Below the pieces are notes generated by a model. That model searched no databases and was not told the origin of the DNA. It worked only from the letters and a program-made list of their open reading frames with translations. The position numbers were made by a program, and so were the translations under genes. A stretch of DNA of 63,024 bases from Bacilli bacterium (GTDB taxonomy: Bacteria > Bacillota_I > Bacilli_A > ML615J-28 > CAG-313): assembly GCA_017937305.1 (NCBI GenBank), contig JAGBDV010000017.1, positions 1 to 63,024 of the forward strand, read 5' to 3'. Shown here piece by piece: positions 1 through 63,024 of this stretch (positions are counted from its first letter, which is position 1; each line of letters begins with the position of its first letter).

Positions 1-62
1 AATATGATTATTACTTCTTTAGAGTAAATAATAACCTTTAACCTCAAATTTCTTACAATATA

Positions 63-91
63 ATTATACCATTTTAAGTTTAAAAAATCAA
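63..91 (-). promoter_or_regulatory. Sigma-A-type promoter reading leftward out of the window
   Basis: On the minus strand a TTGATT -35 box (86-91) and a TATAAT -10 box (63-68) are separated by exactly 17 bp. No gene start lies between it and the window edge, so it most likely drives a gene that begins left of position 1. The rest of 1-150 is AT-rich with no gene that I can see. Confidence 0.6.
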
Positions 92-149
92 TAGTTTTTA
101 AAATATTTATTAAAAATATTTATTAAAAATATGAACTTTCCTTATAAAT

Positions 150-185
150 AAAAAAAGACTTCTACAGTTTTAACTGTAGAAGTTA
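150..185 (-). terminator. Intrinsic terminator of the ABC exporter gene
   Basis: A perfect 10-bp stem (158-167 with 174-183) with a 6-nt loop is followed on the minus strand by a T run (positions 156-150). It lies just after the stop of the ABC exporter and should end its transcript. T-rich sequence on both sides means it could also work on the plus strand. Confidence 0.85.
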
Positions 186-190
186 TTTTT

Positions 191-1924
191 TTATAAATTT
201 TTAAACTGATATTGATAAAGGCTTTCATATACTCCTTTTCTTTCAATTAGTTCTTCATGAGTACCTTCTTCAATAATACCTTCACTTGTAATAACAACAA
301 TCTTATTAGCATTTTTAATAGTTGATAATCTATGTGCAACAACGATTGTTGTTCTACCACTACTAAGTCTTTCTAATGCTTGTTGAATTTGCATTTCAGT
401 AACATTATCAAGTGCAGATGTAGCTTCATCTAGAATAAGAATTGGTGGATTTTTTAAGAATGCTCTTGCAATCGATACTCTTTGTTTTTGACCACCAGAA
501 AGTTTTACTCCTCGTTCTCCAACATAAGTATCATATCCATCTTCTAAAGTCATTACAAAATCATGGATATTTGCAAGACGTGCAGCTTCTATAATTTCTT
601 CATCTGTTGCATCTAAATTTCCATATGCAATATTTTCTTTAATTGTACCACCAAATAGGAATACATCTTGTGCAACAATTCCAATTTTTGTTCTAAGTGA
701 TGATAATGAAAAATCTCTAATATCAACACCATCAATAGTGATTGAACCATCTAGTATTTCATAAAATCTTGGTAGTAAATGACAAATTGTTGTTTTGCCT
801 CCACCAGTTGGACCAACAAGTGCTATTGTTTGTCCTTTTTTAATTGTTAATGAAAGATTCTTTAGAATTAGTTTTTCATTATCTTCATCTTTTACATTAT
901 ATTTAAATGATACATTATTGTATTTAATTTCATTATTAAATGATTCTAATATAATTGGATTAGCTGGTTCTAATTCATTATCTAAATTTAGAATTTCTTG
1001 GAACCTAGAAAAACCAGTCATTCCATTTTGAATTTGTTCAAAAATACTAACTAGTGTTCTAATTGGATTAATTATCATTGTAATATATAAAATACAAGCA
1101 GTAAATCCACCACCATCAATAATATCATAATATAAGAATAGGCTTCCCGCAACAAGTGCAACTAGATATAAAAAGTCATTAAAGAATCCCATTCCACTAC
1201 CAAAGACACCCATTTGATGGTATGCTTTTTTTCTTGCGTCTTGATATCTAACATTTGCTTTTTCAAATTTTTCAATTTCATGATCCATTGCAGTATAAGC
1301 TTTAGAAACTCTAATTCCTGATATACTTGATTCAACACTAGCATTGATTTCACCTGTTTCAATACGCATTTGTTTCCAAGCTTTTGTCATGTGTTTTCTT
1401 CTAATTACAGCAAACAATACAATAAAAGGTACTGCTGTAAATACGATTAAAGTAAGATATGGATTAACTCTTAAACACATTAATACGCATGCACCTATTA
1501 AAGTGATTAATGATAAGAAAATATCTTCAGGGCCATGATGTGCAAGTTCAGTGATTTCTTGTAAATCATTGATAATTCTTGACATAATTGTTCCAGTTTT
1601 ATTATCATCAAAATAATTAAATGGTAATTGTTGAAGTTTTTTAAATAACTCTGTTCTCATATCAGCTTGAATATAAACACCTAACCAGTGTCCATAGTTT
1701 TGAATAATGTAGTTTAAAATAGCTTTTAGGATATATATACCAAGAAGAACGATTCCTGAGATAATTAAAGCATTTAAGTCTTTGTTTGGTGCATAATCAT
1801 TGATAATATCTTGAGTTAAATATGGATAAACTAGATTACATAAAGCTACAAGTAATGCACAAAACATATCAAATAAAAATAGTGGCATATGTGGTTTGTA
1901 ATATTTACAGAATTTTTTTAGCAT
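191..1924 (-). CDS. ABC exporter, fused permease and ATPase (MdlB/MsbA type)
   Basis: A half-transporter of the ABC type I exporter family; it would dimerise in the membrane and pump an unknown substrate outwards using ATP. Residues 1-300 hold the membrane domain with about six hydrophobic segments. The ATPase domain follows with Walker A GPTGGGKT (about 371-378), signature LSGGQ (about 475-479) and Walker B ILILDE (about 495-500), then the switch histidine in VVAHRLST. I chose the ATG at 1924 (577 aa) because GAGGAGG stands 5 nt upstream; an in-frame ATG 17 codons earlier has no comparable site. It is a single gene, although such exporters often come as heterodimeric pairs; a partner could lie outside the window. 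The substrate cannot be told from sequence. Confidence 0.93.
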   Translation of the reverse strand: MLKKFCKYYKPHMPLFLFDMFCALLVALCNLVYPYLTQDIINDYAPNKDLNALIISGIVLLGIYILKAILNYIIQNYGHWLGVYIQADMRTELFKKLQQLPFNYFDDNKTGTIMSRIINDLQEITELAHHGPEDIFLSLITLIGACVLMCLRVNPYLTLIVFTAVPFIVLFAVIRRKHMTKAWKQMRIETGEINASVESSISGIRVSKAYTAMDHEIEKFEKANVRYQDARKKAYHQMGVFGSGMGFFNDFLYLVALVAGSLFLYYDIIDGGGFTACILYITMIINPIRTLVSIFEQIQNGMTGFSRFQEILNLDNELEPANPIILESFNNEIKYNNVSFKYNVKDEDNEKLILKNLSLTIKKGQTIALVGPTGGGKTTICHLLPRFYEILDGSITIDGVDIRDFSLSSLRTKIGIVAQDVFLFGGTIKENIAYGNLDATDEEIIEAARLANIHDFVMTLEDGYDTYVGERGVKLSGGQKQRVSIARAFLKNPPILILDEATSALDNVTEMQIQQALERLSSGRTTIVVAHRLSTIKNANKIVVITSEGIIEEGTHEELIERKGVYESLYQYQFKNL

Positions 1925-2012
1925 ATGGTCCTCCTCTTTATTATGTATTATATTTGATTTTTTAAGTTTGTTCAAGGATAAAACTCTTCTAAAATAAAAA
2001 CTTACATATCTT

Positions 2013-2041
2013 TTGAAAAATAATTAAAAATATGATATAAT
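2013..2041 (+). promoter_or_regulatory. Promoter of ackA-ftsZ
   Basis: TTGAAA (2013-2018) and a perfect TATAAT (2036-2041) stand 17 bp apart, 49 bp before the ackA start. No other promoter of this quality is seen before ftsZ, so it may drive both genes. Confidence 0.8.
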
Positions 2042-2089
2042 AAGTATACAATAAGATATCAATTTAATTTATATTGGAGGATTAATAAA

Positions 2090-3301
2090 ATGAGTAAAAT
2101 TATGGCAGTTAATGCTGGAAGTTCGTCTTTAAAGTTTCAATTATTAGAAATGACTAAAGCATCAGAAGTTGTTTTAACAGAAGGGATTTTCGAAAAAATT
2201 GGTCAACCTGAACCAATCTTTACTATTAAATACGATGGTAAAAAAGAAACTAAATTAGTTCCAGAAGTTAAAAATCATGGTGATAGCGTTGCTATGTTAT
2301 TAAATGCTTTAGTTGAAAAGGAAATTGTTAAAGATCTTAATGAAATTAAAGGTGTTGGCCACCGTATTTTACACTGTGGAGAAAAATATTCTGATTCAGT
2401 TATAATGAATGAAGAATCAATTGCAGTAGTTGAGTCTGTAAATGACTTAGGTCCACTACATAATCCTGCAAATTTAACAGGTGTTCGTGCATTTATGAAA
2501 GCACTTCCTGGTGTTGTTAATGTTGGTGTATTTGATACATCATTCCATTTATCTATGCCTGATGAAGCTTATATGTATGCATGTCCTTATGAATGGTATG
2601 AAAAATATTCAATTCGTAAGTATGGTTTCCATGGAACATCGCATAAATATGTATCACATAGAGCTGCTGAACTTTTAGGTAAACCGCTTGAAGAATTAAG
2701 AATTATTACTTGTCATATTGGTAATGGTGCTTCACTTGCTGCTGTTAAATATGGTAAAGTAGTAGAAACTTCAATGGGCCTTACACCACTTGATGGTTTA
2801 GTAATGGGTACAAGAAGTGGTACATTAGATCCAGCTGTTATTCAATTTATTTCAAATCATGAAAATCTTACAGCTGATGAAATTGTAAATATCTTAAATA
2901 AAAAATCTGGTTTCTATGGATTCACAGGTGGGCATAGTGATGCTCGTGAAGTAAGAGCTATGCAAGCTGAAGGTGATTACAAAGCAGATTTAATTTTAAG
3001 AATGCAAGAAAAGAGTATTGCAGATTATATCGGACAATACTTTGTATATATGGGTGGTGTTGATGCAATTATCTTCACTGCTGGTATTGGTGAAAAATCT
3101 CCTGAATGTCGTTTACATGTAGTCAATAGAATTAAAGAAGCTTTAAATATTGAAATTGATGAAAAAGTAAATGAAATTAAAGGTGAAGAATTAGAAATTA
3201 GTACTCCTAATTCTAAAGTTAAAGTATTAGTTGTTCCTACAAATGAAGAATTAATGATTGCTCGCGATTGTATCAGAGTAGGTAAAATAGAATTAGAATA
3301 A
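2090..3301 (+). CDS. ackA: Acetate kinase
   Basis: Converts acetyl phosphate and ADP to acetate and ATP, the last energy-yielding step of mixed-acid fermentation, in the cytoplasm. The 403-aa length is typical. Family signatures are the N-terminal NAGSSSLKFQL (residues 6-16), HIGNGASLAAVK in the middle, and MGTRSGTLDP. A GGAGG site lies 9 nt upstream of the ATG. No phosphate acetyltransferase gene is next to it, so that partner must be elsewhere. ftsZ begins 30 bp downstream with its own strong ribosome-binding site and no terminator between, which suggests co-transcription. Confidence 0.97.
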   Translation: MSKIMAVNAGSSSLKFQLLEMTKASEVVLTEGIFEKIGQPEPIFTIKYDGKKETKLVPEVKNHGDSVAMLLNALVEKEIVKDLNEIKGVGHRILHCGEKYSDSVIMNEESIAVVESVNDLGPLHNPANLTGVRAFMKALPGVVNVGVFDTSFHLSMPDEAYMYACPYEWYEKYSIRKYGFHGTSHKYVSHRAAELLGKPLEELRIITCHIGNGASLAAVKYGKVVETSMGLTPLDGLVMGTRSGTLDPAVIQFISNHENLTADEIVNILNKKSGFYGFTGGHSDAREVRAMQAEGDYKADLILRMQEKSIADYIGQYFVYMGGVDAIIFTAGIGEKSPECRLHVVNRIKEALNIEIDEKVNEIKGEELEISTPNSKVKVLVVPTNEELMIARDCIRVGKIELE

Positions 3302-3331
3302 GAATTAATAAATGATTAAGGAGGTCATAAC

Positions 3332-4438
3332 ATGGATCAACATGAAGAAATGTTTAGTGCCAAACCCGTAATTAAAGTTGTCGGTGTTGGTGGTGGCGGC
3401 GGAAACGCTGTAAACAGAATGATCGAAAATGACTTAAAAGGTGTTGAATATATTGTAATTAATACAGACTGCCAAGTGCTTCGTTTATCAAAAGCAGAAA
3501 ATAGAATTCAAATTGGCCGTAAACTTACTAAAGGTTTAGGTGCTGGTGCTGATCCTGAAATTGGAAAAGAAGCTGCTTTAGAAAATATTGAAGAAGTTAA
3601 GGCCGCTGTTGAAGGTGCTGATTTAGTATTTATTACTGCTGGTATGGGTGGTGGAACTGGTACAGGTGCTGCTCCTATCGTTGCAAAATGTGCTAAAGAA
3701 AATGGTGCGTTAGTTGTTGGTATCGTTACTAAACCATTTGGCTTTGAAGGTAGAAGAAGAATGCAACAAGCTATTAATGGTATTGAAGAAATGAAACCAT
3801 ATGTGGATACATTAGTAATTATTCCAAATGATAAATTATTAGAAATCATTGGTACAAATACTACTTATCTAGAAGCATTCAGTGAAGCTGATAATGTTTT
3901 AAGAAGAGGTGTTCAAGGTATTTCTGATATCATTAATTTACCTGGGTTAATTAATGTTGACTTTGCTGACGTCCGTACAGTTTTGAAAAATAAAGGTACT
4001 GCATTAATGGGTATTGGTATTGCTGCTGGCCCTAATCGTGCCGTTGAAGCTGCTAGAGAAGCTATTCAAAGTCCATTACTTGAAATTGATATTAATGGTG
4101 CTACTGATGCTATTGTTCAAATTACAAGTGACAAAGATATTACAATGCGTGAAATTGAAGAAATTGTTGCTGAAATTAGAAACGCATCTTCATCAGAAAT
4201 TGAAATCATTCATGGTACAGGTTTTAACCTAGATTTAAATGGTGAAGTTATTGTAACTGTTATTGCAACTGGCTTTGATAAGCCTAAAAAAGAGGGAGAC
4301 GAAAATCCTAACTATGTGCAACCACCAAAAGCTCAAAGAGAGCCAGAACCACAAGTTTCAGGTGGCGCAACAAATGAAAAAGAACCAGATCGTACTGAAA
4401 CTAAAGTACCAAGTTGGTTACAAAATCGTTTTAGATAG
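3332..4438 (+). CDS. ftsZ: Cell division protein FtsZ
   Basis: Tubulin-like GTPase that polymerises into the cytokinetic Z ring. The 368-aa protein has the tubulin signature [10 protein letters not shown] (residues 106-115), the upstream [11 protein letters not shown] nucleotide loop, the [12 protein letters not shown]7-loop region and a short charged linker. It ends in [10 protein letters not shown], a good match to the conserved C-terminal tail that binds FtsA, SepF and ZapA-type partners. It is preceded by GGAGG. Unusually it follows ackA, with no ftsA, ftsQ or mur genes beside it, so it has left the usual division and cell wall cluster. A strong terminator closes the pair. Confidence 0.97.
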
Positions 4439-4443
4439 TATTA

Positions 4444-4471
4444 AAGCTCCAATTAATTGGAGCTTTTTTTG
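4444..4471 (+). terminator. Terminator after ftsZ
   Basis: A near-perfect palindrome (4444-4452 paired with 4457-4465) is followed by a run of T residues. It lies a few bases after the ftsZ stop codon and separates it from the alcohol dehydrogenase gene. Confidence 0.9.
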
Positions 4472-4513
4472 TAGTAAAAATAGTTTAGATAATTAAATTA
4501 AAGGAGATATTTT

Positions 4514-5659
4514 ATGAATCGATTTGTATTAAATGAAACTTCTTATCACGGAAGTGGTGCAATCTTAGCTATTGCAGATGAAATGAAAGCTAGAGGATTT
4601 AATAAAGCTTTTGTTGCTAGTGATCCTGATTTAATTAAATTTGGTGTAACTAAAAAAGTACTTGATGTACTTGATAATGCTGGATTAGAATATGTTGTAT
4701 TCTCAGATATTAAACCAAATCCAACTATTGAAAATGTACAAGCAGGTGTCGAAGCTTTTAAACAAAGTGGAGCTAAAGTTATTGTTGCTGTAGGTGGTGG
4801 TTCTAGTATGGATACTGCTAAAGCAATTGGTATTATTATTGAAAACCCAGAATTTGCTGATGTAAGAAGCTTAGAAGGTGTTGCTCCAACAAAGAATAAG
4901 TGTGTTCCTATTATTGCTGTTCCTACGACTGCTGGTACTGCTGCAGAAGTTACTATTAACTATGTAATTACAGATGTAGAAAACAATCGTAAAATGGTTT
5001 GTGTAGATGTTCATGATATTCCTGTTGTTGCTGTGGTTGACCCTGATATGATGGAAACAATGCCTAAAGGTTTAACTGCTGCTACTGGTATGGATGCTTT
5101 AACTCATGCTATTGAAGGCTATATAACTAAAGGTGCTTGGGAACTTTCTGATATGTTTCATTTAAAAGCTATTGAAATTATTGCAAGAAGTCTTCGTGGT
5201 GCTGTTGAAAATACAAAAGAAGGTCGTCTAGATATGGCACTTGGCCAATATGTTGCAGGTATGGGATTCTCTAATGTAGGTTTAGGTATTGTTCACTCAA
5301 TGGCTCATCCTCTTGGTGCTTTATATGACACTCCTCATGGAATTGCAAATGCTATTATTCTTCCAACAGTTATGGAATACAATGCTCCTGTAACTGGTGA
5401 AAAATATAAATATATTGCTATTGCAATGGGTGTCAAAGGTGTTGAAAATATGACACAAGAAGAATATCGTCAAGCTGCTATTGATGCAGTAAAACAACTA
5501 TCTACTGATGTAGGTATTCCTTCTACATTACAAGGAATTGTTAAAGAAGAAGATATAGCATTCCTTGCAGAATCTGCATATAATGATGCTTGTCGTCCAG
5601 GTAATCCTAGAGATACAAGTATTGAAGAAATTACTGCTTTATATAAATCTTTATTATAA
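4514..5659 (+). CDS. fucO: Iron-dependent alcohol dehydrogenase, FucO (lactaldehyde reductase) type
   Basis: Group III iron-containing alcohol dehydrogenase. FucO reduces L-lactaldehyde to 1,2-propanediol with NADH during fucose or rhamnose use. The 381-aa protein aligns end to end from memory with E. coli FucO: GGGSSMDTAKAIGII cofactor loop, IPTTAGTAAEVTINYVITD-like block (here AVPTTAGTAAEV), GMDALTHAIEGYITKGAW, and GIVHSMAHPLGALYDTPHG. The last two blocks carry the Asp and three His metal ligands. The gene is monocistronic, with AAGGAG upstream and a terminator downstream; no fucose or rhamnose genes are adjacent. A general ethanol or propanediol dehydrogenase role is therefore also possible. 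Confidence 0.9.
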   Translation: MNRFVLNETSYHGSGAILAIADEMKARGFNKAFVASDPDLIKFGVTKKVLDVLDNAGLEYVVFSDIKPNPTIENVQAGVEAFKQSGAKVIVAVGGGSSMDTAKAIGIIIENPEFADVRSLEGVAPTKNKCVPIIAVPTTAGTAAEVTINYVITDVENNRKMVCVDVHDIPVVAVVDPDMMETMPKGLTAATGMDALTHAIEGYITKGAWELSDMFHLKAIEIIARSLRGAVENTKEGRLDMALGQYVAGMGFSNVGLGIVHSMAHPLGALYDTPHGIANAIILPTVMEYNAPVTGEKYKYIAIAMGVKGVENMTQEEYRQAAIDAVKQLSTDVGIPSTLQGIVKEEDIAFLAESAYNDACRPGNPRDTSIEEITALYKSLL

Positions 5660-5664
5660 AACAA

Positions 5665-5706
5665 AAAAAGATGAAGAAAAGTTTATTCTTTTTCTTCATC
5701 TTTTTC
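5665..5706. terminator. Bidirectional terminator between fucO and a small convergent gene
   Basis: A long stem (5665-5680 with 5690-5706) with A and T runs on the two flanks. It can end both the fucO transcript and the leftward small gene, whose last codons lie inside it. Confidence 0.8.
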
Positions 5707-5811
5707 TTTTGCATTGCTTTCAACTTTTGCTCTCATCATCTCTTGATCTCTGTAATAATAATCTTCATCAAGAGTTTCTAATTTAGGAGGATTCTTTTTC
5801 TTTTTTTTCAT
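5683..5811 (-). CDS. Small highly charged protein, 42 aa
   Basis: Not recognised. The 42-aa product begins with five lysines after Met, continues with PPKLETLDEDYYYRDQE and ends in a Lys/Glu-rich tail. It would be soluble and nucleic-acid- or protein-binding at best. It starts with ATG at 5811 with a modest AAGGA about 8 nt upstream, and its stop lies in the shared terminator. It diverges from the aldo/keto reductase gene. Evidence for being real: a start with a ribosome-binding site, a terminator at the right place, and non-random composition. It may still be spurious. Confidence 0.45.
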   Translation of the reverse strand: MKKKKKNPPKLETLDEDYYYRDQEMMRAKVESNAKEKDEEKE

Positions 5812-5927
5812 ATAAATATTCCTTTTTTAAGAGTTTGTACATTATTATTATTAACAATTAATTAAAAATTATACTTTTAAAAAAAAATATGTTATAATAT
5901 AATATAAACTAAAAGTGAGGTATTAAT

Positions 5928-7013
5928 ATGATTTATAATGATTTCTGTGGTAAAAAGATAAGTAGACTTGGTTTTGGGTGTATGAGATTTCCTAAAACTT
6001 ATGAAGAAACTAAAGCTTGCATTGATCTTGCGATGGCTGAAGGTGTAAATTATTATGATACTGCATATGTTTATAATAATTCAGAAGTTACTTTAAGTAA
6101 ATGTTTAGAAGGTTATGATAGAAGCAGTTATTATTTAACTTCTAAACTTCCAATTTTTAAACTTGAAACAAAAGAAGATGTAATTAAAATTTTTTACGAG
6201 TCATGTGAAAGATTACAAACTAACTATATAGACTTTTATTTATTACATGCTCTTAATGCAACTAGTGTTAAAAAAATTAAGGAACTTGGTGTAATCGATG
6301 AACTAAAAAAATTAATTGAACAAGGAAGAATTAAACATTTAGGATTCTCTATTCATGCACCTAAAGAAGTATTACTTGAAGCATTAGATTTATATAATTT
6401 TGATTTTGTACAAATTCAATTAAATTATTTAGATATGGTTCATGAACCAGGTTTTGAAGGATATGAAATATTAACTAGTAGAAATATTCCTGTCGTTATT
6501 ATGGAACCGGTAAAAGGTGGAATGCTTGCAAATGTACCTGCCCCTTTAAATGATCCATTTACTAAATATAATAAATATTATAGTAATGCATCATACTGCT
6601 TTAGATTTTTAATGCAATTTCCTAATATTAAAATTATTTTATCTGGTATGTCTAGTTTAGAACAAGTAAAAGATAATTTAAATACGTTTAGTAAAGAAGA
6701 AGAATTCACTAAAGAAATGGCCGATGCAGTAGAACAAGTAAGATTAAATATTTTAAAGACTAAAAAAGTAGATTGTACTGGATGTAGATATTGTATGCCA
6801 TGTCCATTTGGCGTTAATATTCCTGAAAACTTTACTGTTTATAATCGTCATGCGATGGGTGAAGTTTTAAATAATGAATGGTATAAAAAGATGGAATATC
6901 CAAAAGATGCAACAGCTTCTTTATGTGTTCAATGTGGAGCGTGCATAAAAAAATGTCCACAAGGTATAAATATTCCAGAAGTATTAAAGGAAACACTAAA
7001 AGAACAAAAATAA
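5928..7013 (+). CDS. Aldo/keto reductase with C-terminal 4Fe-4S domain
   Basis: Predicted NAD(P)H-dependent oxidoreductase of the aldo/keto reductase superfamily, 361 aa. Residues 1-270 form the TIM barrel, with LGFGCMRFP at the start and YYDTAYVYNN, which holds the catalytic Asp and Tyr. The C-terminal 90 residues carry two cysteine clusters, CTGCRYCMPCPFGVNIP and CVQCGACIKKCPQGINIP, typical of the fused ferredoxin-like domain. This fused family is common in anaerobic Firmicutes; its physiological substrate is generally unknown. GAGG stands before the ATG and a TATAAT box lies about 35 bp upstream. A membrane-protein gene follows after 19 bp. Confidence 0.93.
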   Translation: MIYNDFCGKKISRLGFGCMRFPKTYEETKACIDLAMAEGVNYYDTAYVYNNSEVTLSKCLEGYDRSSYYLTSKLPIFKLETKEDVIKIFYESCERLQTNYIDFYLLHALNATSVKKIKELGVIDELKKLIEQGRIKHLGFSIHAPKEVLLEALDLYNFDFVQIQLNYLDMVHEPGFEGYEILTSRNIPVVIMEPVKGGMLANVPAPLNDPFTKYNKYYSNASYCFRFLMQFPNIKIILSGMSSLEQVKDNLNTFSKEEEFTKEMADAVEQVRLNILKTKKVDCTGCRYCMPCPFGVNIPENFTVYNRHAMGEVLNNEWYKKMEYPKDATASLCVQCGACIKKCPQGINIPEVLKETLKEQK

Positions 7014-7032
7014 AAACTATAAAGGAGAATGT

Positions 7033-7578
7033 ATGACTGACAGTTTAACCGAAGCTAAGAAGATGCAAGAGATGTTTCTAAAGTATTTTCATAGTACACT
7101 ATCTATCAACTTAATAATACTAATTATATACGTTCTCTTTGTATGTGTTGCAATATTAAAATATTCTTTAAAGGGAATTATTGCAAGTGTAATTGGTATT
7201 ACTCTTGCATATACTGCTTATTTACTTGTATATGATGTTACATATATTCAATATTTAATGTCTTTAAGACTAGATGAAGGGTTTAGATTATTAGTAGCAC
7301 AATATTTACCGTTATTCTCTTTATCTAAACATGCACCATCAAAAGCTTTGCCTAGAATTGATCTTAAGCAGGCAAATATTCTAAAGATGAAGTTTAATGT
7401 ATCTTTTATCATGAAAGCATATTATGAATATAACAGAATGTTAAGAGAACATTTAATGGTATACGGAAGAGCTTTAGGCATTATTATTACAATGGAAACT
7501 ACTAAACAAGTATTAAAAAGTAAAAATACAAAAGTACTTAATAAAAGTGTTTTATTTAAGGAATTAGTTAAACATTAA
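7033..7578 (+). CDS. Membrane protein of unknown function, 181 aa
   Basis: Not recognised. Two hydrophobic segments near the N terminus (about residues 22-42 and 49-72) are followed by a roughly 110-residue polar, basic C-terminal part that includes a run of hydrophobic-aromatic residues. AAAGGAG precedes the ATG. It is first in a same-strand run with a membrane-anchored HTH protein, a HAD hydrolase, a zinc-ribbon membrane protein and a predicted nuclease, so it may share their transcript. Confidence 0.6.
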   Translation: MTDSLTEAKKMQEMFLKYFHSTLSINLIILIIYVLFVCVAILKYSLKGIIASVIGITLAYTAYLLVYDVTYIQYLMSLRLDEGFRLLVAQYLPLFSLSKHAPSKALPRIDLKQANILKMKFNVSFIMKAYYEYNRMLREHLMVYGRALGIIITMETTKQVLKSKNTKVLNKSVLFKELVKH

Positions 7579-7615
7579 TTAATAATTTATATATATAATA
7601 TACAAGGTGATATAT

Positions 7616-8287
7616 ATGGAAAATGAAAAAAATTATCTTCCCTCTAATATTAAAGTTTTAAGAGAAGAAAGAAGATTATCAATTGAAGAATTTGCTGCAC
7701 TTGCAGGTGTAAGTGTAGATACTGTGATAGGATGGGAAAAAGGAACAATTAAAGTATATACAAAAGATTTAATTGTTATATGTCCGATTCTTAGAATAAG
7801 TGAAGAAGATATTAGAGAAAGAGATATCAAACAAGAAAGACTTGAAGCTTACGATAGAATGAAACATGGATCATCAAGAAAAAATTTTGATTGGTATTAT
7901 GGCAGTAAAGCAAAGGTTATTTATTACTTACTTCCGATAATACTTATTCCTCTTGCAGCATTACTTGGATATCTTGTTTCTTTACAAATGGCAGATTATT
8001 ATCAAGAACTTAATAAATTATGGGCTGAAGCGGGCAATTCTGCTCCTAATTATTTATACGAATATTATAGTATCGCTTATCCTATTATTGCTGGATGTGG
8101 TTGTGCTTTAATATTTATGATTATTGAAGTTATTAAAAGATTTAGACAATATTTAAAATGGTGGTATATAATGCTTGCGATATCATTCTTTAGTGTTTTA
8201 TTTGTGGTCGGATGTGTTGCAACTATTCCATATTATATTTATTGCTTCTATCAAGTATTTGTTTTAAAAGGTAAAAATAGAAAGTAG
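7616..8287 (+). CDS. Membrane-anchored Xre-type HTH protein
   Basis: Residues about 8-60 form a Cro/C1-type helix-turn-helix (LREERRLSIEEFAALAGVS, then TVIGWEKGT). About 40 polar residues follow, then three hydrophobic segments at roughly 95-120, 145-168 and 180-212. This is a membrane-tethered DNA-binding protein, a common Firmicutes layout with unknown signals. I chose the ATG at 7616 (223 aa) because AAGGTGA lies 5 nt upstream; the in-frame GTG at 7607 sits inside that site. It lies 37 bp after the previous gene and 8 bp before a HAD hydrolase gene. Confidence 0.75.
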   Translation: MENEKNYLPSNIKVLREERRLSIEEFAALAGVSVDTVIGWEKGTIKVYTKDLIVICPILRISEEDIRERDIKQERLEAYDRMKHGSSRKNFDWYYGSKAKVIYYLLPIILIPLAALLGYLVSLQMADYYQELNKLWAEAGNSAPNYLYEYYSIAYPIIAGCGCALIFMIIEVIKRFRQYLKWWYIMLAISFFSVLFVVGCVATIPYYIYCFYQVFVLKGKNRK

Positions 8288-8295
8288 GTGTTTTT

Positions 8296-9156
8296 ATGAA
8301 GAAACCAACTATCGCGTTATTATATGATTTTGATAAAACTTTATCAGGCAAAGATCAACAAGAATATACATTTATTCCAAGCCTTGGAATGACTGCGCCT
8401 GAATTTTGGGGAGAAGCTGATCGTATTTCTAGAGAAAATAATATGGATAGAATTTTAGCGTATATGTTTTTAATGATTAAACAAGCTAGAAAAAAAGATG
8501 TAGAAATCAATCGTAAGGCTTTTGAAGCATTAGGTACTGATGTAGAATTATTACCTGGTGTAAAGACATGGTTTAAGCGTATTAATGAATACGGTAAAAG
8601 TAAGGGTGTTAAAATTGAGCACTATATTATTTCATCGGGCTTAAAAGAAATTATGGAAGGTACTGCTATTGCAAAATACTTTAAACGTATTTATGCATGT
8701 GAATTCCATTATAATACTAATGGCAACGCTGACTGGCCTGCTCAAGTAGTTAACTATACCACTAAAACTCAATTTATTTTTAGAATTTCTAAAGGGGCTT
8801 TAGATCTTCATGATGATTCAGTTGTAAATTCTTATGTTCCTGCTACATCTAGAAGTGTTCCTTATACAAATATGATATATATAGGTGATGGACTTACTGA
8901 TGTTCCTTGTATGAAACTTGTAAGAGATAGAGGTGGAGAATCGATTGCGTTATATCACGGTAAAAATAAAGAACGTGTACAAAAATTGTTATTAGAAAAC
9001 CGTGTTGGATTTATATGCCCAGCTAATTATTCTAAAAATACTGAACTTGATAATACAGTTAAAAAGATCATTGATAAAATGGTAATTGCAGATGAACTTG
9101 CAAGAGAACATGAAAAACAGTATGACGAAGCAAAAGAACAAAAGGAAGGTAAATAA
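8296..9156 (+). CDS. HAD-family hydrolase, phosphoserine phosphatase-like
   Basis: Predicted phosphatase of the haloacid dehalogenase superfamily, 286 aa. Motif I is YDFDKTL (residues about 10-16), motif II is the ISSG segment, and motif IV is IGDGLTDVPCM, with the conserved acidic pair replaced in part by D-x3-D spacing typical of PSP-like members. The cap region between motifs I and II is large. The natural substrate is unknown. AGGTG stands upstream of the ATG, and the gene is packed tightly between neighbours (8 bp before, 2 bp after). Confidence 0.85.
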   Translation: MKKPTIALLYDFDKTLSGKDQQEYTFIPSLGMTAPEFWGEADRISRENNMDRILAYMFLMIKQARKKDVEINRKAFEALGTDVELLPGVKTWFKRINEYGKSKGVKIEHYIISSGLKEIMEGTAIAKYFKRIYACEFHYNTNGNADWPAQVVNYTTKTQFIFRISKGALDLHDDSVVNSYVPATSRSVPYTNMIYIGDGLTDVPCMKLVRDRGGESIALYHGKNKERVQKLLLENRVGFICPANYSKNTELDNTVKKIIDKMVIADELAREHEKQYDEAKEQKEGK

Positions 9157-9158
9157 TA

Positions 9159-9488
9159 ATGAATAAAAAAGAATTACCTTTAATCATTGCAACAATTACT
9201 TATCTTATTCTTTTAGTAATGTGTCTTTTAATGTTATTTATTTGTATTCCTTTAGAAGTAACTGGTATTGAATACTTAATCATTATTTTTATGGCTGTAT
9301 TAATAATTGGTTACTTAGTTGTTGCATTAATAAGAATGAATACTTATGTTTATAAGTGCCCACATTGTGAATCTTTTAATAGAATGAATTTCATTGAAGT
9401 TTTATTTTCTAAGCGTGGTAATAACGAAAGAAAACTTAAATGTAAAACTTGCAAGCTTACTCAATATATGGAAAGATATCTTAAATAA
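9159..9488 (+). CDS. Small membrane protein with cytosolic zinc ribbon
   Basis: Two hydrophobic segments (about residues 7-30 and 36-60) precede a zinc-ribbon-like module: CPHC at about 68-71 and CKTC about 27 residues later. The four cysteines could hold one zinc ion. No enzymatic motif is seen. It overlaps the next gene by one base (TAATG), so the two are probably translationally coupled. Confidence 0.7.
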   Translation: MNKKELPLIIATITYLILLVMCLLMLFICIPLEVTGIEYLIIIFMAVLIIGYLVVALIRMNTYVYKCPHCESFNRMNFIEVLFSKRGNNERKLKCKTCKLTQYMERYLK

Positions 9489-10222
9489 TGGATGATAATA
9501 AAAGATTAGAGGAAGCTTTAAAACTTGCATTAGAAGATGTAGAAAAAGATAAAATAGGACTTCTTAAAGAACATACCTTACATAGAGTACTTAAGTTTTA
9601 TTTAAGTATTGATGAACAAAATCACGAAATTAAGATTGGTAGAATGTATGCAGATGTGGTACTTGATAATCATATTTATGAAATTCAAACAAAATCATTT
9701 AATGCAATGAGAAATAAACTAGAAGTATTTTTAAGAGACCATGAAGTTACGATATGCTATCCAATGGCTTTGAATAAAACTATTTATTTAACAAACGAGT
9801 ATGGAGAATTGGTTTCAACTAAGAAAAGTCCTAAACATGCAAGGCCTCTTGAGATATTTATTGAATTATATAAAATTAAAAATTACTTACTAAATCCCAA
9901 TCTTCATTTTAAAATCATTATGTTAGATATTGATGAGTTAAGAATTAAAAAAGAAAAGACATGGAGAAGTAGAAAAGGATTTGAAAGAACAAATCAAGTT
10001 CCTCGTAAAATAAATCATATATATGAAATAAATGGTCCTGATAATTTCAAAGATATTTTATTAGAATATAATTTAAAAGAGATATTTACTTCTAAAGATT
10101 TTGCAAAAAGCACTCATATCACAATTAAAAAAGCTACTGTTGCATTAAACGTTTTAACTTATTTAAATGTAGTAGAAAGAATTGGAAAAGAAAAAAACAG
10201 TTATTTATACAAAATTGTATAG
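9488..10222 (+). CDS. Predicted PD-(D/E)XK-type nuclease with C-terminal winged helix
   Basis: Not a named family that I can recall. Residues 40-95 look like a PD-(D/E)XK nuclease core: GRMYADVVLDNHIYEIQTK gives D56, E65 and Q67. The E-x-Q form of the motif is seen, for example, in CoiA-type nucleases. The C-terminal 70 residues (EIFTSKDFAKSTHITIKKA onwards) resemble a winged helix that separates an N-terminal catalytic part from a DNA-reading part. The middle is rich in Lys and Arg. It ends inside a terminator. The function is inferred: DNA cleavage or repair; a non-catalytic DNA-binding role is possible. Confidence 0.55.
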   Translation: MDDNKRLEEALKLALEDVEKDKIGLLKEHTLHRVLKFYLSIDEQNHEIKIGRMYADVVLDNHIYEIQTKSFNAMRNKLEVFLRDHEVTICYPMALNKTIYLTNEYGELVSTKKSPKHARPLEIFIELYKIKNYLLNPNLHFKIIMLDIDELRIKKEKTWRSRKGFERTNQVPRKINHIYEINGPDNFKDILLEYNLKEIFTSKDFAKSTHITIKKATVALNVLTYLNVVERIGKEKNSYLYKIV

Positions 10223-10236
10223 ATAACTGTTTTTAT
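10196..10236. terminator. Terminator between the nuclease-like gene and the TSCPD gene
   Basis: A long stem of about 17 bp with one mismatch and a tiny AA loop overlaps the last codons and stop of the upstream gene. T residues follow on the plus strand and A residues precede it, so it may serve both convergent genes. Confidence 0.8.
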
Positions 10237-10240
10237 TTTA

Positions 10241-10513
10241 TTAATTTATTGAATTTACAGCTTCAAGAATAGCTTTAGATAATTGGTCAGCACAACTTGT
10301 TGGACGTGGACCACATTTATTTCCACTAAGAATATTTGCAATTTCTATAGCATTTTTACCTTCTACTAGTTTTGAAATAGCTCTTAAGTTTCCTGAACAT
10401 CCACCTAAAAAACCAAGATTATGAATGTTGTTGTTTTGGTCTAAATCAAAACTAATCATTCTAGCACAAACTCCGCTTGTTGTATATTCGACATGTCTTA
10501 AATTATCTTGCAT
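10241..10513 (-). CDS. TSCPD-domain protein (TIGR03905 type)
   Basis: A 90-aa single-domain protein. It has the features of the TSCPD domain, first described at the C terminus of class II ribonucleotide reductases: TSGVCARMISFD, LGFLGGCSGNLRAISKLVEG and CGPRPTSCADQLSKAI. The free-standing form is widespread in Firmicutes and its function is not established. Conserved cysteines suggest metal or nucleotide handling. GGAGG precedes the ATG. Confidence 0.88.
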   Translation of the reverse strand: MQDNLRHVEYTTSGVCARMISFDLDQNNNIHNLGFLGGCSGNLRAISKLVEGKNAIEIANILSGNKCGPRPTSCADQLSKAILEAVNSIN

Positions 10514-10582
10514 GTTACGCCTCCTAAATATTAGTATTTTGATTATACTAAATTAGTCGTTTTTTTTCAAAAGTATTGCAAT

Positions 10583-10609
10583 AAAAAAAGCTCTTATAAA
10601 AGAGCTTTT
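10583..10609 (-). terminator. Terminator of the spore-protein gene
   Basis: A perfect 10-bp stem (10586-10595 with 10600-10609), a 4-nt loop and a T run on the minus strand, 15 bp after the stop of the small acid-soluble protein gene. Confidence 0.85.
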
Positions 10610-10623
10610 CATTATTATTTAGT

Positions 10624-10824
10624 TTATCTACCAGCCATATTACTTTGAGCCATAGAAACTAAACGACGAGTGATTTCACCACCAACGCTTCCGTTTTGGC
10701 GTGCTGTAGCATCTGGACCAAGGTTAACACCAAGTTCATTTGCGATTTCATACTTCATTTGTGATAAAGCATTTTCAGCACCAGGTACAACTAACTTTTG
10801 TTTTCCTGTATAAGATGAGTTCAT
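10624..10824 (-). CDS. Alpha/beta-type small acid-soluble spore protein
   Basis: A 66-aa DNA-coating protein made in the forespore; it protects spore DNA against UV, heat and chemicals and is degraded at germination. Family features: [19 protein letters not shown], the GPR protease-site region ELGVNLGPD, and [17 protein letters not shown] chose the ATG at 10824 because GGAGGTG lies 7 nt upstream; an in-frame GTG at 10833 is part of that site. Expression would be expected from sigma-G, but I could not assign a -10/-35 pair with confidence. This gene is strong evidence that the organism forms endospores. Confidence 0.95.
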
Positions 10825-10901
10825 TGTTTTCACCTCCTGTAAAAATAGTATGTGTAGATTTTTGTAAATTAATCTATAATCTACATACCAATTTTTTACA
10901 A

Positions 10902-12122
10902 TTAGAAAATATCATCAGTTTGGTTGAATAAATCGATATGCTTTGAACTCTTAATTACTAAAGTATTAGTCTCACTTACAGCTTTATCAATTAATTCTTC
11001 AAAGTTAAATTTATTTTCTTCTTCACGAGCTTTTGTATTTAGTGGTTTAATTTGTGGATGTTTTGGAACAAATACAGTACAACAATCTTCATAAGGTCTA
11101 ATTGATATATCGTAAGTATCAATAGAAGTTGCTATCTTAATGATTTCAGATTTATCGAATGTTGCAAGAGGTCTAATAACTGGCATAGAAGTAACTTCAC
11201 CAATAGTTGCCATACTTTCTAATGTTTGACTTGCAACTTGACCAACTGATTCACCATTAAGAATAGCTACACATTTATGTTTATTAGCTAATGCTGTTGT
11301 GATACGATACATCATTCTACGCATAATAGTGATACCATAATCTTCTCTACAACATTCATAAATTTTTGATTGAATATCAGTAAATGGAACTATGTGTAGA
11401 TTTATTGATTGATATTCTGTATATGGAGTTAGTTTTTCAAGAAGGTCAATTACTTTTTGTACAGCTAAATCGGATGTATATGGAGGTGAAGAAAAGTGCA
11501 CTGCTTCAACAGCCATTCCTTTTTTAATTGCTAAGTATCCTGCAATAACACTATCAATTCCGCCTGATACCATTAGCATTACTTTACCAATAGATCCCGA
11601 TGGCATTCCACCCATTCCCATAATAATATTAGTAAAAATAAATGTTCCTTCAAATCTTACATCAAGGTGAAGGGTAAGTTCAGGATTGTGAACATCAGCT
11701 TTTAGGCCTTCGATTCTTCTAAATAGTTGTCTACTTACTTCTTTAGTAATATCTAAAGATGTCATTGGGAAGTGTTTGTCACCACGATTAGTATCTACTT
11801 TAATAGTTTTCATGCCATTTTTAAACTCTTCATTTAAAAGCTTTTCAGATAGATTCACAATATCATCAATATTTGATTCACATCTTGATACTATAGAGAA
11901 TGAATAAATCCCAGGTATTTTTTTTAGTATTTCAATAATTTCTTCTAAGTAAGGGTTGTTGTTTAAGATTATATAAAATCTAAGCCCACGTGGGTCAAAT
12001 TCAAGATTTTCATAACCTTCTAAAGCTCTTTTGATACTTTTATTAATGCGATTTATAAATTGTTTACGGTTACTTTTTTTTAGTGCAAGTTCACCATATC
12101 TAATTAAAATATGATCTGCCAT
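10902..12122 (-). CDS. thiI: tRNA 4-thiouridine synthetase
   Basis: Transfers sulfur to uridine 8 of tRNA and in some bacteria feeds thiazole synthesis. The 406-aa protein has an N-terminal ferredoxin-like and THUMP region, then the adenylation P-loop SGGIDS (in [17 protein letters not shown]), and the C-terminal [14 protein letters not shown] block. There is no C-terminal rhodanese domain, as in Bacillus ThiI, so sulfur must come from a partner. That partner is the cysteine desulfurase directly upstream, separated by one base. The pair matches the nifZ-thiI arrangement of Bacilli. Confidence 0.95.
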
Positions 12123-12123
12123 A

Positions 12124-13242
12124 CTATTTGTTTCCTATTTCTTTAATATTTTTTATAAGTTCATCTAGCTCTTCATATGTAGTATGTGTAGATAAACTAA
12201 TTCTAATCGTATTTACAGCTAAAGATTCATCTTCTAATATATATATTAATGTTGGTTCTTGGTCTTTAGAATGGGAGTTACATGCTGAACCTGTGCCAAC
12301 AATAATATTATTTTTTTCTAACGTATGTAAAGCTGTTTCTCCTTTTACTTTTTTAAATGTAATACTTAAAATATATGGAGAAGAATATTTTGATTTATTT
12401 AATATAATATGTGATTCATTTTCTAATTTATTTACTAAATAATTATATTTTGAAACTACATCATTATATTTAGAATCGATATTGTCTGTTGAAAGTTTTA
12501 TTGTTTTTGCCATTACAACACAACCTGCTAAATCAACAGTTCCAGGTCTTATTCCATCTTGTTGGTGTCCACCTTTAATAAATGATAAATGAAGTTTATC
12601 ATTATATATTAAAGCTCCTGTCCCTTTTAAGCCTTCTAACTTATGACCACTAAGCGTTAAAAGATCAATATCATTAAAATTAAAATTAGGAGTAATTTTT
12701 CCAAAACCTTGTACAGCATCTACATGAAGTTTAATTCTTGGGTATTTTTTCTTAATATTAATAACTTCATTAATTGGTTGAATAGTACCAATAATATTAT
12801 TTACCCACATAATTGAAATTAATACTGTATCATTAGTAATACTTTTTTCTAACTTAGAAACATCAATAATTCCTTCTTTATTTGGAATAAGATAAGTGAC
12901 TTTAAAACCTCTTTTTTCTAAATCTTTATATACATTTAAAACTGATGCGTGTTCTAAGTATGTAGTTATAATATGTTTAGGTTCGTTATAATAAGCAGAA
13001 CAAACTCCGTATATTGCAGTATTATTAGCTTCTGTAGCACCTGATGTAAATAATACTTTTTTGTTTTTTAATTTTAACGAATCAATAATTACATTACTTG
13101 ATTTATCTAGTAACATATGGGCTTTTACACCTTGATTGTACATTCCTTCAGTGTTACACCAGTATTCTTCATTGATACGAGTATGTAAATCTAATAATTC
13201 TTTTTTAGGCTTAGTTGTAGCTGTGTAATCAAAATAAATCAT
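12124..13242 (-). CDS. Cysteine desulfurase (NifS/IscS family, NifZ type)
   Basis: PLP enzyme that takes sulfur from cysteine as a persulfide and passes it to ThiI. The 372-aa protein starts with MIYFDYTATTKP, has the PLP lysine in LSGHKLEG and the mobile-loop cysteine in GTGSACNSHSKDQEP. I placed the start at 13242, because AAGGTGATA precedes that ATG; an ATG 17 codons upstream has no site. It is shorter than housekeeping IscS/SufS and adjacent to thiI, which argues for a tRNA-thiolation role rather than general Fe-S assembly. Confidence 0.93.
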   Translation of the reverse strand: MIYFDYTATTKPKKELLDLHTRINEEYWCNTEGMYNQGVKAHMLLDKSSNVIIDSLKLKNKKVLFTSGATEANNTAIYGVCSAYYNEPKHIITTYLEHASVLNVYKDLEKRGFKVTYLIPNKEGIIDVSKLEKSITNDTVLISIMWVNNIIGTIQPINEVINIKKKYPRIKLHVDAVQGFGKITPNFNFNDIDLLTLSGHKLEGLKGTGALIYNDKLHLSFIKGGHQQDGIRPGTVDLAGCVVMAKTIKLSTDNIDSKYNDVVSKYNYLVNKLENESHIILNKSKYSSPYILSITFKKVKGETALHTLEKNNIIVGTGSACNSHSKDQEPTLIYILEDESLAVNTIRISLSTHTTYEELDELIKNIKEIGNK

Positions 13243-13321
13243 TATATCACCTTTTCTAAAAACAATTATATCATATTTCAAGATATTCTTCAATAAAAAG
13301 AAAATGATAAAAAGGTTTTAA

Positions 13322-13350
13322 TTGCATTGATAACTAAAATATGGTATAAT
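13322..13350 (+). promoter_or_regulatory. Promoter of the 13374 membrane-protein gene
   Basis: TTGCAT (13322-13327) and TATAAT (13345-13350) are 17 bp apart, 23 bp before the start codon and just before an AGAGGTG ribosome-binding site. Confidence 0.65.
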
Positions 13351-13373
13351 TAATAAAAAGAGGTGAAAATAAT

Positions 13374-14108
13374 ATGAGTGATTTTGAATATCAAATTCCT
13401 GATACATATGAAGAAGCTGTCGCAAGAAAAGCTGAAGTTTTAAAGTTAATTAATGAGTATAATGAAGCATTACTTTTAGATAAAGAACTACCATGTAGTG
13501 AAGAAGAAATTGATCGCTTACAAGAAGAATATCAAATTTTAAATGACCATCTAGAATTAACTGATGAAGAAAAATTAGAAAAATTAAAAGATTCTGATAA
13601 AGAAATTAATGAAGATGGTGTAGTAGTAGAAAAGATTTCTGTATTTGATAAAATACATTGGGGAATTTTTATATATATAGTATTTACATTTATTGCGCTT
13701 TGCTCAATGCTATTTTTAACTAAACTTGTAGGTCAAGCTGGTATTAATTCTTATATTAGTAAATTTTTATCTGACTGTTTATGGGAGCATAATATTGACA
13801 TGTTAGAGCTTGAAAAAAGTGAATTTATGTGGACTCCATTTGATTTTTGGTCAAGAGTTGCATTAAGTTATCTTTGGTTACCATTAGTACTTATTTTAGT
13901 TTCTGTAGTTGTTTATTTCTTATATTATAGAAAACATGATTTAAACACAAAAATTGCAAAATGGCTAATCTTTATAAATATATTTATTTTTGTATTATCA
14001 ATTGGAGTAGTATTATTACAAGGAGAAATTAAAGTTTTACAAGAACGTTTTGAGTATTTATGGTATGAATATGCTGAATACTATTATACAGAAATGGGTT
14101 CATACTAA
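13374..14108 (+). CDS. Membrane protein with acidic N-terminal coil, unknown function
   Basis: Not recognised. Residues 1-90 are strongly acidic and helix-forming (many Glu/Lys, leucine-spaced), probably a cytosolic coiled coil. Three hydrophobic segments follow at about 98-118, 163-186 and 196-218. The ending is Tyr- and Glu-rich. It is followed after one base by the RNA methyltransferase gene, which has almost no ribosome-binding site of its own, so the two are probably coupled. Confidence 0.6.
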   Translation: MSDFEYQIPDTYEEAVARKAEVLKLINEYNEALLLDKELPCSEEEIDRLQEEYQILNDHLELTDEEKLEKLKDSDKEINEDGVVVEKISVFDKIHWGIFIYIVFTFIALCSMLFLTKLVGQAGINSYISKFLSDCLWEHNIDMLELEKSEFMWTPFDFWSRVALSYLWLPLVLILVSVVVYFLYYRKHDLNTKIAKWLIFINIFIFVLSIGVVLLQGEIKVLQERFEYLWYEYAEYYYTEMGSY

Positions 14109-14109
14109 T

Positions 14110-14865
14110 ATGATTAAAGAAATTACATCTGTTAATAATACATATATAAAAGAATTATTATCATTAAGAGATAAACAAGTAAGAAATAATACTAATCTAT
14201 TTGTTGTTGAAGGGTATCATTTAGTAGAAGAAGCCTTAAAACATCATGTTTTAAAGGTAGCATTATGTACTGATAAAGAAGTTTTGGAAAAATTAAATGT
14301 TGATGAAAAGTATTTAGTTAGTGAACAAGTTATTAAAAAACTATCATCTACTAAAACACCACAAAACATTATTGGTGTAGTAAATTCGATAACTAATCAA
14401 GATTTAGAAAGTATTATTTCTAAGAATAAATTAAGATTAGTTATACTTGATAATGTCAATGATCCAGGTAATCTTGGTACTATCATCAGAACTAGTGCTG
14501 CTCTTGGAATTGATGCAGTAATATCAAGTTTAGAAACTGTTGATTACTATAATGATAAAGTGCTAAGAGCTACACAAGGAGCAATCTTTAAGATTCCTTT
14601 ATTTAAAATGAATTTAAATGAAGTATTACCATTATTAAAAGATAATAATATTATAGTTTATGGTACTCATTTGGAGTCATCAATTAGCATAAAAGAAGTA
14701 GAAAAAAAAGATAAACTAGCAATAGTACTGGGAAATGAAGCTAAAGGAGTTAGTAAAGAAGTACTTGATCTTTGCGATAGGAATGTTATCCTTCCTATGG
14801 ATAATGATGTTGAAAGTTTAAATGTAAGTATTGCTGCTGCACTACTTATGTGGGAATTAAAATAA
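14110..14865 (+). CDS. TrmH/SpoU-family RNA 2'-O-methyltransferase
   Basis: SPOUT-class enzyme that methylates a ribose in rRNA or tRNA using S-adenosylmethionine. The 251-aa protein has an N-terminal substrate-binding region, then motif 1 NVNDPGNLGTIIRTSAALG, and the knotted C terminus with IVLGNEAKGVS and LPMDNDVESLNVSIAAALLM. The start is the ATG at 14110 (MIKEITSVNN); the longer in-frame extension overlaps the upstream gene and does not fit the family. The exact target nucleotide cannot be assigned. Confidence 0.9.
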   Translation: MIKEITSVNNTYIKELLSLRDKQVRNNTNLFVVEGYHLVEEALKHHVLKVALCTDKEVLEKLNVDEKYLVSEQVIKKLSSTKTPQNIIGVVNSITNQDLESIISKNKLRLVILDNVNDPGNLGTIIRTSAALGIDAVISSLETVDYYNDKVLRATQGAIFKIPLFKMNLNEVLPLLKDNNIIVYGTHLESSISIKEVEKKDKLAIVLGNEAKGVSKEVLDLCDRNVILPMDNDVESLNVSIAAALLMWELK

Positions 14866-14900
14866 CCTATAACAAAAAATGTTATAGGTTATATTTTTTT
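14864..14900. terminator. Terminator between the SpoU gene and the convergent kinase gene
   Basis: Perfect 10-bp stem (14864-14873 with 14881-14890) and a 7-nt loop, followed by a T run up to the end of the convergent gene. Confidence 0.85.
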
Positions 14901-16560
14901 AAACTTTAAAACATGATCCTCCAATAAATTCTCTTATTAAAGAATTACATGGAATTGCACTTTCATCAATAATATCTTTAAAGTATTTTAAATATTTAAT
15001 TAATCTATTTGCAGTAATATATGAAGGATCAGTTTGTGGTATTTGAGATAGTGCAGGTAGTGCATATTTTTTAAACACTGCTAGTTCATAAGTTAACTCA
15101 CTATTAAACACAAAGTTTGCTCCTTCTTGATTTGGATAAATCCACTTGAATTCTCCATTTCTAACACTTTGCCACATCGCGATAGTTTCTTGAGGTGGAC
15201 AATTTCTAAACTCTTTGTCTCTAACTATTCTTCTAATTAATCTTAAGTCTGTAGTTGATAGTGGAGAATGATCATCAATATTTATTTGAATTTGCGGTGC
15301 AATATAAACTTTATATTTTTGGTGTTTTGGAATTGATGATGTAAGAAGTTCGTTTAATGCATGAATTCCTTCAATCATAATAGGAGTTGAGTCACTAATT
15401 TTAAGCGTCTTACCTTGTTCTCTTTGACCTGTTTTAAAGTTATATTTAGGAAGTGTTACTTCTTCACCATTGATTAAATCAAATAAGTTTTGATTAAATA
15501 AATTGATATCTAAACAGTTAATATGTTCTAAGTCTAAGTCTTTAATGTTAGATTTTCCTTGGATTTTTGCAATTTCAGGCTTAGTTAAATAATAGTCATC
15601 CATTGATATCATTATAGGGTTAATACCTCTAGACATTAGCTCAATTCTTAAGCGATTGCAGAAAGTTGTTTTACCACTTGATGAAGGTCCTGCAATACAT
15701 ATAAGTCTAATGTTCTCAATTTCATTTTTGATATTGTTTCCAAGTTCTGCAAGCATATTGTTATGCTTCATTTCACATGTTTGAATAAAGTCAGTAATGT
15801 TTTCACATTCAATCTTTTTATTGATTTTTACGATAGAATTTGTTTTGGTAATTTTTCCCCATTTACCTGCTTCTCTTAATGTTCTTCCATATGTAGGTTC
15901 TTCATTAAATTCAGGTATTTCTGCATCTAATTCATATCTAGGATATTGAATAATTAAACCAGGACTATAAGGCTTGATATAATAGTTTTTGATAAAACCA
16001 GTTGAAGGAAGCATGTAGCAATACATATAATCATAATAGTTATCACATTTATATAAATGAACGATTTTATCTGGTCGATATTCTAAAATATTTAGTTTAT
16101 CATCATGACGAAGTTCTTTATAAATTTCAATAGCTTCTTTAACTGTAAGAGTTACTCTTTTGATTGGTAAATCAAGATTAATAATTCTAGAAACTTCATT
16201 TAATATTTCATCAGTAATTTTAGTTAGTTTAATTCCTTTTGTTAATATTTCACAGAATATTGATCTACTTACATTGTAATTAAATTTAATATCTATTTCT
16301 GGATACAAGTTAGAAAAAGCCATTGATATTATATATCTAAGTGTTGCTTCATAAGCTCTACCTGCTTCTTTATGTTCAAGTGTTAAAAGGGTGATTTCAG
16401 AGTTTTGATGTTTTTCAGATAGAGGATATGTAAGTTCTTTGATTGTTTGATCTATTTTACAAACCATGTATTGCTTTACTTCATTTTTATCAATTAAATC
16501 AATTACTCTATTACCTGGAGCAAAGCTAACAACTTTGTTGTTAAGTTTTATATTATACAT
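14899..16560 (-). CDS. Uridine kinase fused to TGS/threonyl-tRNA-synthetase-like N-terminal domains
   Basis: A 553-aa fusion found across Firmicutes. Residues 1-65 resemble a TGS domain, and about 65-250 resemble the second additional domain of threonyl-tRNA synthetase. The C-terminal half is a P-loop kinase of the uridine kinase/phosphoribulokinase family, with Walker A AGPSSSGKTTF and the substrate motif ISMDDYYLTK. Predicted to phosphorylate uridine or cytidine; the synthetase-like parts have no known catalytic role here. AAGGAGG stands before the ATG. Single gene between two convergent or divergent neighbours. Confidence 0.88.
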   Translation of the reverse strand: MYNIKLNNKVVSFAPGNRVIDLIDKNEVKQYMVCKIDQTIKELTYPLSEKHQNSEITLLTLEHKEAGRAYEATLRYIISMAFSNLYPEIDIKFNYNVSRSIFCEILTKGIKLTKITDEILNEVSRIINLDLPIKRVTLTVKEAIEIYKELRHDDKLNILEYRPDKIVHLYKCDNYYDYMYCYMLPSTGFIKNYYIKPYSPGLIIQYPRYELDAEIPEFNEEPTYGRTLREAGKWGKITKTNSIVKINKKIECENITDFIQTCEMKHNNMLAELGNNIKNEIENIRLICIAGPSSSGKTTFCNRLRIELMSRGINPIMISMDDYYLTKPEIAKIQGKSNIKDLDLEHINCLDINLFNQNLFDLINGEEVTLPKYNFKTGQREQGKTLKISDSTPIMIEGIHALNELLTSSIPKHQKYKVYIAPQIQINIDDHSPLSTTDLRLIRRIVRDKEFRNCPPQETIAMWQSVRNGEFKWIYPNQEGANFVFNSELTYELAVFKKYALPALSQIPQTDPSYITANRLIKYLKYFKDIIDESAIPCNSLIREFIGGSCFKV

Positions 16561-16665
16561 TTTTACCTCCTTAATTTTTAGTATATTTAGTTTATCAAAA
16601 ATTTAAGATTTTGGAAAGTATTTATATAAAAAAATTACTTATATAGCTATTAAAAGATACATTGC

Positions 16666-16694
16666 TTGACTAAATAGCAAAATTGTGGTATTAT
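16666..16694 (+). promoter_or_regulatory. Promoter of the rimP-nusA-infB operon
   Basis: TTGACT (16666-16671) and TATTAT (16689-16694) with a 17-bp spacer, about 70 bp before rimP. The transcript would begin near 16701 and include the hairpin at 16720-16741. Confidence 0.75.
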
Positions 16695-16719
16695 ATATAT
16701 AGAAATAAGCAAGAAAAGA

Positions 16720-16741
16720 GGTGAGCTAGAAATGGCTCACC
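16720..16741 (+). promoter_or_regulatory. Hairpin in the rimP leader
   Basis: A perfect 7-bp GC-rich stem, GGTGAGC with GCTCACC, around the 8-nt loop TAGAAATG. It lacks a T run, so it is not a simple terminator. The position, 25 bp before the rimP start, suggests an mRNA-stability or translation element. Confidence 0.5.
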
Positions 16742-16766
16742 CTTTGTTATGAAAGGTTAAGATATT

Positions 16767-17234
16767 ATGATTGAGAAAATTAAAGGTAACAGTTTACCAG
16801 TAGTTGAAAAGTACCAGAAAACTTTAATATCAGTTGAACATGTAAATGAGTATGGTATCGACATCATTCGTATTACTATTGATGATCCAAATACATTTGA
16901 TATTGATATTGATGATGTTGCAGCTATTAATGAAGAAATCTTAGATTTAGTTAATGATGATTTACCTGATGGCTATTATTTAGAAGTAACTACTGTTGGT
17001 ATTGAAAGAGAACTAAAAAATGATGATGATTTAGAAAAAGCACTAGGAAAATATATATATCTGAAGACCTATGAAAAATTAGAGAGTGCTTTTAATCAAA
17101 AAGAAATTTATGGATATTTAGAATCTTATACTATAGATTCAATAAATGTAAATGTAATAAATAAAACAAGAACAAAACTAGTAACTATTGAAAAATCGAA
17201 AATCGCAAAGATTCGTCTTGCAGTAAAGTTTTAG
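16767..17234 (+). CDS. rimP: Ribosome maturation factor RimP
   Basis: Needed for late assembly of the 30S subunit. The 155-aa protein fits the family: N-terminal alpha/beta domain with VDDVAAINEEILDLV-like sequence, then the VTTVGIERELKND block and a C-terminal Sm-like barrel ending in IAKIRLAVKF. It opens the conserved rimP-nusA-ylxR-ylxQ-infB-rbfA operon and is followed by nusA after 22 bp. Confidence 0.95.
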   Translation: MIEKIKGNSLPVVEKYQKTLISVEHVNEYGIDIIRITIDDPNTFDIDIDDVAAINEEILDLVNDDLPDGYYLEVTTVGIERELKNDDDLEKALGKYIYLKTYEKLESAFNQKEIYGYLESYTIDSINVNVINKTRTKLVTIEKSKIAKIRLAVKF

Positions 17235-17256
17235 AAAGGAATTAAGGAAAAAAGAA

Positions 17257-18342
17257 ATGATTAGTAAAGGTTTTTATGAATATTTAGAAACAATCGCAGA
17301 GGAACGTCGTTTAGACAAACAAGATGTACTTGCTGCTGTTGAAATTGCATTAATTAAAGCTGCTCAAGCAGAAGGACACACAGGAATTATTGAAGTTGAA
17401 TTTAATGATGAACAAAAGAAGGTTAGAATTTCTGAAACATTCAATGTTGTTGAAGAAATTAATCCTGAACTTGAACTTGAAGGTCAAATTACTTTAGAAC
17501 AAGCTAAAGAAATTAGAGCAAGAGTAAGAATTGGTTCTGTAATTAAAAGAGAAATTCCATTTAGTGAAATTGGTAGAAAAGGTGCAACTCGTTTTAAAAC
17601 TACTTTTATCCAAAATCTTAAAGAATTAGGATATAAACGTGCTTATGAATACTTTGTATCTAAAGAAGGCGAAGTTGTTACTGCTACAGTAGAAAAAGCT
17701 ACTGATAAAGTTGTTATCTTAAATCTTGGTATGAATACTCAATCATTTATGCCAGTTGAAGAAGCTTTATTTGGAGAAAACTATGTCCCTGGAAAACAAA
17801 TTAAAGTAACAATTACTAAAGTAGAAGAAACTACTAAGAGTCCTAAGGTATTTGTTTCTCGTTCTAATAAAGAAATTATTAAACGTTTATTTGAACTTTA
17901 TATTCCTGAAATTGCACAAGGTGTTATTGAAGTAATTGGTATTGTTAGAGAACCAGGTAATCGTTCTAAGATTGGTATTAAATCTAATAATATTAATGTT
18001 GATGCTAAAGGTGCATGTGTAGGTGTAGGTGGTGCTCGTATTAAACAAATCAACCAAGCATTAAATGGTGAAAGAATTGATATTTTTGAATGGAATGATA
18101 ATCCAATTCTATTAATTGCAGAAGCACTTACTCCTGCAAAAGTTATTTCAGTATTAATTGATGAAGATACACATAAAGCTATCGTAATTGTACCAGATGA
18201 ACAATTTAGTCTTGCAATTGGTAAAGGTGGTCAAAATGTACGTCTTGCATCTCAAGTTACTGGTTGGAAGATTGATATTAAGGATGAAACAACTGCTTAT
18301 CGTGAAGAAATCCGTTTCAAACCTAATGTTTATACTGCATAA
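17257..18342 (+). CDS. nusA: Transcription factor NusA
   Basis: Binds RNA polymerase and nascent RNA, modulating pausing, termination and antitermination. The 361-aa protein has the N-terminal polymerase-binding domain (1-125), an S1 domain (about 130-200; TATVEKATDKVVILNLG) and two KH domains (about 225-345) with GACVGVGGARIKQI and IGKGGQNVRLAS. It lacks the C-terminal acidic repeats of proteobacterial NusA, as is usual in Firmicutes. Good AAGGA-type site before the ATG. Confidence 0.97.
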   Translation: MISKGFYEYLETIAEERRLDKQDVLAAVEIALIKAAQAEGHTGIIEVEFNDEQKKVRISETFNVVEEINPELELEGQITLEQAKEIRARVRIGSVIKREIPFSEIGRKGATRFKTTFIQNLKELGYKRAYEYFVSKEGEVVTATVEKATDKVVILNLGMNTQSFMPVEEALFGENYVPGKQIKVTITKVEETTKSPKVFVSRSNKEIIKRLFELYIPEIAQGVIEVIGIVREPGNRSKIGIKSNNINVDAKGACVGVGGARIKQINQALNGERIDIFEWNDNPILLIAEALTPAKVISVLIDEDTHKAIVIVPDEQFSLAIGKGGQNVRLASQVTGWKIDIKDETTAYREEIRFKPNVYTA

Positions 18343-18355
18343 ATAGGTGATAGTT

Positions 18356-18634
18356 ATGAAAGCACCTATTGTTAAGAAAGTCCCAATGCGTAAATGTGTA
18401 ATTACTGGAAATCAATTTCCAAAGAAAGACTTATTACGTGTTGTAAGAGAACCTGATGGAAACATCACTATTGATGATACAGGTAAAGTCCGTGGACATG
18501 GTGTTTATCTATGTAAAGATGCTGATGTTATTAAAGCTGCTAAGAAAAAACATATATTAGATCGTTTCTTAGAAGTAGCAGTAGCAGATGAAATCTATGA
18601 TGAACTTTTAAAGAAGGTGTCACAAAGTGAATAA
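18356..18634 (+). CDS. ylxR: YlxR family RNA-binding protein
   Basis: Small conserved protein of the nusA-infB operon, 92 aa. Family features: RKCVITGNQFPKKDLLRVVR and GRGVYLC-like RGHGVYLCKDADV. YlxR has been linked to RNase P and to regulation of gene expression. The ATG at 18356 has AGGTGAT 5 nt upstream; the in-frame GTG at 18347 lies in that site and is not used. It overlaps ylxQ by 8 bp. Confidence 0.93.
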   Translation: MKAPIVKKVPMRKCVITGNQFPKKDLLRVVREPDGNITIDDTGKVRGHGVYLCKDADVIKAAKKKHILDRFLEVAVADEIYDELLKKVSQSE

Positions 18635-18938
18635 AGTTTTATCGTTATTAGGCCTAGCAAAAAGAGCAGGCAAGGTGATTGTAGGAACTGATGCAGTAAT
18701 TAGTAAACTACAAGTAGATAATTTACATTTAATATTTATTGCTAAAGATTCATCTTTAGCGACAATTGACAAAATAGAAAAAAAAGCGTTTTATTATAAC
18801 GTAAGAATAATAAAATCTTTTACAAGTGATGAGATTAGTAATGCAATAGGATCAAATAATAATAAAGTAATTGGTATTAGTGATCCAGGGTTTGCAAAAG
18901 CTATGATTAATCATACTGTAGAAGTAGAAGGAGAGTAA
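18627..18938 (+). CDS. ylxQ: YlxQ, L7Ae-family kink-turn RNA-binding protein
   Basis: A 103-aa protein of the ribosomal L7Ae/L30e family, which binds kink-turn RNA motifs. It begins LLGLAKRAGKVIVGTDAV and has the LIFIAKDSS and IGISDPGFAKAM blocks. The gene overlaps ylxR and ends 3 bp before infB, so translation of the three is probably coupled. Confidence 0.93.
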   Translation: MNKVLSLLGLAKRAGKVIVGTDAVISKLQVDNLHLIFIAKDSSLATIDKIEKKAFYYNVRIIKSFTSDEISNAIGSNNNKVIGISDPGFAKAMINHTVEVEGE

Positions 18939-18941
18939 ACT

Positions 18942-21386
18942 ATGAAAGTTAAAGAAGTAGCGGAATTCTTAAAAGTTACGACTGAAGAGTTATTAAAATT
19001 ACTGAAAAATGTTTCAGTAGGAAAAGTATATACTGAAGATAGTGATCTTGATAAAGATTTAGAAAAGAAATTAGCAAAACGTTATGGTGTTCCTTATCCG
19101 TTTAAATCTAAACCTAAAGCAGCACCAGCAAAACCTGTGCCTGCAGGAGTCAAAGTTCCAACTCCTCAAAAGCCTGCTGCTCCAGCAAAACCTGCAGCAC
19201 CAGCAAAACCAGCTCAAGCTGAAAAGCCTCAAGCTAAACAAGCTGTTGCTAAACCTGAAGTTAAACAAGGTGCAGCAAAACAACCTGCAAAACCACAACC
19301 TCAAACTAAACAAGCTCCAAAAGCTAAACCTGAGGTTAAACAAGGTGCAGTAAAACAACCTGCAAAACCAGCTAATAAACCTGAAGTTAAAAATACACCA
19401 AAAGCTCGTCCAAGTGATATTCAATCATATAAAGATGAAATTGTTGAAACATTAGTGGATGAAGAATTCTTAGATAAATATGATGAATTCCTAGAAGATG
19501 GAAAGTTTGAAAGTGGTGGAAATAATAGAATTAAACAAAAGGTAAGAACTGGAGAAAAAGTTGTTAGTAAGAAACCTAAACAACATAAGAGTAGAGCAGA
19601 AAAGCTTGCAGGTAGTATTGAACAAAAGAAAGAGGAAAATGTTCTTTACTATGAACTTAATATGACTGTAATGGATGTTGCAGAAGAACTTGGAATTTCT
19701 GTAACAGATTTAGTTAAAAAGTTATTTACATCAATGGGTATTTTTGCATCTGCCACTCAAACATTAGATAGAGATACTATTGAACTTATTGCAATGGAAT
19801 ATAACTTTGAAGTAAAAGATAAACAAATTACAGATTTAATTAGATTTGATGAAATTGAAATTGAAGATAATCCTGAAGACTTAGAACCACGTCCTGCAAT
19901 TGTTACAATTATGGGTCACGTTGACCATGGTAAAACTACACTTCTAGATACTATTAGAAGCAGTCATGTTGTTCGTGGTGAAGCAGGTGGTATTACTCAA
20001 CATATCGGTGCTTATCAAGTTCAAAAAGATGGTCGTTTAATTACATTTATCGATACTCCAGGGCATGCTGCATTTACTGAAATGCGTGCTCGTGGTGCTC
20101 AAGTTACAGATATTGTTATCTTAGTAGTTGCTGCTGATGATGGTATGATGCCTCAAACAAAAGAAGCTATTGAACATGCTCAAGCAGCTGGTGTTCCAAT
20201 CATTGTTGCAATTAACAAGATGGATAAACCTACTGCAAATCCTGACCGTGTAAAACAAGAATTAATGACTTATAATCTTGTTGCAGAAGAATGGGGTGGA
20301 GATACAATTTTCGTTCCTATTTCCGCACTTACTGGTAAAGGTGTTGATGATTTACTAGAAATGGTAATTCTATTAAGCGATATGAAAGAATACAAAGCTA
20401 ATCCTAAACGTTTAGGTGTAGGTACTGTAATTGAAGCTAGACTTGATAAAGGTCGTGGTCCTGTTGCAACATTACTAGTTCAAAACGGATCATTAAAAGT
20501 TGGTGACATGATTGTAGTAGGTACTACATATGGACGTGTACGTGCAATGCAAGATGAACTTGGTCGTCAAGTAAAAGTTGCAGGTCCTGCAAAACCAGTT
20601 GAAATCACTGGTATTGCTGAAGTTCCATTTGCTGGTGAAAAATTCATGGCATTAGATGATGAAAGAAAAGCTAGAGCAATCGCTGAAGTACGTGCTCAAA
20701 ATAAATTCAATGAAGAAATGGGTTCTGCAAGAGCTGCATCATTAAATGAAATTATGTCTGAAGCAAATGGTGATTTAAAAGTGCTTAACTTAATCATTAA
20801 ATGTGATGTTCAAGGATCAATTGAAGCTATTAAAGGACTTGTTGATAAGATCCAAATTGAAGGTACTAAGATTAACATTATCAGTGCTCGTGTTGGTGGT
20901 GTTACAGACAATGATATTAGTCTTGCTATCGCATCACATGCTATTATTGTAGGATTTAATATTCGTCCTACAAGCCAAATTAGCGATTTAGCTAAAGAAA
21001 AGAATGTAGAAATTCGTTTATATAATATTATTTATAAACTACAAGAAGATATTGAAAAAGCAGCTAAAGGTATGCTTGACCCAGTATTTGAAGAAAAGAT
21101 TACTGGTGAAGCAGAAGTACGTGAATTATTCAAAATCTCAAGAATTGGTACAATTGCTGGTTCAATGGTAACTAGAGGTCAAATTGTTAGAGGTGGAACA
21201 ATTAGAGTAATTCGTGATAGTATTGTTATTTATACTGGTAAGATTGCTGGTTTAAGACGTTTCAAAGATGACGTTAAGGAAGTTAAAGAAGGTTACGATT
21301 GTGGTATTACTATCGAACACTTTAATGACGTTAAAGTTGGTGACCGTCTTGAATGCTTCGTAATGGAAGAAACTGAGCGTGAATAA
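18942..21386 (+). CDS. infB: Translation initiation factor IF-2
   Basis: GTPase that brings initiator fMet-tRNA to the 30S subunit. The 814-aa protein has an N-terminal IF2N domain (1-50), a low-complexity linker of Lys, Pro, Ala and Gln (about 55-155), a second IF2N domain, then the G domain with GHVDHGKT (325-332), [11 protein letters not shown] and NKMD. Domains II-IV follow to the end. The linker is built of near-repeats of KPEVKQGA and PAKPA, which makes it prone to copy-number change. It follows ylxQ by 3 bp. Confidence 0.97.
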
Positions 21387-21388
21387 TT

Positions 21389-21727
21389 ATGGCTTACCGT
21401 GTACAAAGAGTTGAAAAAATAATAGAAAGAGAACTTGCTAGTATAATTTTTAGTGAAGTTCATAATGAATTAATTAAGTTTGTATCTATTACAAAAGTTG
21501 CACTTAATAAAGATATGAGTGTGGCTATGGTATGGTATACAGTACTTGGAAATGATGGTGAGATTGAAGCAACTAAGAAAGCTTTAGAACAGGCTAAAGG
21601 TTTCTTACGAAGTGAACTTGCCCATCGTTTAGATTTAAGAAAAACACCTGAACTTCGTTTTAAATATGATGAATCACTTGCATATGGTAATCACATTAGC
21701 GAAGTAATTGAAAATTTAAAGAAATAG
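21389..21727 (+). CDS. rbfA: Ribosome-binding factor A
   Basis: Cold-shock 30S assembly factor, 112 aa, with a single KH-like domain. Features: RVEKIIERELASIIF at the start, FVSITKVALNKDMSVAMVWY in the middle and LRKTPELRFKYDESLAYG near the end. It starts 2 bp after infB and closes the operon; malQ follows after 12 bp and may be read through. Confidence 0.95.
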   Translation: MAYRVQRVEKIIERELASIIFSEVHNELIKFVSITKVALNKDMSVAMVWYTVLGNDGEIEATKKALEQAKGFLRSELAHRLDLRKTPELRFKYDESLAYGNHISEVIENLKK

Positions 21728-21739
21728 AGGAATATATAT

Positions 21740-23209
21740 ATGAGAACCAGTGGAATACTTTTACCAATATTTAGTTTACCTAATTCATATGGAATTGGAA
21801 CACTTGGAAAAGAAGCTTATGATTTTGTTGACTTTTTAGAAAAATGTCATCAAACATATTGGCAAGTACTTCCAATTGGACCTACATCTTATGGTGATAG
21901 TCCATATCAATCATTTTCAGTGTTTGCAGGAAATCCTTACTTTATTGACTTTGATTTACTAAAAGAAGAAGGACTTTTAGAAGAGTCTGATTATGATGAA
22001 TACTTAGATGAATCTTTATCAATTGATTATGGTAAGATATATAACACTAGATATCTTGTATTAAGACGTGCTTATTCAAAGTTTGATATTAAATTACTTA
22101 AGAACTTTGAAAAAGAAAATAGTGATTGGTTAGAAGATTTTTCTTTATTTATGACATTAAAAGACTATCATCATGGTGTATCATTCTTAGAGTGGAAAGA
22201 TGAATATAAATTTAGAAATAAAAAAGCTTTATCTTCTTTTAAGAAAGAACACCTAGATGATGTAAACTTCTGGAAATTTACTCAATATTATTTCTTTAAA
22301 CAATGGAATGCTTTAAGAGTATACGCAAATTCTAAAGGTATTAAAATAATTGGAGATATGCCAATATATACTGCACTTGATTCATCAGATGTTTGGAGTA
22401 ACCCTAATTTATTCCAATTAGGAAGTGATTTAAAACCTAAACTAGTTGCAGGATGTCCTGCTGATGATTTTGCACCACTAGGTCAATTATGGGGTAATCC
22501 TTTATATGATTATAAAGCAATGAAAGAGACTAACTATGCTTGGTGGGTAAGAAGAGTAGAAGTATCTATCAAATTATTTGATACAATTAGAATTGATCAT
22601 TTCAGAGGTTTCGAAGCTTATTTTGCAATTCCTGCAACTGATTCTGATGCTCTTAGAGGTAAATGGAAAAAAGGACCAAATGTAGCTTTATTTAATGCAA
22701 TTAAGAATGCATTAGGTGAAGTTGATATTATTGCAGAAAATCTAGGATTCTTAACAGAAGGTGTTCATAAGATGTTAAAACGTCTTGGATACCCTGGTAT
22801 GAAAATCTTAGAATTTGGTTTTGATCCAAAAGGTGATTCAGAACATATGCCACATTATTTAACTCCTAATGATGTTGTTTATACTGGAACTCATGATAAT
22901 CCACCAGTAAGAGCTTGGTATGATTCTTTAAATAATGAAGAAAAAGCATTCTTACATGAGTATTTATACTTTAATAATCCATATGAAGTAGGAAATGAAT
23001 TAATTCGTGCTGCTCTTGCTTCAGTATGTAATTTAGCAATTATACCATTCTGGGATTATTTACAAAAAGGAGCAGAAGCTAGAATTAATACTCCATCTGT
23101 TCTTGGTGGAAACTGGACTTTTAGAATTGAAAAAAATGATATGAATAAAGATTTATGTGCATATATTGCAAAATTAACTAAAGCATATCGCAGATGTGAA
23201 ATTGAATAA
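21740..23209 (+). CDS. malQ: 4-alpha-glucanotransferase (amylomaltase)
   Basis: GH77 enzyme that moves glucan chains between maltodextrins, releasing glucose. The 489-aa protein has the family sequence RTSGILLPIFSLPNSYGIG, the nucleophile region IRIDHFRGFEAY (Asp), the acid/base region IIAENLG (Glu), and the third carboxylate in YTGTHDNPP (Asp). No other starch or maltose genes are adjacent; it sits between rbfA and uvrC, a placement that looks like gene insertion into a housekeeping run. AGAGGA lies upstream. Confidence 0.95.
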   Translation: MRTSGILLPIFSLPNSYGIGTLGKEAYDFVDFLEKCHQTYWQVLPIGPTSYGDSPYQSFSVFAGNPYFIDFDLLKEEGLLEESDYDEYLDESLSIDYGKIYNTRYLVLRRAYSKFDIKLLKNFEKENSDWLEDFSLFMTLKDYHHGVSFLEWKDEYKFRNKKALSSFKKEHLDDVNFWKFTQYYFFKQWNALRVYANSKGIKIIGDMPIYTALDSSDVWSNPNLFQLGSDLKPKLVAGCPADDFAPLGQLWGNPLYDYKAMKETNYAWWVRRVEVSIKLFDTIRIDHFRGFEAYFAIPATDSDALRGKWKKGPNVALFNAIKNALGEVDIIAENLGFLTEGVHKMLKRLGYPGMKILEFGFDPKGDSEHMPHYLTPNDVVYTGTHDNPPVRAWYDSLNNEEKAFLHEYLYFNNPYEVGNELIRAALASVCNLAIIPFWDYLQKGAEARINTPSVLGGNWTFRIEKNDMNKDLCAYIAKLTKAYRRCEIE

Positions 23210-23223
23210 AAGTAGGTATTTAA

Positions 23224-25023
23224 ATGGATCAAACGGTATTAGAGCATATTAAAGCAAAGCTTTCTCTAGTCCCACTTAAACCTGGCTGCTATCAAATGTA
23301 TAATAAAGATGGAATTATTATTTATGTTGGTAAAGCAAAACTTCTTGCAAATCGTTTAAAAAGTTATTTTACAGGAAGTCACGATGCGAAAACAACACAA
23401 ATGGTATCAGAGGTTGTAAATTTTGAATACATTATTACAAGAAGTGAAACTGAAGCATTTCTTTTAGAACATAATTTTATTAAAGAATACCGTCCACATT
23501 ATAATATCTTATTAATGGATGATAAAACATATCCTTATATATGTTTAACTAAAGAAACTCATCCTAGACTTATTGTTACAAGAGATGTAAAAGTAAGTAA
23601 TAAGAAAAATAGTGGTAAATTATTTGGACCTTATCCAAATGTTACTGCCTGTCGTGATACATGTGAAATCTTGAATAAAGTTTATCCATTTAGAAAATGT
23701 AATCAAATACCCAAGAAACATTGTTTATACTATGATATGGGTCAATGTTTAGCTCCATGTGAAAATAATATTAAAAAAGAAGATTATGAAGAATATATTA
23801 CTAGTGTTTCTAAATTTTTAAATGGTAATGATACTGTTCTTTTAGATTTATTAAAAGATAAAATGGAACAAGCTAGTGAAAATTTAGAATTTGAAAAAGC
23901 TATTGAATACCGTAATATCATAACAAGTGTTAATAGTTTAATGGAAAAACAAACTATGACATTAAATGATGGTAAAACTAGAGATATATTTGGGTATTAT
24001 GTTTCAGATGAAAAAGTATGTGTTCAAGTACTACATATGCGTAGTGGAAGAATTATTGAGCGTAGTGGAGAAGTCTTTGATATTGTAGATAATTTAGATG
24101 ATTTACTTGTTTCTTATATATATACTTTCTATGATTCTAAGGATGTGTTAGTTCCTTCTGAAATCCTTAGTCCGTATATTGAAGGTATAAATATTATTAG
24201 TGAATTATTAAATGTAAAAACTTTAGTTCCTGTTAGAGGACTTAAGAAAAAATTAGTAGATTTAGTATGTGAAAACGCAAAGAATAATTTAGATAATTTA
24301 GATAAGCTAAGATTAATTAAACTATCTAAGACTAAAGAACCATTAATTGAATTATCACAAATACTTAATATAAGTTATCCTAAAGTAATTGAATTATTTG
24401 ATAATTCAAATATTCAAGGTGCTAGTCCCATTTCTGCAATGGTAACATATATTGATGGGATTAAATCACCGAAGGATTATAGAAAATATAATATTAAAAC
24501 AGTTGTAGGTGCTGATGATTATCATACAATGCAGGAAGTATTAACAAGAAGATATACAAGAGTATTAAAAGATAATTTAAGAAAACCTAACTTAGTAATA
24601 GTCGATGGAGGACGACCTCAAGTAAAAGCTGCAAAAGAAATATTTAGTAAACTAGGAATTACTGATATATATCTAATGGGACTTGAAAAAGACGACCGCC
24701 ACCGTACAAAGGCAATCGTTACTAGTGATTTAGTTGAAATAGAAATTGATAAACATAGTAATTTATTTTTATTACTTGAAGCAATGCAAGATGAAGTACA
24801 TCGCTTTGCAATAACATTCTTTAAAGAAACCCATACAAAGAATACTTTTACTAGTATTTTAGATGATATTGAAGGTATAGGTAAAAGAAGAAAAATGATG
24901 TTACTTAAGACATTTAATTCGATTGATGAAATTAAAAATAGTAGTACTCAAAAATTAATGTCTTTAGGTCTTCCTAAAAAAATAGCTGAAGAATTACTAT
25001 TAAAATTAAATACTAAAGAATAA
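23224..25023 (+). CDS. uvrC: Excinuclease ABC subunit C
   Basis: Makes both incisions in UvrABC nucleotide excision repair. The 599-aa protein has the GIY-YIG nuclease (residues about 14-95: PGCYQMYNKDGIIIYVGKAK), the Cys-rich region with QCLAPC, a UvrBC domain (about 200-235; LEFEKAIEYRNII), the RNase H-like nuclease with VIVDGG-type sequence LVIVDGGRPQV, and a C-terminal HhH domain. A weak hairpin (about 25022-25045) may end the transcript. Confidence 0.96.
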   Translation: MDQTVLEHIKAKLSLVPLKPGCYQMYNKDGIIIYVGKAKLLANRLKSYFTGSHDAKTTQMVSEVVNFEYIITRSETEAFLLEHNFIKEYRPHYNILLMDDKTYPYICLTKETHPRLIVTRDVKVSNKKNSGKLFGPYPNVTACRDTCEILNKVYPFRKCNQIPKKHCLYYDMGQCLAPCENNIKKEDYEEYITSVSKFLNGNDTVLLDLLKDKMEQASENLEFEKAIEYRNIITSVNSLMEKQTMTLNDGKTRDIFGYYVSDEKVCVQVLHMRSGRIIERSGEVFDIVDNLDDLLVSYIYTFYDSKDVLVPSEILSPYIEGINIISELLNVKTLVPVRGLKKKLVDLVCENAKNNLDNLDKLRLIKLSKTKEPLIELSQILNISYPKVIELFDNSNIQGASPISAMVTYIDGIKSPKDYRKYNIKTVVGADDYHTMQEVLTRRYTRVLKDNLRKPNLVIVDGGRPQVKAAKEIFSKLGITDIYLMGLEKDDRHRTKAIVTSDLVEIEIDKHSNLFLLLEAMQDEVHRFAITFFKETHTKNTFTSILDDIEGIGKRRKMMLLKTFNSIDEIKNSSTQKLMSLGLPKKIAEELLLKLNTKE

Positions 25024-25078
25024 AGTAACAATTATTACTTTTTCCTCATAAAATACATAGAAGGAAAAGGTGATATTA

Positions 25079-25285
25079 ATGAATAATAATTTTTTAACAC
25101 CAAGAGAAAGACAAATATTTGAATTATTAGTAAAACAATATGATACAGATACAATTGCAAAAAGACTATATATTAGTTCAAAAACAGTAAGAAATCATAT
25201 TTCTAACGTTATTCAAAAACTTGGTGTCAAAGGAAGAAGTCAAGCCATTTTAGAATTAATTAAAATGAATGAAATTAAAATTTAG
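25079..25285 (+). CDS. gerE: GerE-like LuxR-type regulator of late sporulation
   Basis: A 68-aa protein consisting only of a LuxR-type HTH. It matches Bacillus GerE closely from memory: LTPRERQIFELLVKQ, then YISSKTVRNHISNVIQKLG and VKGRSQAILELIKMNEIKI. GerE (74 aa) is made in the mother cell under sigma-K and switches coat genes on and off at the end of sporulation. The ATG at 25079 has AAGGTGA 5 nt upstream; the in-frame GTG at 25070 is within that site. In this window potential coat-type targets are ylbD, yjcZ and the 39849 gene. The assignment to GerE rather than to another orphan LuxR HTH is an inference from sequence similarity and size. Confidence 0.85.
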   Translation: MNNNFLTPRERQIFELLVKQYDTDTIAKRLYISSKTVRNHISNVIQKLGVKGRSQAILELIKMNEIKI

Positions 25286-25302
25286 AAAGGACAGGTAAGT
25301 TT

Positions 25303-26169
25303 ATGCAAACATTTTGTGGTAGAATTAGAAATGTTTATATTGAAGATCGTATCTTTGAAATATACTATAAAAAACGCATTTATCATTTCCATTTAACTAG
25401 AAGCCAAATGAAAAAGTTTGAACCCTACTTACAAGATGGTTTGTATGTCTTTTTTAAAGCATTTGATGAATCAAAAAAATACGGTCGTTATAAGGCTTAT
25501 GATGTTATTAATTTTATAAAATTAGTAAGACATGTAGGAAGAAAAACAATCGTTTATTATGATATTCAGACAATTAAAGAAGGGGTAAGAAAACTTCTAA
25601 AAAAAGATGGTTATCGATTATTTCTGGATTTAGAGTTTACAATGCCTCCATATAATTATAATCATAGTTCAAAAGAACAGTTTTTTTCAGAAATTGTTCA
25701 GTATGGTATGTATATAGAAGATTCATCTGGTAATATTATCGATTCATCAGACGGCTTAATAAGACCTAAGTGTAAATTAGGCATAAGTGATAGAATGTTA
25801 GAATTTATTCATGTATCTAAAGAAAAACTAGAACATGCACCATATTATTCAAAATTTTATAATAAATTAAGAGATTACATGATGTATTATCAACCTACAA
25901 TTTATGTATGGGGAAAAAATGATTATTTAATGATTGATAAATCATTTAAGTTACATAATGTAAAACCAGTAACGGAAAGAAAAAATTATGTAAATCTAAT
26001 GCAAATAATTAAGAATTATTATGGAATAAAAAATGATATTGGTTTATATGCAGCATTTGAATTACTTGGTGCTAAACCACCACTAGAAGTTCAAGATCAT
26101 GATGCGTTACACGATGCTTCTGCAACCCTAGAGGTGTTCCACTTATTTGAAAACGAAATCAATAAATAA
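25303..26169 (+). CDS. DEDDh 3'-5' exonuclease, KapD-like, with N-terminal extension
   Basis: Predicted exonuclease, 288 aa. The catalytic acidic set is visible: DLEF (D109, E111), WGKNDYLMID (Asp in the middle) and HDALHDASATLEVF (H266-D271). This resembles Bacillus KapD, an exonuclease-fold inhibitor of the KinA sporulation pathway, and it follows a gerE-like gene by 17 bp. The first 100 residues are an additional domain of beta-rich, basic sequence, perhaps an OB-like nucleic-acid-binding part. Real substrates are unknown. The gene overlaps the next by one base. Confidence 0.8.
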   Translation: MQTFCGRIRNVYIEDRIFEIYYKKRIYHFHLTRSQMKKFEPYLQDGLYVFFKAFDESKKYGRYKAYDVINFIKLVRHVGRKTIVYYDIQTIKEGVRKLLKKDGYRLFLDLEFTMPPYNYNHSSKEQFFSEIVQYGMYIEDSSGNIIDSSDGLIRPKCKLGISDRMLEFIHVSKEKLEHAPYYSKFYNKLRDYMMYYQPTIYVWGKNDYLMIDKSFKLHNVKPVTERKNYVNLMQIIKNYYGIKNDIGLYAAFELLGAKPPLEVQDHDALHDASATLEVFHLFENEINK

Positions 26170-26912
26170 TGAATTTTTTTAAATATCCAATTGATAAGTC
26201 GCTAGCTTGTGGAAGTTTTACACTACAACATATATTATTTATTCTTGTTTGTTTATTTCTAATTGGCTTAGGACTATATATATCAATAAAAAAAGTGAAA
26301 AACATAGATAAGTTTTTGTTTATAATAGGTATTGTCGTATTTTTATTTGAACTTGCAAAAATTATATGGGGAACAAAAGTAGGTAGATATGATACATTAG
26401 TTGAATACCTACCACTTTGGTTTTGTAGTTTATTTGTTCCATCAAGTATTTTATCTGGAATAACTAGAGGAAAAGTTCAAAAGTTCTTTTTAAATTTTAT
26501 GTTTTATGGTGGAATATTTGGAGGATTATTTTATCTTTTATTTCCAACTACAAGTTTACATAAATATCCTACATTTCATTTCTTATCGTTCCATAGTATG
26601 TTTTATCATTCAGTGATGATATATTCTGGACTTATGATCATGATTAAAGGTTTAGTAAGCCCAAAACTAAAAGACTTTTTACCATATTTCATTTTTACAA
26701 CTTCATTTTGTATACTTTCATATTTTATTAATGAATACTTTGATACCAGCTTTATGTTTTTACATTGGACATCTAATAATAAGATGTTAAAAATTTTAAA
26801 AGAATTAACGAAAGACTTTTATCCAGTAGCTCTTACTTTAATTCAAAATATTGGAACATTCTTTTTATCATATGGATTCTTTAAAGGATGTTCAGTTTTA
26901 AAAAATAACTAA
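26169..26912 (+). CDS. Polytopic membrane protein, YwaF/TIGR02206-like
   Basis: A 247-aa protein with about seven hydrophobic segments. The run LVEYLPLWFCSLFVPSSI and the FLSFHSMFYHSVMIYSG segment, with a histidine pair in the membrane, look like the TIGR02206 family of Bacilli; function is unknown. It overlaps the exonuclease gene by one base (TAATG), which suggests coupled translation. Family assignment is from memory of the pattern. Confidence 0.65.
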   Translation: MNFFKYPIDKSLACGSFTLQHILFILVCLFLIGLGLYISIKKVKNIDKFLFIIGIVVFLFELAKIIWGTKVGRYDTLVEYLPLWFCSLFVPSSILSGITRGKVQKFFLNFMFYGGIFGGLFYLLFPTTSLHKYPTFHFLSFHSMFYHSVMIYSGLMIMIKGLVSPKLKDFLPYFIFTTSFCILSYFINEYFDTSFMFLHWTSNNKMLKILKELTKDFYPVALTLIQNIGTFFLSYGFFKGCSVLKNN

Positions 26913-26948
26913 TTTAAAATATAAAAAATTAAAAGAAAGGAGGAACTA

Positions 26949-28700
26949 ATGGAAAATAATAAGACTAATGTTTTAGATTTAACAAAAGTAAAGAACAACA
27001 TTCCTAAAAAGAAAAAACCTAGAAAAAAACCTGTTAAAAAAGAACAAAATGTGAAAGTTTATTCCCTTGGCGGTCTAGGTGTAATTGGGATGAATATGTA
27101 TGTTGTAGAAGTTGATAATGAGATTATTGTAATCGATGCAGGTGTACTTTTTGCAGATGATGATGTTCATGGTGTAAACTATATAATTCCTGATTTTACA
27201 CATTTAATAAAAAATGAAAAAAGAATTGTAGGTTTATTCATTACACATGGCCATGAAGATCATATTGGTGGACTTCCATTCTTACTTCAAAAGGTAAAAA
27301 TTCCAACAATTTATGCTGCAGGGATTGCAGTACCGCTTATTCAAAACAAATTATTAGAATTTCCTGATATTGAATATAACTTAGAAGAATTTGAAAGTGA
27401 TGATGTAATTAACTTTAAACATACTAGTGTATCATTCTTTAGAACTAATCACTCTATTCCTGATTCATATGGACTTGCTATCAAAACTAAATATGGTTAT
27501 GTTGTAAATAGCGGTGACTTTAAGTTTGATTTTAGTCCGCTTGGACATATGTCTGATTTTAATAAGATGACTAAGCTTGGAGAACAAGGTGTCATATGTT
27601 TACTATCAGAAAGTACTAATGCTAATATTGAAGAATTTTCTTCTAGTGAGAAAAAGATTGCAGAGACATTAAATAGCTTGTTCCATCAAATTGAAGGGCG
27701 TATTATTGTTGCAACATTCGCATCTAATGTATATAGAGTTCAGCAAATTATTGCATCATCAATTGAATGTGGAAGAAAAGTAATTGTTTTTGGTCATAGT
27801 ATGGAAAAGACAATTGAAGCAGCAATTAAACTAAATTATATTGATGCGCCTAAAGGTTGGATTCTTCGCGCAAGAGAACTTAAAAAAATAGAAACAGAAC
27901 ATGTTACAATATTATGTACTGGTTCTCAAGGTGAACCACTTGCTGCGTTATCAAGAATTGCAGCAGGAACACATAAACAAATACAATTATTACCAGATGA
28001 TACAATTATTTATTCATCTAAACCAATTCCAGGTAACGAACAATTTATTAATAGAAATATTAATAACTTAGTACATGCTGGTGCACATGTAATTAAAAAT
28101 AATCCTCTAACTGATACCCATACAACAGGGCACGCATCACAAAATGAACTTAGAATGATGTTATCATTTATGAAACCTAAATACCTTGTTCCTGTTCATG
28201 GTGAATATTTTATGTTACGTAAACATGTTAAAATAGCTTTAGAATGTGGAATAGAAAAAGAAAACTGTTTTGTTTTAGCACCTGGTGATGTTTTAAATAT
28301 TAATAAATCAGGGGCTACTGTATTAAAAGAAGCAGTTCAAGCCTCAGATGTATATCTAGATTCATCTTTATCTGATGTTGATAGTAATGTCTTAAAAGAA
28401 AGAAGAAAAATGGCAGCTGAAGGATTAGTTAGTGTAACATACTTTATTAATAGAAAAAAACAAATATTAAATAAACCAATCGTTACATTAAATGGTTTTT
28501 CAACTCCAGATAAAGCAACTGAATTAGAAGAAAAGATTTCAAATAAATGCGAAGAAATATATATAAATATGATTAATGAAAATCCAGGTATTACATATAG
28601 TAATCTTGAAAGACAAATTTCTATTCAAATGAATCATTACATATATAATAAGATGGATAGAAGACCATTAATTGTAGTTTCCATTAAGAAAGCAAGATAA
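26949..28700 (+). CDS. rnjA: Ribonuclease J
   Basis: Metallo-beta-lactamase/beta-CASP ribonuclease with 5'-3' exo- and endonuclease activity, central to mRNA decay in Firmicutes. The 583-aa protein has a basic N-terminal extension (about 20-37), the zinc motif HGHEDHIGG (100-108), VNSGDFKFD, the beta-CASP region with VPVHGEYFML, and a C-terminal domain. AAGGAGG precedes the ATG. Only one copy is visible here; many species have RNase J1 and J2, and the two cannot be told apart on sequence read by eye. Confidence 0.95.
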   Translation: MENNKTNVLDLTKVKNNIPKKKKPRKKPVKKEQNVKVYSLGGLGVIGMNMYVVEVDNEIIVIDAGVLFADDDVHGVNYIIPDFTHLIKNEKRIVGLFITHGHEDHIGGLPFLLQKVKIPTIYAAGIAVPLIQNKLLEFPDIEYNLEEFESDDVINFKHTSVSFFRTNHSIPDSYGLAIKTKYGYVVNSGDFKFDFSPLGHMSDFNKMTKLGEQGVICLLSESTNANIEEFSSSEKKIAETLNSLFHQIEGRIIVATFASNVYRVQQIIASSIECGRKVIVFGHSMEKTIEAAIKLNYIDAPKGWILRARELKKIETEHVTILCTGSQGEPLAALSRIAAGTHKQIQLLPDDTIIYSSKPIPGNEQFINRNINNLVHAGAHVIKNNPLTDTHTTGHASQNELRMMLSFMKPKYLVPVHGEYFMLRKHVKIALECGIEKENCFVLAPGDVLNINKSGATVLKEAVQASDVYLDSSLSDVDSNVLKERRKMAAEGLVSVTYFINRKKQILNKPIVTLNGFSTPDKATELEEKISNKCEEIYINMINENPGITYSNLERQISIQMNHYIYNKMDRRPLIVVSIKKAR

Positions 28701-28701
28701 C

Positions 28702-29493
28702 ATGAAAAAGGTTTTATTCTTTGATGTTGATGGAACACTTCTTACTCCCAAAAAAAGAATTGTTGAAAAAGAAACTTTAGAAGTCTTAGAAGAATTATCA
28801 AAAAATCCAGATATTGATTTATATTTATCAAGTGGTAGAGGTCGTGAAACACTTGGAGATGTAGAATTTATTATTCCTTATTTTACTGGTCTTAATCTTG
28901 CAAATGGTGGACATATCATAATTAATAATGAATCTTTTTTAGATTGTATTGATAGAAATATAGTAGAAGAAGTAGTTAAATTTATGATTAATAATAAAAT
29001 CTCTTTTTCTGCATCAACAAGTAAAGGTAATCTAAGAATGTATTTTAATGATGAAGTAAAAGCTTCATTTGATAGAAACGTTCCTTGTCCATATACTTTA
29101 TTAAATGAAAATGATGATTTTTATTTTGATGATGTAATACAGTTTTGGCTACTTGGGACTAATGAACAAATAGATGAAGTAGAGAAACATTTTAAAAGTT
29201 TAACATTCTTTAAATGGGGAACATTTGGTGCTGATGTAATACCAACTTTTAGAGATAAAGGAACTGGGATTAAAAAGATTTTAAGTATTATGAATTATGA
29301 TATAAATAATACATATGCATTTGGAGATTCTGATAATGATGTTCCAATGTTTAAAGTATGCAAAACAAGCGTTGTTATGGAAAAATGTACTCCTAAAGCA
29401 CGTGATGCAGCTACATATATTACTGGACCAATTGAAGAAGGTGGTCTTGCAGAGGCTGTAAGAAAATATGTACTAAATGAAAAAAAAGCATAG
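28702..29493 (+). CDS. Cof-type HAD-IIB phosphatase
   Basis: A 263-aa phosphatase of the Cof subfamily, acting on sugar phosphates or flavin and PLP-type substrates. Motif I is FFDVDGTLLTP (residues 6-16), motif II LSSGR, motif III around KGTGIKKIL and motif IV FGDSDNDVPMF. It starts 1 bp after the RNase J stop and has no strong ribosome-binding site of its own, so it is probably translationally coupled. It ends in a terminator shared with def. Confidence 0.9.
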   Translation: MKKVLFFDVDGTLLTPKKRIVEKETLEVLEELSKNPDIDLYLSSGRGRETLGDVEFIIPYFTGLNLANGGHIIINNESFLDCIDRNIVEEVVKFMINNKISFSASTSKGNLRMYFNDEVKASFDRNVPCPYTLLNENDDFYFDDVIQFWLLGTNEQIDEVEKHFKSLTFFKWGTFGADVIPTFRDKGTGIKKILSIMNYDINNTYAFGDSDNDVPMFKVCKTSVVMEKCTPKARDAATYITGPIEEGGLAEAVRKYVLNEKKA

Positions 29494-29514
29494 ACAAAAT
29501 TTGTCTATGCTTTT
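29484..29514. terminator. Bidirectional terminator between the Cof gene and def
   Basis: A long palindrome with stem 29484-29498 against 29500-29514, with A and T flanks. It overlaps the end of the Cof gene and touches the def stop codon, serving both convergent genes. Confidence 0.9.
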
Positions 29515-30091
29515 AGTTTTCTTTAAACTGTATTGGTTTTGAATTATCTGGAATAAATTTAGGATTTGTTTTATTTGCACGATCAACAAATAATATACCA
29601 TTTAAATGATCATATTCATGTTGGAATACAACACTTAAATAACCTTTTAGTTTCATTCGTTTTTTCTCTAATTTTCCAGTTTTTAAATCATAAAAATAAG
29701 CTTCAAACATTACTCTTGCAGGACGATGTATATATGCATCACATGCTCTATCAACTGATAAGCATCCTTCACCACCTTCAAGATATGTAAGTTCATCAGA
29801 ATAGCTTAAAAGTTTAGGATTAATAAGTGCAAATTCATGTTCATTACCAGATTCATCTGGTGCTACTATCGCAATCATTTTCTTTAAAATTCCAAGTTGT
29901 GGCGCTGCAAGACCTACTGCTGGTCTTAAATCATATTTTTCATTCATTTCAGGATCACATGAATTATACACATATTCCATCATACTAATTATTAATTCTT
30001 CGTCTTCTTTAGATAAAGGAATATTTACATCAACAGACTTTTGTTTAAGTAATGGATTTCCTTCTCTAATAACATCTTTCATTGTAATCAT
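29513..30091 (-). CDS. def: Peptide deformylase
   Basis: Removes the formyl group from the N-terminal methionine of new proteins. The 192-aa protein has all three metal motifs: GLAAPQLG, EGCLSVD (Cys ligand) and HEYDHLNG (two His ligands and catalytic Glu). The insertion between motifs I and II and the length fit the type II enzymes of Gram-positive bacteria. AGGTG stands 5 nt before the ATG at 30091. Confidence 0.96.
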   Translation of the reverse strand: MITMKDVIREGNPLLKQKSVDVNIPLSKEDEELIISMMEYVYNSCDPEMNEKYDLRPAVGLAAPQLGILKKMIAIVAPDESGNEHEFALINPKLLSYSDELTYLEGGEGCLSVDRACDAYIHRPARVMFEAYFYDLKTGKLEKKRMKLKGYLSVVFQHEYDHLNGILFVDRANKTNPKFIPDNSKPIQFKEN

Positions 30092-30143
30092 AGTTACACC
30101 TCACTTTATTTTAATTATACTATAAATATAAATTATAATCAAG

Positions 30144-30175
30144 AAAAAAACTACGCGCCATTTTGGAGCGTAGTT
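30144..30175 (-). terminator. Terminator of mscL
   Basis: GC-containing stem (30149-30156 with 30168-30175) and a T run on the minus strand, 14 bp after the mscL stop. Confidence 0.85.
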
Positions 30176-30188
30176 TAAATATTAATTA

Positions 30189-30779
30189 TTATTTATTAAG
30201 TAAATTAATAATTTCTACAAGTAAAGCATTAGTTGAAGTTTCTTCAGCTTTTACTTTATCAGCAGCAGCTTTAGCTTGTGCAGCTTTTTCAGCTTCAACA
30301 GCAGCAAGTCTTGCAGCTTCTTCTGCAGCAGCTTTTTCGGCAGCAATTTCTTCTTCACGTGCTTTAGCTTTTAATGCATCAAGACGTTTACGAGTACTAT
30401 TGATTACTTTTACAATAATGAAAATAATAGCAGCAATTAAAATGAAGTTTACGATTGCTTCAAGTACAATACCCCAGTCAATAAAAATACATTCAGGGTT
30501 AATAGATGTAGTAACTACACCAGCATCATCTACAGTTTCTAAGAAATATGGTTGTCCATTTAATACTGAAATTAAAAGAACATCTTTACCATCTGTAAGT
30601 AAGTAAACTAAATAGTTTACTAGTGGTAAGAATACGTTGTTTGTTAGCGATGTTACAATTTTAGTAAATGCACTTGCAACGATAACACCAGTAGCCATAT
30701 CAACAACATTACCACGTGTAATGAATTGTTTAAATTCAGCTAAGATTCCTGGTTTTTTGATTTTTTTGTTTTTTGCCAT
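30189..30779 (-). CDS. mscL: Large-conductance mechanosensitive channel MscL
   Basis: Pentameric channel that opens on membrane tension to release solutes after hypo-osmotic shock. The first helix is GNVVDMATGVIVASAFTKIV with the pore-lining glycines and alanines; the second transmembrane helix is about residues 110-130. The loop between them is long. The C-terminal 50 residues are an Ala/Lys/Glu coiled coil (EEIAAEKAAAEEAARLAA) longer than in E. coli, which gives 196 aa overall against the usual 130-150. The ATG at 30779 has AGGTGAT upstream; a GTG three codons earlier lies in that site. Confidence 0.93.
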   Translation of the reverse strand: MAKNKKIKKPGILAEFKQFITRGNVVDMATGVIVASAFTKIVTSLTNNVFLPLVNYLVYLLTDGKDVLLISVLNGQPYFLETVDDAGVVTTSINPECIFIDWGIVLEAIVNFILIAAIIFIIVKVINSTRKRLDALKAKAREEEIAAEKAAAEEAARLAAVEAEKAAQAKAAADKVKAEETSTNALLVEIINLLNK

Positions 30780-30840
30780 ATAAATCACCTCTTCAACTAT
30801 TATTATAACATATTTTTATTTAAATGCAAAATAAAAGTAT

Positions 30841-31001
30841 AAAAAAGGAGCAATTTGCTCCTTTTTATATTTTACCATCTTGCAGTACCGATAATTACTA
30901 ATAAAATAAATAAAACAAGAATTAAAGCGTAGCCATAACCACCAAAGTTGCTACCGCATGAAGTTTGTTGTTGACAACATCCATATCCATAGTTAGGTTG
31001 A
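30841..31001. repeat. 161-bp direct repeat, left copy
   Basis: Nearly identical to 39289-39449. I see two differences, one a one-base swap in the hairpin loop region and the other G/A at 30957 against the right copy. The repeat contains a terminator (GGAGCAAATTTGCTCC-like stem with T run) and all but the first three codons of a yjcZ-type gene. Identity stops abruptly at 31001. It marks the left boundary of the accessory island. Confidence 0.95.
30872..31001 (-). pseudogene. Start-less copy of the yjcZ-type spore gene
   Basis: This copy reads in the same frame as the intact gene at 39320-39454 but has lost its ribosome-binding site and first three codons. Beyond 31001 the frame continues with unrelated codons and reaches a stop immediately after an ATG, so no workable start exists. 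It is the 3' part of the gene left at the island edge. Confidence 0.9.
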
Positions 31002-31059
31002 AACGTGCTCTTCTCAGTTTACATTTTGATATCCATAATGATGAATATAAATAACTAAT

Positions 31060-31207
31060 ATATTTTATGTGCCATAATTTAAGAAAACGGCTGCAATAGG
31101 GGCTATACTAATTAGCCCCTATGCAGCGTACTTAACTTAAATTTAAATACTAGTTAAGATATTAGTTTAATACTAATTAAGAGCAATTGTTAGGCACAAT
31201 AAAATTT
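31060..31207. other. Multi-hairpin element near the left island edge
   Basis: TGTGCC (31068-31073) pairs with GGCACA (31193-31198), with extra A/T pairing outside. Inside is a strong hairpin, 31090-31105 with 31113-31127 (15 pairs and one bulged A; GGGGC core), then two weaker stems near 31131-31180. It could fold as a three-way-junction RNA or, as DNA, a short cruciform or MITE-like remnant. No gene lies in 31002-31430; the rest of that stretch is AT-rich with nothing that I recognise. Confidence 0.5.
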
Positions 31208-31430
31208 AGAATTAAAATAAATGTTAGTAAGAGTAGGTTTATAAATAAAAAAATTAATTATAGTTATTATTTTTTTTAAGATTTTATAGCTCAAATTTTT
31301 AATACAGTTTATAACATTTATGAATAAATAATCTAATAAGTAAGAAAAATAAATATCAAATATAATTTGATTATATAGTTTGCATGAGTATGAATGATTT
31401 GGTAAAATATTATTAGAAAGAGGTGTTCTT

Positions 31431-33080
31431 ATGCATATAAATGATTTAATAAAACAAGATGTAAATATTTTTTTAAATGAAATTAATTCCCTTCAAACTA
31501 TAGAAGGAAATATGGAATTTATTAAAATTGTTTATTCATTATGTATTAACTTTTATAATGTAGATTATAAAGAAGGTGGAAATTTAAATTATAAGTATGA
31601 TAGTTTTCACGATAAGATTATTGGTGATAATTTAGACAATAAAACTAATCCATTTGTAGTTGCAAGATTACATCATTATTTATTTTATAATAAGAGTATA
31701 AAGCTTAATGAGGGGAAAATTGCTTATAATAATTATTTAAAATGTATATCTAAAGAAAATGATTTTGAATTTAATTGTTCATGCCTTTTTTCAGCATATT
31801 ATATTTATTGTAAATTAGGTAAACAATTTGATGTAAAAGAATTAAAACAACTAATCCAAAATATTAGTTATCAAGTTAATAGTAATGATAATGCGTTTGC
31901 ACTTCATTTTTATAATTTATTACTAGATTTAGAATTAATTGATTTAGAAGAACTGCTAAGTATATGTGATGGTAAAATGAACACACATATAATAAACCAT
32001 TCTAATATTTTTGATGGATATTATAACTTAAAAAAATTAATATACAAAGTAAAAATAGAAAAAAAATTGATTACTCATTCACAGTATTTAGAATATTTAA
32101 AAAGTCATAAACTATTTAAGGCAGATTTATATTATGCACTTGCACAACAAACAGATATTTCATACTCTAAAGAATACTATTTAAAAATATGTATTAAGGT
32201 ATATAAAGAATGTCAGCAAGAAAATTCAGAAAAATTTTTCAGTGCTAAGGAAATGCTTGATGAGTGTGAAAAAGAAAATTTAAATAATATGAAAATATCT
32301 AGTACATCGATTAATAGTAGTAAATTATTTAATATTTTTAAAGAGAAGGTAGATAGTTATACTGAACAACAAAATTTATTTTTTTTATTATTTTTTATGC
32401 CTATTATTAGTCAAACTAGAACTGAAGAGATTTTCAAAAAAAATATAATAAATCGTGACACAGTAAAATACTTTTCAACAGCATTAATGAATTCTGAAGG
32501 TAAAACAATAGCAATTATTCCTCCATTTGATGATAATGATGAAGAAATAGTTAATATGTACACTATATTAACCGCTGTTTTTGAAACAAAAGTTAAAGGA
32601 CAATATATTTTATATTTAATAAATTTAATAAAGAAAAAACACCCTAATATAATTAAACTAATTAATGATATAATAGATAATACTAGTATTATTAAGGAAA
32701 AGAATAAACATTTAGTAAAAAAGGGTTTTTATTATTGTATATTTGAAGATTTTGATTGTGGTATGTCTATTTTAATACCTCAGATAGAATCAAGTATTAG
32801 AAATTTAGCGCATTTTTGCGGTGTTTCTACATATACTTTAAATCAGGATAATACTGAAACGTTTAATACATTGTCATCAATTATAGAAAGAGAATCATTT
32901 GTAAATATAATAGATGAAGATGTTGTTTTTAACTTGCGTTTTATTTTTGATTCAAAATATGGCTTAAATTTACGTAATAATTTTGCTCATGGATTTATTA
33001 GTAATTTTAATAAGTCTGAAAATTACTATGCTATGTGGTTTTATTTGGTAATTATTTATATGTATTCTAAATTGAATTAG
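31431..33080 (+). CDS. HEPN-type protein, DUF4209-like
   Basis: A 549-aa, Asn/Lys/Ile-rich, mostly helical protein. The C-terminal part looks like the DUF4209 domain: ILIPQIESSIRNLAHFCG, and then LRNNFAHGF near the end. R515-x4-H520 fits the HEPN ribonuclease motif R-x4-6-H. Such proteins are found in phage-defence islands and act as RNases in abortive infection; that role is inferred here. AGAGGTG precedes the ATG. It stands alone, with its own upstream region, next to a restriction-modification operon. Confidence 0.6.
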   Translation: MHINDLIKQDVNIFLNEINSLQTIEGNMEFIKIVYSLCINFYNVDYKEGGNLNYKYDSFHDKIIGDNLDNKTNPFVVARLHHYLFYNKSIKLNEGKIAYNNYLKCISKENDFEFNCSCLFSAYYIYCKLGKQFDVKELKQLIQNISYQVNSNDNAFALHFYNLLLDLELIDLEELLSICDGKMNTHIINHSNIFDGYYNLKKLIYKVKIEKKLITHSQYLEYLKSHKLFKADLYYALAQQTDISYSKEYYLKICIKVYKECQQENSEKFFSAKEMLDECEKENLNNMKISSTSINSSKLFNIFKEKVDSYTEQQNLFFLLFFMPIISQTRTEEIFKKNIINRDTVKYFSTALMNSEGKTIAIIPPFDDNDEEIVNMYTILTAVFETKVKGQYILYLINLIKKKHPNIIKLINDIIDNTSIIKEKNKHLVKKGFYYCIFEDFDCGMSILIPQIESSIRNLAHFCGVSTYTLNQDNTETFNTLSSIIERESFVNIIDEDVVFNLRFIFDSKYGLNLRNNFAHGFISNFNKSENYYAMWFYLVIIYMYSKLN

Positions 33081-33188
33081 AATTTAATATTTTTTCATAT
33101 TCATATTTATAATCAAATTTAAAATACTAAAACACTACCATTTTATTGTTAAATGTGATATAATAAGTTCACGAAAGGAGTGTATGAT

Positions 33189-34034
33189 ATGAAGAAAAAG
33201 AATAATGCTTTAGTTATGCCTGTTGTAAAATGGGTAGGTGGCAAACGACAATTATTGGATGAACTTAAAAAATATACTCCTAATAGAATTAGTACGTATT
33301 TTGAACCATTCTTCGGTGGAGGTGCGAACTTATTTGCAATTCAACCTAAAAATGCTGTTATTAATGATCTAAATGGAGATTTAGTAACTACATATAGAGT
33401 TATTAAAGATAAAGTGGAAGAATTAATTGAAAAGTTAAAAGTTCATGAAGCAAATAATACTGAAGAATATTTCTATCAAATTAGAGATTTAGATAGAAAA
33501 TCTTCAACATATGATGCACTTGATGATGTTGAAAAAGCAGCTAGATTAATCTACTTAAATAAAACTTGTTATAATGGTTTATTTAGAGTAAATAGTTCTG
33601 GACAATTTAATACACCATATGGAAAATATAAGAATCCTAATATTGTTAATGAAGTAGTTTTACGAGCAGTAAGCAAATACTTTAATGATAATAACATTCA
33701 GATATTAACTGGTGACTTTGCAGATGCAGTCGCTAATGCTCAAAAGGGAGATTTCGTATATCTAGATCCTCCATATGACCCAGTTTCAAATACTGCAAGT
33801 TTTACAGGTTACAATGAAGGTGGATTTAATAAAAAAGAACAAGAAAGATTAAAACTTGTTTGTGATGAGTTAAATAAAAGAGGTGTTAAATTCTTATTGT
33901 CTAATTCTAATACAGAATTTATAAACAATTTATATAAAGGATACGACATTATTATTGTGAAAGCAAAACGTTCTATCAACTCAAATGGTAACAAACGTGG
34001 TGAAGTTGAAGAAGTGTTAATTAAGAATTTCTAA
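33189..34034 (+). CDS. DNA adenine methylase, DpnM/Dam type
   Basis: Class alpha (D12) N6-adenine methyltransferase, 281 aa. The AdoMet motif is VKWVGGKRQLL near the N terminus and the catalytic motif is DPPY at 193-196, followed by the F-T-G-Y-N-E-G-G-F segment. Relatives such as DpnM, Dam and M.MboI methylate GATC; that site is likely but not proven. The ATG at 33189 has AAAGGAG 8 nt upstream, and a TATAAT box lies about 25 bp before that. The restriction enzyme starts 2 bp downstream. Confidence 0.88.
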   Translation: MKKKNNALVMPVVKWVGGKRQLLDELKKYTPNRISTYFEPFFGGGANLFAIQPKNAVINDLNGDLVTTYRVIKDKVEELIEKLKVHEANNTEEYFYQIRDLDRKSSTYDALDDVEKAARLIYLNKTCYNGLFRVNSSGQFNTPYGKYKNPNIVNEVVLRAVSKYFNDNNIQILTGDFADAVANAQKGDFVYLDPPYDPVSNTASFTGYNEGGFNKKEQERLKLVCDELNKRGVKFLLSNSNTEFINNLYKGYDIIIVKAKRSINSNGNKRGEVEEVLIKNF

Positions 34035-34036
34035 TT

Positions 34037-35320
34037 ATGGCTGAAAGTTTTTTAAATACTGCGTGGAACCAATTATTTGAAAAGTATAGCATTCTTGATG
34101 TCGTACGAGAACATGGTAATTTTATTATTACTGCTAAACAAATCAAAGAGTTTAGAGAACCACGTTTAATGACTAAGTTTGACCATTCGGAAAATTTACC
34201 TGAAATATTTAAGAAAAATGATTTATCAATAATGCCAATATCCCGAAATGACTTTATAATTTCTAACCATCAAATGTTTAGTGAATTAAAAGAAATTAAT
34301 CAAGATATTATTAAAGTTGAATTTCCAAATTATATTCAAAGTATTGTACCTGCTAAAATTACAAGTGAAGCTATAGCATTAAACTGCGCATACTTAACAG
34401 GAATGCTAGAAGACTTTTTAGAAGATGAACAAATTGTTCCAACAGTAAGCGGCAGAATGGCATCAAGTAAGTTTTCTTTTGAGATTCTTAATACATCAAC
34501 AAAAAACTATGATGAAGTTCAAGTTGAAAATTCTCAAATTGAAATTGATGGAGCATATGAAGGTATTAATTATTTAAGTTTAGTTGAAGCAAAAAGAAAT
34601 ATAAATACTGACTTTTTAATTAGACAATTATACTATCCATATAGATTATGGATTAGTAAAGTTGATAAGAAAGTTAAGGTTATTTATTTTGTATATAGTA
34701 ATGATATTTTTAGTTTCTTTGAATATCAATTTGATGATTCTAACAAGTATAATAGTTTAAGATTAATTAAACAAAAGAATTATTCTTTAGAAGATATCGC
34801 AATTACATTTAAAGATATTACTGATATATCAGATAAAATTGAATACATTGATGAACCTGAAATACCATTTCCGCAAGCTGATTCTTTTAAAAGGGTTATT
34901 AACTTGTGTGAATTAATTAATGATAGTGAAGTGACAGCTGAAAAGATAACTGAAGAATTTGAATTTGATCCAAGACAAACTCAATATTATACAAGGGCTG
35001 CAATGTATTTAGGATTGATTGATAAATGTTCAGAAGGAAAATACGTAACATATAAATTATCTGCTATTGGTAAAGAAATAATGAAGATGAAATACGTACA
35101 AAGACAACTAGAATTTGTTAAGTTAATTCTTTCTCATAAAGTATTCCATATTTCATTTGTTCAATACCTATATGCTGGAAGACAACTTTCTAAAAAAGAA
35201 GTTGTTGCATTTATGAAAGAATGTAATTTGTATCATATTGAATCTGAAGAAACATTTGGAAGAAGAGCAAGCACTATAATTTCATGGATTAATTGGATTA
35301 TTAGTATTGTTCAAGAATAA
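34037..35320 (+). CDS. Predicted type II restriction endonuclease (PD-(D/E)XK)
   Basis: A 427-aa protein with a PD-(D/E)XK core: IEIDGAY gives D171, and LVEAKRN gives E184 and K186, 12 residues apart. The C-terminal third (from about 290) looks like winged-helix repeats (SEVTAEKITEEF; ALYKER-type motifs absent), which may read DNA. It is translated immediately after the adenine methylase and before a second methylase, the usual place for the cognate nuclease. It does not resemble DpnB/MboI-type GATC endonucleases as I remember them, so specificity is open. Confidence 0.75.
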   Translation: MAESFLNTAWNQLFEKYSILDVVREHGNFIITAKQIKEFREPRLMTKFDHSENLPEIFKKNDLSIMPISRNDFIISNHQMFSELKEINQDIIKVEFPNYIQSIVPAKITSEAIALNCAYLTGMLEDFLEDEQIVPTVSGRMASSKFSFEILNTSTKNYDEVQVENSQIEIDGAYEGINYLSLVEAKRNINTDFLIRQLYYPYRLWISKVDKKVKVIYFVYSNDIFSFFEYQFDDSNKYNSLRLIKQKNYSLEDIAITFKDITDISDKIEYIDEPEIPFPQADSFKRVINLCELINDSEVTAEKITEEFEFDPRQTQYYTRAAMYLGLIDKCSEGKYVTYKLSAIGKEIMKMKYVQRQLEFVKLILSHKVFHISFVQYLYAGRQLSKKEVVAFMKECNLYHIESEETFGRRASTIISWINWIISIVQE

Positions 35321-35349
35321 TATTAAAAAATTTATAAATAAAAAAAGCA

Positions 35350-35393
35350 AAAACACACCTTTCTGCTAATTATATAAGTAGGAGGTGTGTTTT
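35350..35393 (+). promoter_or_regulatory. Perfect inverted repeat overlapping the ribosome-binding site of the second methylase
   Basis: AAAACACACCT (35350-35360) pairs perfectly over 11 bp with AGGTGTGTTTT (35383-35393), with a 22-nt loop. The right arm takes in the last part of the AGGAGG ribosome-binding site and ends one base before the ATG at 35394. It could hide the site in mRNA, or be a protein operator. It has no T run, so it is not an ordinary terminator. Confidence 0.7.
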
Positions 35394-36101
35394 ATGTTAT
35401 ATAACGATGATTGCATTAAAGTAATGCAGAAAATAAAAAATGAGTCTGTTGACGTGGTGTTTGCAGACCCCCCATACTTTCTTTCTAATGGGGGTAAAAG
35501 TATTTCAAGTGGTAAAATTGTTTCAGTAAATAAAGGTGAATGGGATAAAAAGGAAAACTATGGTGATATTAAGAAGTTCACAAAAGACTGGATAAGTGAA
35601 TGCTATAGATTATTAAAGAAAAAATGTAGCATATGGATTAGTGGTACTCATCATAACATATTTGATATTAAACAAGCTTTAGATGAGGTAGGTTTTAAAA
35701 TAGTTAATATTATAATATGGAAAAAACTTGATCCACCACCATTAATCTATAAAAATAAATGTAGGTTTTCATATGAATTTATTATATGGGCAGATAAAGG
35801 GTTTGGCCATGTATTTAATTATGAGCAAATGTTTAGTATAAGCAATAATGAACTTGAAGATGTATGGGTATTACCTGCAGTATCAATGAATGAGAAAAAG
35901 TATGGTTATCATCCAACACAAAAACCAGAGTGTTTGCTTGAAAGAATTATAAAAGCATCCACAACTGAAGGGCAATTAGTTTTAGACCCATTTATGGGAA
36001 GTGGAACGACAGGGGTTGTATGTAAAAGGTTAAATAGGAAATTTATAGGAATTGAGAAGGAAAAAACATATTTTTTAATATGTGAAAAACGATTAAAATA
36101 A
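35394..36101 (+). CDS. DNA methyltransferase, DpnA type
   Basis: Class beta amino-methyltransferase, 235 aa, with the catalytic motif near the N terminus (ADPPYFLSNGG, DPPY at 25-28) and the AdoMet motif near the C terminus (VLDPFMGSGTTGVV). It is similar throughout to Streptococcus DpnA, which methylates GATC also in single-stranded DNA and protects incoming transformed DNA. It is shorter at the N terminus. The ATG at 35394 follows AGGAGG, partly held in an inverted repeat. It completes a methylase-nuclease-methylase set; the order differs from the methylase-methylase-nuclease DpnII operon. Confidence 0.85.
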   Translation: MLYNDDCIKVMQKIKNESVDVVFADPPYFLSNGGKSISSGKIVSVNKGEWDKKENYGDIKKFTKDWISECYRLLKKKCSIWISGTHHNIFDIKQALDEVGFKIVNIIIWKKLDPPPLIYKNKCRFSYEFIIWADKGFGHVFNYEQMFSISNNELEDVWVLPAVSMNEKKYGYHPTQKPECLLERIIKASTTEGQLVLDPFMGSGTTGVVCKRLNRKFIGIEKEKTYFLICEKRLK

Positions 36102-36294
36102 AATATGTAGATTGTAATAAATAATTTAAAACTTTGTATATTTAATTTATTTGTGATACAATAAAAATACGTATTTTAGTAGTATGACAATAAAAAATAC
36201 TCATTTATTGACTTTGATTTAGAGGGCTAATAGTGAAAATTAAAAAAGTTCTTAATTAGCAGAAACAAATATCTATAAAATTGGAGATAGATGT

Positions 36295-36357
36295 ATGAAT
36301 GATGTATTTTATAAATTAGATAAATCAGGTGAATATAAATACTATTTTTTGAAATAG
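36295..36357 (+). CDS. 20-codon leader frame before the kinase gene
   Basis: A short frame encoding MNDVFYKLDKSGEYKYYFLK, with GGAG about 8 nt upstream. Its stop TAG overlaps the ribosome-binding site of the kinase gene, 9 bp before that start. It could be a leader peptide that couples translation, or the leftover start of a deleted gene. The 36102-36294 stretch before it holds a plausible TTGACT box and no larger gene. Confidence 0.4.
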   Translation: MNDVFYKLDKSGEYKYYFLK

Positions 36358-36366
36358 GTGGTACTT

Positions 36367-37809
36367 ATGGATTTTAAAGGAAAAAAAACAGAATATAAAA
36401 AGCAAAAAGGAAATTCTCAAAGAGAGGGTGGAAGTGGTTATGTTTATTTTGTTGAAAACGAAATAGGAGATAAATTTGCAATAAAACAATTAAAAATGGT
36501 TGTTAAGGAACATAAAATAAATAGTTCTAAAAAAAATAGATTTTTGAAGGAACTAGAATTTCAAAAAAACGCCAAATGTAAATATATCGCTAAAATAATT
36601 GATGAAAGTTTTGACTTAGAAAATGAAATCTTTTATGTTATGAGACAATACAAATGTAATTTTAGAGAATTAATGATTAATAATATTCCGAAAAAGAAAA
36701 TGATGAAATATATTTTAAATATATGTGAAGCTCTAAAATATATAGGGAAAAAGGGGATAGTTCATAGAGATATTAAACCTGAAAACATATTGTATGACTC
36801 TGTTAATGATATAGTGGTTTTATCAGATTTTGGAATAAGTCATTTTCCTGATCAAAATATTACTGATGGTGAAAGATTGGCTAATTTTAATTATCATGCA
36901 CCTGAGCAAAAAGAAAAAAATGAAAGTGAAATTGGAACGCATACAGATATTTTTGCATTAGGATTGATTATTAATGAAATATTTACTGGTGATATACCTC
37001 AAGGAAAAGATTATAAAAAGATAAAAGATTGCTATCCAGAATATTATTATTTAGATGAAATTGTAGCAATAATGATTCAAAGCGACATTGAAAAACGAGA
37101 AAAGAATATTGAAAACATAATTAAGTTAATAAAGAGCGAAAAAAGAATGGCTAAAGATTTGGTGACAGAAATCAGTGATTTCGCTAAAAGTGAGATTAAT
37201 AAATTAGATGTAAAAAATAAATCTAAATTAATAAAACAAGTAGAACAAGATTTATTAAAGGGGTATTTGTATCAAATTAATGAAATAAAAGAGAAAAATG
37301 TAAATCCAAATTATCATTGCAATGTTTCTTATTCATTAGATAGGCTATTTATAGACTCTATTAAATTAGTAGATATATATTTATTGTGTGAAAAAAAATT
37401 TAATTATGAAAGTAACATTTATGAAAAAGATAATTTTTACGATCAATTAAATTATAAAGAACAGGAACATCTTGAATTGTACAACAAATTTATTGAAATT
37501 TTATCAAAATTAAAATTTTATAAAGATTATGAATATTTAGAAAAACGCTCTTTAAAATTGTTTTCTTCATTATGCGATTATCATGCTCGTGAGATTATAG
37601 AAGATGCAACAAAAATAATCGAAAAAATATATGAAGAATATATTGATGCACCGTTATTTTGGATAATATTACATTTAGATAAATACAAGTCATATTTGTC
37701 TATTGATAATAAAGACTTTTATATTTTTATATATCTTTCGATTACTGAATATCATACAAATAGTGTAATCGAACAAGATAATTATTATTCTATTGATTTT
37801 TATAAATAA
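36367..37809 (+). CDS. Serine/threonine protein kinase of the Hanks type
   Basis: A 480-aa soluble kinase. Residues about 15-265 are the kinase domain: glycine loop GGSGYVYFV, FAIKQLK with the ATP-binding lysine, catalytic HRDIKPEN (H133-N140) and DFGIS. The C-terminal 215 residues are an unrecognised, Lys/Glu/Tyr-rich helical region, without the PASTA repeats or membrane segment of housekeeping PrkC. Kinases of this cytosolic type occur in defence islands; that role is inferred from the neighbours. The ATG at 36367 has AGGTGG upstream; the GTG at 36358 lies in that site. Confidence 0.85.
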   Translation: MDFKGKKTEYKKQKGNSQREGGSGYVYFVENEIGDKFAIKQLKMVVKEHKINSSKKNRFLKELEFQKNAKCKYIAKIIDESFDLENEIFYVMRQYKCNFRELMINNIPKKKMMKYILNICEALKYIGKKGIVHRDIKPENILYDSVNDIVVLSDFGISHFPDQNITDGERLANFNYHAPEQKEKNESEIGTHTDIFALGLIINEIFTGDIPQGKDYKKIKDCYPEYYYLDEIVAIMIQSDIEKREKNIENIIKLIKSEKRMAKDLVTEISDFAKSEINKLDVKNKSKLIKQVEQDLLKGYLYQINEIKEKNVNPNYHCNVSYSLDRLFIDSIKLVDIYLLCEKKFNYESNIYEKDNFYDQLNYKEQEHLELYNKFIEILSKLKFYKDYEYLEKRSLKLFSSLCDYHAREIIEDATKIIEKIYEEYIDAPLFWIILHLDKYKSYLSIDNKDFYIFIYLSITEYHTNSVIEQDNYYSIDFYK

Positions 37810-37898
37810 ATAGATATTATTTTGAACAGAATTTTAAAAATATTAAGTTTGATTTCTCATTAAATTAAATAAAAGTCAGTACTAAGAGTTAGTTTAAA

Positions 37899-37922
37899 TA
37901 AAAAAGAGGAATAAATCCTCTT
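37899..37922 (-). terminator. Terminator of the degraded membrane-protein gene
   Basis: Stem AAGAGGA with TCCTCTT, 5-nt loop, T run on the minus strand, placed exactly at the end of the pseudogene frame. It could also catch transcripts from the kinase gene. Confidence 0.75.
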
Positions 37923-38739
37923 AGCTATTGTAATATGTTTTTATATAATTTGTTATACAATTTTTTAATGCTTGTCCTTTTTTATTATTTGAAGTTATTA
38001 TATAACATTTAAAATTATTATTTGCAATTATTTCAAAAACTCCATAGGTAAAACAATATGTTGTACTTTCTCTTGAGGTGTGCTTATTTATTGCTACAGG
38101 GTCAAATTCGTTTATAGATACATCTTTAGAATTTAAAACAATTTCTTCTTTAAAATTTAACTTAACATCTTGATATGAAACTACATACCATTGTTTTTTT
38201 ATAAACTAACAGCATATTGGGTAGAAAATATATTTTATTTTCTTTTGATTTGAGATATAAAAAATCATAATTTGATTCTAGGTATTTGATTTTTTCTTTA
38301 CCATGAGTGGCAATACATTTATTCATTTCAGGTATAATAATTTTATCACTATAAGAGTTAATAGTATATATATTTTTATAAGTTTTTAATATATCAAGAA
38401 AATAGTGAAAATTCTTATACGCATTAATGTGTTCGTCGTCCATTTCAATTTCTAAAAAAAGAGTTTTCTTTTTTAAAAATGTAATTAGTCCTACAATACT
38501 AGCTAGAAATGTGAATATATAAAATCCTGATTCATCACTAGGAATATTTCCTTAAGAACCTAATCCTAATAATGGTGAAATAATAAATAAAATTTTCTTG
38601 TTTTATTATATGAAATTATTTTACTTAATTTAGAAATGAAATATTCCTTAATACCTTGATTATTTCCATTAAAATTGTTAGTATTTGTATGCCATATATC
38701 TTTAGTCTTTGATATAGTTATTTTAAATATTTCTTCCAT
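37921..38739 (-). pseudogene. Frameshifted gene for a membrane protein of about 270 aa
   Basis: Read with frameshifts, the minus strand gives one continuous protein-like sequence. It starts MEEIFKITISKTKDIWHTNT (ATG at 38739), shifts near 38590, has an in-frame stop near 38555, continues through a hydrophobic segment (GFYIFTFLASIVGLITFL) and a polar part (38443-38190), shifts again near 38195 and ends with NCITNYIKTYYNS at 37921. At least two shifts and one stop are needed, so the gene is dead. The product is not recognised; one membrane segment and a large polar domain are visible. Confidence 0.7.
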
Positions 38740-38761
38740 AGTGATTAATTATCTCTTCGTA

Positions 38762-39255
38762 CTATTTTATTGCTTTCTTCATATACTCTATAAACTTTTT
38801 ATCTATTATAATCTCTATAACATCATTATCTTTATTTAATATAGCTGTATCATTCTTATCAAATAATCCATCTAATCTTTTATGTTTATATAAAGCTATA
38901 ATTAAAACAGATAAGTCATTATCATTATCTATTTCATAAGTTTATTTAAATTTATATATCTTTTTATCATTAAGAAAATATATAAATCCATCATTATATA
39001 GAAAATTATAAGCTTCTTAATTAATTTTTAATAATAATATATTCAATAAATAAATAATAACTACTATGACAAAGAAGGTAATCAATTGTAACTTCAAAGA
39101 ATATAGAAAGAGTTTTTAATGCAGTAGTATTAAAAAATCTTTTTTCATTTTCATATTAATTAATTGCCATATGATTAATACCAACTATTGCTGCTAGACT
39201 TCTAGTTGATAAATTTCTATCTTCTATTGATTCTTGTAATTTATTTATAACAAAT
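38762..39255 (-). pseudogene. Decayed Xre-family regulator
   Basis: On the minus strand the left part gives a helix-turn-helix: LSTRSLAAIVGINHMAI, a stop in place of a Gln codon, then YENEKRFFNTTALKTLSIFF and EVTIDYLLCH, as in Cro/C1 repressors. Further stops and shifts follow, then a readable C-terminal stretch ending VIEIIIDKKFIEYMKKAIK at 38762. There is no start codon before the right-hand repeat. It is probably the former regulator of the island. Confidence 0.65.
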
Positions 39256-39288
39256 AATTATATATGGGAATTATAATAAAATGTATTA

Positions 39289-39449
39289 AAAAAAGGAGCA
39301 AATTGCTCCTTTTTATATTTTACCATCTTGCAGTACCGATAATTACTAATAAAATAAATAAAACAAGAATTAAAGCGTAGCCATAACCACCAAAGTTGCT
39401 ACCACATGAAGTTTGTTGTTGACAACATCCATATCCATAGTTAGGTTGA
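39289..39449. repeat. 161-bp direct repeat, right copy
   Basis: Partner of 30841-31001. Here the repeat is followed without interruption by the start codon and ribosome-binding site of the yjcZ-type gene, so this copy is in the native context. It includes the terminator of that gene (39291-39315). Confidence 0.95.
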
Positions 39450-39454
39450 TACAT
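39320..39454 (-). CDS. YjcZ-type small hydrophobic spore protein, 44 aa
   Basis: A Gly/Tyr/Cys-rich start (MYQPNYGYGCCQQQTSCG) is followed by GGYGYALILVLFILLVIIG and a short TARW ending. This is the layout of the YjcZ/YtrH-like sporulation peptides of Bacilli: a polar head and a single membrane helix. AAAGGAGGTGG lies upstream of the ATG. Its 3' part is duplicated at the other end of the island. The role is not established; such proteins are reported in spores. Confidence 0.85.
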   Translation of the reverse strand: MYQPNYGYGCCQQQTSCGSNFGGYGYALILVLFILLVIIGTARW

Positions 39455-39565
39455 AATTCCACCTCCTTTATTAATATTTTATTCAAAAGATTAATTGTTG
39501 TATCTTATTTTAGCCCATTGCTTGAAAAAAAAGTATCTTTTTGATATAATTTAATAGGTGATAAT

Positions 39566-39835
39566 ATGAAAGCAAAAACAGAAGAACAAATCGCAATTGA
39601 TATTGATTATGAAACTTTTACGACTGATGAGATAATTAAAATTTTTGATTTCTTTAATTTAATATCAATATATGTTAAAGGTGGTAAAGTAAAGAAAACT
39701 GATTTAATTGAATCATATCATACTTATCGTAAAGTGTTAAATAGTATATCTTTTGAAAAGCGTTATAATAAAATGTTTGAAGATAAGACAGGTATTAAAA
39801 TTTATCAAACAATGAGAGAATTAGAGAAGAAATAA
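39566..39835 (+). CDS. UPF0223 (YktA-type) protein
   Basis: An 89-aa protein that matches the UPF0223 family of Bacilli: IDIDYETFTTDEIIKIFDFF, then the LIESYHTYRKVLNSI block and the ending KIYQTMRELEKK. The function is unknown. AGGTGAT precedes the ATG. It stands alone between the yjcZ-type gene (divergent) and the convergent 39849 gene. Confidence 0.85.
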   Translation: MKAKTEEQIAIDIDYETFTTDEIIKIFDFFNLISIYVKGGKVKKTDLIESYHTYRKVLNSISFEKRYNKMFEDKTGIKIYQTMRELEKK

Positions 39836-39848
39836 TCTAATTCTTTTT

Positions 39849-40076
39849 TTAATGGTTGCTTTGATCTGTTTCAGACCTAATTCCTAAATAATTTTCTATA
39901 CGGTTAATTCTTTTTAGCAATTCACCATTTATACGTTTTATTTCATTTAATTGTTCATCATATCTATTCAAATCGTATTGATTAAAGTTAGGATATTCCA
40001 TCATATTATTTGGTTGATTGTAATAATATTGATTAGGATAGTTATTCGGATTGAATAGTCTATTTTTATTAAACAT
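39849..40076 (-). CDS. Small Asn/Tyr-rich protein with coiled-coil tail, 75 aa
   Basis: Not recognised. Residues 1-38 are rich in Asn, Tyr, Pro and Gln (NPNNYPNQYYYNQPNN), a composition common in spore-coat proteins. Residues 38-66 form a heptad-like helix (LNEIKRINGELLKRINRIEN). AAAGGAGG lies before the ATG. Its neighbours ylbD and yjcZ are coat- or spore-linked, so a coat role is a reasonable guess. Confidence 0.6.
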   Translation of the reverse strand: MFNKNRLFNPNNYPNQYYYNQPNNMMEYPNFNQYDLNRYDEQLNEIKRINGELLKRINRIENYLGIRSETDQSNH

Positions 40077-40192
40077 TCTTTTACCTCCTTTTGAAGATGT
40101 TCTAATATAAGATATGAAAATTACTTAAAAGTGTTACAAAAATATGTAACATGTTTAGTTTGTTTTCATATTTTAATAATAGAGGTGATAAA

Positions 40193-40561
40193 ATGGAAAG
40201 TAGAATTGATGAGTTTAGAGAATTTGTTAAGAAATATCCATTAATTAAGGAAGATGTAAAAAATAATAAAAGAACGTGGCAATCATTCTATGAAGATTGG
40301 GTGTTACTTGGGGAAAATGATGGAATCTGGGATATATATAAATCTAATAAAATTAGTAATGATTTAGGAAGTAAAAAACTAGATGAGTTACTTACCACAT
40401 CTAATATAAAAAATATTGTAGAGTATGTTAAGAAAATTAATCCTGATTCAATAAGTAAAACATTAAATACTATCCAAAAGGTACTACAAATAACTCAAAG
40501 TTTTGGTAGTAAGCCAAGCCCAGGTCTTTATAATGCTAATTATAATAGTTGGTGGGATTAA
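40193..40561 (+). CDS. ylbD: YlbD-family spore coat protein
   Basis: A 122-aa protein similar to Bacillus YlbD, an inner-coat component: FREFVKKYPLIKEDVK, TWQSFYEDWVLLGENDGIWD, then a helical region and a Ser/Asn-rich end. I chose the ATG at 40193 because AGAGGTGA lies 5 nt upstream; an in-frame ATG 14 codons earlier has no site. It overlaps ylbE by one base, the same pair as in Bacillus. Confidence 0.85.
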   Translation: MESRIDEFREFVKKYPLIKEDVKNNKRTWQSFYEDWVLLGENDGIWDIYKSNKISNDLGSKKLDELLTTSNIKNIVEYVKKINPDSISKTLNTIQKVLQITQSFGSKPSPGLYNANYNSWWD

Positions 40562-40785
40562 TGAGAGTGGATATTTTAAATAAAATTTATGCAAATGATT
40601 TATATTTAACATATCTTAGGTATCATCCTCATTGGTATCAAATTTTAAATAATAATCCTAGTTATTATAGTAACTTTGAAAAAGAAGTTAAAACAACTCT
40701 TAAGATTACTACAGCTGATAAGATTGATAATTTTAGAAAACAAGTTGATTTTATTAATGGGATAATTAAATATTTATCACATTAA
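40561..40785 (+). CDS. ylbE: YlbE-like protein
   Basis: A 74-aa protein of the YlbE family: short, with YLRYHPHWYQILNNNPS and a C-terminal helix (DNFRKQVDFINGIIKYL). The function is not known. It starts at ATG 40561 by overlap with the ylbD stop (TAATG) and is followed by the rpsP promoter. Confidence 0.8.
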   Translation: MRVDILNKIYANDLYLTYLRYHPHWYQILNNNPSYYSNFEKEVKTTLKITTADKIDNFRKQVDFINGIIKYLSH

Positions 40786-40805
40786 TAGGTGTTAAGGTAA
40801 ATTAC

Positions 40806-40834
40806 TTGACAGTTGTATTATAAAGTGATATAAT
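40806..40834 (+). promoter_or_regulatory. Promoter of rpsP-khpA
   Basis: Perfect consensus: TTGACA (40806-40811), 17-bp spacer, TATAAT (40829-40834), 32 bp before rpsP. Expected to be very strong. Confidence 0.92.
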
Positions 40835-40866
40835 ATCTATGAATTAATTATGGAGGTACTAATATT

Positions 40867-41130
40867 ATGGTTAAATTAAGATCACAAAGATTTGGTTCTA
40901 AAAAGAGTCCTTTCTATCGTATCGTTGCTACAGATTCACGCAACCCAAGAGATGGTCGTTTTATTGAAGTTGTAGGTACTTACAATCCTTTAACAAACCC
41001 AGCTACTGTTAACTTTGATGTTGAAAAAGTTCAAAAATGGTTAGCTGTTGGTGCTAAACCTACTGACACAGTAAAATCATTCTTAAAACAACAAGGGCTT
41101 TTAGCTGCTGATAAGAAAGAATCTAAATAG
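40867..41130 (+). CDS. rpsP: 30S ribosomal protein S16
   Basis: An 87-aa ribosomal protein with the typical start VKLRLQRFG-like [20 protein letters not shown] and the middle GTYNPLT block. TGGAGG lies upstream of the ATG. In Bacilli rpsP leads the operon with khpA, rimM, trmD and rplS; here the operon stops after khpA. Confidence 0.97.
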
Positions 41131-41138
41131 GTGGCAAT

Positions 41139-41384
41139 ATGGGCTCAGTTGATTATGCTGTTTTAATTGCAGGATTAATCAAGCCTTTAGTAACTCACCC
41201 TGAGGCAGTTGTAGTTAATGTTGAAGTTAATGATACTGTTATTAAAGCTGTTGCTTTAGTTCATCAAGATGATTTAGGTCGTGTTATTGGTAAAAAGGGC
41301 CGTGTTGCTGGAGCTATTAGAACTTTAGCACATGCTGCTGCAATTAGAAACAAAGAAACTGTTGAAATTGAATTCAATAGCTAA
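41139..41384 (+). CDS. khpA: KH-domain RNA-binding protein KhpA
   Basis: An 81-aa protein with one KH domain and the loop VIGKKGRVAGAIRTL. KhpA forms a complex with KhpB (Jag) and binds small RNAs and mRNAs that affect division and cell-wall growth. It follows rpsP by 8 bp and is closed by a terminator. Confidence 0.95.
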   Translation: MGSVDYAVLIAGLIKPLVTHPEAVVVNVEVNDTVIKAVALVHQDDLGRVIGKKGRVAGAIRTLAHAAAIRNKETVEIEFNS

Positions 41385-41402
41385 AGAAGACTAAAAAAAA
41401 TG

Positions 41403-41429
41403 GATGCTTTTAAAAAGCATCTTTTTTTT
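41403..41429 (+). terminator. Terminator after khpA
   Basis: A 9-bp stem (41403-41411 with 41413-41421) with eight T residues. It separates rpsP-khpA from rimM-trmD, which usually follow in the same operon. Confidence 0.9.
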
Positions 41430-41470
41430 CTATTTTTTTGTATTTTATTATATAATGTAGTATAATATAA

Positions 41471-41494
41471 ACATATCTAAATATGTAGATATGT
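41471..41494 (+). promoter_or_regulatory. Probable ArsR-family operator
   Basis: ACATATCTA (41471-41479) and TAGATATGT (41486-41494) form a perfect 9-bp inverted repeat with a 6-nt spacer, right after a TATAAT-like -10 sequence (about 41462) and 13 bp before the ArsR start. Dimeric ArsR/SmtB repressors bind such sites and block transcription, so autoregulation is likely. Confidence 0.75.
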
Positions 41495-41506
41495 TAGGAG
41501 GAAATT

Positions 41507-41797
41507 ATGGAGATATCTAATAAACTTAATATTAATGATCTTACAATGATATACTCTGCTTTAGGTGAAGAAAATAGACTTGCTATTGCAATCTATTTAC
41601 TTGAAAATCCATCTAATGTTAATGACATTAGTAAGAATTTAAATTTAAGTCAGCCAAAAGTTTCACATCATTTAAGAATTTTAAAAGATAGTAAAGTAGT
41701 AAAAGCTACTAAGAATGGTAAAAATGTGATATATGATATTGATGATAAGCATATAGAAGAAATTATTAAGCTTGGCTTAATTCATATGGAGTGTTAG
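41507..41797 (+). CDS. ArsR/SmtB-family metal sensor, zinc type
   Basis: A 96-aa winged-helix repressor. The recognition helix is in SQPKVSHHLRILKDSKVV. The last helix carries D80-x-H82-x10-H93-x2-C96, which matches the alpha-5 metal site of zinc sensors such as SmtB and CzrA, with the final ligand a Cys instead of His. No Cys-x-Val-Cys alpha-3 site of arsenic or cadmium sensors is seen. It has an AGGAGG site and is followed after 1 bp by the metal ATPase. Expected inducer: zinc or a similar divalent ion; binding is inferred. Confidence 0.88.
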   Translation: MEISNKLNINDLTMIYSALGEENRLAIAIYLLENPSNVNDISKNLNLSQPKVSHHLRILKDSKVVKATKNGKNVIYDIDDKHIEEIIKLGLIHMEC

Positions 41798-41798
41798 T

Positions 41799-44273
41799 AT
41801 GGAAGTTAAAAAATATCAAATTACAAAGATGAATTCTGTTAAAGGTATTAATCGTATTATTAATGAAATAAAAAAGATTGATACAATTTTTAATGCTTCA
41901 ATTGACAGAACTACAAAGATCTTAATAGTAGAGTGTAATGCTCCAGAACTTGAAATTAAGCATGAAAACTATTATAAAAAATTAGAAGATAAAATACTAA
42001 AAGCTATTAGAATGTATGAAAAACAAGCAAAACTTGTTAGTATTGATAATGTTGAAGTATTTAGAAAAGTTCTATATTTAAATGGTCTAGATTGTGCTTA
42101 TTGTGGAACTAGAATTGAAAATATTGCAAAAAAAGAGCTTAATCATCAACGTATTGTTGTAGATTATCCAACTTATCGTTTTATTATTGAAACTACAGAT
42201 AAATCATTAGTTGATAATTTAGAGCAAAGAGTTACAGAGATTGCTCATAAGGTTGATGAAAGAATAATTGTTCAAAGTGCTGAAAAAGGAAAACCACGAC
42301 AAAGTGAAATTGAAAAGACATTGAAAAAACCTCAAGTTATTGTTATTTGGTTAGGTATTGCAGTATTCTTAATTGGTAGCATTATCTCTTATACTTTTGA
42401 TGAGATTTTAAATAATAGTAGTGATACTAGTAATATATTTGGAGTAATACTAGTAGTTATTGGTTATTTTATGATAGGTCATCAAATTATATATAGGTTT
42501 TTTAAAAACTTATTTAAAGGTAGAGTGTTTGATGAGAACTTCCTTATGACTGTTGCAAGCATAGGTGCTTTAGTGACTCAACATTTTGTAGAAGCAGCAG
42601 TGGTAATGTTACTTTATCAATTTGGTGAGTTTTTACAAAATATTGCAGTACATCGTACAAGAAAGTCAATTGCAGATTTACTAAGCTATGAAGTTCAAAC
42701 AGTTAAATTAAAACTAGGTGAAGAAGTTTCCGAAGTAGGTGTAGAAGGAGTACTTCCTGATGATGTAATTGTTGTTGGTAAAGGTGAAATGATTCCTGTC
42801 GATGGAAAAGTATGTAAAGGTAAAACATATCTTGATACTAAAAATATTACAGGTGAGTCTCGTGCAAGAAGTGTAAGTGTTGGAGATGAGGTATTATCTG
42901 GAAGTTTAAATATTGGTAATATTATTGAAGTTAGAGTTACTAGAACATATAATAACTCAATGATGACTAGAATTTTAGATTTAGTCGAAAATGCAACAAT
43001 TAATAAATCTAAAGCTGAAAACTTTATTACAAAGTTTAGTAGATATTACACTCCAATTGTTGTAATTATTGCAGCAATCATTTTAACAGTGGGTGTTATT
43101 ACTTCTTTCTTCAATCCAGATGTTGACTGGACACACTGGGTTTATGTTGCAATGGAATTTTTAGTAATTTCGTGTCCTTGTGCTTTAGTAATTTCTGTAC
43201 CATTATCGTTTTTCTGTGCAATAGGAGTAGCTAGTAAACGTGGTATTTTAATAAGAGGAAGTAATTATCTTGAAGCAATGTATCATGTTGAAAATATTGT
43301 ATTTGATAAAACTGGTACTCTTACTAAGGGTGAATTTAATATTACTGAAATTGTTCCTGCAGAAGGATATCGTGCTGAAGATGTAAAGAGATTATTTATT
43401 TATACTGAGTATTATTCAGAGCATCCAATTGGGAAATCAGTTGTTGAATCTTACGGTAAAGATAATGTACTTACCGAAATTATCTCTGAATTCCAAGCTT
43501 TACAAGGTGGAGCTAGAGCTGAGATTAATGGTAGTCATATTTTAATTGCTTCTCTTAAACTTGCAAAACGTGAAAAACTTACTTTCCCTGAAGTATTTAG
43601 CCCTAATTTAGTAATTTATGTATTCAAGGAAAAAACATATATTGGACATGTAATCCTTGGTGATACAATTAGAGAAGAAGCATTTGATACATTAAGTAGA
43701 CTTCGCCAAGATGGGGTTTCTAAAGCGTATATGTTAACAGGTGATGCAAAGCCTATTGCAGAAAATGTTGCAAACATGTTACAAATTGATGAAGTATTTG
43801 CAGAACTATTACCTGATGAAAAAGTTGAATATATGGATAGAATTAAAGAAAGCACTAAGAGTAAAGTTGGCACTACTGCATATGTTGGTGATGGTATTAA
43901 TGATGCTCCTGTAATTGCTTCAAGTGATGTAGGTATTGCAATGGGAGATACTGCTAGTGATGCAACAATTTCTATTTCAGATATTGTTATTATGACTAAT
44001 GATTTAAATAAGTTAGTAGAGTTACATTATATTGCTAAAAAGACACGTCATAAAGTTATTGAAAATATAATATTTGCACTTGGTGTTAAAGTAGTAGTAA
44101 TGATTGTTGCTTTAGTGTTCCATGGCAATGCATTTACGATGCCTTTATGGCTTGCAATATTCTCTGATGTAGGTGTTTCTCTACTTGCGATTCTTAATTC
44201 ACTTCGTTTAATGAGATTATTCGGAAGACAAACAAAAATAGACCAAGGAGAAAAAGATGATGATGAAGAATAA
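41799..44273 (+). CDS. P1B-type heavy-metal ATPase (Zn/Cd/Pb exporter)
   Basis: An 824-aa metal pump. The N-terminal region has a metal-binding domain with C99-x2-C102 (GLDCAYCG) after an unusual, roughly 90-residue extension resembling a second, cysteine-less copy. The membrane metal site is C459-P-C461 (ISCPCALVIS), phosphorylation D503 in DKTGTLTKG, and the hinge is GDGINDAPVIASSDVGIAMG. The CPC site and the ArsR partner fit zinc, cadmium or lead export. Its 3' end overlaps rimM by 17 bp, an unusual link between metal export and tRNA/ribosome maturation genes. Confidence 0.93.
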   Translation: MEVKKYQITKMNSVKGINRIINEIKKIDTIFNASIDRTTKILIVECNAPELEIKHENYYKKLEDKILKAIRMYEKQAKLVSIDNVEVFRKVLYLNGLDCAYCGTRIENIAKKELNHQRIVVDYPTYRFIIETTDKSLVDNLEQRVTEIAHKVDERIIVQSAEKGKPRQSEIEKTLKKPQVIVIWLGIAVFLIGSIISYTFDEILNNSSDTSNIFGVILVVIGYFMIGHQIIYRFFKNLFKGRVFDENFLMTVASIGALVTQHFVEAAVVMLLYQFGEFLQNIAVHRTRKSIADLLSYEVQTVKLKLGEEVSEVGVEGVLPDDVIVVGKGEMIPVDGKVCKGKTYLDTKNITGESRARSVSVGDEVLSGSLNIGNIIEVRVTRTYNNSMMTRILDLVENATINKSKAENFITKFSRYYTPIVVIIAAIILTVGVITSFFNPDVDWTHWVYVAMEFLVISCPCALVISVPLSFFCAIGVASKRGILIRGSNYLEAMYHVENIVFDKTGTLTKGEFNITEIVPAEGYRAEDVKRLFIYTEYYSEHPIGKSVVESYGKDNVLTEIISEFQALQGGARAEINGSHILIASLKLAKREKLTFPEVFSPNLVIYVFKEKTYIGHVILGDTIREEAFDTLSRLRQDGVSKAYMLTGDAKPIAENVANMLQIDEVFAELLPDEKVEYMDRIKESTKSKVGTTAYVGDGINDAPVIASSDVGIAMGDTASDATISISDIVIMTNDLNKLVELHYIAKKTRHKVIENIIFALGVKVVVMIVALVFHGNAFTMPLWLAIFSDVGVSLLAILNSLRLMRLFGRQTKIDQGEKDDDEE

Positions 44274-44772
44274 TTATGTTGAGATTGGTAAAGTAGTTAA
44301 TACATTTGGTATCAAAGGTGAGCTTAAAATTGTTAGTGAAAGTGATTTTGTTGATTACCGTTACGCAGTAGGAAAAACTATTTTTCTTAAAATGCGTAGT
44401 GTATTAAAAGAAGTAAAGGTGAGTAGTTTTAGAATTCATAAAGGTAATATTTTAATTACAATCGATAATTTATTAGATATTAATGAAGTAGAAAAGTTTA
44501 TTGGGACAGTAGTTTTAGCTGATAAGAATGATGTTCCACCTTTAGAAGATGGTGAATTTTATATTGATGATGTAGTTGGTCTTGATGCATATGATGTAAA
44601 TGGTGTAAAACTTGGTGTAGTTTCTGATGTAATAATTATTCCTTATAATGATTTAATTGAAGTTGAACTATTAAATGGTAAAAAGGAACTTATTCCTTAT
44701 GTTGATGAGTACGTTTTAGATATCTTAGAAGATAGAATTATTATTAAGTTATTAGAGGTTGACCATGATTAA
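44257..44772 (+). CDS. rimM: 16S rRNA processing protein RimM
   Basis: Assembly factor for the 30S head domain that binds S19. The 171-aa protein has VEIGKVVNTFGIKGELKIV at the start and the PRC-barrel half with FYIDDVVGLDAYD and ELIPYVDEYV. AAGGAG stands 6 nt before the ATG at 44257, inside the metal ATPase gene. It overlaps trmD by 8 bp. Confidence 0.95.
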   Translation: MMMKNNYVEIGKVVNTFGIKGELKIVSESDFVDYRYAVGKTIFLKMRSVLKEVKVSSFRIHKGNILITIDNLLDINEVEKFIGTVVLADKNDVPPLEDGEFYIDDVVGLDAYDVNGVKLGVVSDVIIIPYNDLIEVELLNGKKELIPYVDEYVLDILEDRIIIKLLEVDHD

Positions 44773-45496
44773 ATTTGATATATTAACATTATTTCCTGAA
44801 ATAATTGAGGGAATGGTTTCTAGTTCAATTTTAAAGCGTGCTATTGAGAAGGGATTAATTGAAATTAACATTATTGACTTTAGAGAATATGCGGGAAATA
44901 AACATTCTACTGTTGATGATTATGCATATGGTGGTGGTGCTGGGATGCTTTTAAGAGTTGATCCAATTTATAGAGCTTTAAATACTATAGAAGGACTTGA
45001 TAAAGCCCATAAAATCTTAACATCACCTAGTGGAAATGTATGGAGTCAAAAAAAAGCAGAAGAATTTTCTAAACTTGATCATATTGTAATTGTATGTGGT
45101 CACTATGAAGGAATAGATGCACGAGTGCTTAATTATATTGATGAAGAAATATCAATTGGAGATTATGTACTTACTGGTGGCGAAATTCCTGCAGGAGTAA
45201 TTATCGATTCAGTTTCAAGACTTATTAATGGGGTAATAGCTGATGATTCGACTGTGAATGAATCATTTTCAATGGGATTATTAGAATACCCTCAATATAC
45301 TCGTCCACAAGAATTTGATGGACATAAAGTACCTGATATTTTACTATCAGGACACCATGCTAATATTAAAAAATGGCAACGCTATGAAGCTTTAAAGAAA
45401 ACATACCTTGTAAGACCTGAATTATTAAATGAAATTGAATTATCTAAAGAAGATATAAAAATGTTAGAAGACATTAAAAAAGGAGTATTAAAGTAA
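44765..45496 (+). CDS. trmD: tRNA (guanine-N1)-methyltransferase TrmD
   Basis: Makes m1G37 in tRNA, preventing frameshifts. The 243-aa SPOUT enzyme has FDILTLFPEII at the start, DYAYGGGAGML, CGHYEGIDARV and GDYVLTGGE, all conserved. The ATG at 44765 has AGAGG upstream. The usual next gene, rplS, is 6 kb further on; four unrelated genes intervene. Confidence 0.97.
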   Translation: MIKFDILTLFPEIIEGMVSSSILKRAIEKGLIEINIIDFREYAGNKHSTVDDYAYGGGAGMLLRVDPIYRALNTIEGLDKAHKILTSPSGNVWSQKKAEEFSKLDHIVIVCGHYEGIDARVLNYIDEEISIGDYVLTGGEIPAGVIIDSVSRLINGVIADDSTVNESFSMGLLEYPQYTRPQEFDGHKVPDILLSGHHANIKKWQRYEALKKTYLVRPELLNEIELSKEDIKMLEDIKKGVLK

Positions 45497-45957
45497 TGAA
45501 AAGAATTTTAATATTATTTGTTCTAATTTGTTTATGTTTTCTTTCAAGTTGTAATTGTGTAAATAATAAAAGCAAAGTATCTTTTTATGATGAAGAAGAA
45601 GAATGGAAAGAATATTTAGATATGTTTTATACTTCAATTAACACTGAAGGTAATAAATATGCTGCATTTGATTTAAGAAGTAAAGAACTATATGAAACTG
45701 AACATTTAAGACATTTCCAAAATTATGATTTAAATGTAGGTAATAAGGATGAATTCTTTAATTATTTAACTAATAATTATTCAAAAAAATATATAATTTA
45801 TATATATATTGAAACACTTGATGACTTAAATTATTTTAATGATTTGTTGGATAATTATAAAGATATATATGTTTATATTGGAGATTATCAAACATACCGA
45901 TCTTTAGGTGATGAATTATTTACATTTGATTCTGGTCCTTATGATTGTAATTGTTAG
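45496..45957 (+). CDS. Lipoprotein with degenerate rhodanese-like domain
   Basis: A 153-aa predicted lipoprotein: signal peptide with lipobox LSSC (Cys about residue 19). The rest looks like a rhodanese fold: KYAAFDLRSKELYETEHLRH resembles the N-terminal D-x-R and E-x2-H-I pattern. The strand IIYIYIETLDD stands where the catalytic Cys loop should be but lacks the Cys. It ends in DCNC. A structural or metal-binding role outside the cell is therefore more likely than sulfur transfer. It overlaps trmD by one base (TAATG). Confidence 0.6.
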   Translation: MKRILILFVLICLCFLSSCNCVNNKSKVSFYDEEEEWKEYLDMFYTSINTEGNKYAAFDLRSKELYETEHLRHFQNYDLNVGNKDEFFNYLTNNYSKKYIIYIYIETLDDLNYFNDLLDNYKDIYVYIGDYQTYRSLGDELFTFDSGPYDCNC

Positions 45958-45965
45958 GTGATAGT

Positions 45966-48044
45966 ATGAAGAAAGTATTATTAATAATTACTATTTTATT
46001 AGTTTGTTTTATTAGTGGATGTTATGCTAAAAGCAAAAATGAATTATATTACGCATTAGAACACTCATATAGTTATTCATATGTTGATGAATCTACTTCA
46101 CTTAAATATTTATATGATAATGACAATTTAGAAGTGTATATTGATAGTGATGATATTAGTAAATTAACATATTGTGAGACACTTTCTGAAAATAAATATA
46201 TTATAAAAACTTTAAAAAGTGGTACTACAGAAAAAGTTGAACAAACAAGTGAGGAATTTAATGAATTAGTTAATGATTATATTGTTGAACTATATTTAAA
46301 AAATCTTGTATCAAGTAGATTCTTATTTGATGGTATTAGTTATTCTTTAAAAGAAGAATATTTAGATGATGCAGTAACGGATGTTTTTAATAATGGAATT
46401 GAAGGGAAACTTAAATCATTTGAGTGTATTGTAAAAAATGAAAGAATAACAGAAATTAAGATTTTGGTTGAATCAAATAATGAAGAAAAGACTTTAGAAT
46501 TTAGTTTATCTAACTATGATAATACAAATGTAGATATTCCTTTTATAACTAGTGAACGAGTTCTTGTAAGCGTAAGACCTTCGATTAAGTTATTAAAAGT
46601 AATGTTAGGTACAACGCTAGATGATGCAGTAAAAGATTTATTTATATATATAGAATTTGAGGATGGAAAAGAAGTTTTAGATTTAACCCAATTTGAATAT
46701 TCATCTTCTTTATATGATCCACATAAAGAAGGATCCTACGAAGTTATCGTAAAAGTGTATGATAAAGAAGTAGTTGTTACTATAGAGGTAATCAATGAGC
46801 CATATTTAATTCCTAGTAATATTGAAAATATTCAAGAATATGGTGATAGAAAAGGTTTATCATATGGTATGCCTTCTACTGGTAATTCAAAAGCTTTAGT
46901 TATTCCTGTTGAGTTTACTGATTATAAGGCTCCTGTTAATATGAAACAAAACTTAGAAAAAGCATTCTTTGGTAGTGAATTTGATACTGGGTGGGAAAGT
47001 CTTACTTCATATTATAATGAATCTTCATATGGAAAATTAAATATTGAAGGTAAAGTTCTTGATGTATTTAATACTGGATATCCTAGCACATACTATGATA
47101 ATAAATATAAATTAGGTGAAAATGCAGATTATTTAATCATTAAAGCTGCACTTGAATATTACGATAATCAAATTGATTATGATAGCTTTGACTCAAATAA
47201 AGATGGGTATATTGATGCTTTATACATTATGTATACAGCTCCAATAAATTATAATGATGCAAATTCTATGTGGTGGGCTTTTACATATGAATATTTTACT
47301 GATGATTTTGAGTATTATGATAATGTAGAAGTAGATTATTATTGTTTTATTGGTTATGATTTCTTTTTTGAAATTCCTGAATGTGGAAAAAAACTTAAAT
47401 TAAATACCGAGACAATTATTCATGAAACAGGCCATTTATTAGGAATTCCTGATTATTATGATTATGATGATTTTACTGGACCAGATGGTGGACTAGGTGG
47501 TGGTGATATGATGGATCATAATGTGGGAGATCATAATCCATTTACAAAAATCTTGCTTGGGTGGGTAACTCCTTATGTAGTAACATCTTCGACAAGTCTT
47601 GAACTTAGAAAATTTAATTCATATGGTGATTGTATATTATTAATTAATAATTTTAATTCAATTTATGATCATTACTATTTAATAGATTTTTATTCTCCTA
47701 GTGGTCTTAATCAATTAGAAGCGGGACATAGTGGATTATTTAATGTTGAAGGGATTAGAGTATATCAAGTTTATGCAGGCCTTAATAAAGAACGCATTGA
47801 TAGTTTATTAGATGTATTTGCCTACGATAATAGTTATACAATGACAAAATTAATCAAGTTAGTTCAAGCATCAGGCAGTAATTCAATTGAAAAAGGTGAA
47901 CTTAGCACAAATGCAGATCTATTTAGTTTTAGTAAGACATACACTTTAAATACACGTTTTAATTATACTGATATTGTATTTAAATTTAAAGCTAATCTTG
48001 TAAGTAAAGAAAAAGTAAAGATTGAAATTACAAAAGAATTATAA
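45966..48044 (+). CDS. M6-family metalloprotease lipoprotein
   Basis: A 692-aa secreted lipoprotein with lipobox ISGC (Cys19). Residues about 300-560 are an M6 (immune-inhibitor A-like) protease: H486-E-x2-H490-x2-G-x2-D496 (HETGHLLGIPD), the zinc site of the HExxHxxGxxD type. A calcium-loop-like DSNKDGYIDALY lies at about 409-420. The part before is a domain with Ig-like character (EGSYEVIVKVYDKEVVVTIEV). The ATG at 45966 has TTAGGTGAT upstream. It may cleave a secreted protein; whether it acts on the membrane protein encoded two genes on is unknown. Confidence 0.85.
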   Translation: MKKVLLIITILLVCFISGCYAKSKNELYYALEHSYSYSYVDESTSLKYLYDNDNLEVYIDSDDISKLTYCETLSENKYIIKTLKSGTTEKVEQTSEEFNELVNDYIVELYLKNLVSSRFLFDGISYSLKEEYLDDAVTDVFNNGIEGKLKSFECIVKNERITEIKILVESNNEEKTLEFSLSNYDNTNVDIPFITSERVLVSVRPSIKLLKVMLGTTLDDAVKDLFIYIEFEDGKEVLDLTQFEYSSSLYDPHKEGSYEVIVKVYDKEVVVTIEVINEPYLIPSNIENIQEYGDRKGLSYGMPSTGNSKALVIPVEFTDYKAPVNMKQNLEKAFFGSEFDTGWESLTSYYNESSYGKLNIEGKVLDVFNTGYPSTYYDNKYKLGENADYLIIKAALEYYDNQIDYDSFDSNKDGYIDALYIMYTAPINYNDANSMWWAFTYEYFTDDFEYYDNVEVDYYCFIGYDFFFEIPECGKKLKLNTETIIHETGHLLGIPDYYDYDDFTGPDGGLGGGDMMDHNVGDHNPFTKILLGWVTPYVVTSSTSLELRKFNSYGDCILLINNFNSIYDHYYLIDFYSPSGLNQLEAGHSGLFNVEGIRVYQVYAGLNKERIDSLLDVFAYDNSYTMTKLIKLVQASGSNSIEKGELSTNADLFSFSKTYTLNTRFNYTDIVFKFKANLVSKEKVKIEITKEL

Positions 48045-48054
48045 GAGGAAGATT

Positions 48055-49434
48055 ATGAACAAGAAGTTAAAAAAATACATTAAAAATATTAATGGAGTAG
48101 TTCATACCACATTTAACCCTAAAGGACCAGGAGTAGTTAGAATTCATTTAATACCTCCAAAGAAAATTAAATTTGGAGTTCCTTGGGTAGTTATTATTAA
48201 TGGCCAAGATATTTTGCCAATGTCTTTTGGATGGGCATTGTTACTTAAAATATTTATTGATAATATTAATAAAACATATGGTAAAGCTCTAAATGATGCA
48301 GAAATAGCTGCTGTAGTTAAAAAGACTGCAAATGAAATGGGAAAGTTATTCCCTAAAACAGAAAAAGAAACGTTTAAGAAAGATTTAAATGATATTGTTA
48401 AAACATTTGAATCTTTAGCAAAAGGTGAAACACCTAGTATTACTACAGGATTTATGAGTTTAAAAGAGTATGCTAAATTCATGCAGGCGCCGCACAGAAT
48501 GGATTTAATGATTAGTTCAATGTGTGAAAAAGGTCATTGGCACTGCAATCAAAAATGTTTACATTGCTATGCAGGTCATCAAGAGTATGCAATTAAGGAA
48601 GAACTTGAAACAGAAGAATGGAAGCATATAATTGATGAATGTAGAAAAGCTTGTATTCCTCAACTTACCTTTACAGGTGGTGAACCTACATTAAGAAGTG
48701 ATTTAGTTGAGTTGGTTGAATATGCTTCATGGTTTGTTACAAGAATTAATACAAATGGTATATTACTTACTAAAGAGTTATGTGCATCTTTATATGAAGC
48801 ATCACTTGATGCGATACAAGTAACACTTTATTCTCATGAAGAACATATTCATAATTTATTAGTTGGTGCAAATACTTTTAAAAAGACTATTGAAGGTATT
48901 AAAAATGCAATAGATGCAGGACTTAATGTAAGTATTAATACACCACTTTGTTCTTTAAATAAAGATTATTTTGAATTAATAAAATTCGCACATAATGAAC
49001 TTGAAGTTAATTATTTTACATGTTCAGGTATAATTATTACTGGCAACGCAACATCTAGTGATGCAGTAGATACTCAGCTTTCTAAAGAAGAAATTACATC
49101 TATTTTAAGAAAAGTTGCACCATTTGCTCATAACAAAGGAATTGGAATTAATTTTACATCTCCTGGATGGGTTGACTCTAATGAATTGAAAATGTTAAAA
49201 TTAAATATTCCTTCATGTGGTGCATGTTTATCAAATATGGGTGTTGCTCCAGATGGAACAGTTGTACCATGTCAAAGTTGGCTAAATTCTACACAACTTG
49301 GAAATTTACTTCATGATGATTTTAAGTCGATATGGAATAGTAAAGAAGTTAAAAAGATTAGAAAATCACATTTAAAATATACAAATATTTGTCCTTTAAA
49401 TGAATCAAGTAAACAAGGAGAATGTAGTATATGA
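48055..49434 (+). CDS. Radical SAM enzyme with SPASM-type C terminus and N-terminal PqqD-like domain
   Basis: A 459-aa enzyme. The radical SAM motif is C164-x3-C168-x2-C171 (HCNQKCLHC), with TFTGGEPTLR at 205-214. The C terminus has CGACLSNMGVAPDG, VPCQSW and the closing cysteines CPLNESSKQGEC, the SPASM/twitch layout that holds extra Fe-S clusters in peptide-modifying enzymes. Residues 25-100 (GVPWVVIINGQDILPMSFGW...) look like a PqqD-like peptide-recognition domain; that is an inference. It overlaps the Cys-Ala-tail protein by 4 bp (ATGA). Likely role: modification of a peptide or protein, with the downstream product as first candidate. Confidence 0.85.
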   Translation: MNKKLKKYIKNINGVVHTTFNPKGPGVVRIHLIPPKKIKFGVPWVVIINGQDILPMSFGWALLLKIFIDNINKTYGKALNDAEIAAVVKKTANEMGKLFPKTEKETFKKDLNDIVKTFESLAKGETPSITTGFMSLKEYAKFMQAPHRMDLMISSMCEKGHWHCNQKCLHCYAGHQEYAIKEELETEEWKHIIDECRKACIPQLTFTGGEPTLRSDLVELVEYASWFVTRINTNGILLTKELCASLYEASLDAIQVTLYSHEEHIHNLLVGANTFKKTIEGIKNAIDAGLNVSINTPLCSLNKDYFELIKFAHNELEVNYFTCSGIIITGNATSSDAVDTQLSKEEITSILRKVAPFAHNKGIGINFTSPGWVDSNELKMLKLNIPSCGACLSNMGVAPDGTVVPCQSWLNSTQLGNLLHDDFKSIWNSKEVKKIRKSHLKYTNICPLNESSKQGECSI

Positions 49435-50417
49435 AAAAAATAATTGTTTTGTTAGTTTTAGTAGTATCTATTTTTCTTACCTTTGGAATAAACGTTTCTG
49501 CAAAAACTTTACTTGACCGTATTGATTTATATGAAATTACAATCGATCCTAATGAAGATGGTACACTTAACATGCATTTTAATATTAAGTGGACAGTGTT
49601 AGATTCTACAAGTGAAGGACCATTAGAATGGGTAAAAATTGGTATTCCGAATAAGTATGTTTCGAATTTAAGAGGCGAATCATCTTGCATTAAAAAGATT
49701 AAATACTATAGCGATAGTGGTTCTTATATTAGACTTGATTTAGATCGTGAATATAAAGCTGGTGAAAGTTTAGAAATGAAGTTTTCGTATACTCAATCAA
49801 GAATGTATTTCTTAAAAGGTGAACATTGTTTCTATGACTATAAACCAGGTTGGTTTGATGAAATATATGTTAATCATGCAGTGGTTAAATGGAATAAAAC
49901 TGGTGTTGAATATGCTAATCAAATGAGTACTAGTGGAAATTATTATGTTTGGTCTGCATATTTAAAACCAGGAGAAACATTATCAGTTGATGTAAAATAC
50001 CCTCAAAGTTATTTTAAAACATTAGATCCAGAAATGCAGTATTCAGATGAATATATGACAACTGAAGATATTGTTGCTATAGTGTTGTTTGTTTCAATAG
50101 TTGTAATAATGGTTACTGTTTTAATAATCTCAGTTGTATCTCAACAAGATCCATATATGAGAGAAAGAGGTTTTGTTGGTAGAGGATATTATTATCATAG
50201 AAGAAGATATTATCATAGAGGATATTATTCTAGTGGAAAGCGAATTGAAAAACCAATAGTTGTAAATACTGGAGGTTTTGGAGGGCATGTTGGAAGTGGC
50301 GGTTCTTGTGCTTGTGCGTGCGCTTGTGCATGTGCAGGTGGAGGAAGAGCAGGCTGTTCAATGAAAGATTTCTACAAGCATCCAAGTCTAGAGAAAATAA
50401 AAAAAGCACTAAAGTAA
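49431..50417 (+). CDS. Membrane protein with C-terminal Cys-Ala repeat
   Basis: A 328-aa protein. Signal peptide at 1-24, an extracellular beta-rich domain (25-212), one membrane helix (about 213-237), then a Tyr/Arg/His-rich stretch and the tail: C293-A repeated five times to A302, GGGRAGC (C309), and a basic end. By the positive-inside rule the tail is cytosolic. The five Cys codons use both TGT and TGC and the Ala codons GCT, GCG and GCA, so the repeat is not a fresh DNA slippage. Possible roles: substrate of the adjacent radical SAM enzyme, or a metal- or cluster-binding tail. The family name is not known to me. Confidence 0.7.
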   Translation: MKKIIVLLVLVVSIFLTFGINVSAKTLLDRIDLYEITIDPNEDGTLNMHFNIKWTVLDSTSEGPLEWVKIGIPNKYVSNLRGESSCIKKIKYYSDSGSYIRLDLDREYKAGESLEMKFSYTQSRMYFLKGEHCFYDYKPGWFDEIYVNHAVVKWNKTGVEYANQMSTSGNYYVWSAYLKPGETLSVDVKYPQSYFKTLDPEMQYSDEYMTTEDIVAIVLFVSIVVIMVTVLIISVVSQQDPYMRERGFVGRGYYYHRRRYYHRGYYSSGKRIEKPIVVNTGGFGGHVGSGGSCACACACACAGGGRAGCSMKDFYKHPSLEKIKKALK

Positions 50418-50429
50418 TTTAGTGCTTTT
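50402..50429. terminator. Bidirectional terminator ending the metal/radical SAM operon and cvfB
   Basis: A 12-bp perfect stem (50402-50413 with 50418-50429), GTAA loop, A and T runs on the two sides. No other terminator is seen from the one after khpA (41403) to here, so it closes an eight-gene unit. Confidence 0.9.
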
Positions 50430-51276
50430 CTTGTTTTAATATAATACGATAATCTTCAATTTCAATAAGTCTTTCTTTATATAATGCACCAACTGCTCGT
50501 TTAAATGCACTTTTACTTAAAGTAAATACTTTAGAAATATCTTCAGGGGTAGATAAGTTTCCAAGTGGTATAATTCCACCCATATCTTTTAAATAATTTA
50601 ATAACATTTGACTATCAGAAAGTCTCATTGTTTCTTTTTGTGTAATGGTAGAACCATTATATTCTCCCTTATTATTAATATTAATAATAGTAAGAATGAT
50701 TTCTTCACCTAATCGGTATTTTTTTCTAATCATACTTTTATGTACATAAATAACATTAAATTGTTCATTAGTACAAAGTAATCCAGTAGACGTAAAAGAA
50801 GTTACATATGCTAAGACTGTATCATTAATTTTTAAAGAAGAAGGTTGCTTAATTATTTCATCACGAGAAATAATTTTACATACTATAGAATCTTTTTTTA
50901 CTTTTAAAATACAAGGTAACATATCTTTATTTTTTGGCCAAGCTTTTGGATTAGCAGGAAGATAGTCTTTTGATAAAAGAATATCTTTTGCAGTACCTAT
51001 ATTCATAAAGCAACCAACATTTTCTTTTACACCAACACATTCTACAAATCCGTATTTTTGTGTAGTAATGATAGGTTCTTCCATTGTTGCGCATAAACGA
51101 TGTTTATTATCATAATATAAAAAGACATTTACTAGTTCGTTTTCAGAAAGTCTTTTAGTAGCTTGATTAAAGTGCATAAATACTTCATATGGGTCATTAT
51201 CAGAAACTAAGATATAACTTATATCAGTTTCTCTTTTAACTCTTAATTGATTAATTTCTCCAATATTTAAAGGCAT
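50419..51276 (-). CDS. cvfB: CvfB/YitL-type S1-domain RNA-binding protein
   Basis: A 285-aa protein with S1-like repeats (KVKKDSIVCKIIS; DTVLAYVTSFTSTGLLC) and a C-terminal winged helix (GNLSTPEDISKVFTLSKSAF). It resembles CvfB of Staphylococcus, which affects virulence-gene expression by binding RNA. AAGGAGG precedes the ATG. It is alone and convergent with the Cys-Ala-tail gene. Confidence 0.85.
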   Translation of the reverse strand: MPLNIGEINQLRVKRETDISYILVSDNDPYEVFMHFNQATKRLSENELVNVFLYYDNKHRLCATMEEPIITTQKYGFVECVGVKENVGCFMNIGTAKDILLSKDYLPANPKAWPKNKDMLPCILKVKKDSIVCKIISRDEIIKQPSSLKINDTVLAYVTSFTSTGLLCTNEQFNVIYVHKSMIRKKYRLGEEIILTIININNKGEYNGSTITQKETMRLSDSQMLLNYLKDMGGIIPLGNLSTPEDISKVFTLSKSAFKRAVGALYKERLIEIEDYRIILKQEKH

Positions 51277-51364
51277 AATATCCTCCTTATTATATATAGA
51301 TTTATTATAACATAAAATAGTTAAAAAAATGACATATTAACTTATAAAAATAAATGTTTAGTGT

Positions 51365-51393
51365 TTGCAATAGCAGTAAAAATGTGGTATAAT
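51365..51393 (+). promoter_or_regulatory. Promoter of rplS
   Basis: TTGCAA (51365-51370) and TATAAT (51388-51393), 17-bp spacer. Transcription would begin near 51400 and include the L19 leader. Confidence 0.8.
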
Positions 51394-51399
51394 ATAAAG

Positions 51400-51490
51400 G
51401 CTGTAAGAATGCTTACAGTAAAGCACGATGTTCCGCTCGCTGCAAATTTGAAATTTATGTAGTGTATGAACATTGGAAGATAAGGAGTGT
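51400..51490 (+). ncRNA. L19 ribosomal-protein leader
   Basis: The 90-nt stretch before rplS begins with a hairpin (CTGTAAG/CTTACAG, about 51401-51418) and contains further GC-rich segments in an AT-rich region. L19 leaders known from Bacilli stand in the same place and act in autoregulation. I call it by position and hairpin only; a covariance-model scan would settle it. Confidence 0.55.
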
Positions 51491-51496
51491 AGAATT

Positions 51497-51844
51497 ATGA
51501 GTCAACAATTAATTAATGCGGTAACTAAAGGCTACATGAAAAATGATGTACCTGAATTCCGTCCTGGTGACACTTTAAGAGTACACGTTAGAATCAAAGA
51601 AGGCGGCAAAGAAAGAATCCAAATTTTCGAAGGATTAGTTATGGGTCGTCATGGTGGTGGAATCAGCGAAACTTATACAGTTCGTAAGATTTCTTCTGGC
51701 GTTGGTGTTGAAAGAACATTCCCTGTTCATAGCCCTCTTGTTGCTAAGATTGAAGTAATTCGTCGTGGTGTTGTACGTCGTGCTAAGATCAATTACATCC
51801 GTAATTTATCTGCTAAAGCTGCTCGTATCAAAGAACGTAGATAG
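51497..51844 (+). CDS. rplS: 50S ribosomal protein L19
   Basis: A 115-aa ribosomal protein at the 30S-50S interface. It has [40 protein letters not shown] and the ending [11 protein letters not shown]. The ATG at 51497 has AAGGAG upstream. It is cut off from trmD by about 6 kb, and has its own promoter and leader. Confidence 0.97.
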
Positions 51845-51860
51845 TTACAAAAAAGAAATA

Positions 51861-51891
51861 AAAGATGGAAAATATTTTCCATCTTTTTTCT
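51861..51891 (+). terminator. Terminator after rplS
   Basis: A 13-bp palindromic stem (51861-51873 with 51874-51886) and a T run, 17 bp after the rplS stop. Confidence 0.9.
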
Positions 51892-51951
51892 TTTAGAATA
51901 TTGCATTAAATAAATAAATGATATATAATATTATCAAAAGGAGAATAAATT

Positions 51952-53688
51952 ATGAAAGAAAAAGAAAAAATAAATATTCCTTGGAAGGAATTAGTAAAAC
52001 CTGGTGTTATTGTTTATTCTGCATTATATTTATTATTAATATTTATTGTAATTTATTTTGGACTTCCATTTCTTAATCTAAAAAGTGGTTCATTTTATTT
52101 TACTTTATTGTTAATTATTAATTTTATTGTATCATTAATTTTAATATTAACAAATAAATTAAAACAATCAAGTACTACAGAAACAAAATTTAAAGGATAT
52201 AGATTTGAAAGTTATAGTGGTAAATTTGTTAGTACTTATGTTAGTAAAGAAAAATATTTTGCAAACTACAAAGCTATTATTAAATCTTTTGTTTTAGTAT
52301 TTATAATTGGTTTATTATTTATTGGGGTATTGAAATTAGTTGGTGCTCAAATCTTTAATGCTAAAGCTTATGCTAATCAATTAGAAATAACTTTAGAAAC
52401 AAAAGAAGATTTAAATAAAACTTTTGATTATGAAGAAGGAGAAGTGAAACTTCCTGTAATTGATAAAGAACTTGCTGCAAAACTAGCACAAGCTAAACTT
52501 GATGAATATGGGGCACAGTATTCGATTGATATTGATAACTTTACAATTATTAGCGTCGAAAGAAATGGAGAAACTGAACTTTTAAGAGTAACTCCACTAG
52601 AATATGAAAATGTATTTGTTTCAATGTCTAGAATGCATCAAGGAACAATTGGGTATATTGAAGTTAATGTTGTTACACAAGTTGCAAAGCTAGTTAAGTT
52701 TGATGAAAATGATGGTTTAAAATATATGCCTAGTGGTATATTTAAATATGATTTAGATCGTCATATTAGAAGTAACTATCCTACACTATTATATAATCAT
52801 AAGTATTTTGAAATTGATAATGAGGGTAATCCATATTGGGTAATTCCAACTATTGAAAAAGAAATTGGTGTATTTGATGGGGCAACTCCAAGTGGAGTAT
52901 TACTTGTAAATCCTATTAATGGCAATATTGAAAAGTATAATTTAGGTGATCAACCTGAATGGGTACAAAGATGTGTTGATGAAACTGTAATGGAAAAACA
53001 AGCTAATAATGCTCTTAGTTTAAAAAATGGTTATTGGAATAGATTATTTGCAAAAAAAGAAGTATTCCAATTAAGTGATGGATATAACTATTTACTAAAA
53101 GATAATGCAACTTATTATATTTCTTGTATTACGTCTCCTAATGAAAATGACCAAACATCAATTGGATTCTTAATTATTAATTTGAAGACTAAAGAAGCGA
53201 TTAGATATTCATGTCCTGGTATTACTGAAATGCGTGCAAGAGAAATAGCGATGTATGATGAAAGAGTTAAAGCTCAAGCCTTAGAAGCTACTTGGCCTAT
53301 TTTAGTAAGTTATCATGGTGTTCCTACATATTTTGTAGTGTTAAAAAATGATGTACAGTCTCAAAAGATTGTTTTCATAAATGTAGATACTGGTGCATTA
53401 GTTGGAATGGGTACCGATATTTCTTCTTCAAAAATAGAATATGATGGTCTTTTATCTAATGAATCAATAGTTCAAAAAGAAAATAAAGAAATTAAAGGTG
53501 TTGTAACAAAAATTAGAGATTTAGGATCAACGATTGAATTTATGATTGATACTGTTCCTAATCAATTTTTTTCAAGCGATATAAATTTATCTTTAGATGT
53601 TAGATTCTTAACTGTCGGTGAAACTGTAATTATTACATATAATGAGTATCCAACATATAATTTAGTTGTGAATTTAGAAACAGAATAA
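51952..53688 (+). CDS. Membrane-anchored protein with large outer domain, unknown function
   Basis: A 578-aa protein. Three hydrophobic segments (about 18-38, 45-65 and 110-132) are followed by about 440 residues that should lie outside the membrane. The latter part has PepSY-like repeats by eye (ARALAKAKLDEYG-type helices then strand-rich sequence: AAKLAQAKLDEYGAQYSI; GTIGYIEVNVVTQVAKLVKF). No catalytic motif is seen. AAGGAG precedes the ATG. It follows the rplS terminator and has its own transcript. Confidence 0.6.
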   Translation: MKEKEKINIPWKELVKPGVIVYSALYLLLIFIVIYFGLPFLNLKSGSFYFTLLLIINFIVSLILILTNKLKQSSTTETKFKGYRFESYSGKFVSTYVSKEKYFANYKAIIKSFVLVFIIGLLFIGVLKLVGAQIFNAKAYANQLEITLETKEDLNKTFDYEEGEVKLPVIDKELAAKLAQAKLDEYGAQYSIDIDNFTIISVERNGETELLRVTPLEYENVFVSMSRMHQGTIGYIEVNVVTQVAKLVKFDENDGLKYMPSGIFKYDLDRHIRSNYPTLLYNHKYFEIDNEGNPYWVIPTIEKEIGVFDGATPSGVLLVNPINGNIEKYNLGDQPEWVQRCVDETVMEKQANNALSLKNGYWNRLFAKKEVFQLSDGYNYLLKDNATYYISCITSPNENDQTSIGFLIINLKTKEAIRYSCPGITEMRAREIAMYDERVKAQALEATWPILVSYHGVPTYFVVLKNDVQSQKIVFINVDTGALVGMGTDISSSKIEYDGLLSNESIVQKENKEIKGVVTKIRDLGSTIEFMIDTVPNQFFSSDINLSLDVRFLTVGETVIITYNEYPTYNLVVNLETE

Positions 53689-53803
53689 ATTAATGGTAGC
53701 ATAATAATTTTACTTTATGCTACCCTTTTAATTTAATTTGTGATATAATATAAGTGTGAAATTAAAAATACTAAATTATTTTACAATAAGAAGGAGAAAG
53801 AAT

Positions 53804-54052
53804 ATGGAATTTGATGTATGGTTTAGTAAACAAAATAAAGTATTACAAATTGTTTTATTAGTTATTCCTGTTGTTGGCTGGGTGATGGAAGTTTTAATTC
53901 GTTTATCTGTAATGTTAAAAACTTCACATATGATTCATGTAGGTGCATTACTTGTGTTTGTACTATTTGGTTGGTTACATGCGCCAGTTATTTTAGACCT
54001 TATAAGTTTATTACTTAGAAAAAAATTAATATTTGAAGATTTAAAGTTCTAG
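53804..54052 (+). CDS. Small membrane protein, 82 aa
   Basis: Two hydrophobic segments (about residues 13-33 and 43-68), a short polar end. Start at ATG 53804 because AAGGAG lies 8 nt upstream; an earlier in-frame ATG lies in the leader. A TATAAT-type box is about 55 bp upstream. Not recognised; small YqaE-like or DUF-type membrane peptides have a similar size. Confidence 0.5.
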   Translation: MEFDVWFSKQNKVLQIVLLVIPVVGWVMEVLIRLSVMLKTSHMIHVGALLVFVLFGWLHAPVILDLISLLLRKKLIFEDLKF

Positions 54053-54130
54053 AGCAGTAATGCTCTATTTCTTTTGTTAAATTACAAAGTTAACATTGAG
54101 TTTATAATTTAGGTATATTATGGTATAGTT

Positions 54131-55492
54131 ATGGAAAATAATAAAGAATATTTAGGAAAAGAACGTATTGGAAAATTACTATTAAAACTTGCAATACCTT
54201 CAGTTATAGCACAACTTGTTAATATGTTATATAACATTATTGATAGGGTTTATATTGGTCATATGCCTGAAGTAGGAAAAGAAGCATTAACTGGTGTTGG
54301 CGTATGCTTACCATTAATATTAATTGTTTCTGCTTTTGCAGCATTAGTTTCATCTGGAGGAGCACCTCGTGCTTCAATTAATCTTGGAGAAAAAAAATAT
54401 AATGATGCAGAGGTAATTTTAGGAAATTGTTTCAGTCTTCAAATAATTATATCAGTTATTTTAACTGTATTGTTGCTTTTGTTTAATGAACAATTTTTAA
54501 TGAAATTTGGAGCAAGTTCAGACACAATTGAATATGCTACAAGTTACATGAATATATATGCTATAGGAACAATATTTGTACAGTTAACACTTGGGATGAA
54601 TGGCTTTATATCATGCCAAGGGTTTACAAAACATAGTATGATAAGTGTTGCTATAGGTGCAGTTGTTAATATTATTTTAGATCCTGTTTTTATTTTTGGA
54701 TTTAATATGGGAGTGGCTGGTGCTGCTTTAGCAACAATTATTGCGCAATGTGCTTCTACAATTTGGGTCTTAAGCTTTTTAAGAAGTGAAAAATCTTTCT
54801 TAAAATTAAAACTATCTAATATGAAGCTTCAAGCAAAAGTTATATTACCATGCGTTTTATTAGGTCTTGCTACATTTATTATGCAAGCTAGTGAAAGTAT
54901 AATTGCTATTTGTTTTAATTCTTCACTTCAATTTTATGGTGGAGATTTAGAAGTTGGTGCAATGACTATTTTATCTAGTGTTATGCAATTTGCAATGATG
55001 CCAATGCAAGGTGTAGCTCAAGGGGCACAACCAATTATTAGTTATAATTATGGTGCTAAAAATAAAGAACGAGTAAAGGCGATTTTTAAATTACTTACTA
55101 TTGTTTGTTTTACATATTCACTTTGTTTATGGAGTTCAATAATGCTTTTCCCAAGAGGGTTTGCAAGTATCTTTACAAGTGATCAAACTTTAGTACCTTT
55201 TACTGCCAAAATGTTAAGGATTTATTGTGGTGGCCTTTGTATATTTGGAATTCAAATTGCTTGTCAAATGACATTTGTCTCAATAGGTAGTTCACTTAGT
55301 TCTATTGCAGTAGCGGTATTTAGAAAGTTTATTATCCTTATCCCTTTAATTTACATTGTTCCACATTTGGTTAATGATCCAGTGATTGGTGTATATCTTG
55401 CTGAACCTATTGCCGATATAACAGCAGTTCTTTTTACAATATGTTTATTCAGCTTTAAGTTCAAAAAAGCTCTTAATAAAATTTCAAATTAA
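54131..55492 (+). CDS. MATE-family multidrug/sodium antiporter
   Basis: A 453-aa transporter with twelve hydrophobic segments in two related halves. The N-terminal half has LAIPSVIAQLVNMLYNIIDRVYIG, typical of the NorM/DinF family of cation-coupled drug exporters. There is no clear Shine-Dalgarno sequence before the ATG, unusual in this genome. It is followed by a small membrane protein gene after 17 bp. Substrate unknown. Confidence 0.9.
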   Translation: MENNKEYLGKERIGKLLLKLAIPSVIAQLVNMLYNIIDRVYIGHMPEVGKEALTGVGVCLPLILIVSAFAALVSSGGAPRASINLGEKKYNDAEVILGNCFSLQIIISVILTVLLLLFNEQFLMKFGASSDTIEYATSYMNIYAIGTIFVQLTLGMNGFISCQGFTKHSMISVAIGAVVNIILDPVFIFGFNMGVAGAALATIIAQCASTIWVLSFLRSEKSFLKLKLSNMKLQAKVILPCVLLGLATFIMQASESIIAICFNSSLQFYGGDLEVGAMTILSSVMQFAMMPMQGVAQGAQPIISYNYGAKNKERVKAIFKLLTIVCFTYSLCLWSSIMLFPRGFASIFTSDQTLVPFTAKMLRIYCGGLCIFGIQIACQMTFVSIGSSLSSIAVAVFRKFIILIPLIYIVPHLVNDPVIGVYLAEPIADITAVLFTICLFSFKFKKALNKISN

Positions 55493-55509
55493 TAGAAAGG
55501 AGAATGAAG

Positions 55510-55755
55510 ATGGATTTACTAAAAGCATTATTTCCAGTTTCATTTAATTGTAAAGATGAAGCTAGTAAATTAGTAGTTGGTATTATTATTTATGTTGTAA
55601 TGGCAATTATTGGTGGTGCAATTATTGCTCTTACTAATTTAATTAATTTACCACTTGTAGGCGTTATTTGTGGATTACTTGGTGGTTTACTAGAACTTTA
55701 TACTACAGCAGGTATTGTTCTTGCAATCTTAGTGTTCTGTAAAGTACTTAAATAA
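55510..55755 (+). CDS. Small two-helix membrane protein, 81 aa
   Basis: Two membrane segments (about 20-42 and 50-74; GVICGLLGGLLELYTTAGIVL), no other motif. I prefer the ATG at 55510 (MDLLKALFP) because AAAGGAG is 8 nt upstream; the ATG at 55504 is too close to it. It follows the MATE gene and is closed by a terminator. Confidence 0.55.
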   Translation: MDLLKALFPVSFNCKDEASKLVVGIIIYVVMAIIGGAIIALTNLINLPLVGVICGLLGGLLELYTTAGIVLAILVFCKVLK

Positions 55756-55762
55756 GAAATAA

Positions 55763-55801
55763 ACAACAATAAAAAACGAACATTTTCGTTTTCTATTGTT
55801 G
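55763..55801 (+). terminator. Terminator after the MATE operon
   Basis: Long two-part stem (55764-55771 with 55794-55801; inner 55773-55780 with 55785-55792) followed by T-rich sequence. Confidence 0.8.
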
Positions 55802-55903
55802 CTTTTCTTTTTTAAATCAACATTTTTACTCATTTGTGATGTTGTATTTTATTTAAAAATCTTATATAATATTATTGTATAAATTAATAAAGGAAAAATT
55901 AAT

Positions 55904-56785
55904 ATGAAGTTTCTTAAAAAAATTTTATATCCGCATGTCGCAGTACTATTAGTGCTATTTCCAATATCAATGGTATTGATGATTTGTTCATTAGTCTATC
56001 TTGGAAGTACAGAGGTAATTAGTATTGTAAGTTATGTCCTTGCGTTTTATTCTTTATCAGTTGTAGTTTTAAGAATACCTAATATGATAGATTTTGCAAA
56101 AAAAATAAAAGATGATAATAAGTATATTAAAAAGCTTACTACTGATACGCACTTTAGGATTAATCTATTTTTATATGGATCACTTGTTTGGAATATCATA
56201 TATGCAGTATTTCAATTATGTCTTGGATTTTATCATATGTCATTTTGGTTTTATTCAATGGCTATTTATTATATTATGCTTGCAGTAATGAGATTCTATA
56301 TTGTTAGATATACTACTAAGCATCAAGCAGGAGAATCATATGAAATAGAACTTAAGAAATATAATTTATGTGGATGGTTATTGCTATTTATGAATTTAGC
56401 TATTTCGATAATTATATTCTATATAATATACTGGGGTAAAACTTTCTATCACCATCAAGTCACTACTATTGCACTTGCTGCATATACGTTTGTTACGTTT
56501 ACTTTTGCAATTATTAATTTTATTAAATACAGAAAATTTAATAGTCCTGTTTATCTTGCAACTAAAGTTATATCGCTTGTTGCTGCATGTGTATCAATGG
56601 TTACTTTAACTACTACGATGCTTACTACTTTTGGCACTAGTGATATATATGAATTTAAAAAAATAATTCTTTCAGCAGTTGGAAGTGTGGTATCAATCTT
56701 TATAATTGTGGTATCAATATTGATAATAATTAGGACTAAAAAAAGAATTAAAAAATATAAAAAAGGAGATTTAAAAAATGAGTGA
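55904..56785 (+). CDS. Polytopic membrane protein, 293 aa
   Basis: About eight hydrophobic segments and a basic C-terminal tail (RTKKRIKKYKKG). Not recognised. AAAGGA lies upstream. It overlaps the next gene by 8 bp, and the set with the repeat protein and the cardiolipin synthase is one operon of three. It could be a lipid-linked enzyme or flippase, but nothing in the sequence shows it. Confidence 0.55.
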   Translation: MKFLKKILYPHVAVLLVLFPISMVLMICSLVYLGSTEVISIVSYVLAFYSLSVVVLRIPNMIDFAKKIKDDNKYIKKLTTDTHFRINLFLYGSLVWNIIYAVFQLCLGFYHMSFWFYSMAIYYIMLAVMRFYIVRYTTKHQAGESYEIELKKYNLCGWLLLFMNLAISIIIFYIIYWGKTFYHHQVTTIALAAYTFVTFTFAIINFIKYRKFNSPVYLATKVISLVAACVSMVTLTTTMLTTFGTSDIYEFKKIILSAVGSVVSIFIIVVSILIIIRTKKRIKKYKKGDLKNE

Positions 56786-57200
56786 ACAAGTATTAAATGA
56801 ATCAGAAGTAAAAGAGGTTAATGAATTAAATGAACAATTTATGGAATTCTTAAAAACAAAAGGAATTAAAGCTAAATTTAAATTAGCATTTTTAAATATG
56901 AAAGAAAGTGCAAAGGCACAACACGAAAAAGATGTCCAAAGTTTTAATGAAGTTAAGGCAAATTCAATTGAACAAAATAAAGAGTTTTATGAATTTTTAC
57001 ATACTAAAGGATTTAAAGCAAAGGTAAAACTTGTTATTGAAAACATTAAAAAAGGTGCAGCTGAAGCAAAAACTAAACCTGTTCCAACATATTCTCATCA
57101 ATCCATTACTGAAAAGGAACTTACGAAAGAATTAGAATTATTCTTAAAGACAAAAAATTTAGATAAGAAATATACTATTAAAATTGAAGAAGTGAAGTAA
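56778..57200 (+). CDS. Small protein with three internal repeats
   Basis: A 140-aa, charged, helical protein. Three similar units begin FMEFLKTKGIKAKFKLAFLN (about residue 21), FYEFLHTKGFKAKVKLVIEN (about 73) and LELFLKTKNLDKKYTIKIEE (about 120). Each has an E-F-L-x-T-K core followed by basic amphipathic sequence, as in proteins that lie on membrane surfaces. Its position before the cardiolipin synthase gene suggests a membrane-lipid link; that is an inference. Not recognised. Confidence 0.5.
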   Translation: MSEQVLNESEVKEVNELNEQFMEFLKTKGIKAKFKLAFLNMKESAKAQHEKDVQSFNEVKANSIEQNKEFYEFLHTKGFKAKVKLVIENIKKGAAEAKTKPVPTYSHQSITEKELTKELELFLKTKNLDKKYTIKIEEVK

Positions 57201-58765
57201 TGAAAAAGAATATTAGAGTATTTGAAAATGGGAAATATATTGATAAGGAAATAAACTATATTCCTATCAGGTACATAATATCAATCTTATTGGCAATATT
57301 TGAAATAGCTTCAATTATTGCCATTTTAGTTTTACTAGCGATGTATGTGCCATATTTTTATGTAGCAATATATATAACAGTAATTGTAATAGAAATTAAG
57401 ATTATTGCAAGCGATGAAAACCCTGATTATAAAGTTCCATGGTTAATAGCTGTTATTGCACTACCTATTGTAGGGATGATGCTTTATTTTATGTTTTCAA
57501 AAAGGAAATTACCTAAGAAAATCATTAAAAGATTAGATGTTGTAAATAAACCATTAGATTATGAAAATCATCAAAATAATTTAAATAAGTTAAAAGAAAA
57601 AGATGAACTCTTATATACACAAGCACTTAATTTATGTAACATTAGTGATTCACACATATATATAAATAATGAAACTAAATATTTTAAATTAGGTGAAGAA
57701 ATGTTTGGTGATATGTTAAAGGAATTATCTACTGCTACTAAATTTATATTTTTAGAGTTTTTTATTATTGAAGAAGGAATATTCTGGAATAAGATATTAG
57801 AAATTCTTAAAAGAAAAGCAAGTGATGGGGTTATAGTGAAATTAGTTTATGATGATATTGGATGTATGTCTACGCTTCCTGGTAATTACTATAAAGAACT
57901 AAGAAAATTTAATATTAGTGCAATTCCATTTTCTAAACTAAAAGGGACCGCTGATGGTGAATTTAATAATAGAAGTCATAGAAAGATTTTAGTAATAGAT
58001 GGAAAAATTGCATTTACTGGTGGAGTTAATATTGCAGATGAGTATATTAATGAAGTGGAAAGATTTGGCCATTGGAAAGATACTGCTGTTAAAATCAAAG
58101 GTACTAGTGTAAATGAACTTACAAGATTATTTTTAATTGATTATTATTTAAATGAGAAAAAACTAAAAATAGATTTTGATATATATTATAATAAAGAAGA
58201 AGCTATTTTTGATGATAACTTTATAATTCCATTTGGAGATGGTCCTAAACCTATATATGATAAAAATGTTGGTAAAATTGCAATTATGAATTTACTTAAT
58301 CATGCAACAAGATATGTTTATATTACAACACCGTATTTAATAATTGATAATGAACTCATGAGGTGTATAGAAAATGCTTCTTTAAGAGGTGTTGATGTTA
58401 GAATTATAATTCCTCATATTCCAGATAAAAAAATGGTGTTTGAACTAACTAGAAGTAGTGCTGAGATTTTAACTAAATCAAATGTATTAGTTTATGAATA
58501 TACTCCTGGTTTTGTTCATGCTAAATCGTATATTGCAGATGATAAGGTAGGGATAATCGGAACAATTAATTTAGATTATCGTAGTCTTACGCATCACTTT
58601 GAAAATGGAGTTTGGTTTCATGATGAGAAATTAATAAAAGATATAAAGAATGATTTTAATGAAATGTTTAATTGTTCTATTTTAATAAATAATGAAAAAA
58701 GAAAGGTGAATATCTTTAAAAGAGTTTTAAGAGCATTGTTAAAACTTATATCACCACTTTTGTAA
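57200..58765 (+). CDS. cls: Cardiolipin synthase (phospholipase D family)
   Basis: Joins two phosphatidylglycerol molecules to give cardiolipin and glycerol at the membrane. The 521-aa protein has two N-terminal membrane segments (about 24-48 and 70-95) and two HKD motifs: HRKILVIDGKIAF (H260) and HAKSYIADDKVGIIG (H440). The gene overlaps the previous one by one base (TAATG), so it is coupled to the repeat protein. Confidence 0.93.
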   Translation: MKKNIRVFENGKYIDKEINYIPIRYIISILLAIFEIASIIAILVLLAMYVPYFYVAIYITVIVIEIKIIASDENPDYKVPWLIAVIALPIVGMMLYFMFSKRKLPKKIIKRLDVVNKPLDYENHQNNLNKLKEKDELLYTQALNLCNISDSHIYINNETKYFKLGEEMFGDMLKELSTATKFIFLEFFIIEEGIFWNKILEILKRKASDGVIVKLVYDDIGCMSTLPGNYYKELRKFNISAIPFSKLKGTADGEFNNRSHRKILVIDGKIAFTGGVNIADEYINEVERFGHWKDTAVKIKGTSVNELTRLFLIDYYLNEKKLKIDFDIYYNKEEAIFDDNFIIPFGDGPKPIYDKNVGKIAIMNLLNHATRYVYITTPYLIIDNELMRCIENASLRGVDVRIIIPHIPDKKMVFELTRSSAEILTKSNVLVYEYTPGFVHAKSYIADDKVGIIGTINLDYRSLTHHFENGVWFHDEKLIKDIKNDFNEMFNCSILINNEKRKVNIFKRVLRALLKLISPLL

Positions 58766-58888
58766 CAAGACAAAAATTATTAATTTGTAAGTTCTAAGAA
58801 TAAAAATTAATTTTTAGTTTGAAAATTCATTTTTTTTATGTTAAAATTATAAATAATAAATTTATATAAATACTAAAGAGGTGAAAAT

Positions 58889-60349
58889 ATGAACTTATTT
58901 TTAACTACAGAGGGAGAATTAAGTTGGGACTTTACGATGGCTAATTATGATGCTGTTTGGTCTTTCTTAGTTCAAATTGGTTTATTATTTATTTTCTTAA
59001 TGTTAGGTAATATTTTACGTCGCAAAATTCCACTATTTAGAAAGATTTTAATTCCTTCTGCATTATTAGGTGGTGCATTACTATTATTAGTTGATTTTAT
59101 ATGTAAACAAATTGGTTTTACTTTAGTAAATAACAGAATGATGCAAGTAATTACTTATCACTGTTTAGCATTTGGTTTTGCTGCTATGTCTTTAAAAACA
59201 GAAAAAGCTACTCATAAAACTAATAAAACTCAAGTGTTAGAATTTGGTGCTTTACAAGGTGGAACATATATGCTTCAAGCTTTTGTTGGCTTAGGTATAA
59301 CAATTGTGTTATTCTTATTTACAAAACATGGAGATAATATAATTTCATATGTTTGTGGATTAATCTTGCCTCTTGCATTTGGCCAAGGACCTGGGAATGC
59401 ACTTAGTTGGGATATTAACTTTACAAATACACCTGCTGCAATGTTTTCTGGAAATGGTAGCTTTGGATTATCGCTTGCTTCTATTGGATTTGTTGTTGCT
59501 TCAGTAATAGGTGTATTATACATTAACGTTCATCAAAAACGTGGAGATCTAAAAGTTAGAGAATGTATAACAAATAATCAAAATAGTGAAGTTGAAGATT
59601 CTTCTAATATTGAAATTCCTGATAATGAATCTGTGGATAAGTTTACTATTCAAGCTGGATTTGTTGCAATAGCATATGCTTTATCATTTGGCTTTATGTA
59701 TTTACTAGGTATTATTTCTAATTTTACTAATAGTATTGCTTGGGGGTTTAACTTCTTATGGGCATCACTTTTTGCAATGTTAATTAAGTTTGTAGTTAAA
59801 CAGTTACGTAAACGCAAAGTGATGAATAGGGTATATATTAATAACTATCAAATGGATAGAATATCTGGATTTGCTTTTGATATAATGATCGTTGCTGGAG
59901 TATCTGCTATCGAGATTAATGATATTAGAAATTATATTGTTCCTATTATTATCTTAAGTGTAATAGGTGCACTAATTACTCATTTATATATTAGAAAAGT
60001 ATCGAAAGAATGTTTTAAAGGATTTGAACATGAATTTTATCTAATGAGTTTTGGTACTTTAACTGGTACTGCATCAAATGGTATGATTCTTATGAAAGAA
60101 GTAGACCCAGGGCTTAAAACTCCTACTTCAAGTTTATATATTTTATCAAACTTTCCTGCAATGGTTATGATTGCGCCACTTTTATTCCTACTTGGCTTTG
60201 CAGGTAAATCATTAACGAACGCAATTATCGCTTGTTGTATTTTCTTTGTATTATGGTTAGTTTATTCAATATTCTTATTTAGAAGAAAAATCTTCAAAAA
60301 ACATTATAAAGATAAACCTGTTGTAGAATGGGATGACGAAAAAGAATAA
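58889..60349 (+). CDS. gltS: GltS-type sodium/glutamate symporter
   Basis: A 486-aa transporter with about ten to twelve hydrophobic segments in two halves. The N-terminal region (IGLLFIFLMLGNILRRKIP) and the glycine-rich re-entrant loops (GLILPLAFGQGPGNALSW and LTGTASNGMILMKEVD) match the GltS family, which takes up glutamate with sodium. It is longer than E. coli GltS (401 aa) owing to a polar loop in the middle (about 205-250). AGAGGTG precedes the ATG. It ends 15 bp before a terminator that is duplicated downstream of the fic gene. Confidence 0.85.
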   Translation: MNLFLTTEGELSWDFTMANYDAVWSFLVQIGLLFIFLMLGNILRRKIPLFRKILIPSALLGGALLLLVDFICKQIGFTLVNNRMMQVITYHCLAFGFAAMSLKTEKATHKTNKTQVLEFGALQGGTYMLQAFVGLGITIVLFLFTKHGDNIISYVCGLILPLAFGQGPGNALSWDINFTNTPAAMFSGNGSFGLSLASIGFVVASVIGVLYINVHQKRGDLKVRECITNNQNSEVEDSSNIEIPDNESVDKFTIQAGFVAIAYALSFGFMYLLGIISNFTNSIAWGFNFLWASLFAMLIKFVVKQLRKRKVMNRVYINNYQMDRISGFAFDIMIVAGVSAIEINDIRNYIVPIIILSVIGALITHLYIRKVSKECFKGFEHEFYLMSFGTLTGTASNGMILMKEVDPGLKTPTSSLYILSNFPAMVMIAPLLFLLGFAGKSLTNAIIACCIFFVLWLVYSIFLFRRKIFKKHYKDKPVVEWDDEKE

Positions 60350-60364
60350 AATAAATATATTAAA

Positions 60365-60447
60365 ATCATCACTTGCATATAATGAAAGTGGTGATTTTTT
60401 TATAAATACTTTTTAGTTGTTATAAAAGGGTTAGGTATGACGATATG
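60365..60447. repeat. 83-bp direct repeat, left copy, with the gltS terminator
   Basis: Nearly the same as 61662-61744. It starts with the gltS terminator (ATCATCAC with GTGGTGAT, 60365-60396, then seven T) and runs through ATAAATACTTTTTAGTTGTTATAAAAGGG. By eye there are about six to seven differences, mostly in the last 20 bp. It lies to the left of the fic gene. Confidence 0.9.
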
Positions 60448-60471
60448 TTTAACATAAATAGTTTAAAATAA

Positions 60472-60502
60472 AAAATAAAGTGCAATTTTTGCACTTTATT
60501 TT
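60472..60502 (+). promoter_or_regulatory. Perfect 14-bp inverted repeat before the fic promoter
   Basis: AAAATAAAGTGCAA (60472-60485) pairs perfectly with TTGCACTTTATTTT (60489-60502); 3-nt loop. The TGCACTTTA unit occurs again directly after it (60503-60511), overlapping the -35 box. It could be a terminator of upstream read-through or a repressor operator. Confidence 0.7.
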
Positions 60503-60530
60503 TGCACTTTAAAATTATTTGTGGTATAAT
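60502..60530 (+). promoter_or_regulatory. Promoter of fic
   Basis: TTGCAC (60502-60507) and TATAAT (60525-60530) with a 17-bp spacer, 24 bp before the ATG. The -35 box touches the inverted repeat. Confidence 0.8.
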
Positions 60531-60554
60531 AAGTTCAGAAAAGGAGAATTTATT

Positions 60555-61583
60555 ATGGATTTTGAAAAATATAAAAAAGAATCTCCCCAAAAATATAAAA
60601 AAGCATATGCTTGGCAAACTGCAATTGGTCTACAAAAAGTAGATGATTTAACGCCTTCAACATATTTATATGAAATTGCTGAAAGAAATATAGATGATGA
60701 TTTATCATTCGAAGAAGCTCATAGGTTGATTAACTCTTACTATTTAGAAAAACCTAAAGATAATGATCGAACTGAAGAAGCAGATAAAGTAAGTGTAAGA
60801 ATCGCAGAACTTGTTGCTTCTAATAGTTTTGTTTTTTCTCCAGTTGAATATATAAATATTCATAAACAGTTATTTGAAGGTATTTATGAAAATGCTGGTC
60901 AAATAAGAAATTATAATATTTCAAAAAAAGAATGGGTTTTAGATGGTGATACTGTTACATATGGTAATGCTTATAATTTGAGAGATCTTTTAGAATACGA
61001 TTTTCAGCAAGAAAAAGAATTTAGTTATCGTCATTTAACAAAAGAAGACTTTATTAAACATATTGCAAAGTTTATAAGTAATTTATGGCAAATACATGTT
61101 TTTGGTGAAGGAAATACTAGAACAACTGCTGTTTTTTTAATTAAATATTTAAATACAAAAGGGTTTGATATAAATAATGATCTTTTTGCAAAACATTCAT
61201 GGTATTTTAGAAATGCATTAGTTAGAGCTAATTATTCAAACTTTTTGTTAGGTATTGAAGAAACAGCTGATTACTTAGAAATGTTTTTAGAGAATTTATT
61301 GTTTAATAGTAATCACGTCTTAAGCAATAAAAAATTACATGTATCATATAAAGATTCTTCTAATGAATTTGTAGATTTAAGTGATATAGAAAAAGAAATA
61401 ATAAATATAATAAGAGATAATCAGAATATCACTATCGAAGAATGCTCTAAAAAAATTAATAGATCTATTAGAACTACAAAAGAAATTTTTAAGAAATTAA
61501 AAGAAAAAAATATTATCGAAAGAGTTGGTTCAAAGAAAACAGGCTGTTGGGGCATAAAATATAATCAGAGTTTAAAAAATTAA
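60555..61583 (+). CDS. fic: Fic-family protein with N-terminal VbhA-like segment
   Basis: A 342-aa protein. The Fic active-site loop is HVFGEGNTR (181-189), which fits HxFx(D/E)GNxR and predicts AMP transfer to Ser, Thr or Tyr of a target protein. Residues about 35-70 (LSFEEAHRLINSYYLEKP) look like the inhibitory antitoxin helix of VbhA/class II Fic proteins, with S-x3-E. A winged helix (SKKINRSIRTTKEIF) stands at the C terminus, so DNA-binding self-regulation is likely. The ATG at 60555 has AAAGGAG upstream. The gene lies between two 83-bp repeats, in a single-gene cassette. Confidence 0.88.
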   Translation: MDFEKYKKESPQKYKKAYAWQTAIGLQKVDDLTPSTYLYEIAERNIDDDLSFEEAHRLINSYYLEKPKDNDRTEEADKVSVRIAELVASNSFVFSPVEYINIHKQLFEGIYENAGQIRNYNISKKEWVLDGDTVTYGNAYNLRDLLEYDFQQEKEFSYRHLTKEDFIKHIAKFISNLWQIHVFGEGNTRTTAVFLIKYLNTKGFDINNDLFAKHSWYFRNALVRANYSNFLLGIEETADYLEMFLENLLFNSNHVLSNKKLHVSYKDSSNEFVDLSDIEKEIINIIRDNQNITIEECSKKINRSIRTTKEIFKKLKEKNIIERVGSKKTGCWGIKYNQSLKN

Positions 61584-61661
61584 CTTGATGTTTGGAAATA
61601 ACTATATATTGAGTAAAAAAATTAAACAAATATCAGATAAAAAGAATATAAAAATATAATT

Positions 61662-61744
61662 ATCATCACTTGCATATAATGAAAGTGGTGATTTTTTTAT
61701 AAATACCTTTTAGTTGTTATAAAAGGGTCGGGCGTGACGGGATG
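61662..61744. repeat. 83-bp direct repeat, right copy, with terminator
   Basis: Partner of 60365-60447. The hairpin ATCATCAC/GTGGTGAT plus T run is unchanged and can end the fic transcript. The last 20 bp differ by being richer in G and C (GGGTCGGGCGTGACGGG). Confidence 0.9.
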
Positions 61745-62063
61745 ACTAGCAAATATATATAAATACAATAAGATGAATATTATCCTATATGGATAGTATT
61801 TATTTTTTTAGTAAAAAATTCAATAAAAGGGTTAAATAAATAACCCAAAAATTTAACTTTATTGATGAACAGAAGCATTCAAAATACTTGAAAATGATGA
61901 ATTATAATTGTATAATAACATTAAATGTAAAGTAAATAAAAAACAATTACAATATCTCGAAAATGAAGAAACAACTTATAATTTTGAGGTTAAGGAAAAA
62001 CCCATGAAGAATGGGTTAAATATTGGATTAATTCATTGTTTGAATAAAGGAAAGAAAATTATT
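61745..62063. other. Non-coding or weakly coding 320-bp stretch
   Basis: AT-rich with small inverted repeats (for example GGGTTA/TAACCC near 61829-61846). A reading frame running into the next gene begins with a TTG at 61908 without a ribosome-binding site; I do not see a convincing gene here. Confidence 0.4.
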
Positions 62064-62513
62064 ATGAAGAAATACTATTTTGAATCGTTTTTTAAAAGTT
62101 TAGTTTATTTATTTATATCATTTTATATAATAGGACAAATAGTTTTATGTTTTTTTGCTGATGAAATTCATGCAGGAGTTATATTTGTTTTAACGATTCT
62201 TTTTTCAAGTTTAGTAGTAATTTTATTTTGGTTTGGATTTAGTCTTTCAATGAGAATACAAATTGATTATGAAAAAAAAGAATTATATATTAAACATCCG
62301 CGCCTCTTAAAAAAAATAAAATTTGAAGATATTATATCAATTCAAATAATTGATTATAATGAAGTAGCTTTTGAGTTTGTTATTAGAACTACAAATTTTT
62401 CGAAACAAATTCCTTATGCAAGATATTTACGCCGAAGTCCAAATGAAAAAATTAGAAGTAAATTAAATGAATTAAAAAAAGATTTTATGGATACTTCTAA
62501 TAAAAAATATTAA
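62064..62513 (+). CDS. Two-helix membrane protein with PH-like domain
   Basis: A 149-aa protein from the ATG at 62064. Two membrane segments (about 10-32 and 38-62) precede a roughly 75-residue beta-rich part (RIQIDYEKKELYIKHPRLLKKIKFEDIISI) that resembles bacterial PH-like domains. The start is uncertain: another ATG at 62004 has AAGGA 7 nt upstream and would add 20 residues. Function unknown. Confidence 0.5.
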   Translation: MKKYYFESFFKSLVYLFISFYIIGQIVLCFFADEIHAGVIFVLTILFSSLVVILFWFGFSLSMRIQIDYEKKELYIKHPRLLKKIKFEDIISIQIIDYNEVAFEFVIRTTNFSKQIPYARYLRRSPNEKIRSKLNELKKDFMDTSNKKY

Positions 62514-62785
62514 TTTTAAATAAATTTAAAAACTTGAGGATTTTTTATATTTATAAGCAGTAAGTAAAATGTAAAAAAATATTAAGGATTAAAAGCTTTT
62601 TGGAAGTTAAAATGTAATTTTTCTAAGCGAATATATTTTTGTTTATTTATATCTAATGAATATATACATTATAGATTCAAATTTAGTTTTTAAATTGTTT
62701 TGATGATATGATTTATTGGTAAAATTTTTCAATCATAATTTTCTTCATTATAAAGATTGGTTGACAGAAAAGTTTGGAGGATAAT

Positions 62786-63024
62786 ATGAAAAAATTTGAA
62801 AATTTATCGAAAGAGGATAAAATAAAAAAATTAAAATTAGATAACAAAATTAGATTTTTGCCGATATGTTTTTTTGTGCCTAGCATTATTGGATTAGGTA
62901 TTTATTTAATTATATTAAAAGAGCCGGCAAAACTGGGAATTGGGTTTTTGCTTAGTGCTCCAATTTCGTTGTTTATGGGATATATTTTACCAGTAAAAGA
63001 TGCAAAAGAAAATATAAAGAAATT
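62786..63024 (+). CDS. Membrane protein, cut by the window edge
   Basis: The first 79 codons of a gene that runs past the end. TTGGAGG lies 5 nt before the ATG. A charged N-terminal 22 residues is followed by two membrane segments (RFLPICFFVPSIIGLGIYL and LGIGFLLSAPISLFMGYIL). Not recognised. The stretch 62514-62785 before it is AT-rich with nothing that I can name. Confidence 0.6.
   Translation, partial: MKKFENLSKEDKIKKLKLDNKIRFLPICFFVPSIIGLGIYLIILKEPAKLGIGFLLSAPISLFMGYILPVKDAKENIKK

Follow-up and report, generated by a model that had tools for sequence, protein, structure and literature searches.

What placed a single fic gene between two direct repeats near the end of this 63,024-nucleotide stretch of a Bacilli genome (the window), and does the same process explain a larger island at 30.8 kb? 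The reading that we favor, with a probability of about 0.62, is that fic belongs to a tandem series of cassettes occupying an attachment site within the murC 5' end (codons 9/10), and that the array was built by Ccr-type elements whose recombinases have since been lost. The window (own genome, G000) was compared with loci L035 and L036 of the sister genomes G001 and G002, respectively; all genomes compared are metagenome assemblies, and the murC site was seen in three sisters only, one of them empty.

The 83-bp direct repeat lies at 60365-60447 and 61662-61744 (9 mismatches, spacing 1297), and repeat alignment and open reading frames confirmed the preliminary description of a single fic gene between the two copies. 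The copies match exactly over 45 bp, differ at one position, match exactly over another 21 bp and end in a more divergent 16-bp tail, past which similarity is weak. Since the copies differ, the repeat is no collapsed-repeat assembly artifact; a dispersed repeat was also ruled out, as a search of the own genome returned two strong matches only (E = 5e-65 and 1e-31; next E = 0.007). Each copy holds a hairpin and T-run (folding energies −14.6 and −12.0 kcal/mol; z = −4.9 and −4.0). The core of copy 1 (60365-60429, + strand) comprises the hairpin, with TATAAT in its loop, and decayed murC codons 1-9 that have lost the ATG, and has an intact counterpart in L036; the tail past this murC-like core (60430-60447, + strand) has about two-thirds of its bases in common with copy 2. 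The core of copy 2 (61662-61726, + strand), likewise hairpin and decayed murC codons 1-9, departs from copy 1 in 1 of 65 aligned columns. The last ~28 bp of the core correspond to the murC start, decayed to AAATAC.TTTTAGTTG..AT.AAAGG, where the intact protein begins MKYYLVGIKG. Because the L036 hairpin adjoins the murC ATG, the repeat is evidently a hairpin plus the decayed first ~9 codons of murC, more than a terminator of the upstream gene. The left repeat had been taken for the gltS terminator; a hairpin does follow the gltS-like gene, but the repeat is not the terminator alone, as it includes the murC start. That gene (58889-60349, + strand), a predicted membrane transporter and the host gene left of the hotspot, has orthologs adjoining murC in L035 and L036, and is called gltS-like here, no Pfam or NCBIfam match having been found for the name. 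With TATAAT in its loop, the hairpin may have two roles, ending transcription of the upstream gene and serving murC as promoter or leader.

The fic gene (60555-61583, + strand) encodes a Fic domain (Pfam PF02661, 2e-12) and a winged HTH, with the HxFx[D/E]GN motif present as HVFGEGNTR. Its product matches the PADLOC candidate defense family PDC-S72 (3e-132), and fic is treated here as a predicted candidate defense gene. An ortholog with 79% identity occupies the same site in L035, and orthologs were found in 3 of 43 genomes of the order. It is the sole gene between the repeat copies, with no mobility, integrase or transfer gene; the lack of a mobility gene, noted earlier for both window loci, was borne out at each. 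Tandem GTGCAA palindromes upstream of fic (60472-60515), conserved in L035, are likely an operator to which the Fic protein's HTH would bind, and together with a TATAAT box form a probable promoter/operator (60472-60530, + strand). To the right of copy 2 comes the next element, first its conserved left end (61727-61810, + strand), which closes with a small hairpin/T-run and is common to the AbiE element of L035, and then a cargo open reading frame of 201 aa with no assigned function (61908-62513, + strand). The window thus reads gltS-like gene, repeat copy 1, fic, repeat copy 2 and a further cassette, and its contig ends 1.3 kb past copy 2 without reaching murC; a search of the own assembly (72% complete) did not find that gene. 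No tRNA gene adjoins the array in the window, and the fic protein, hairpin and element-end patterns, searched for signs of phage carriage, had no match in IMG/VR.

The comparison of empty sites proposed in the preliminary description yielded one empty sister: in L036 the gltS-like gene is followed by the hairpin and by a murC-family ATG at the end of the T-run, with a single copy of the repeat (murC-family gene: TIGR01082, E = 1e-77, below the equivalog cut-off). In L035, the order is gltS, a DUF3990 gene, a 270-aa open reading frame, fic, a murC remnant, AbiEi/ii, the hairpin and an intact murC, with a more decayed hairpin remnant after gltS. The cargo between repeats differs between the sisters, in agreement with its earlier description as accessory. 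On this comparison, the 5' end of murC is a hotspot with different cargo in each genome, and small defense-type genes appear to be repeatedly gained and lost there in several related gut bacteria. The murC-family gene is probably needed intact, since G001 and G002 each yielded a single copy.

The junctions within murC are fixed to the base. In the three well-preserved remnants (both window copies and the L035 remnant), murC similarity ends after AAAGG; the region that follows was considered as more of a divergent murC and rejected, the aligned copies showing that similarity stops there. The ~85 bp after the breakpoint are common to repeat copy 2 and the L035 remnant (score 46.5 against a shuffle maximum of 21.5), and different cargo stands behind this common element end in the window and in L035 (AbiE). 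For the flank after copy 1, similarity to other element ends was not above shuffles. In G013, which belongs to another genus of the same family, the right edge of an element interrupts the murC ortholog at codon 9/10, and the ortholog restarts at ATG-CCT-ATA after the interruption. This element carries three consecutive serine recombinases (545, 514 and 201 aa), whose best NCBIfam matches, CcrB/XisF, fall below the cut-offs. GG is common to all murC junctions (window copies, L035 remnant and G013). Large serine recombinases act at a two-base core, and the common GG fits such a core at the sequence level. An imperfect dyad (12/24) formed by arms from G013 and the window, equaled by 5 to 62 of about 10,560 contig windows over the several lengths tried, weakly suggests a common attP. 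A search for the attL partner in G013 gave two pattern matches only, both inside unrelated genes, and no attR-type junction was seen at the window or G001 sites.

The island at 30.8 kb shows the same layout of repeat and accessory cargo, as the preliminary description had claimed. Its 164-bp repeat consists of the terminator and 42 of 44 codons of yjcZ: the remnant (30841-31004, − strand) ends at ..TAGGTTGA, and an intact yjcZ (44 aa, YjcZ family) with its terminator forms the right edge of the island (39289-39454, − strand). Between them lie a conserved non-coding left end (31005-31260, + strand), with three relatives in G002, and cargo (31431-37809, + strand) encoding a DUF4209 protein, a type II restriction enzyme with two methyltransferases, and a protein kinase. 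Full-length yjcZ remnants of the window and G002 (two species) end at TAGGTTGA, an end also kept by those remnants in G001 and G002 that carry internal deletions, and two G002 elements have non-coding ends conserved with those of the window island. Because the buried G002 copy has the same terminator as the working G001 gene, and the working G002 gene has another, the functional yjcZ body and its terminator are apparently supplied by the element. A Ccr-like serine recombinase (432 aa, below NCBIfam cut-offs) is encoded in the G002 island; the window island has restriction-modification genes and the kinase and no recombinase. Recombinases of the cassette-chromosome type are therefore found at both spots in relatives, in G013 at murC and in G002 at yjcZ. 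The window array holds no recombinase gene and the 72% complete own genome no PF07508 (Recombinase family) match; two non-core-looking tyrosine recombinases on contig C14 of the own genome show no link to the murC or yjcZ site.

According to the favored reading, elements with a large Ccr-type serine recombinase would insert between murC codons 9 and 10. In the genus of the window, each insertion would leave a dead hairpin and murC codons 1-9 upstream, with a working hairpin and murC 5' end at the right edge of the array, the hairpin being copied because it abuts the murC start codon. Later arrivals would enter the working copy, so that old 5' ends accumulate as remnants between cargo genes, and loss of the recombinase genes would leave an integrase-less, CIME-like array whose remnant repeats recombine, being homogenized while cargo is deleted or swapped. 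Elements at yjcZ would likewise insert at a fixed 5'-end point, with the working gene end and hairpin at the outer edge. A recombinase of the Ccr-type class would have made the fic insertion, and the working murC 5' end would have come with an element; we infer both the inserter of fic and the time of its insertion. Counting against this reading are the window array's lack of a recombinase gene, the attR-type junction and attL partner that were looked for and not seen, the dissimilar flank after copy 1, the weak dyad, and the signs of recombination given next.

The murC 5' ends themselves bear on this sequence of events. Comparison of the intact genes of L035 and L036 gave 5 differences in the 27 bases of codons 1-9 against 44 in 1242 thereafter (Fisher P = 0.003), and the L035 remnant is identical to the L036 murC start at 26 of 27 bases; for these reasons, the working L035 start appears to have arrived later and to have replaced an older start, now the remnant. 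Recombination has acted as well. Eight differences, the lost ATG among them, set repeat copies 1 and 2 jointly apart from the three other copies compared, and their present likeness therefore most likely reflects homogenization by recombination between remnants, not directly the insertion. Identity between G001 and G002 is ~96% in most of the region and falls to ~82% over a block that starts upstream of gltS and stops at murC codon 9; since this ~18% divergence begins that far to the left, ordinary homologous exchange of the gltS-side block has acted too. The exchanged block (L035:7380-12490 versus L036:7380-7560) ends at the insertion point.

Shared lesions in the window repeats and exchange of the block around the site are also the grounds for a recombinase-independent array, which we regard as unlikely if still credible. 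Single defense genes would then come and go by homologous recombination between hairpin-murC remnants alone, the dead 5' ends acting like integron att sites without an integrase, beside a murC kept intact. A somewhat less likely rival relies on homologous recombination only, with no site-specific step: a linear or circular donor with cargo and a hairpin-murC piece would integrate by crossing-over, either within the repeat or within neighboring genes. The derived lesions common to both copies speak for it, as does a diverged block of several kilobases over gltS and the array that was exchanged between close sisters, yet it leaves unexplained why remnants stop at one base, why the element edge in another genus falls at that same base and why element ends are conserved. 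More doubtful again is insertion with long target duplication, in which cargo would move by an unspecified process independent of known recombinases, leaving ~100 bp of target duplicated. Such insertion has been proposed for some restriction-modification units, with target duplications described as long, variable and around 100 bp in size (PMC3874152), and both the duplications here (65-164 bp, no mobility gene) and the cargo (restriction-modification and toxin-antitoxin-like) are fitting; against this, breakpoints recur at one base per site at murC and yjcZ, where variable duplications and no fixed att junction would be expected, element ends are conserved between different cargo, and recombinase-bearing relatives exist at both sites.

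The preliminary description had proposed that a system recognizing intrinsic terminators inserts cargo behind them, explaining both loci. Every repeat does contain a hairpin and T-run, but the breakpoints lie inside gene 5' ends, ~30 bp (murC) or >100 bp (yjcZ) from the hairpin, and the repeats run into coding sequence (murC codons 1-9; 42/44 yjcZ codons). The genome-wide collection of terminator duplications that it called for was carried out on a 458-kb sample of the own genome (395 kb from two contigs, in stretches), in which few non-coding repeat pairs were found outside one array. Terminator targeting is therefore very improbable, and the tempting idea that terminators themselves are the target needs correction. 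Hardly tenable, too, is tandem copying of the hairpin in place or misassembly with fic between by chance, for although this is a metagenome-assembled genome with a contig end 1.3 kb further on, the copies differ at 9 positions and an independently assembled sister has the same architecture with other cargo.

With an array built by Ccr-type elements as the preferred reading, the locus can be set against known systems. The ssrA islands of Dehalococcoides lie in tandem between repeats of the end of that essential gene, some with a serine-recombinase module and 15 without an integration module, the latter read as possibly cis-mobilizable (PMC3146451); the tandem layout between gene-end repeats is shared here, whereas the target there is the 3' end of ssrA with a 20-bp repeat and here the murC 5' end plus hairpin (about 65 bp). 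The Enterococcus cassette chromosome has Ccr-type serine recombinases and ~50-bp direct repeats at a host gene, and this cassette and SCCmec resemble our loci in Ccr-type recombinases (here in relatives), several att sites and variable accessory cargo (PMC6222049). SCCmec differs in its site, the rlmH 3' region, and the recombinases of our relatives fall far below the NCBIfam Ccr cut-offs, with none in the window array. Classification as SCC was rejected: the window array and the 72% complete own genome hold no Ccr genes (PF07508), and insertion is at the murC 5' end, not the 3' end of rlmH. CIMEs are att-flanked DNA without integration or transfer genes that grow by tandem accretion (PMC5704250). 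Att-type repeats of which one copy is part of the host gene, no integrase or transfer gene, and tandem stacking (a remnant, two cargo blocks and an intact gene in L035; two remnants and a further cassette in the window) are all present; no ICE or IME was found beside the murC array, where mobilization in cis would be putative. We class the locus as a CIME-like array of cassettes that occupies a new site.

Islands that target dusA, and SXT at prfC, replace the 5' end of their gene (PMC8409611), as would the elements here; they use other recombinases in proteobacterial hosts, and single-gene cassette arrays are not described in that source. Here an element may have supplied the N-terminus: L035 murC is intact with a diverged 5' end, and the G013 gene restarts at ATG-CCT-ATA. 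Restriction-modification units with long target duplication also resemble these loci (~100 bp duplicated, no mobility gene, similar cargo; PMC3874152), but the murC and yjcZ loci have fixed breakpoints, conserved ends and recombinase-bearing relatives. The murC and yjcZ sites would offer uncultured gut Bacilli a route for collecting small defense genes (fic, AbiE, DUF3990, restriction systems), and the 5' ends of the two genes are usable as search keys for more cargo.

Similar arrangements occur elsewhere in the own genome. On contig C12 (136000-144380, loci L169-L170), small genes with no assigned function stand between 150-250-bp non-coding repeats, each with a hairpin and a tRNA/tmRNA-like 3' end (..GGGTTCAATCC..TCCACCA); a tmRNA gene lies 3 kb off, and relatives are present in L189:2183-3945. 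This looks like another att-type cassette array. On contig C10, a 60-bp non-coding repeat (2709-2768 and 4036-4095) surrounds one lipoprotein-like gene (3051-3974), possibly another single-gene cassette; a tRNA-Arg pair on C10 that scored as a repeat proved to be two ordinary tRNA genes. Another non-coding repeat on C12, of ~290 bp (9607-9952 and 14053-14406), encloses a pyrrolidone-carboxylate-peptidase-like gene, a large lipoprotein and a RhuM-like gene; G001 and G002 also carry a RhuM-like gene among their yjcZ-site cargo.
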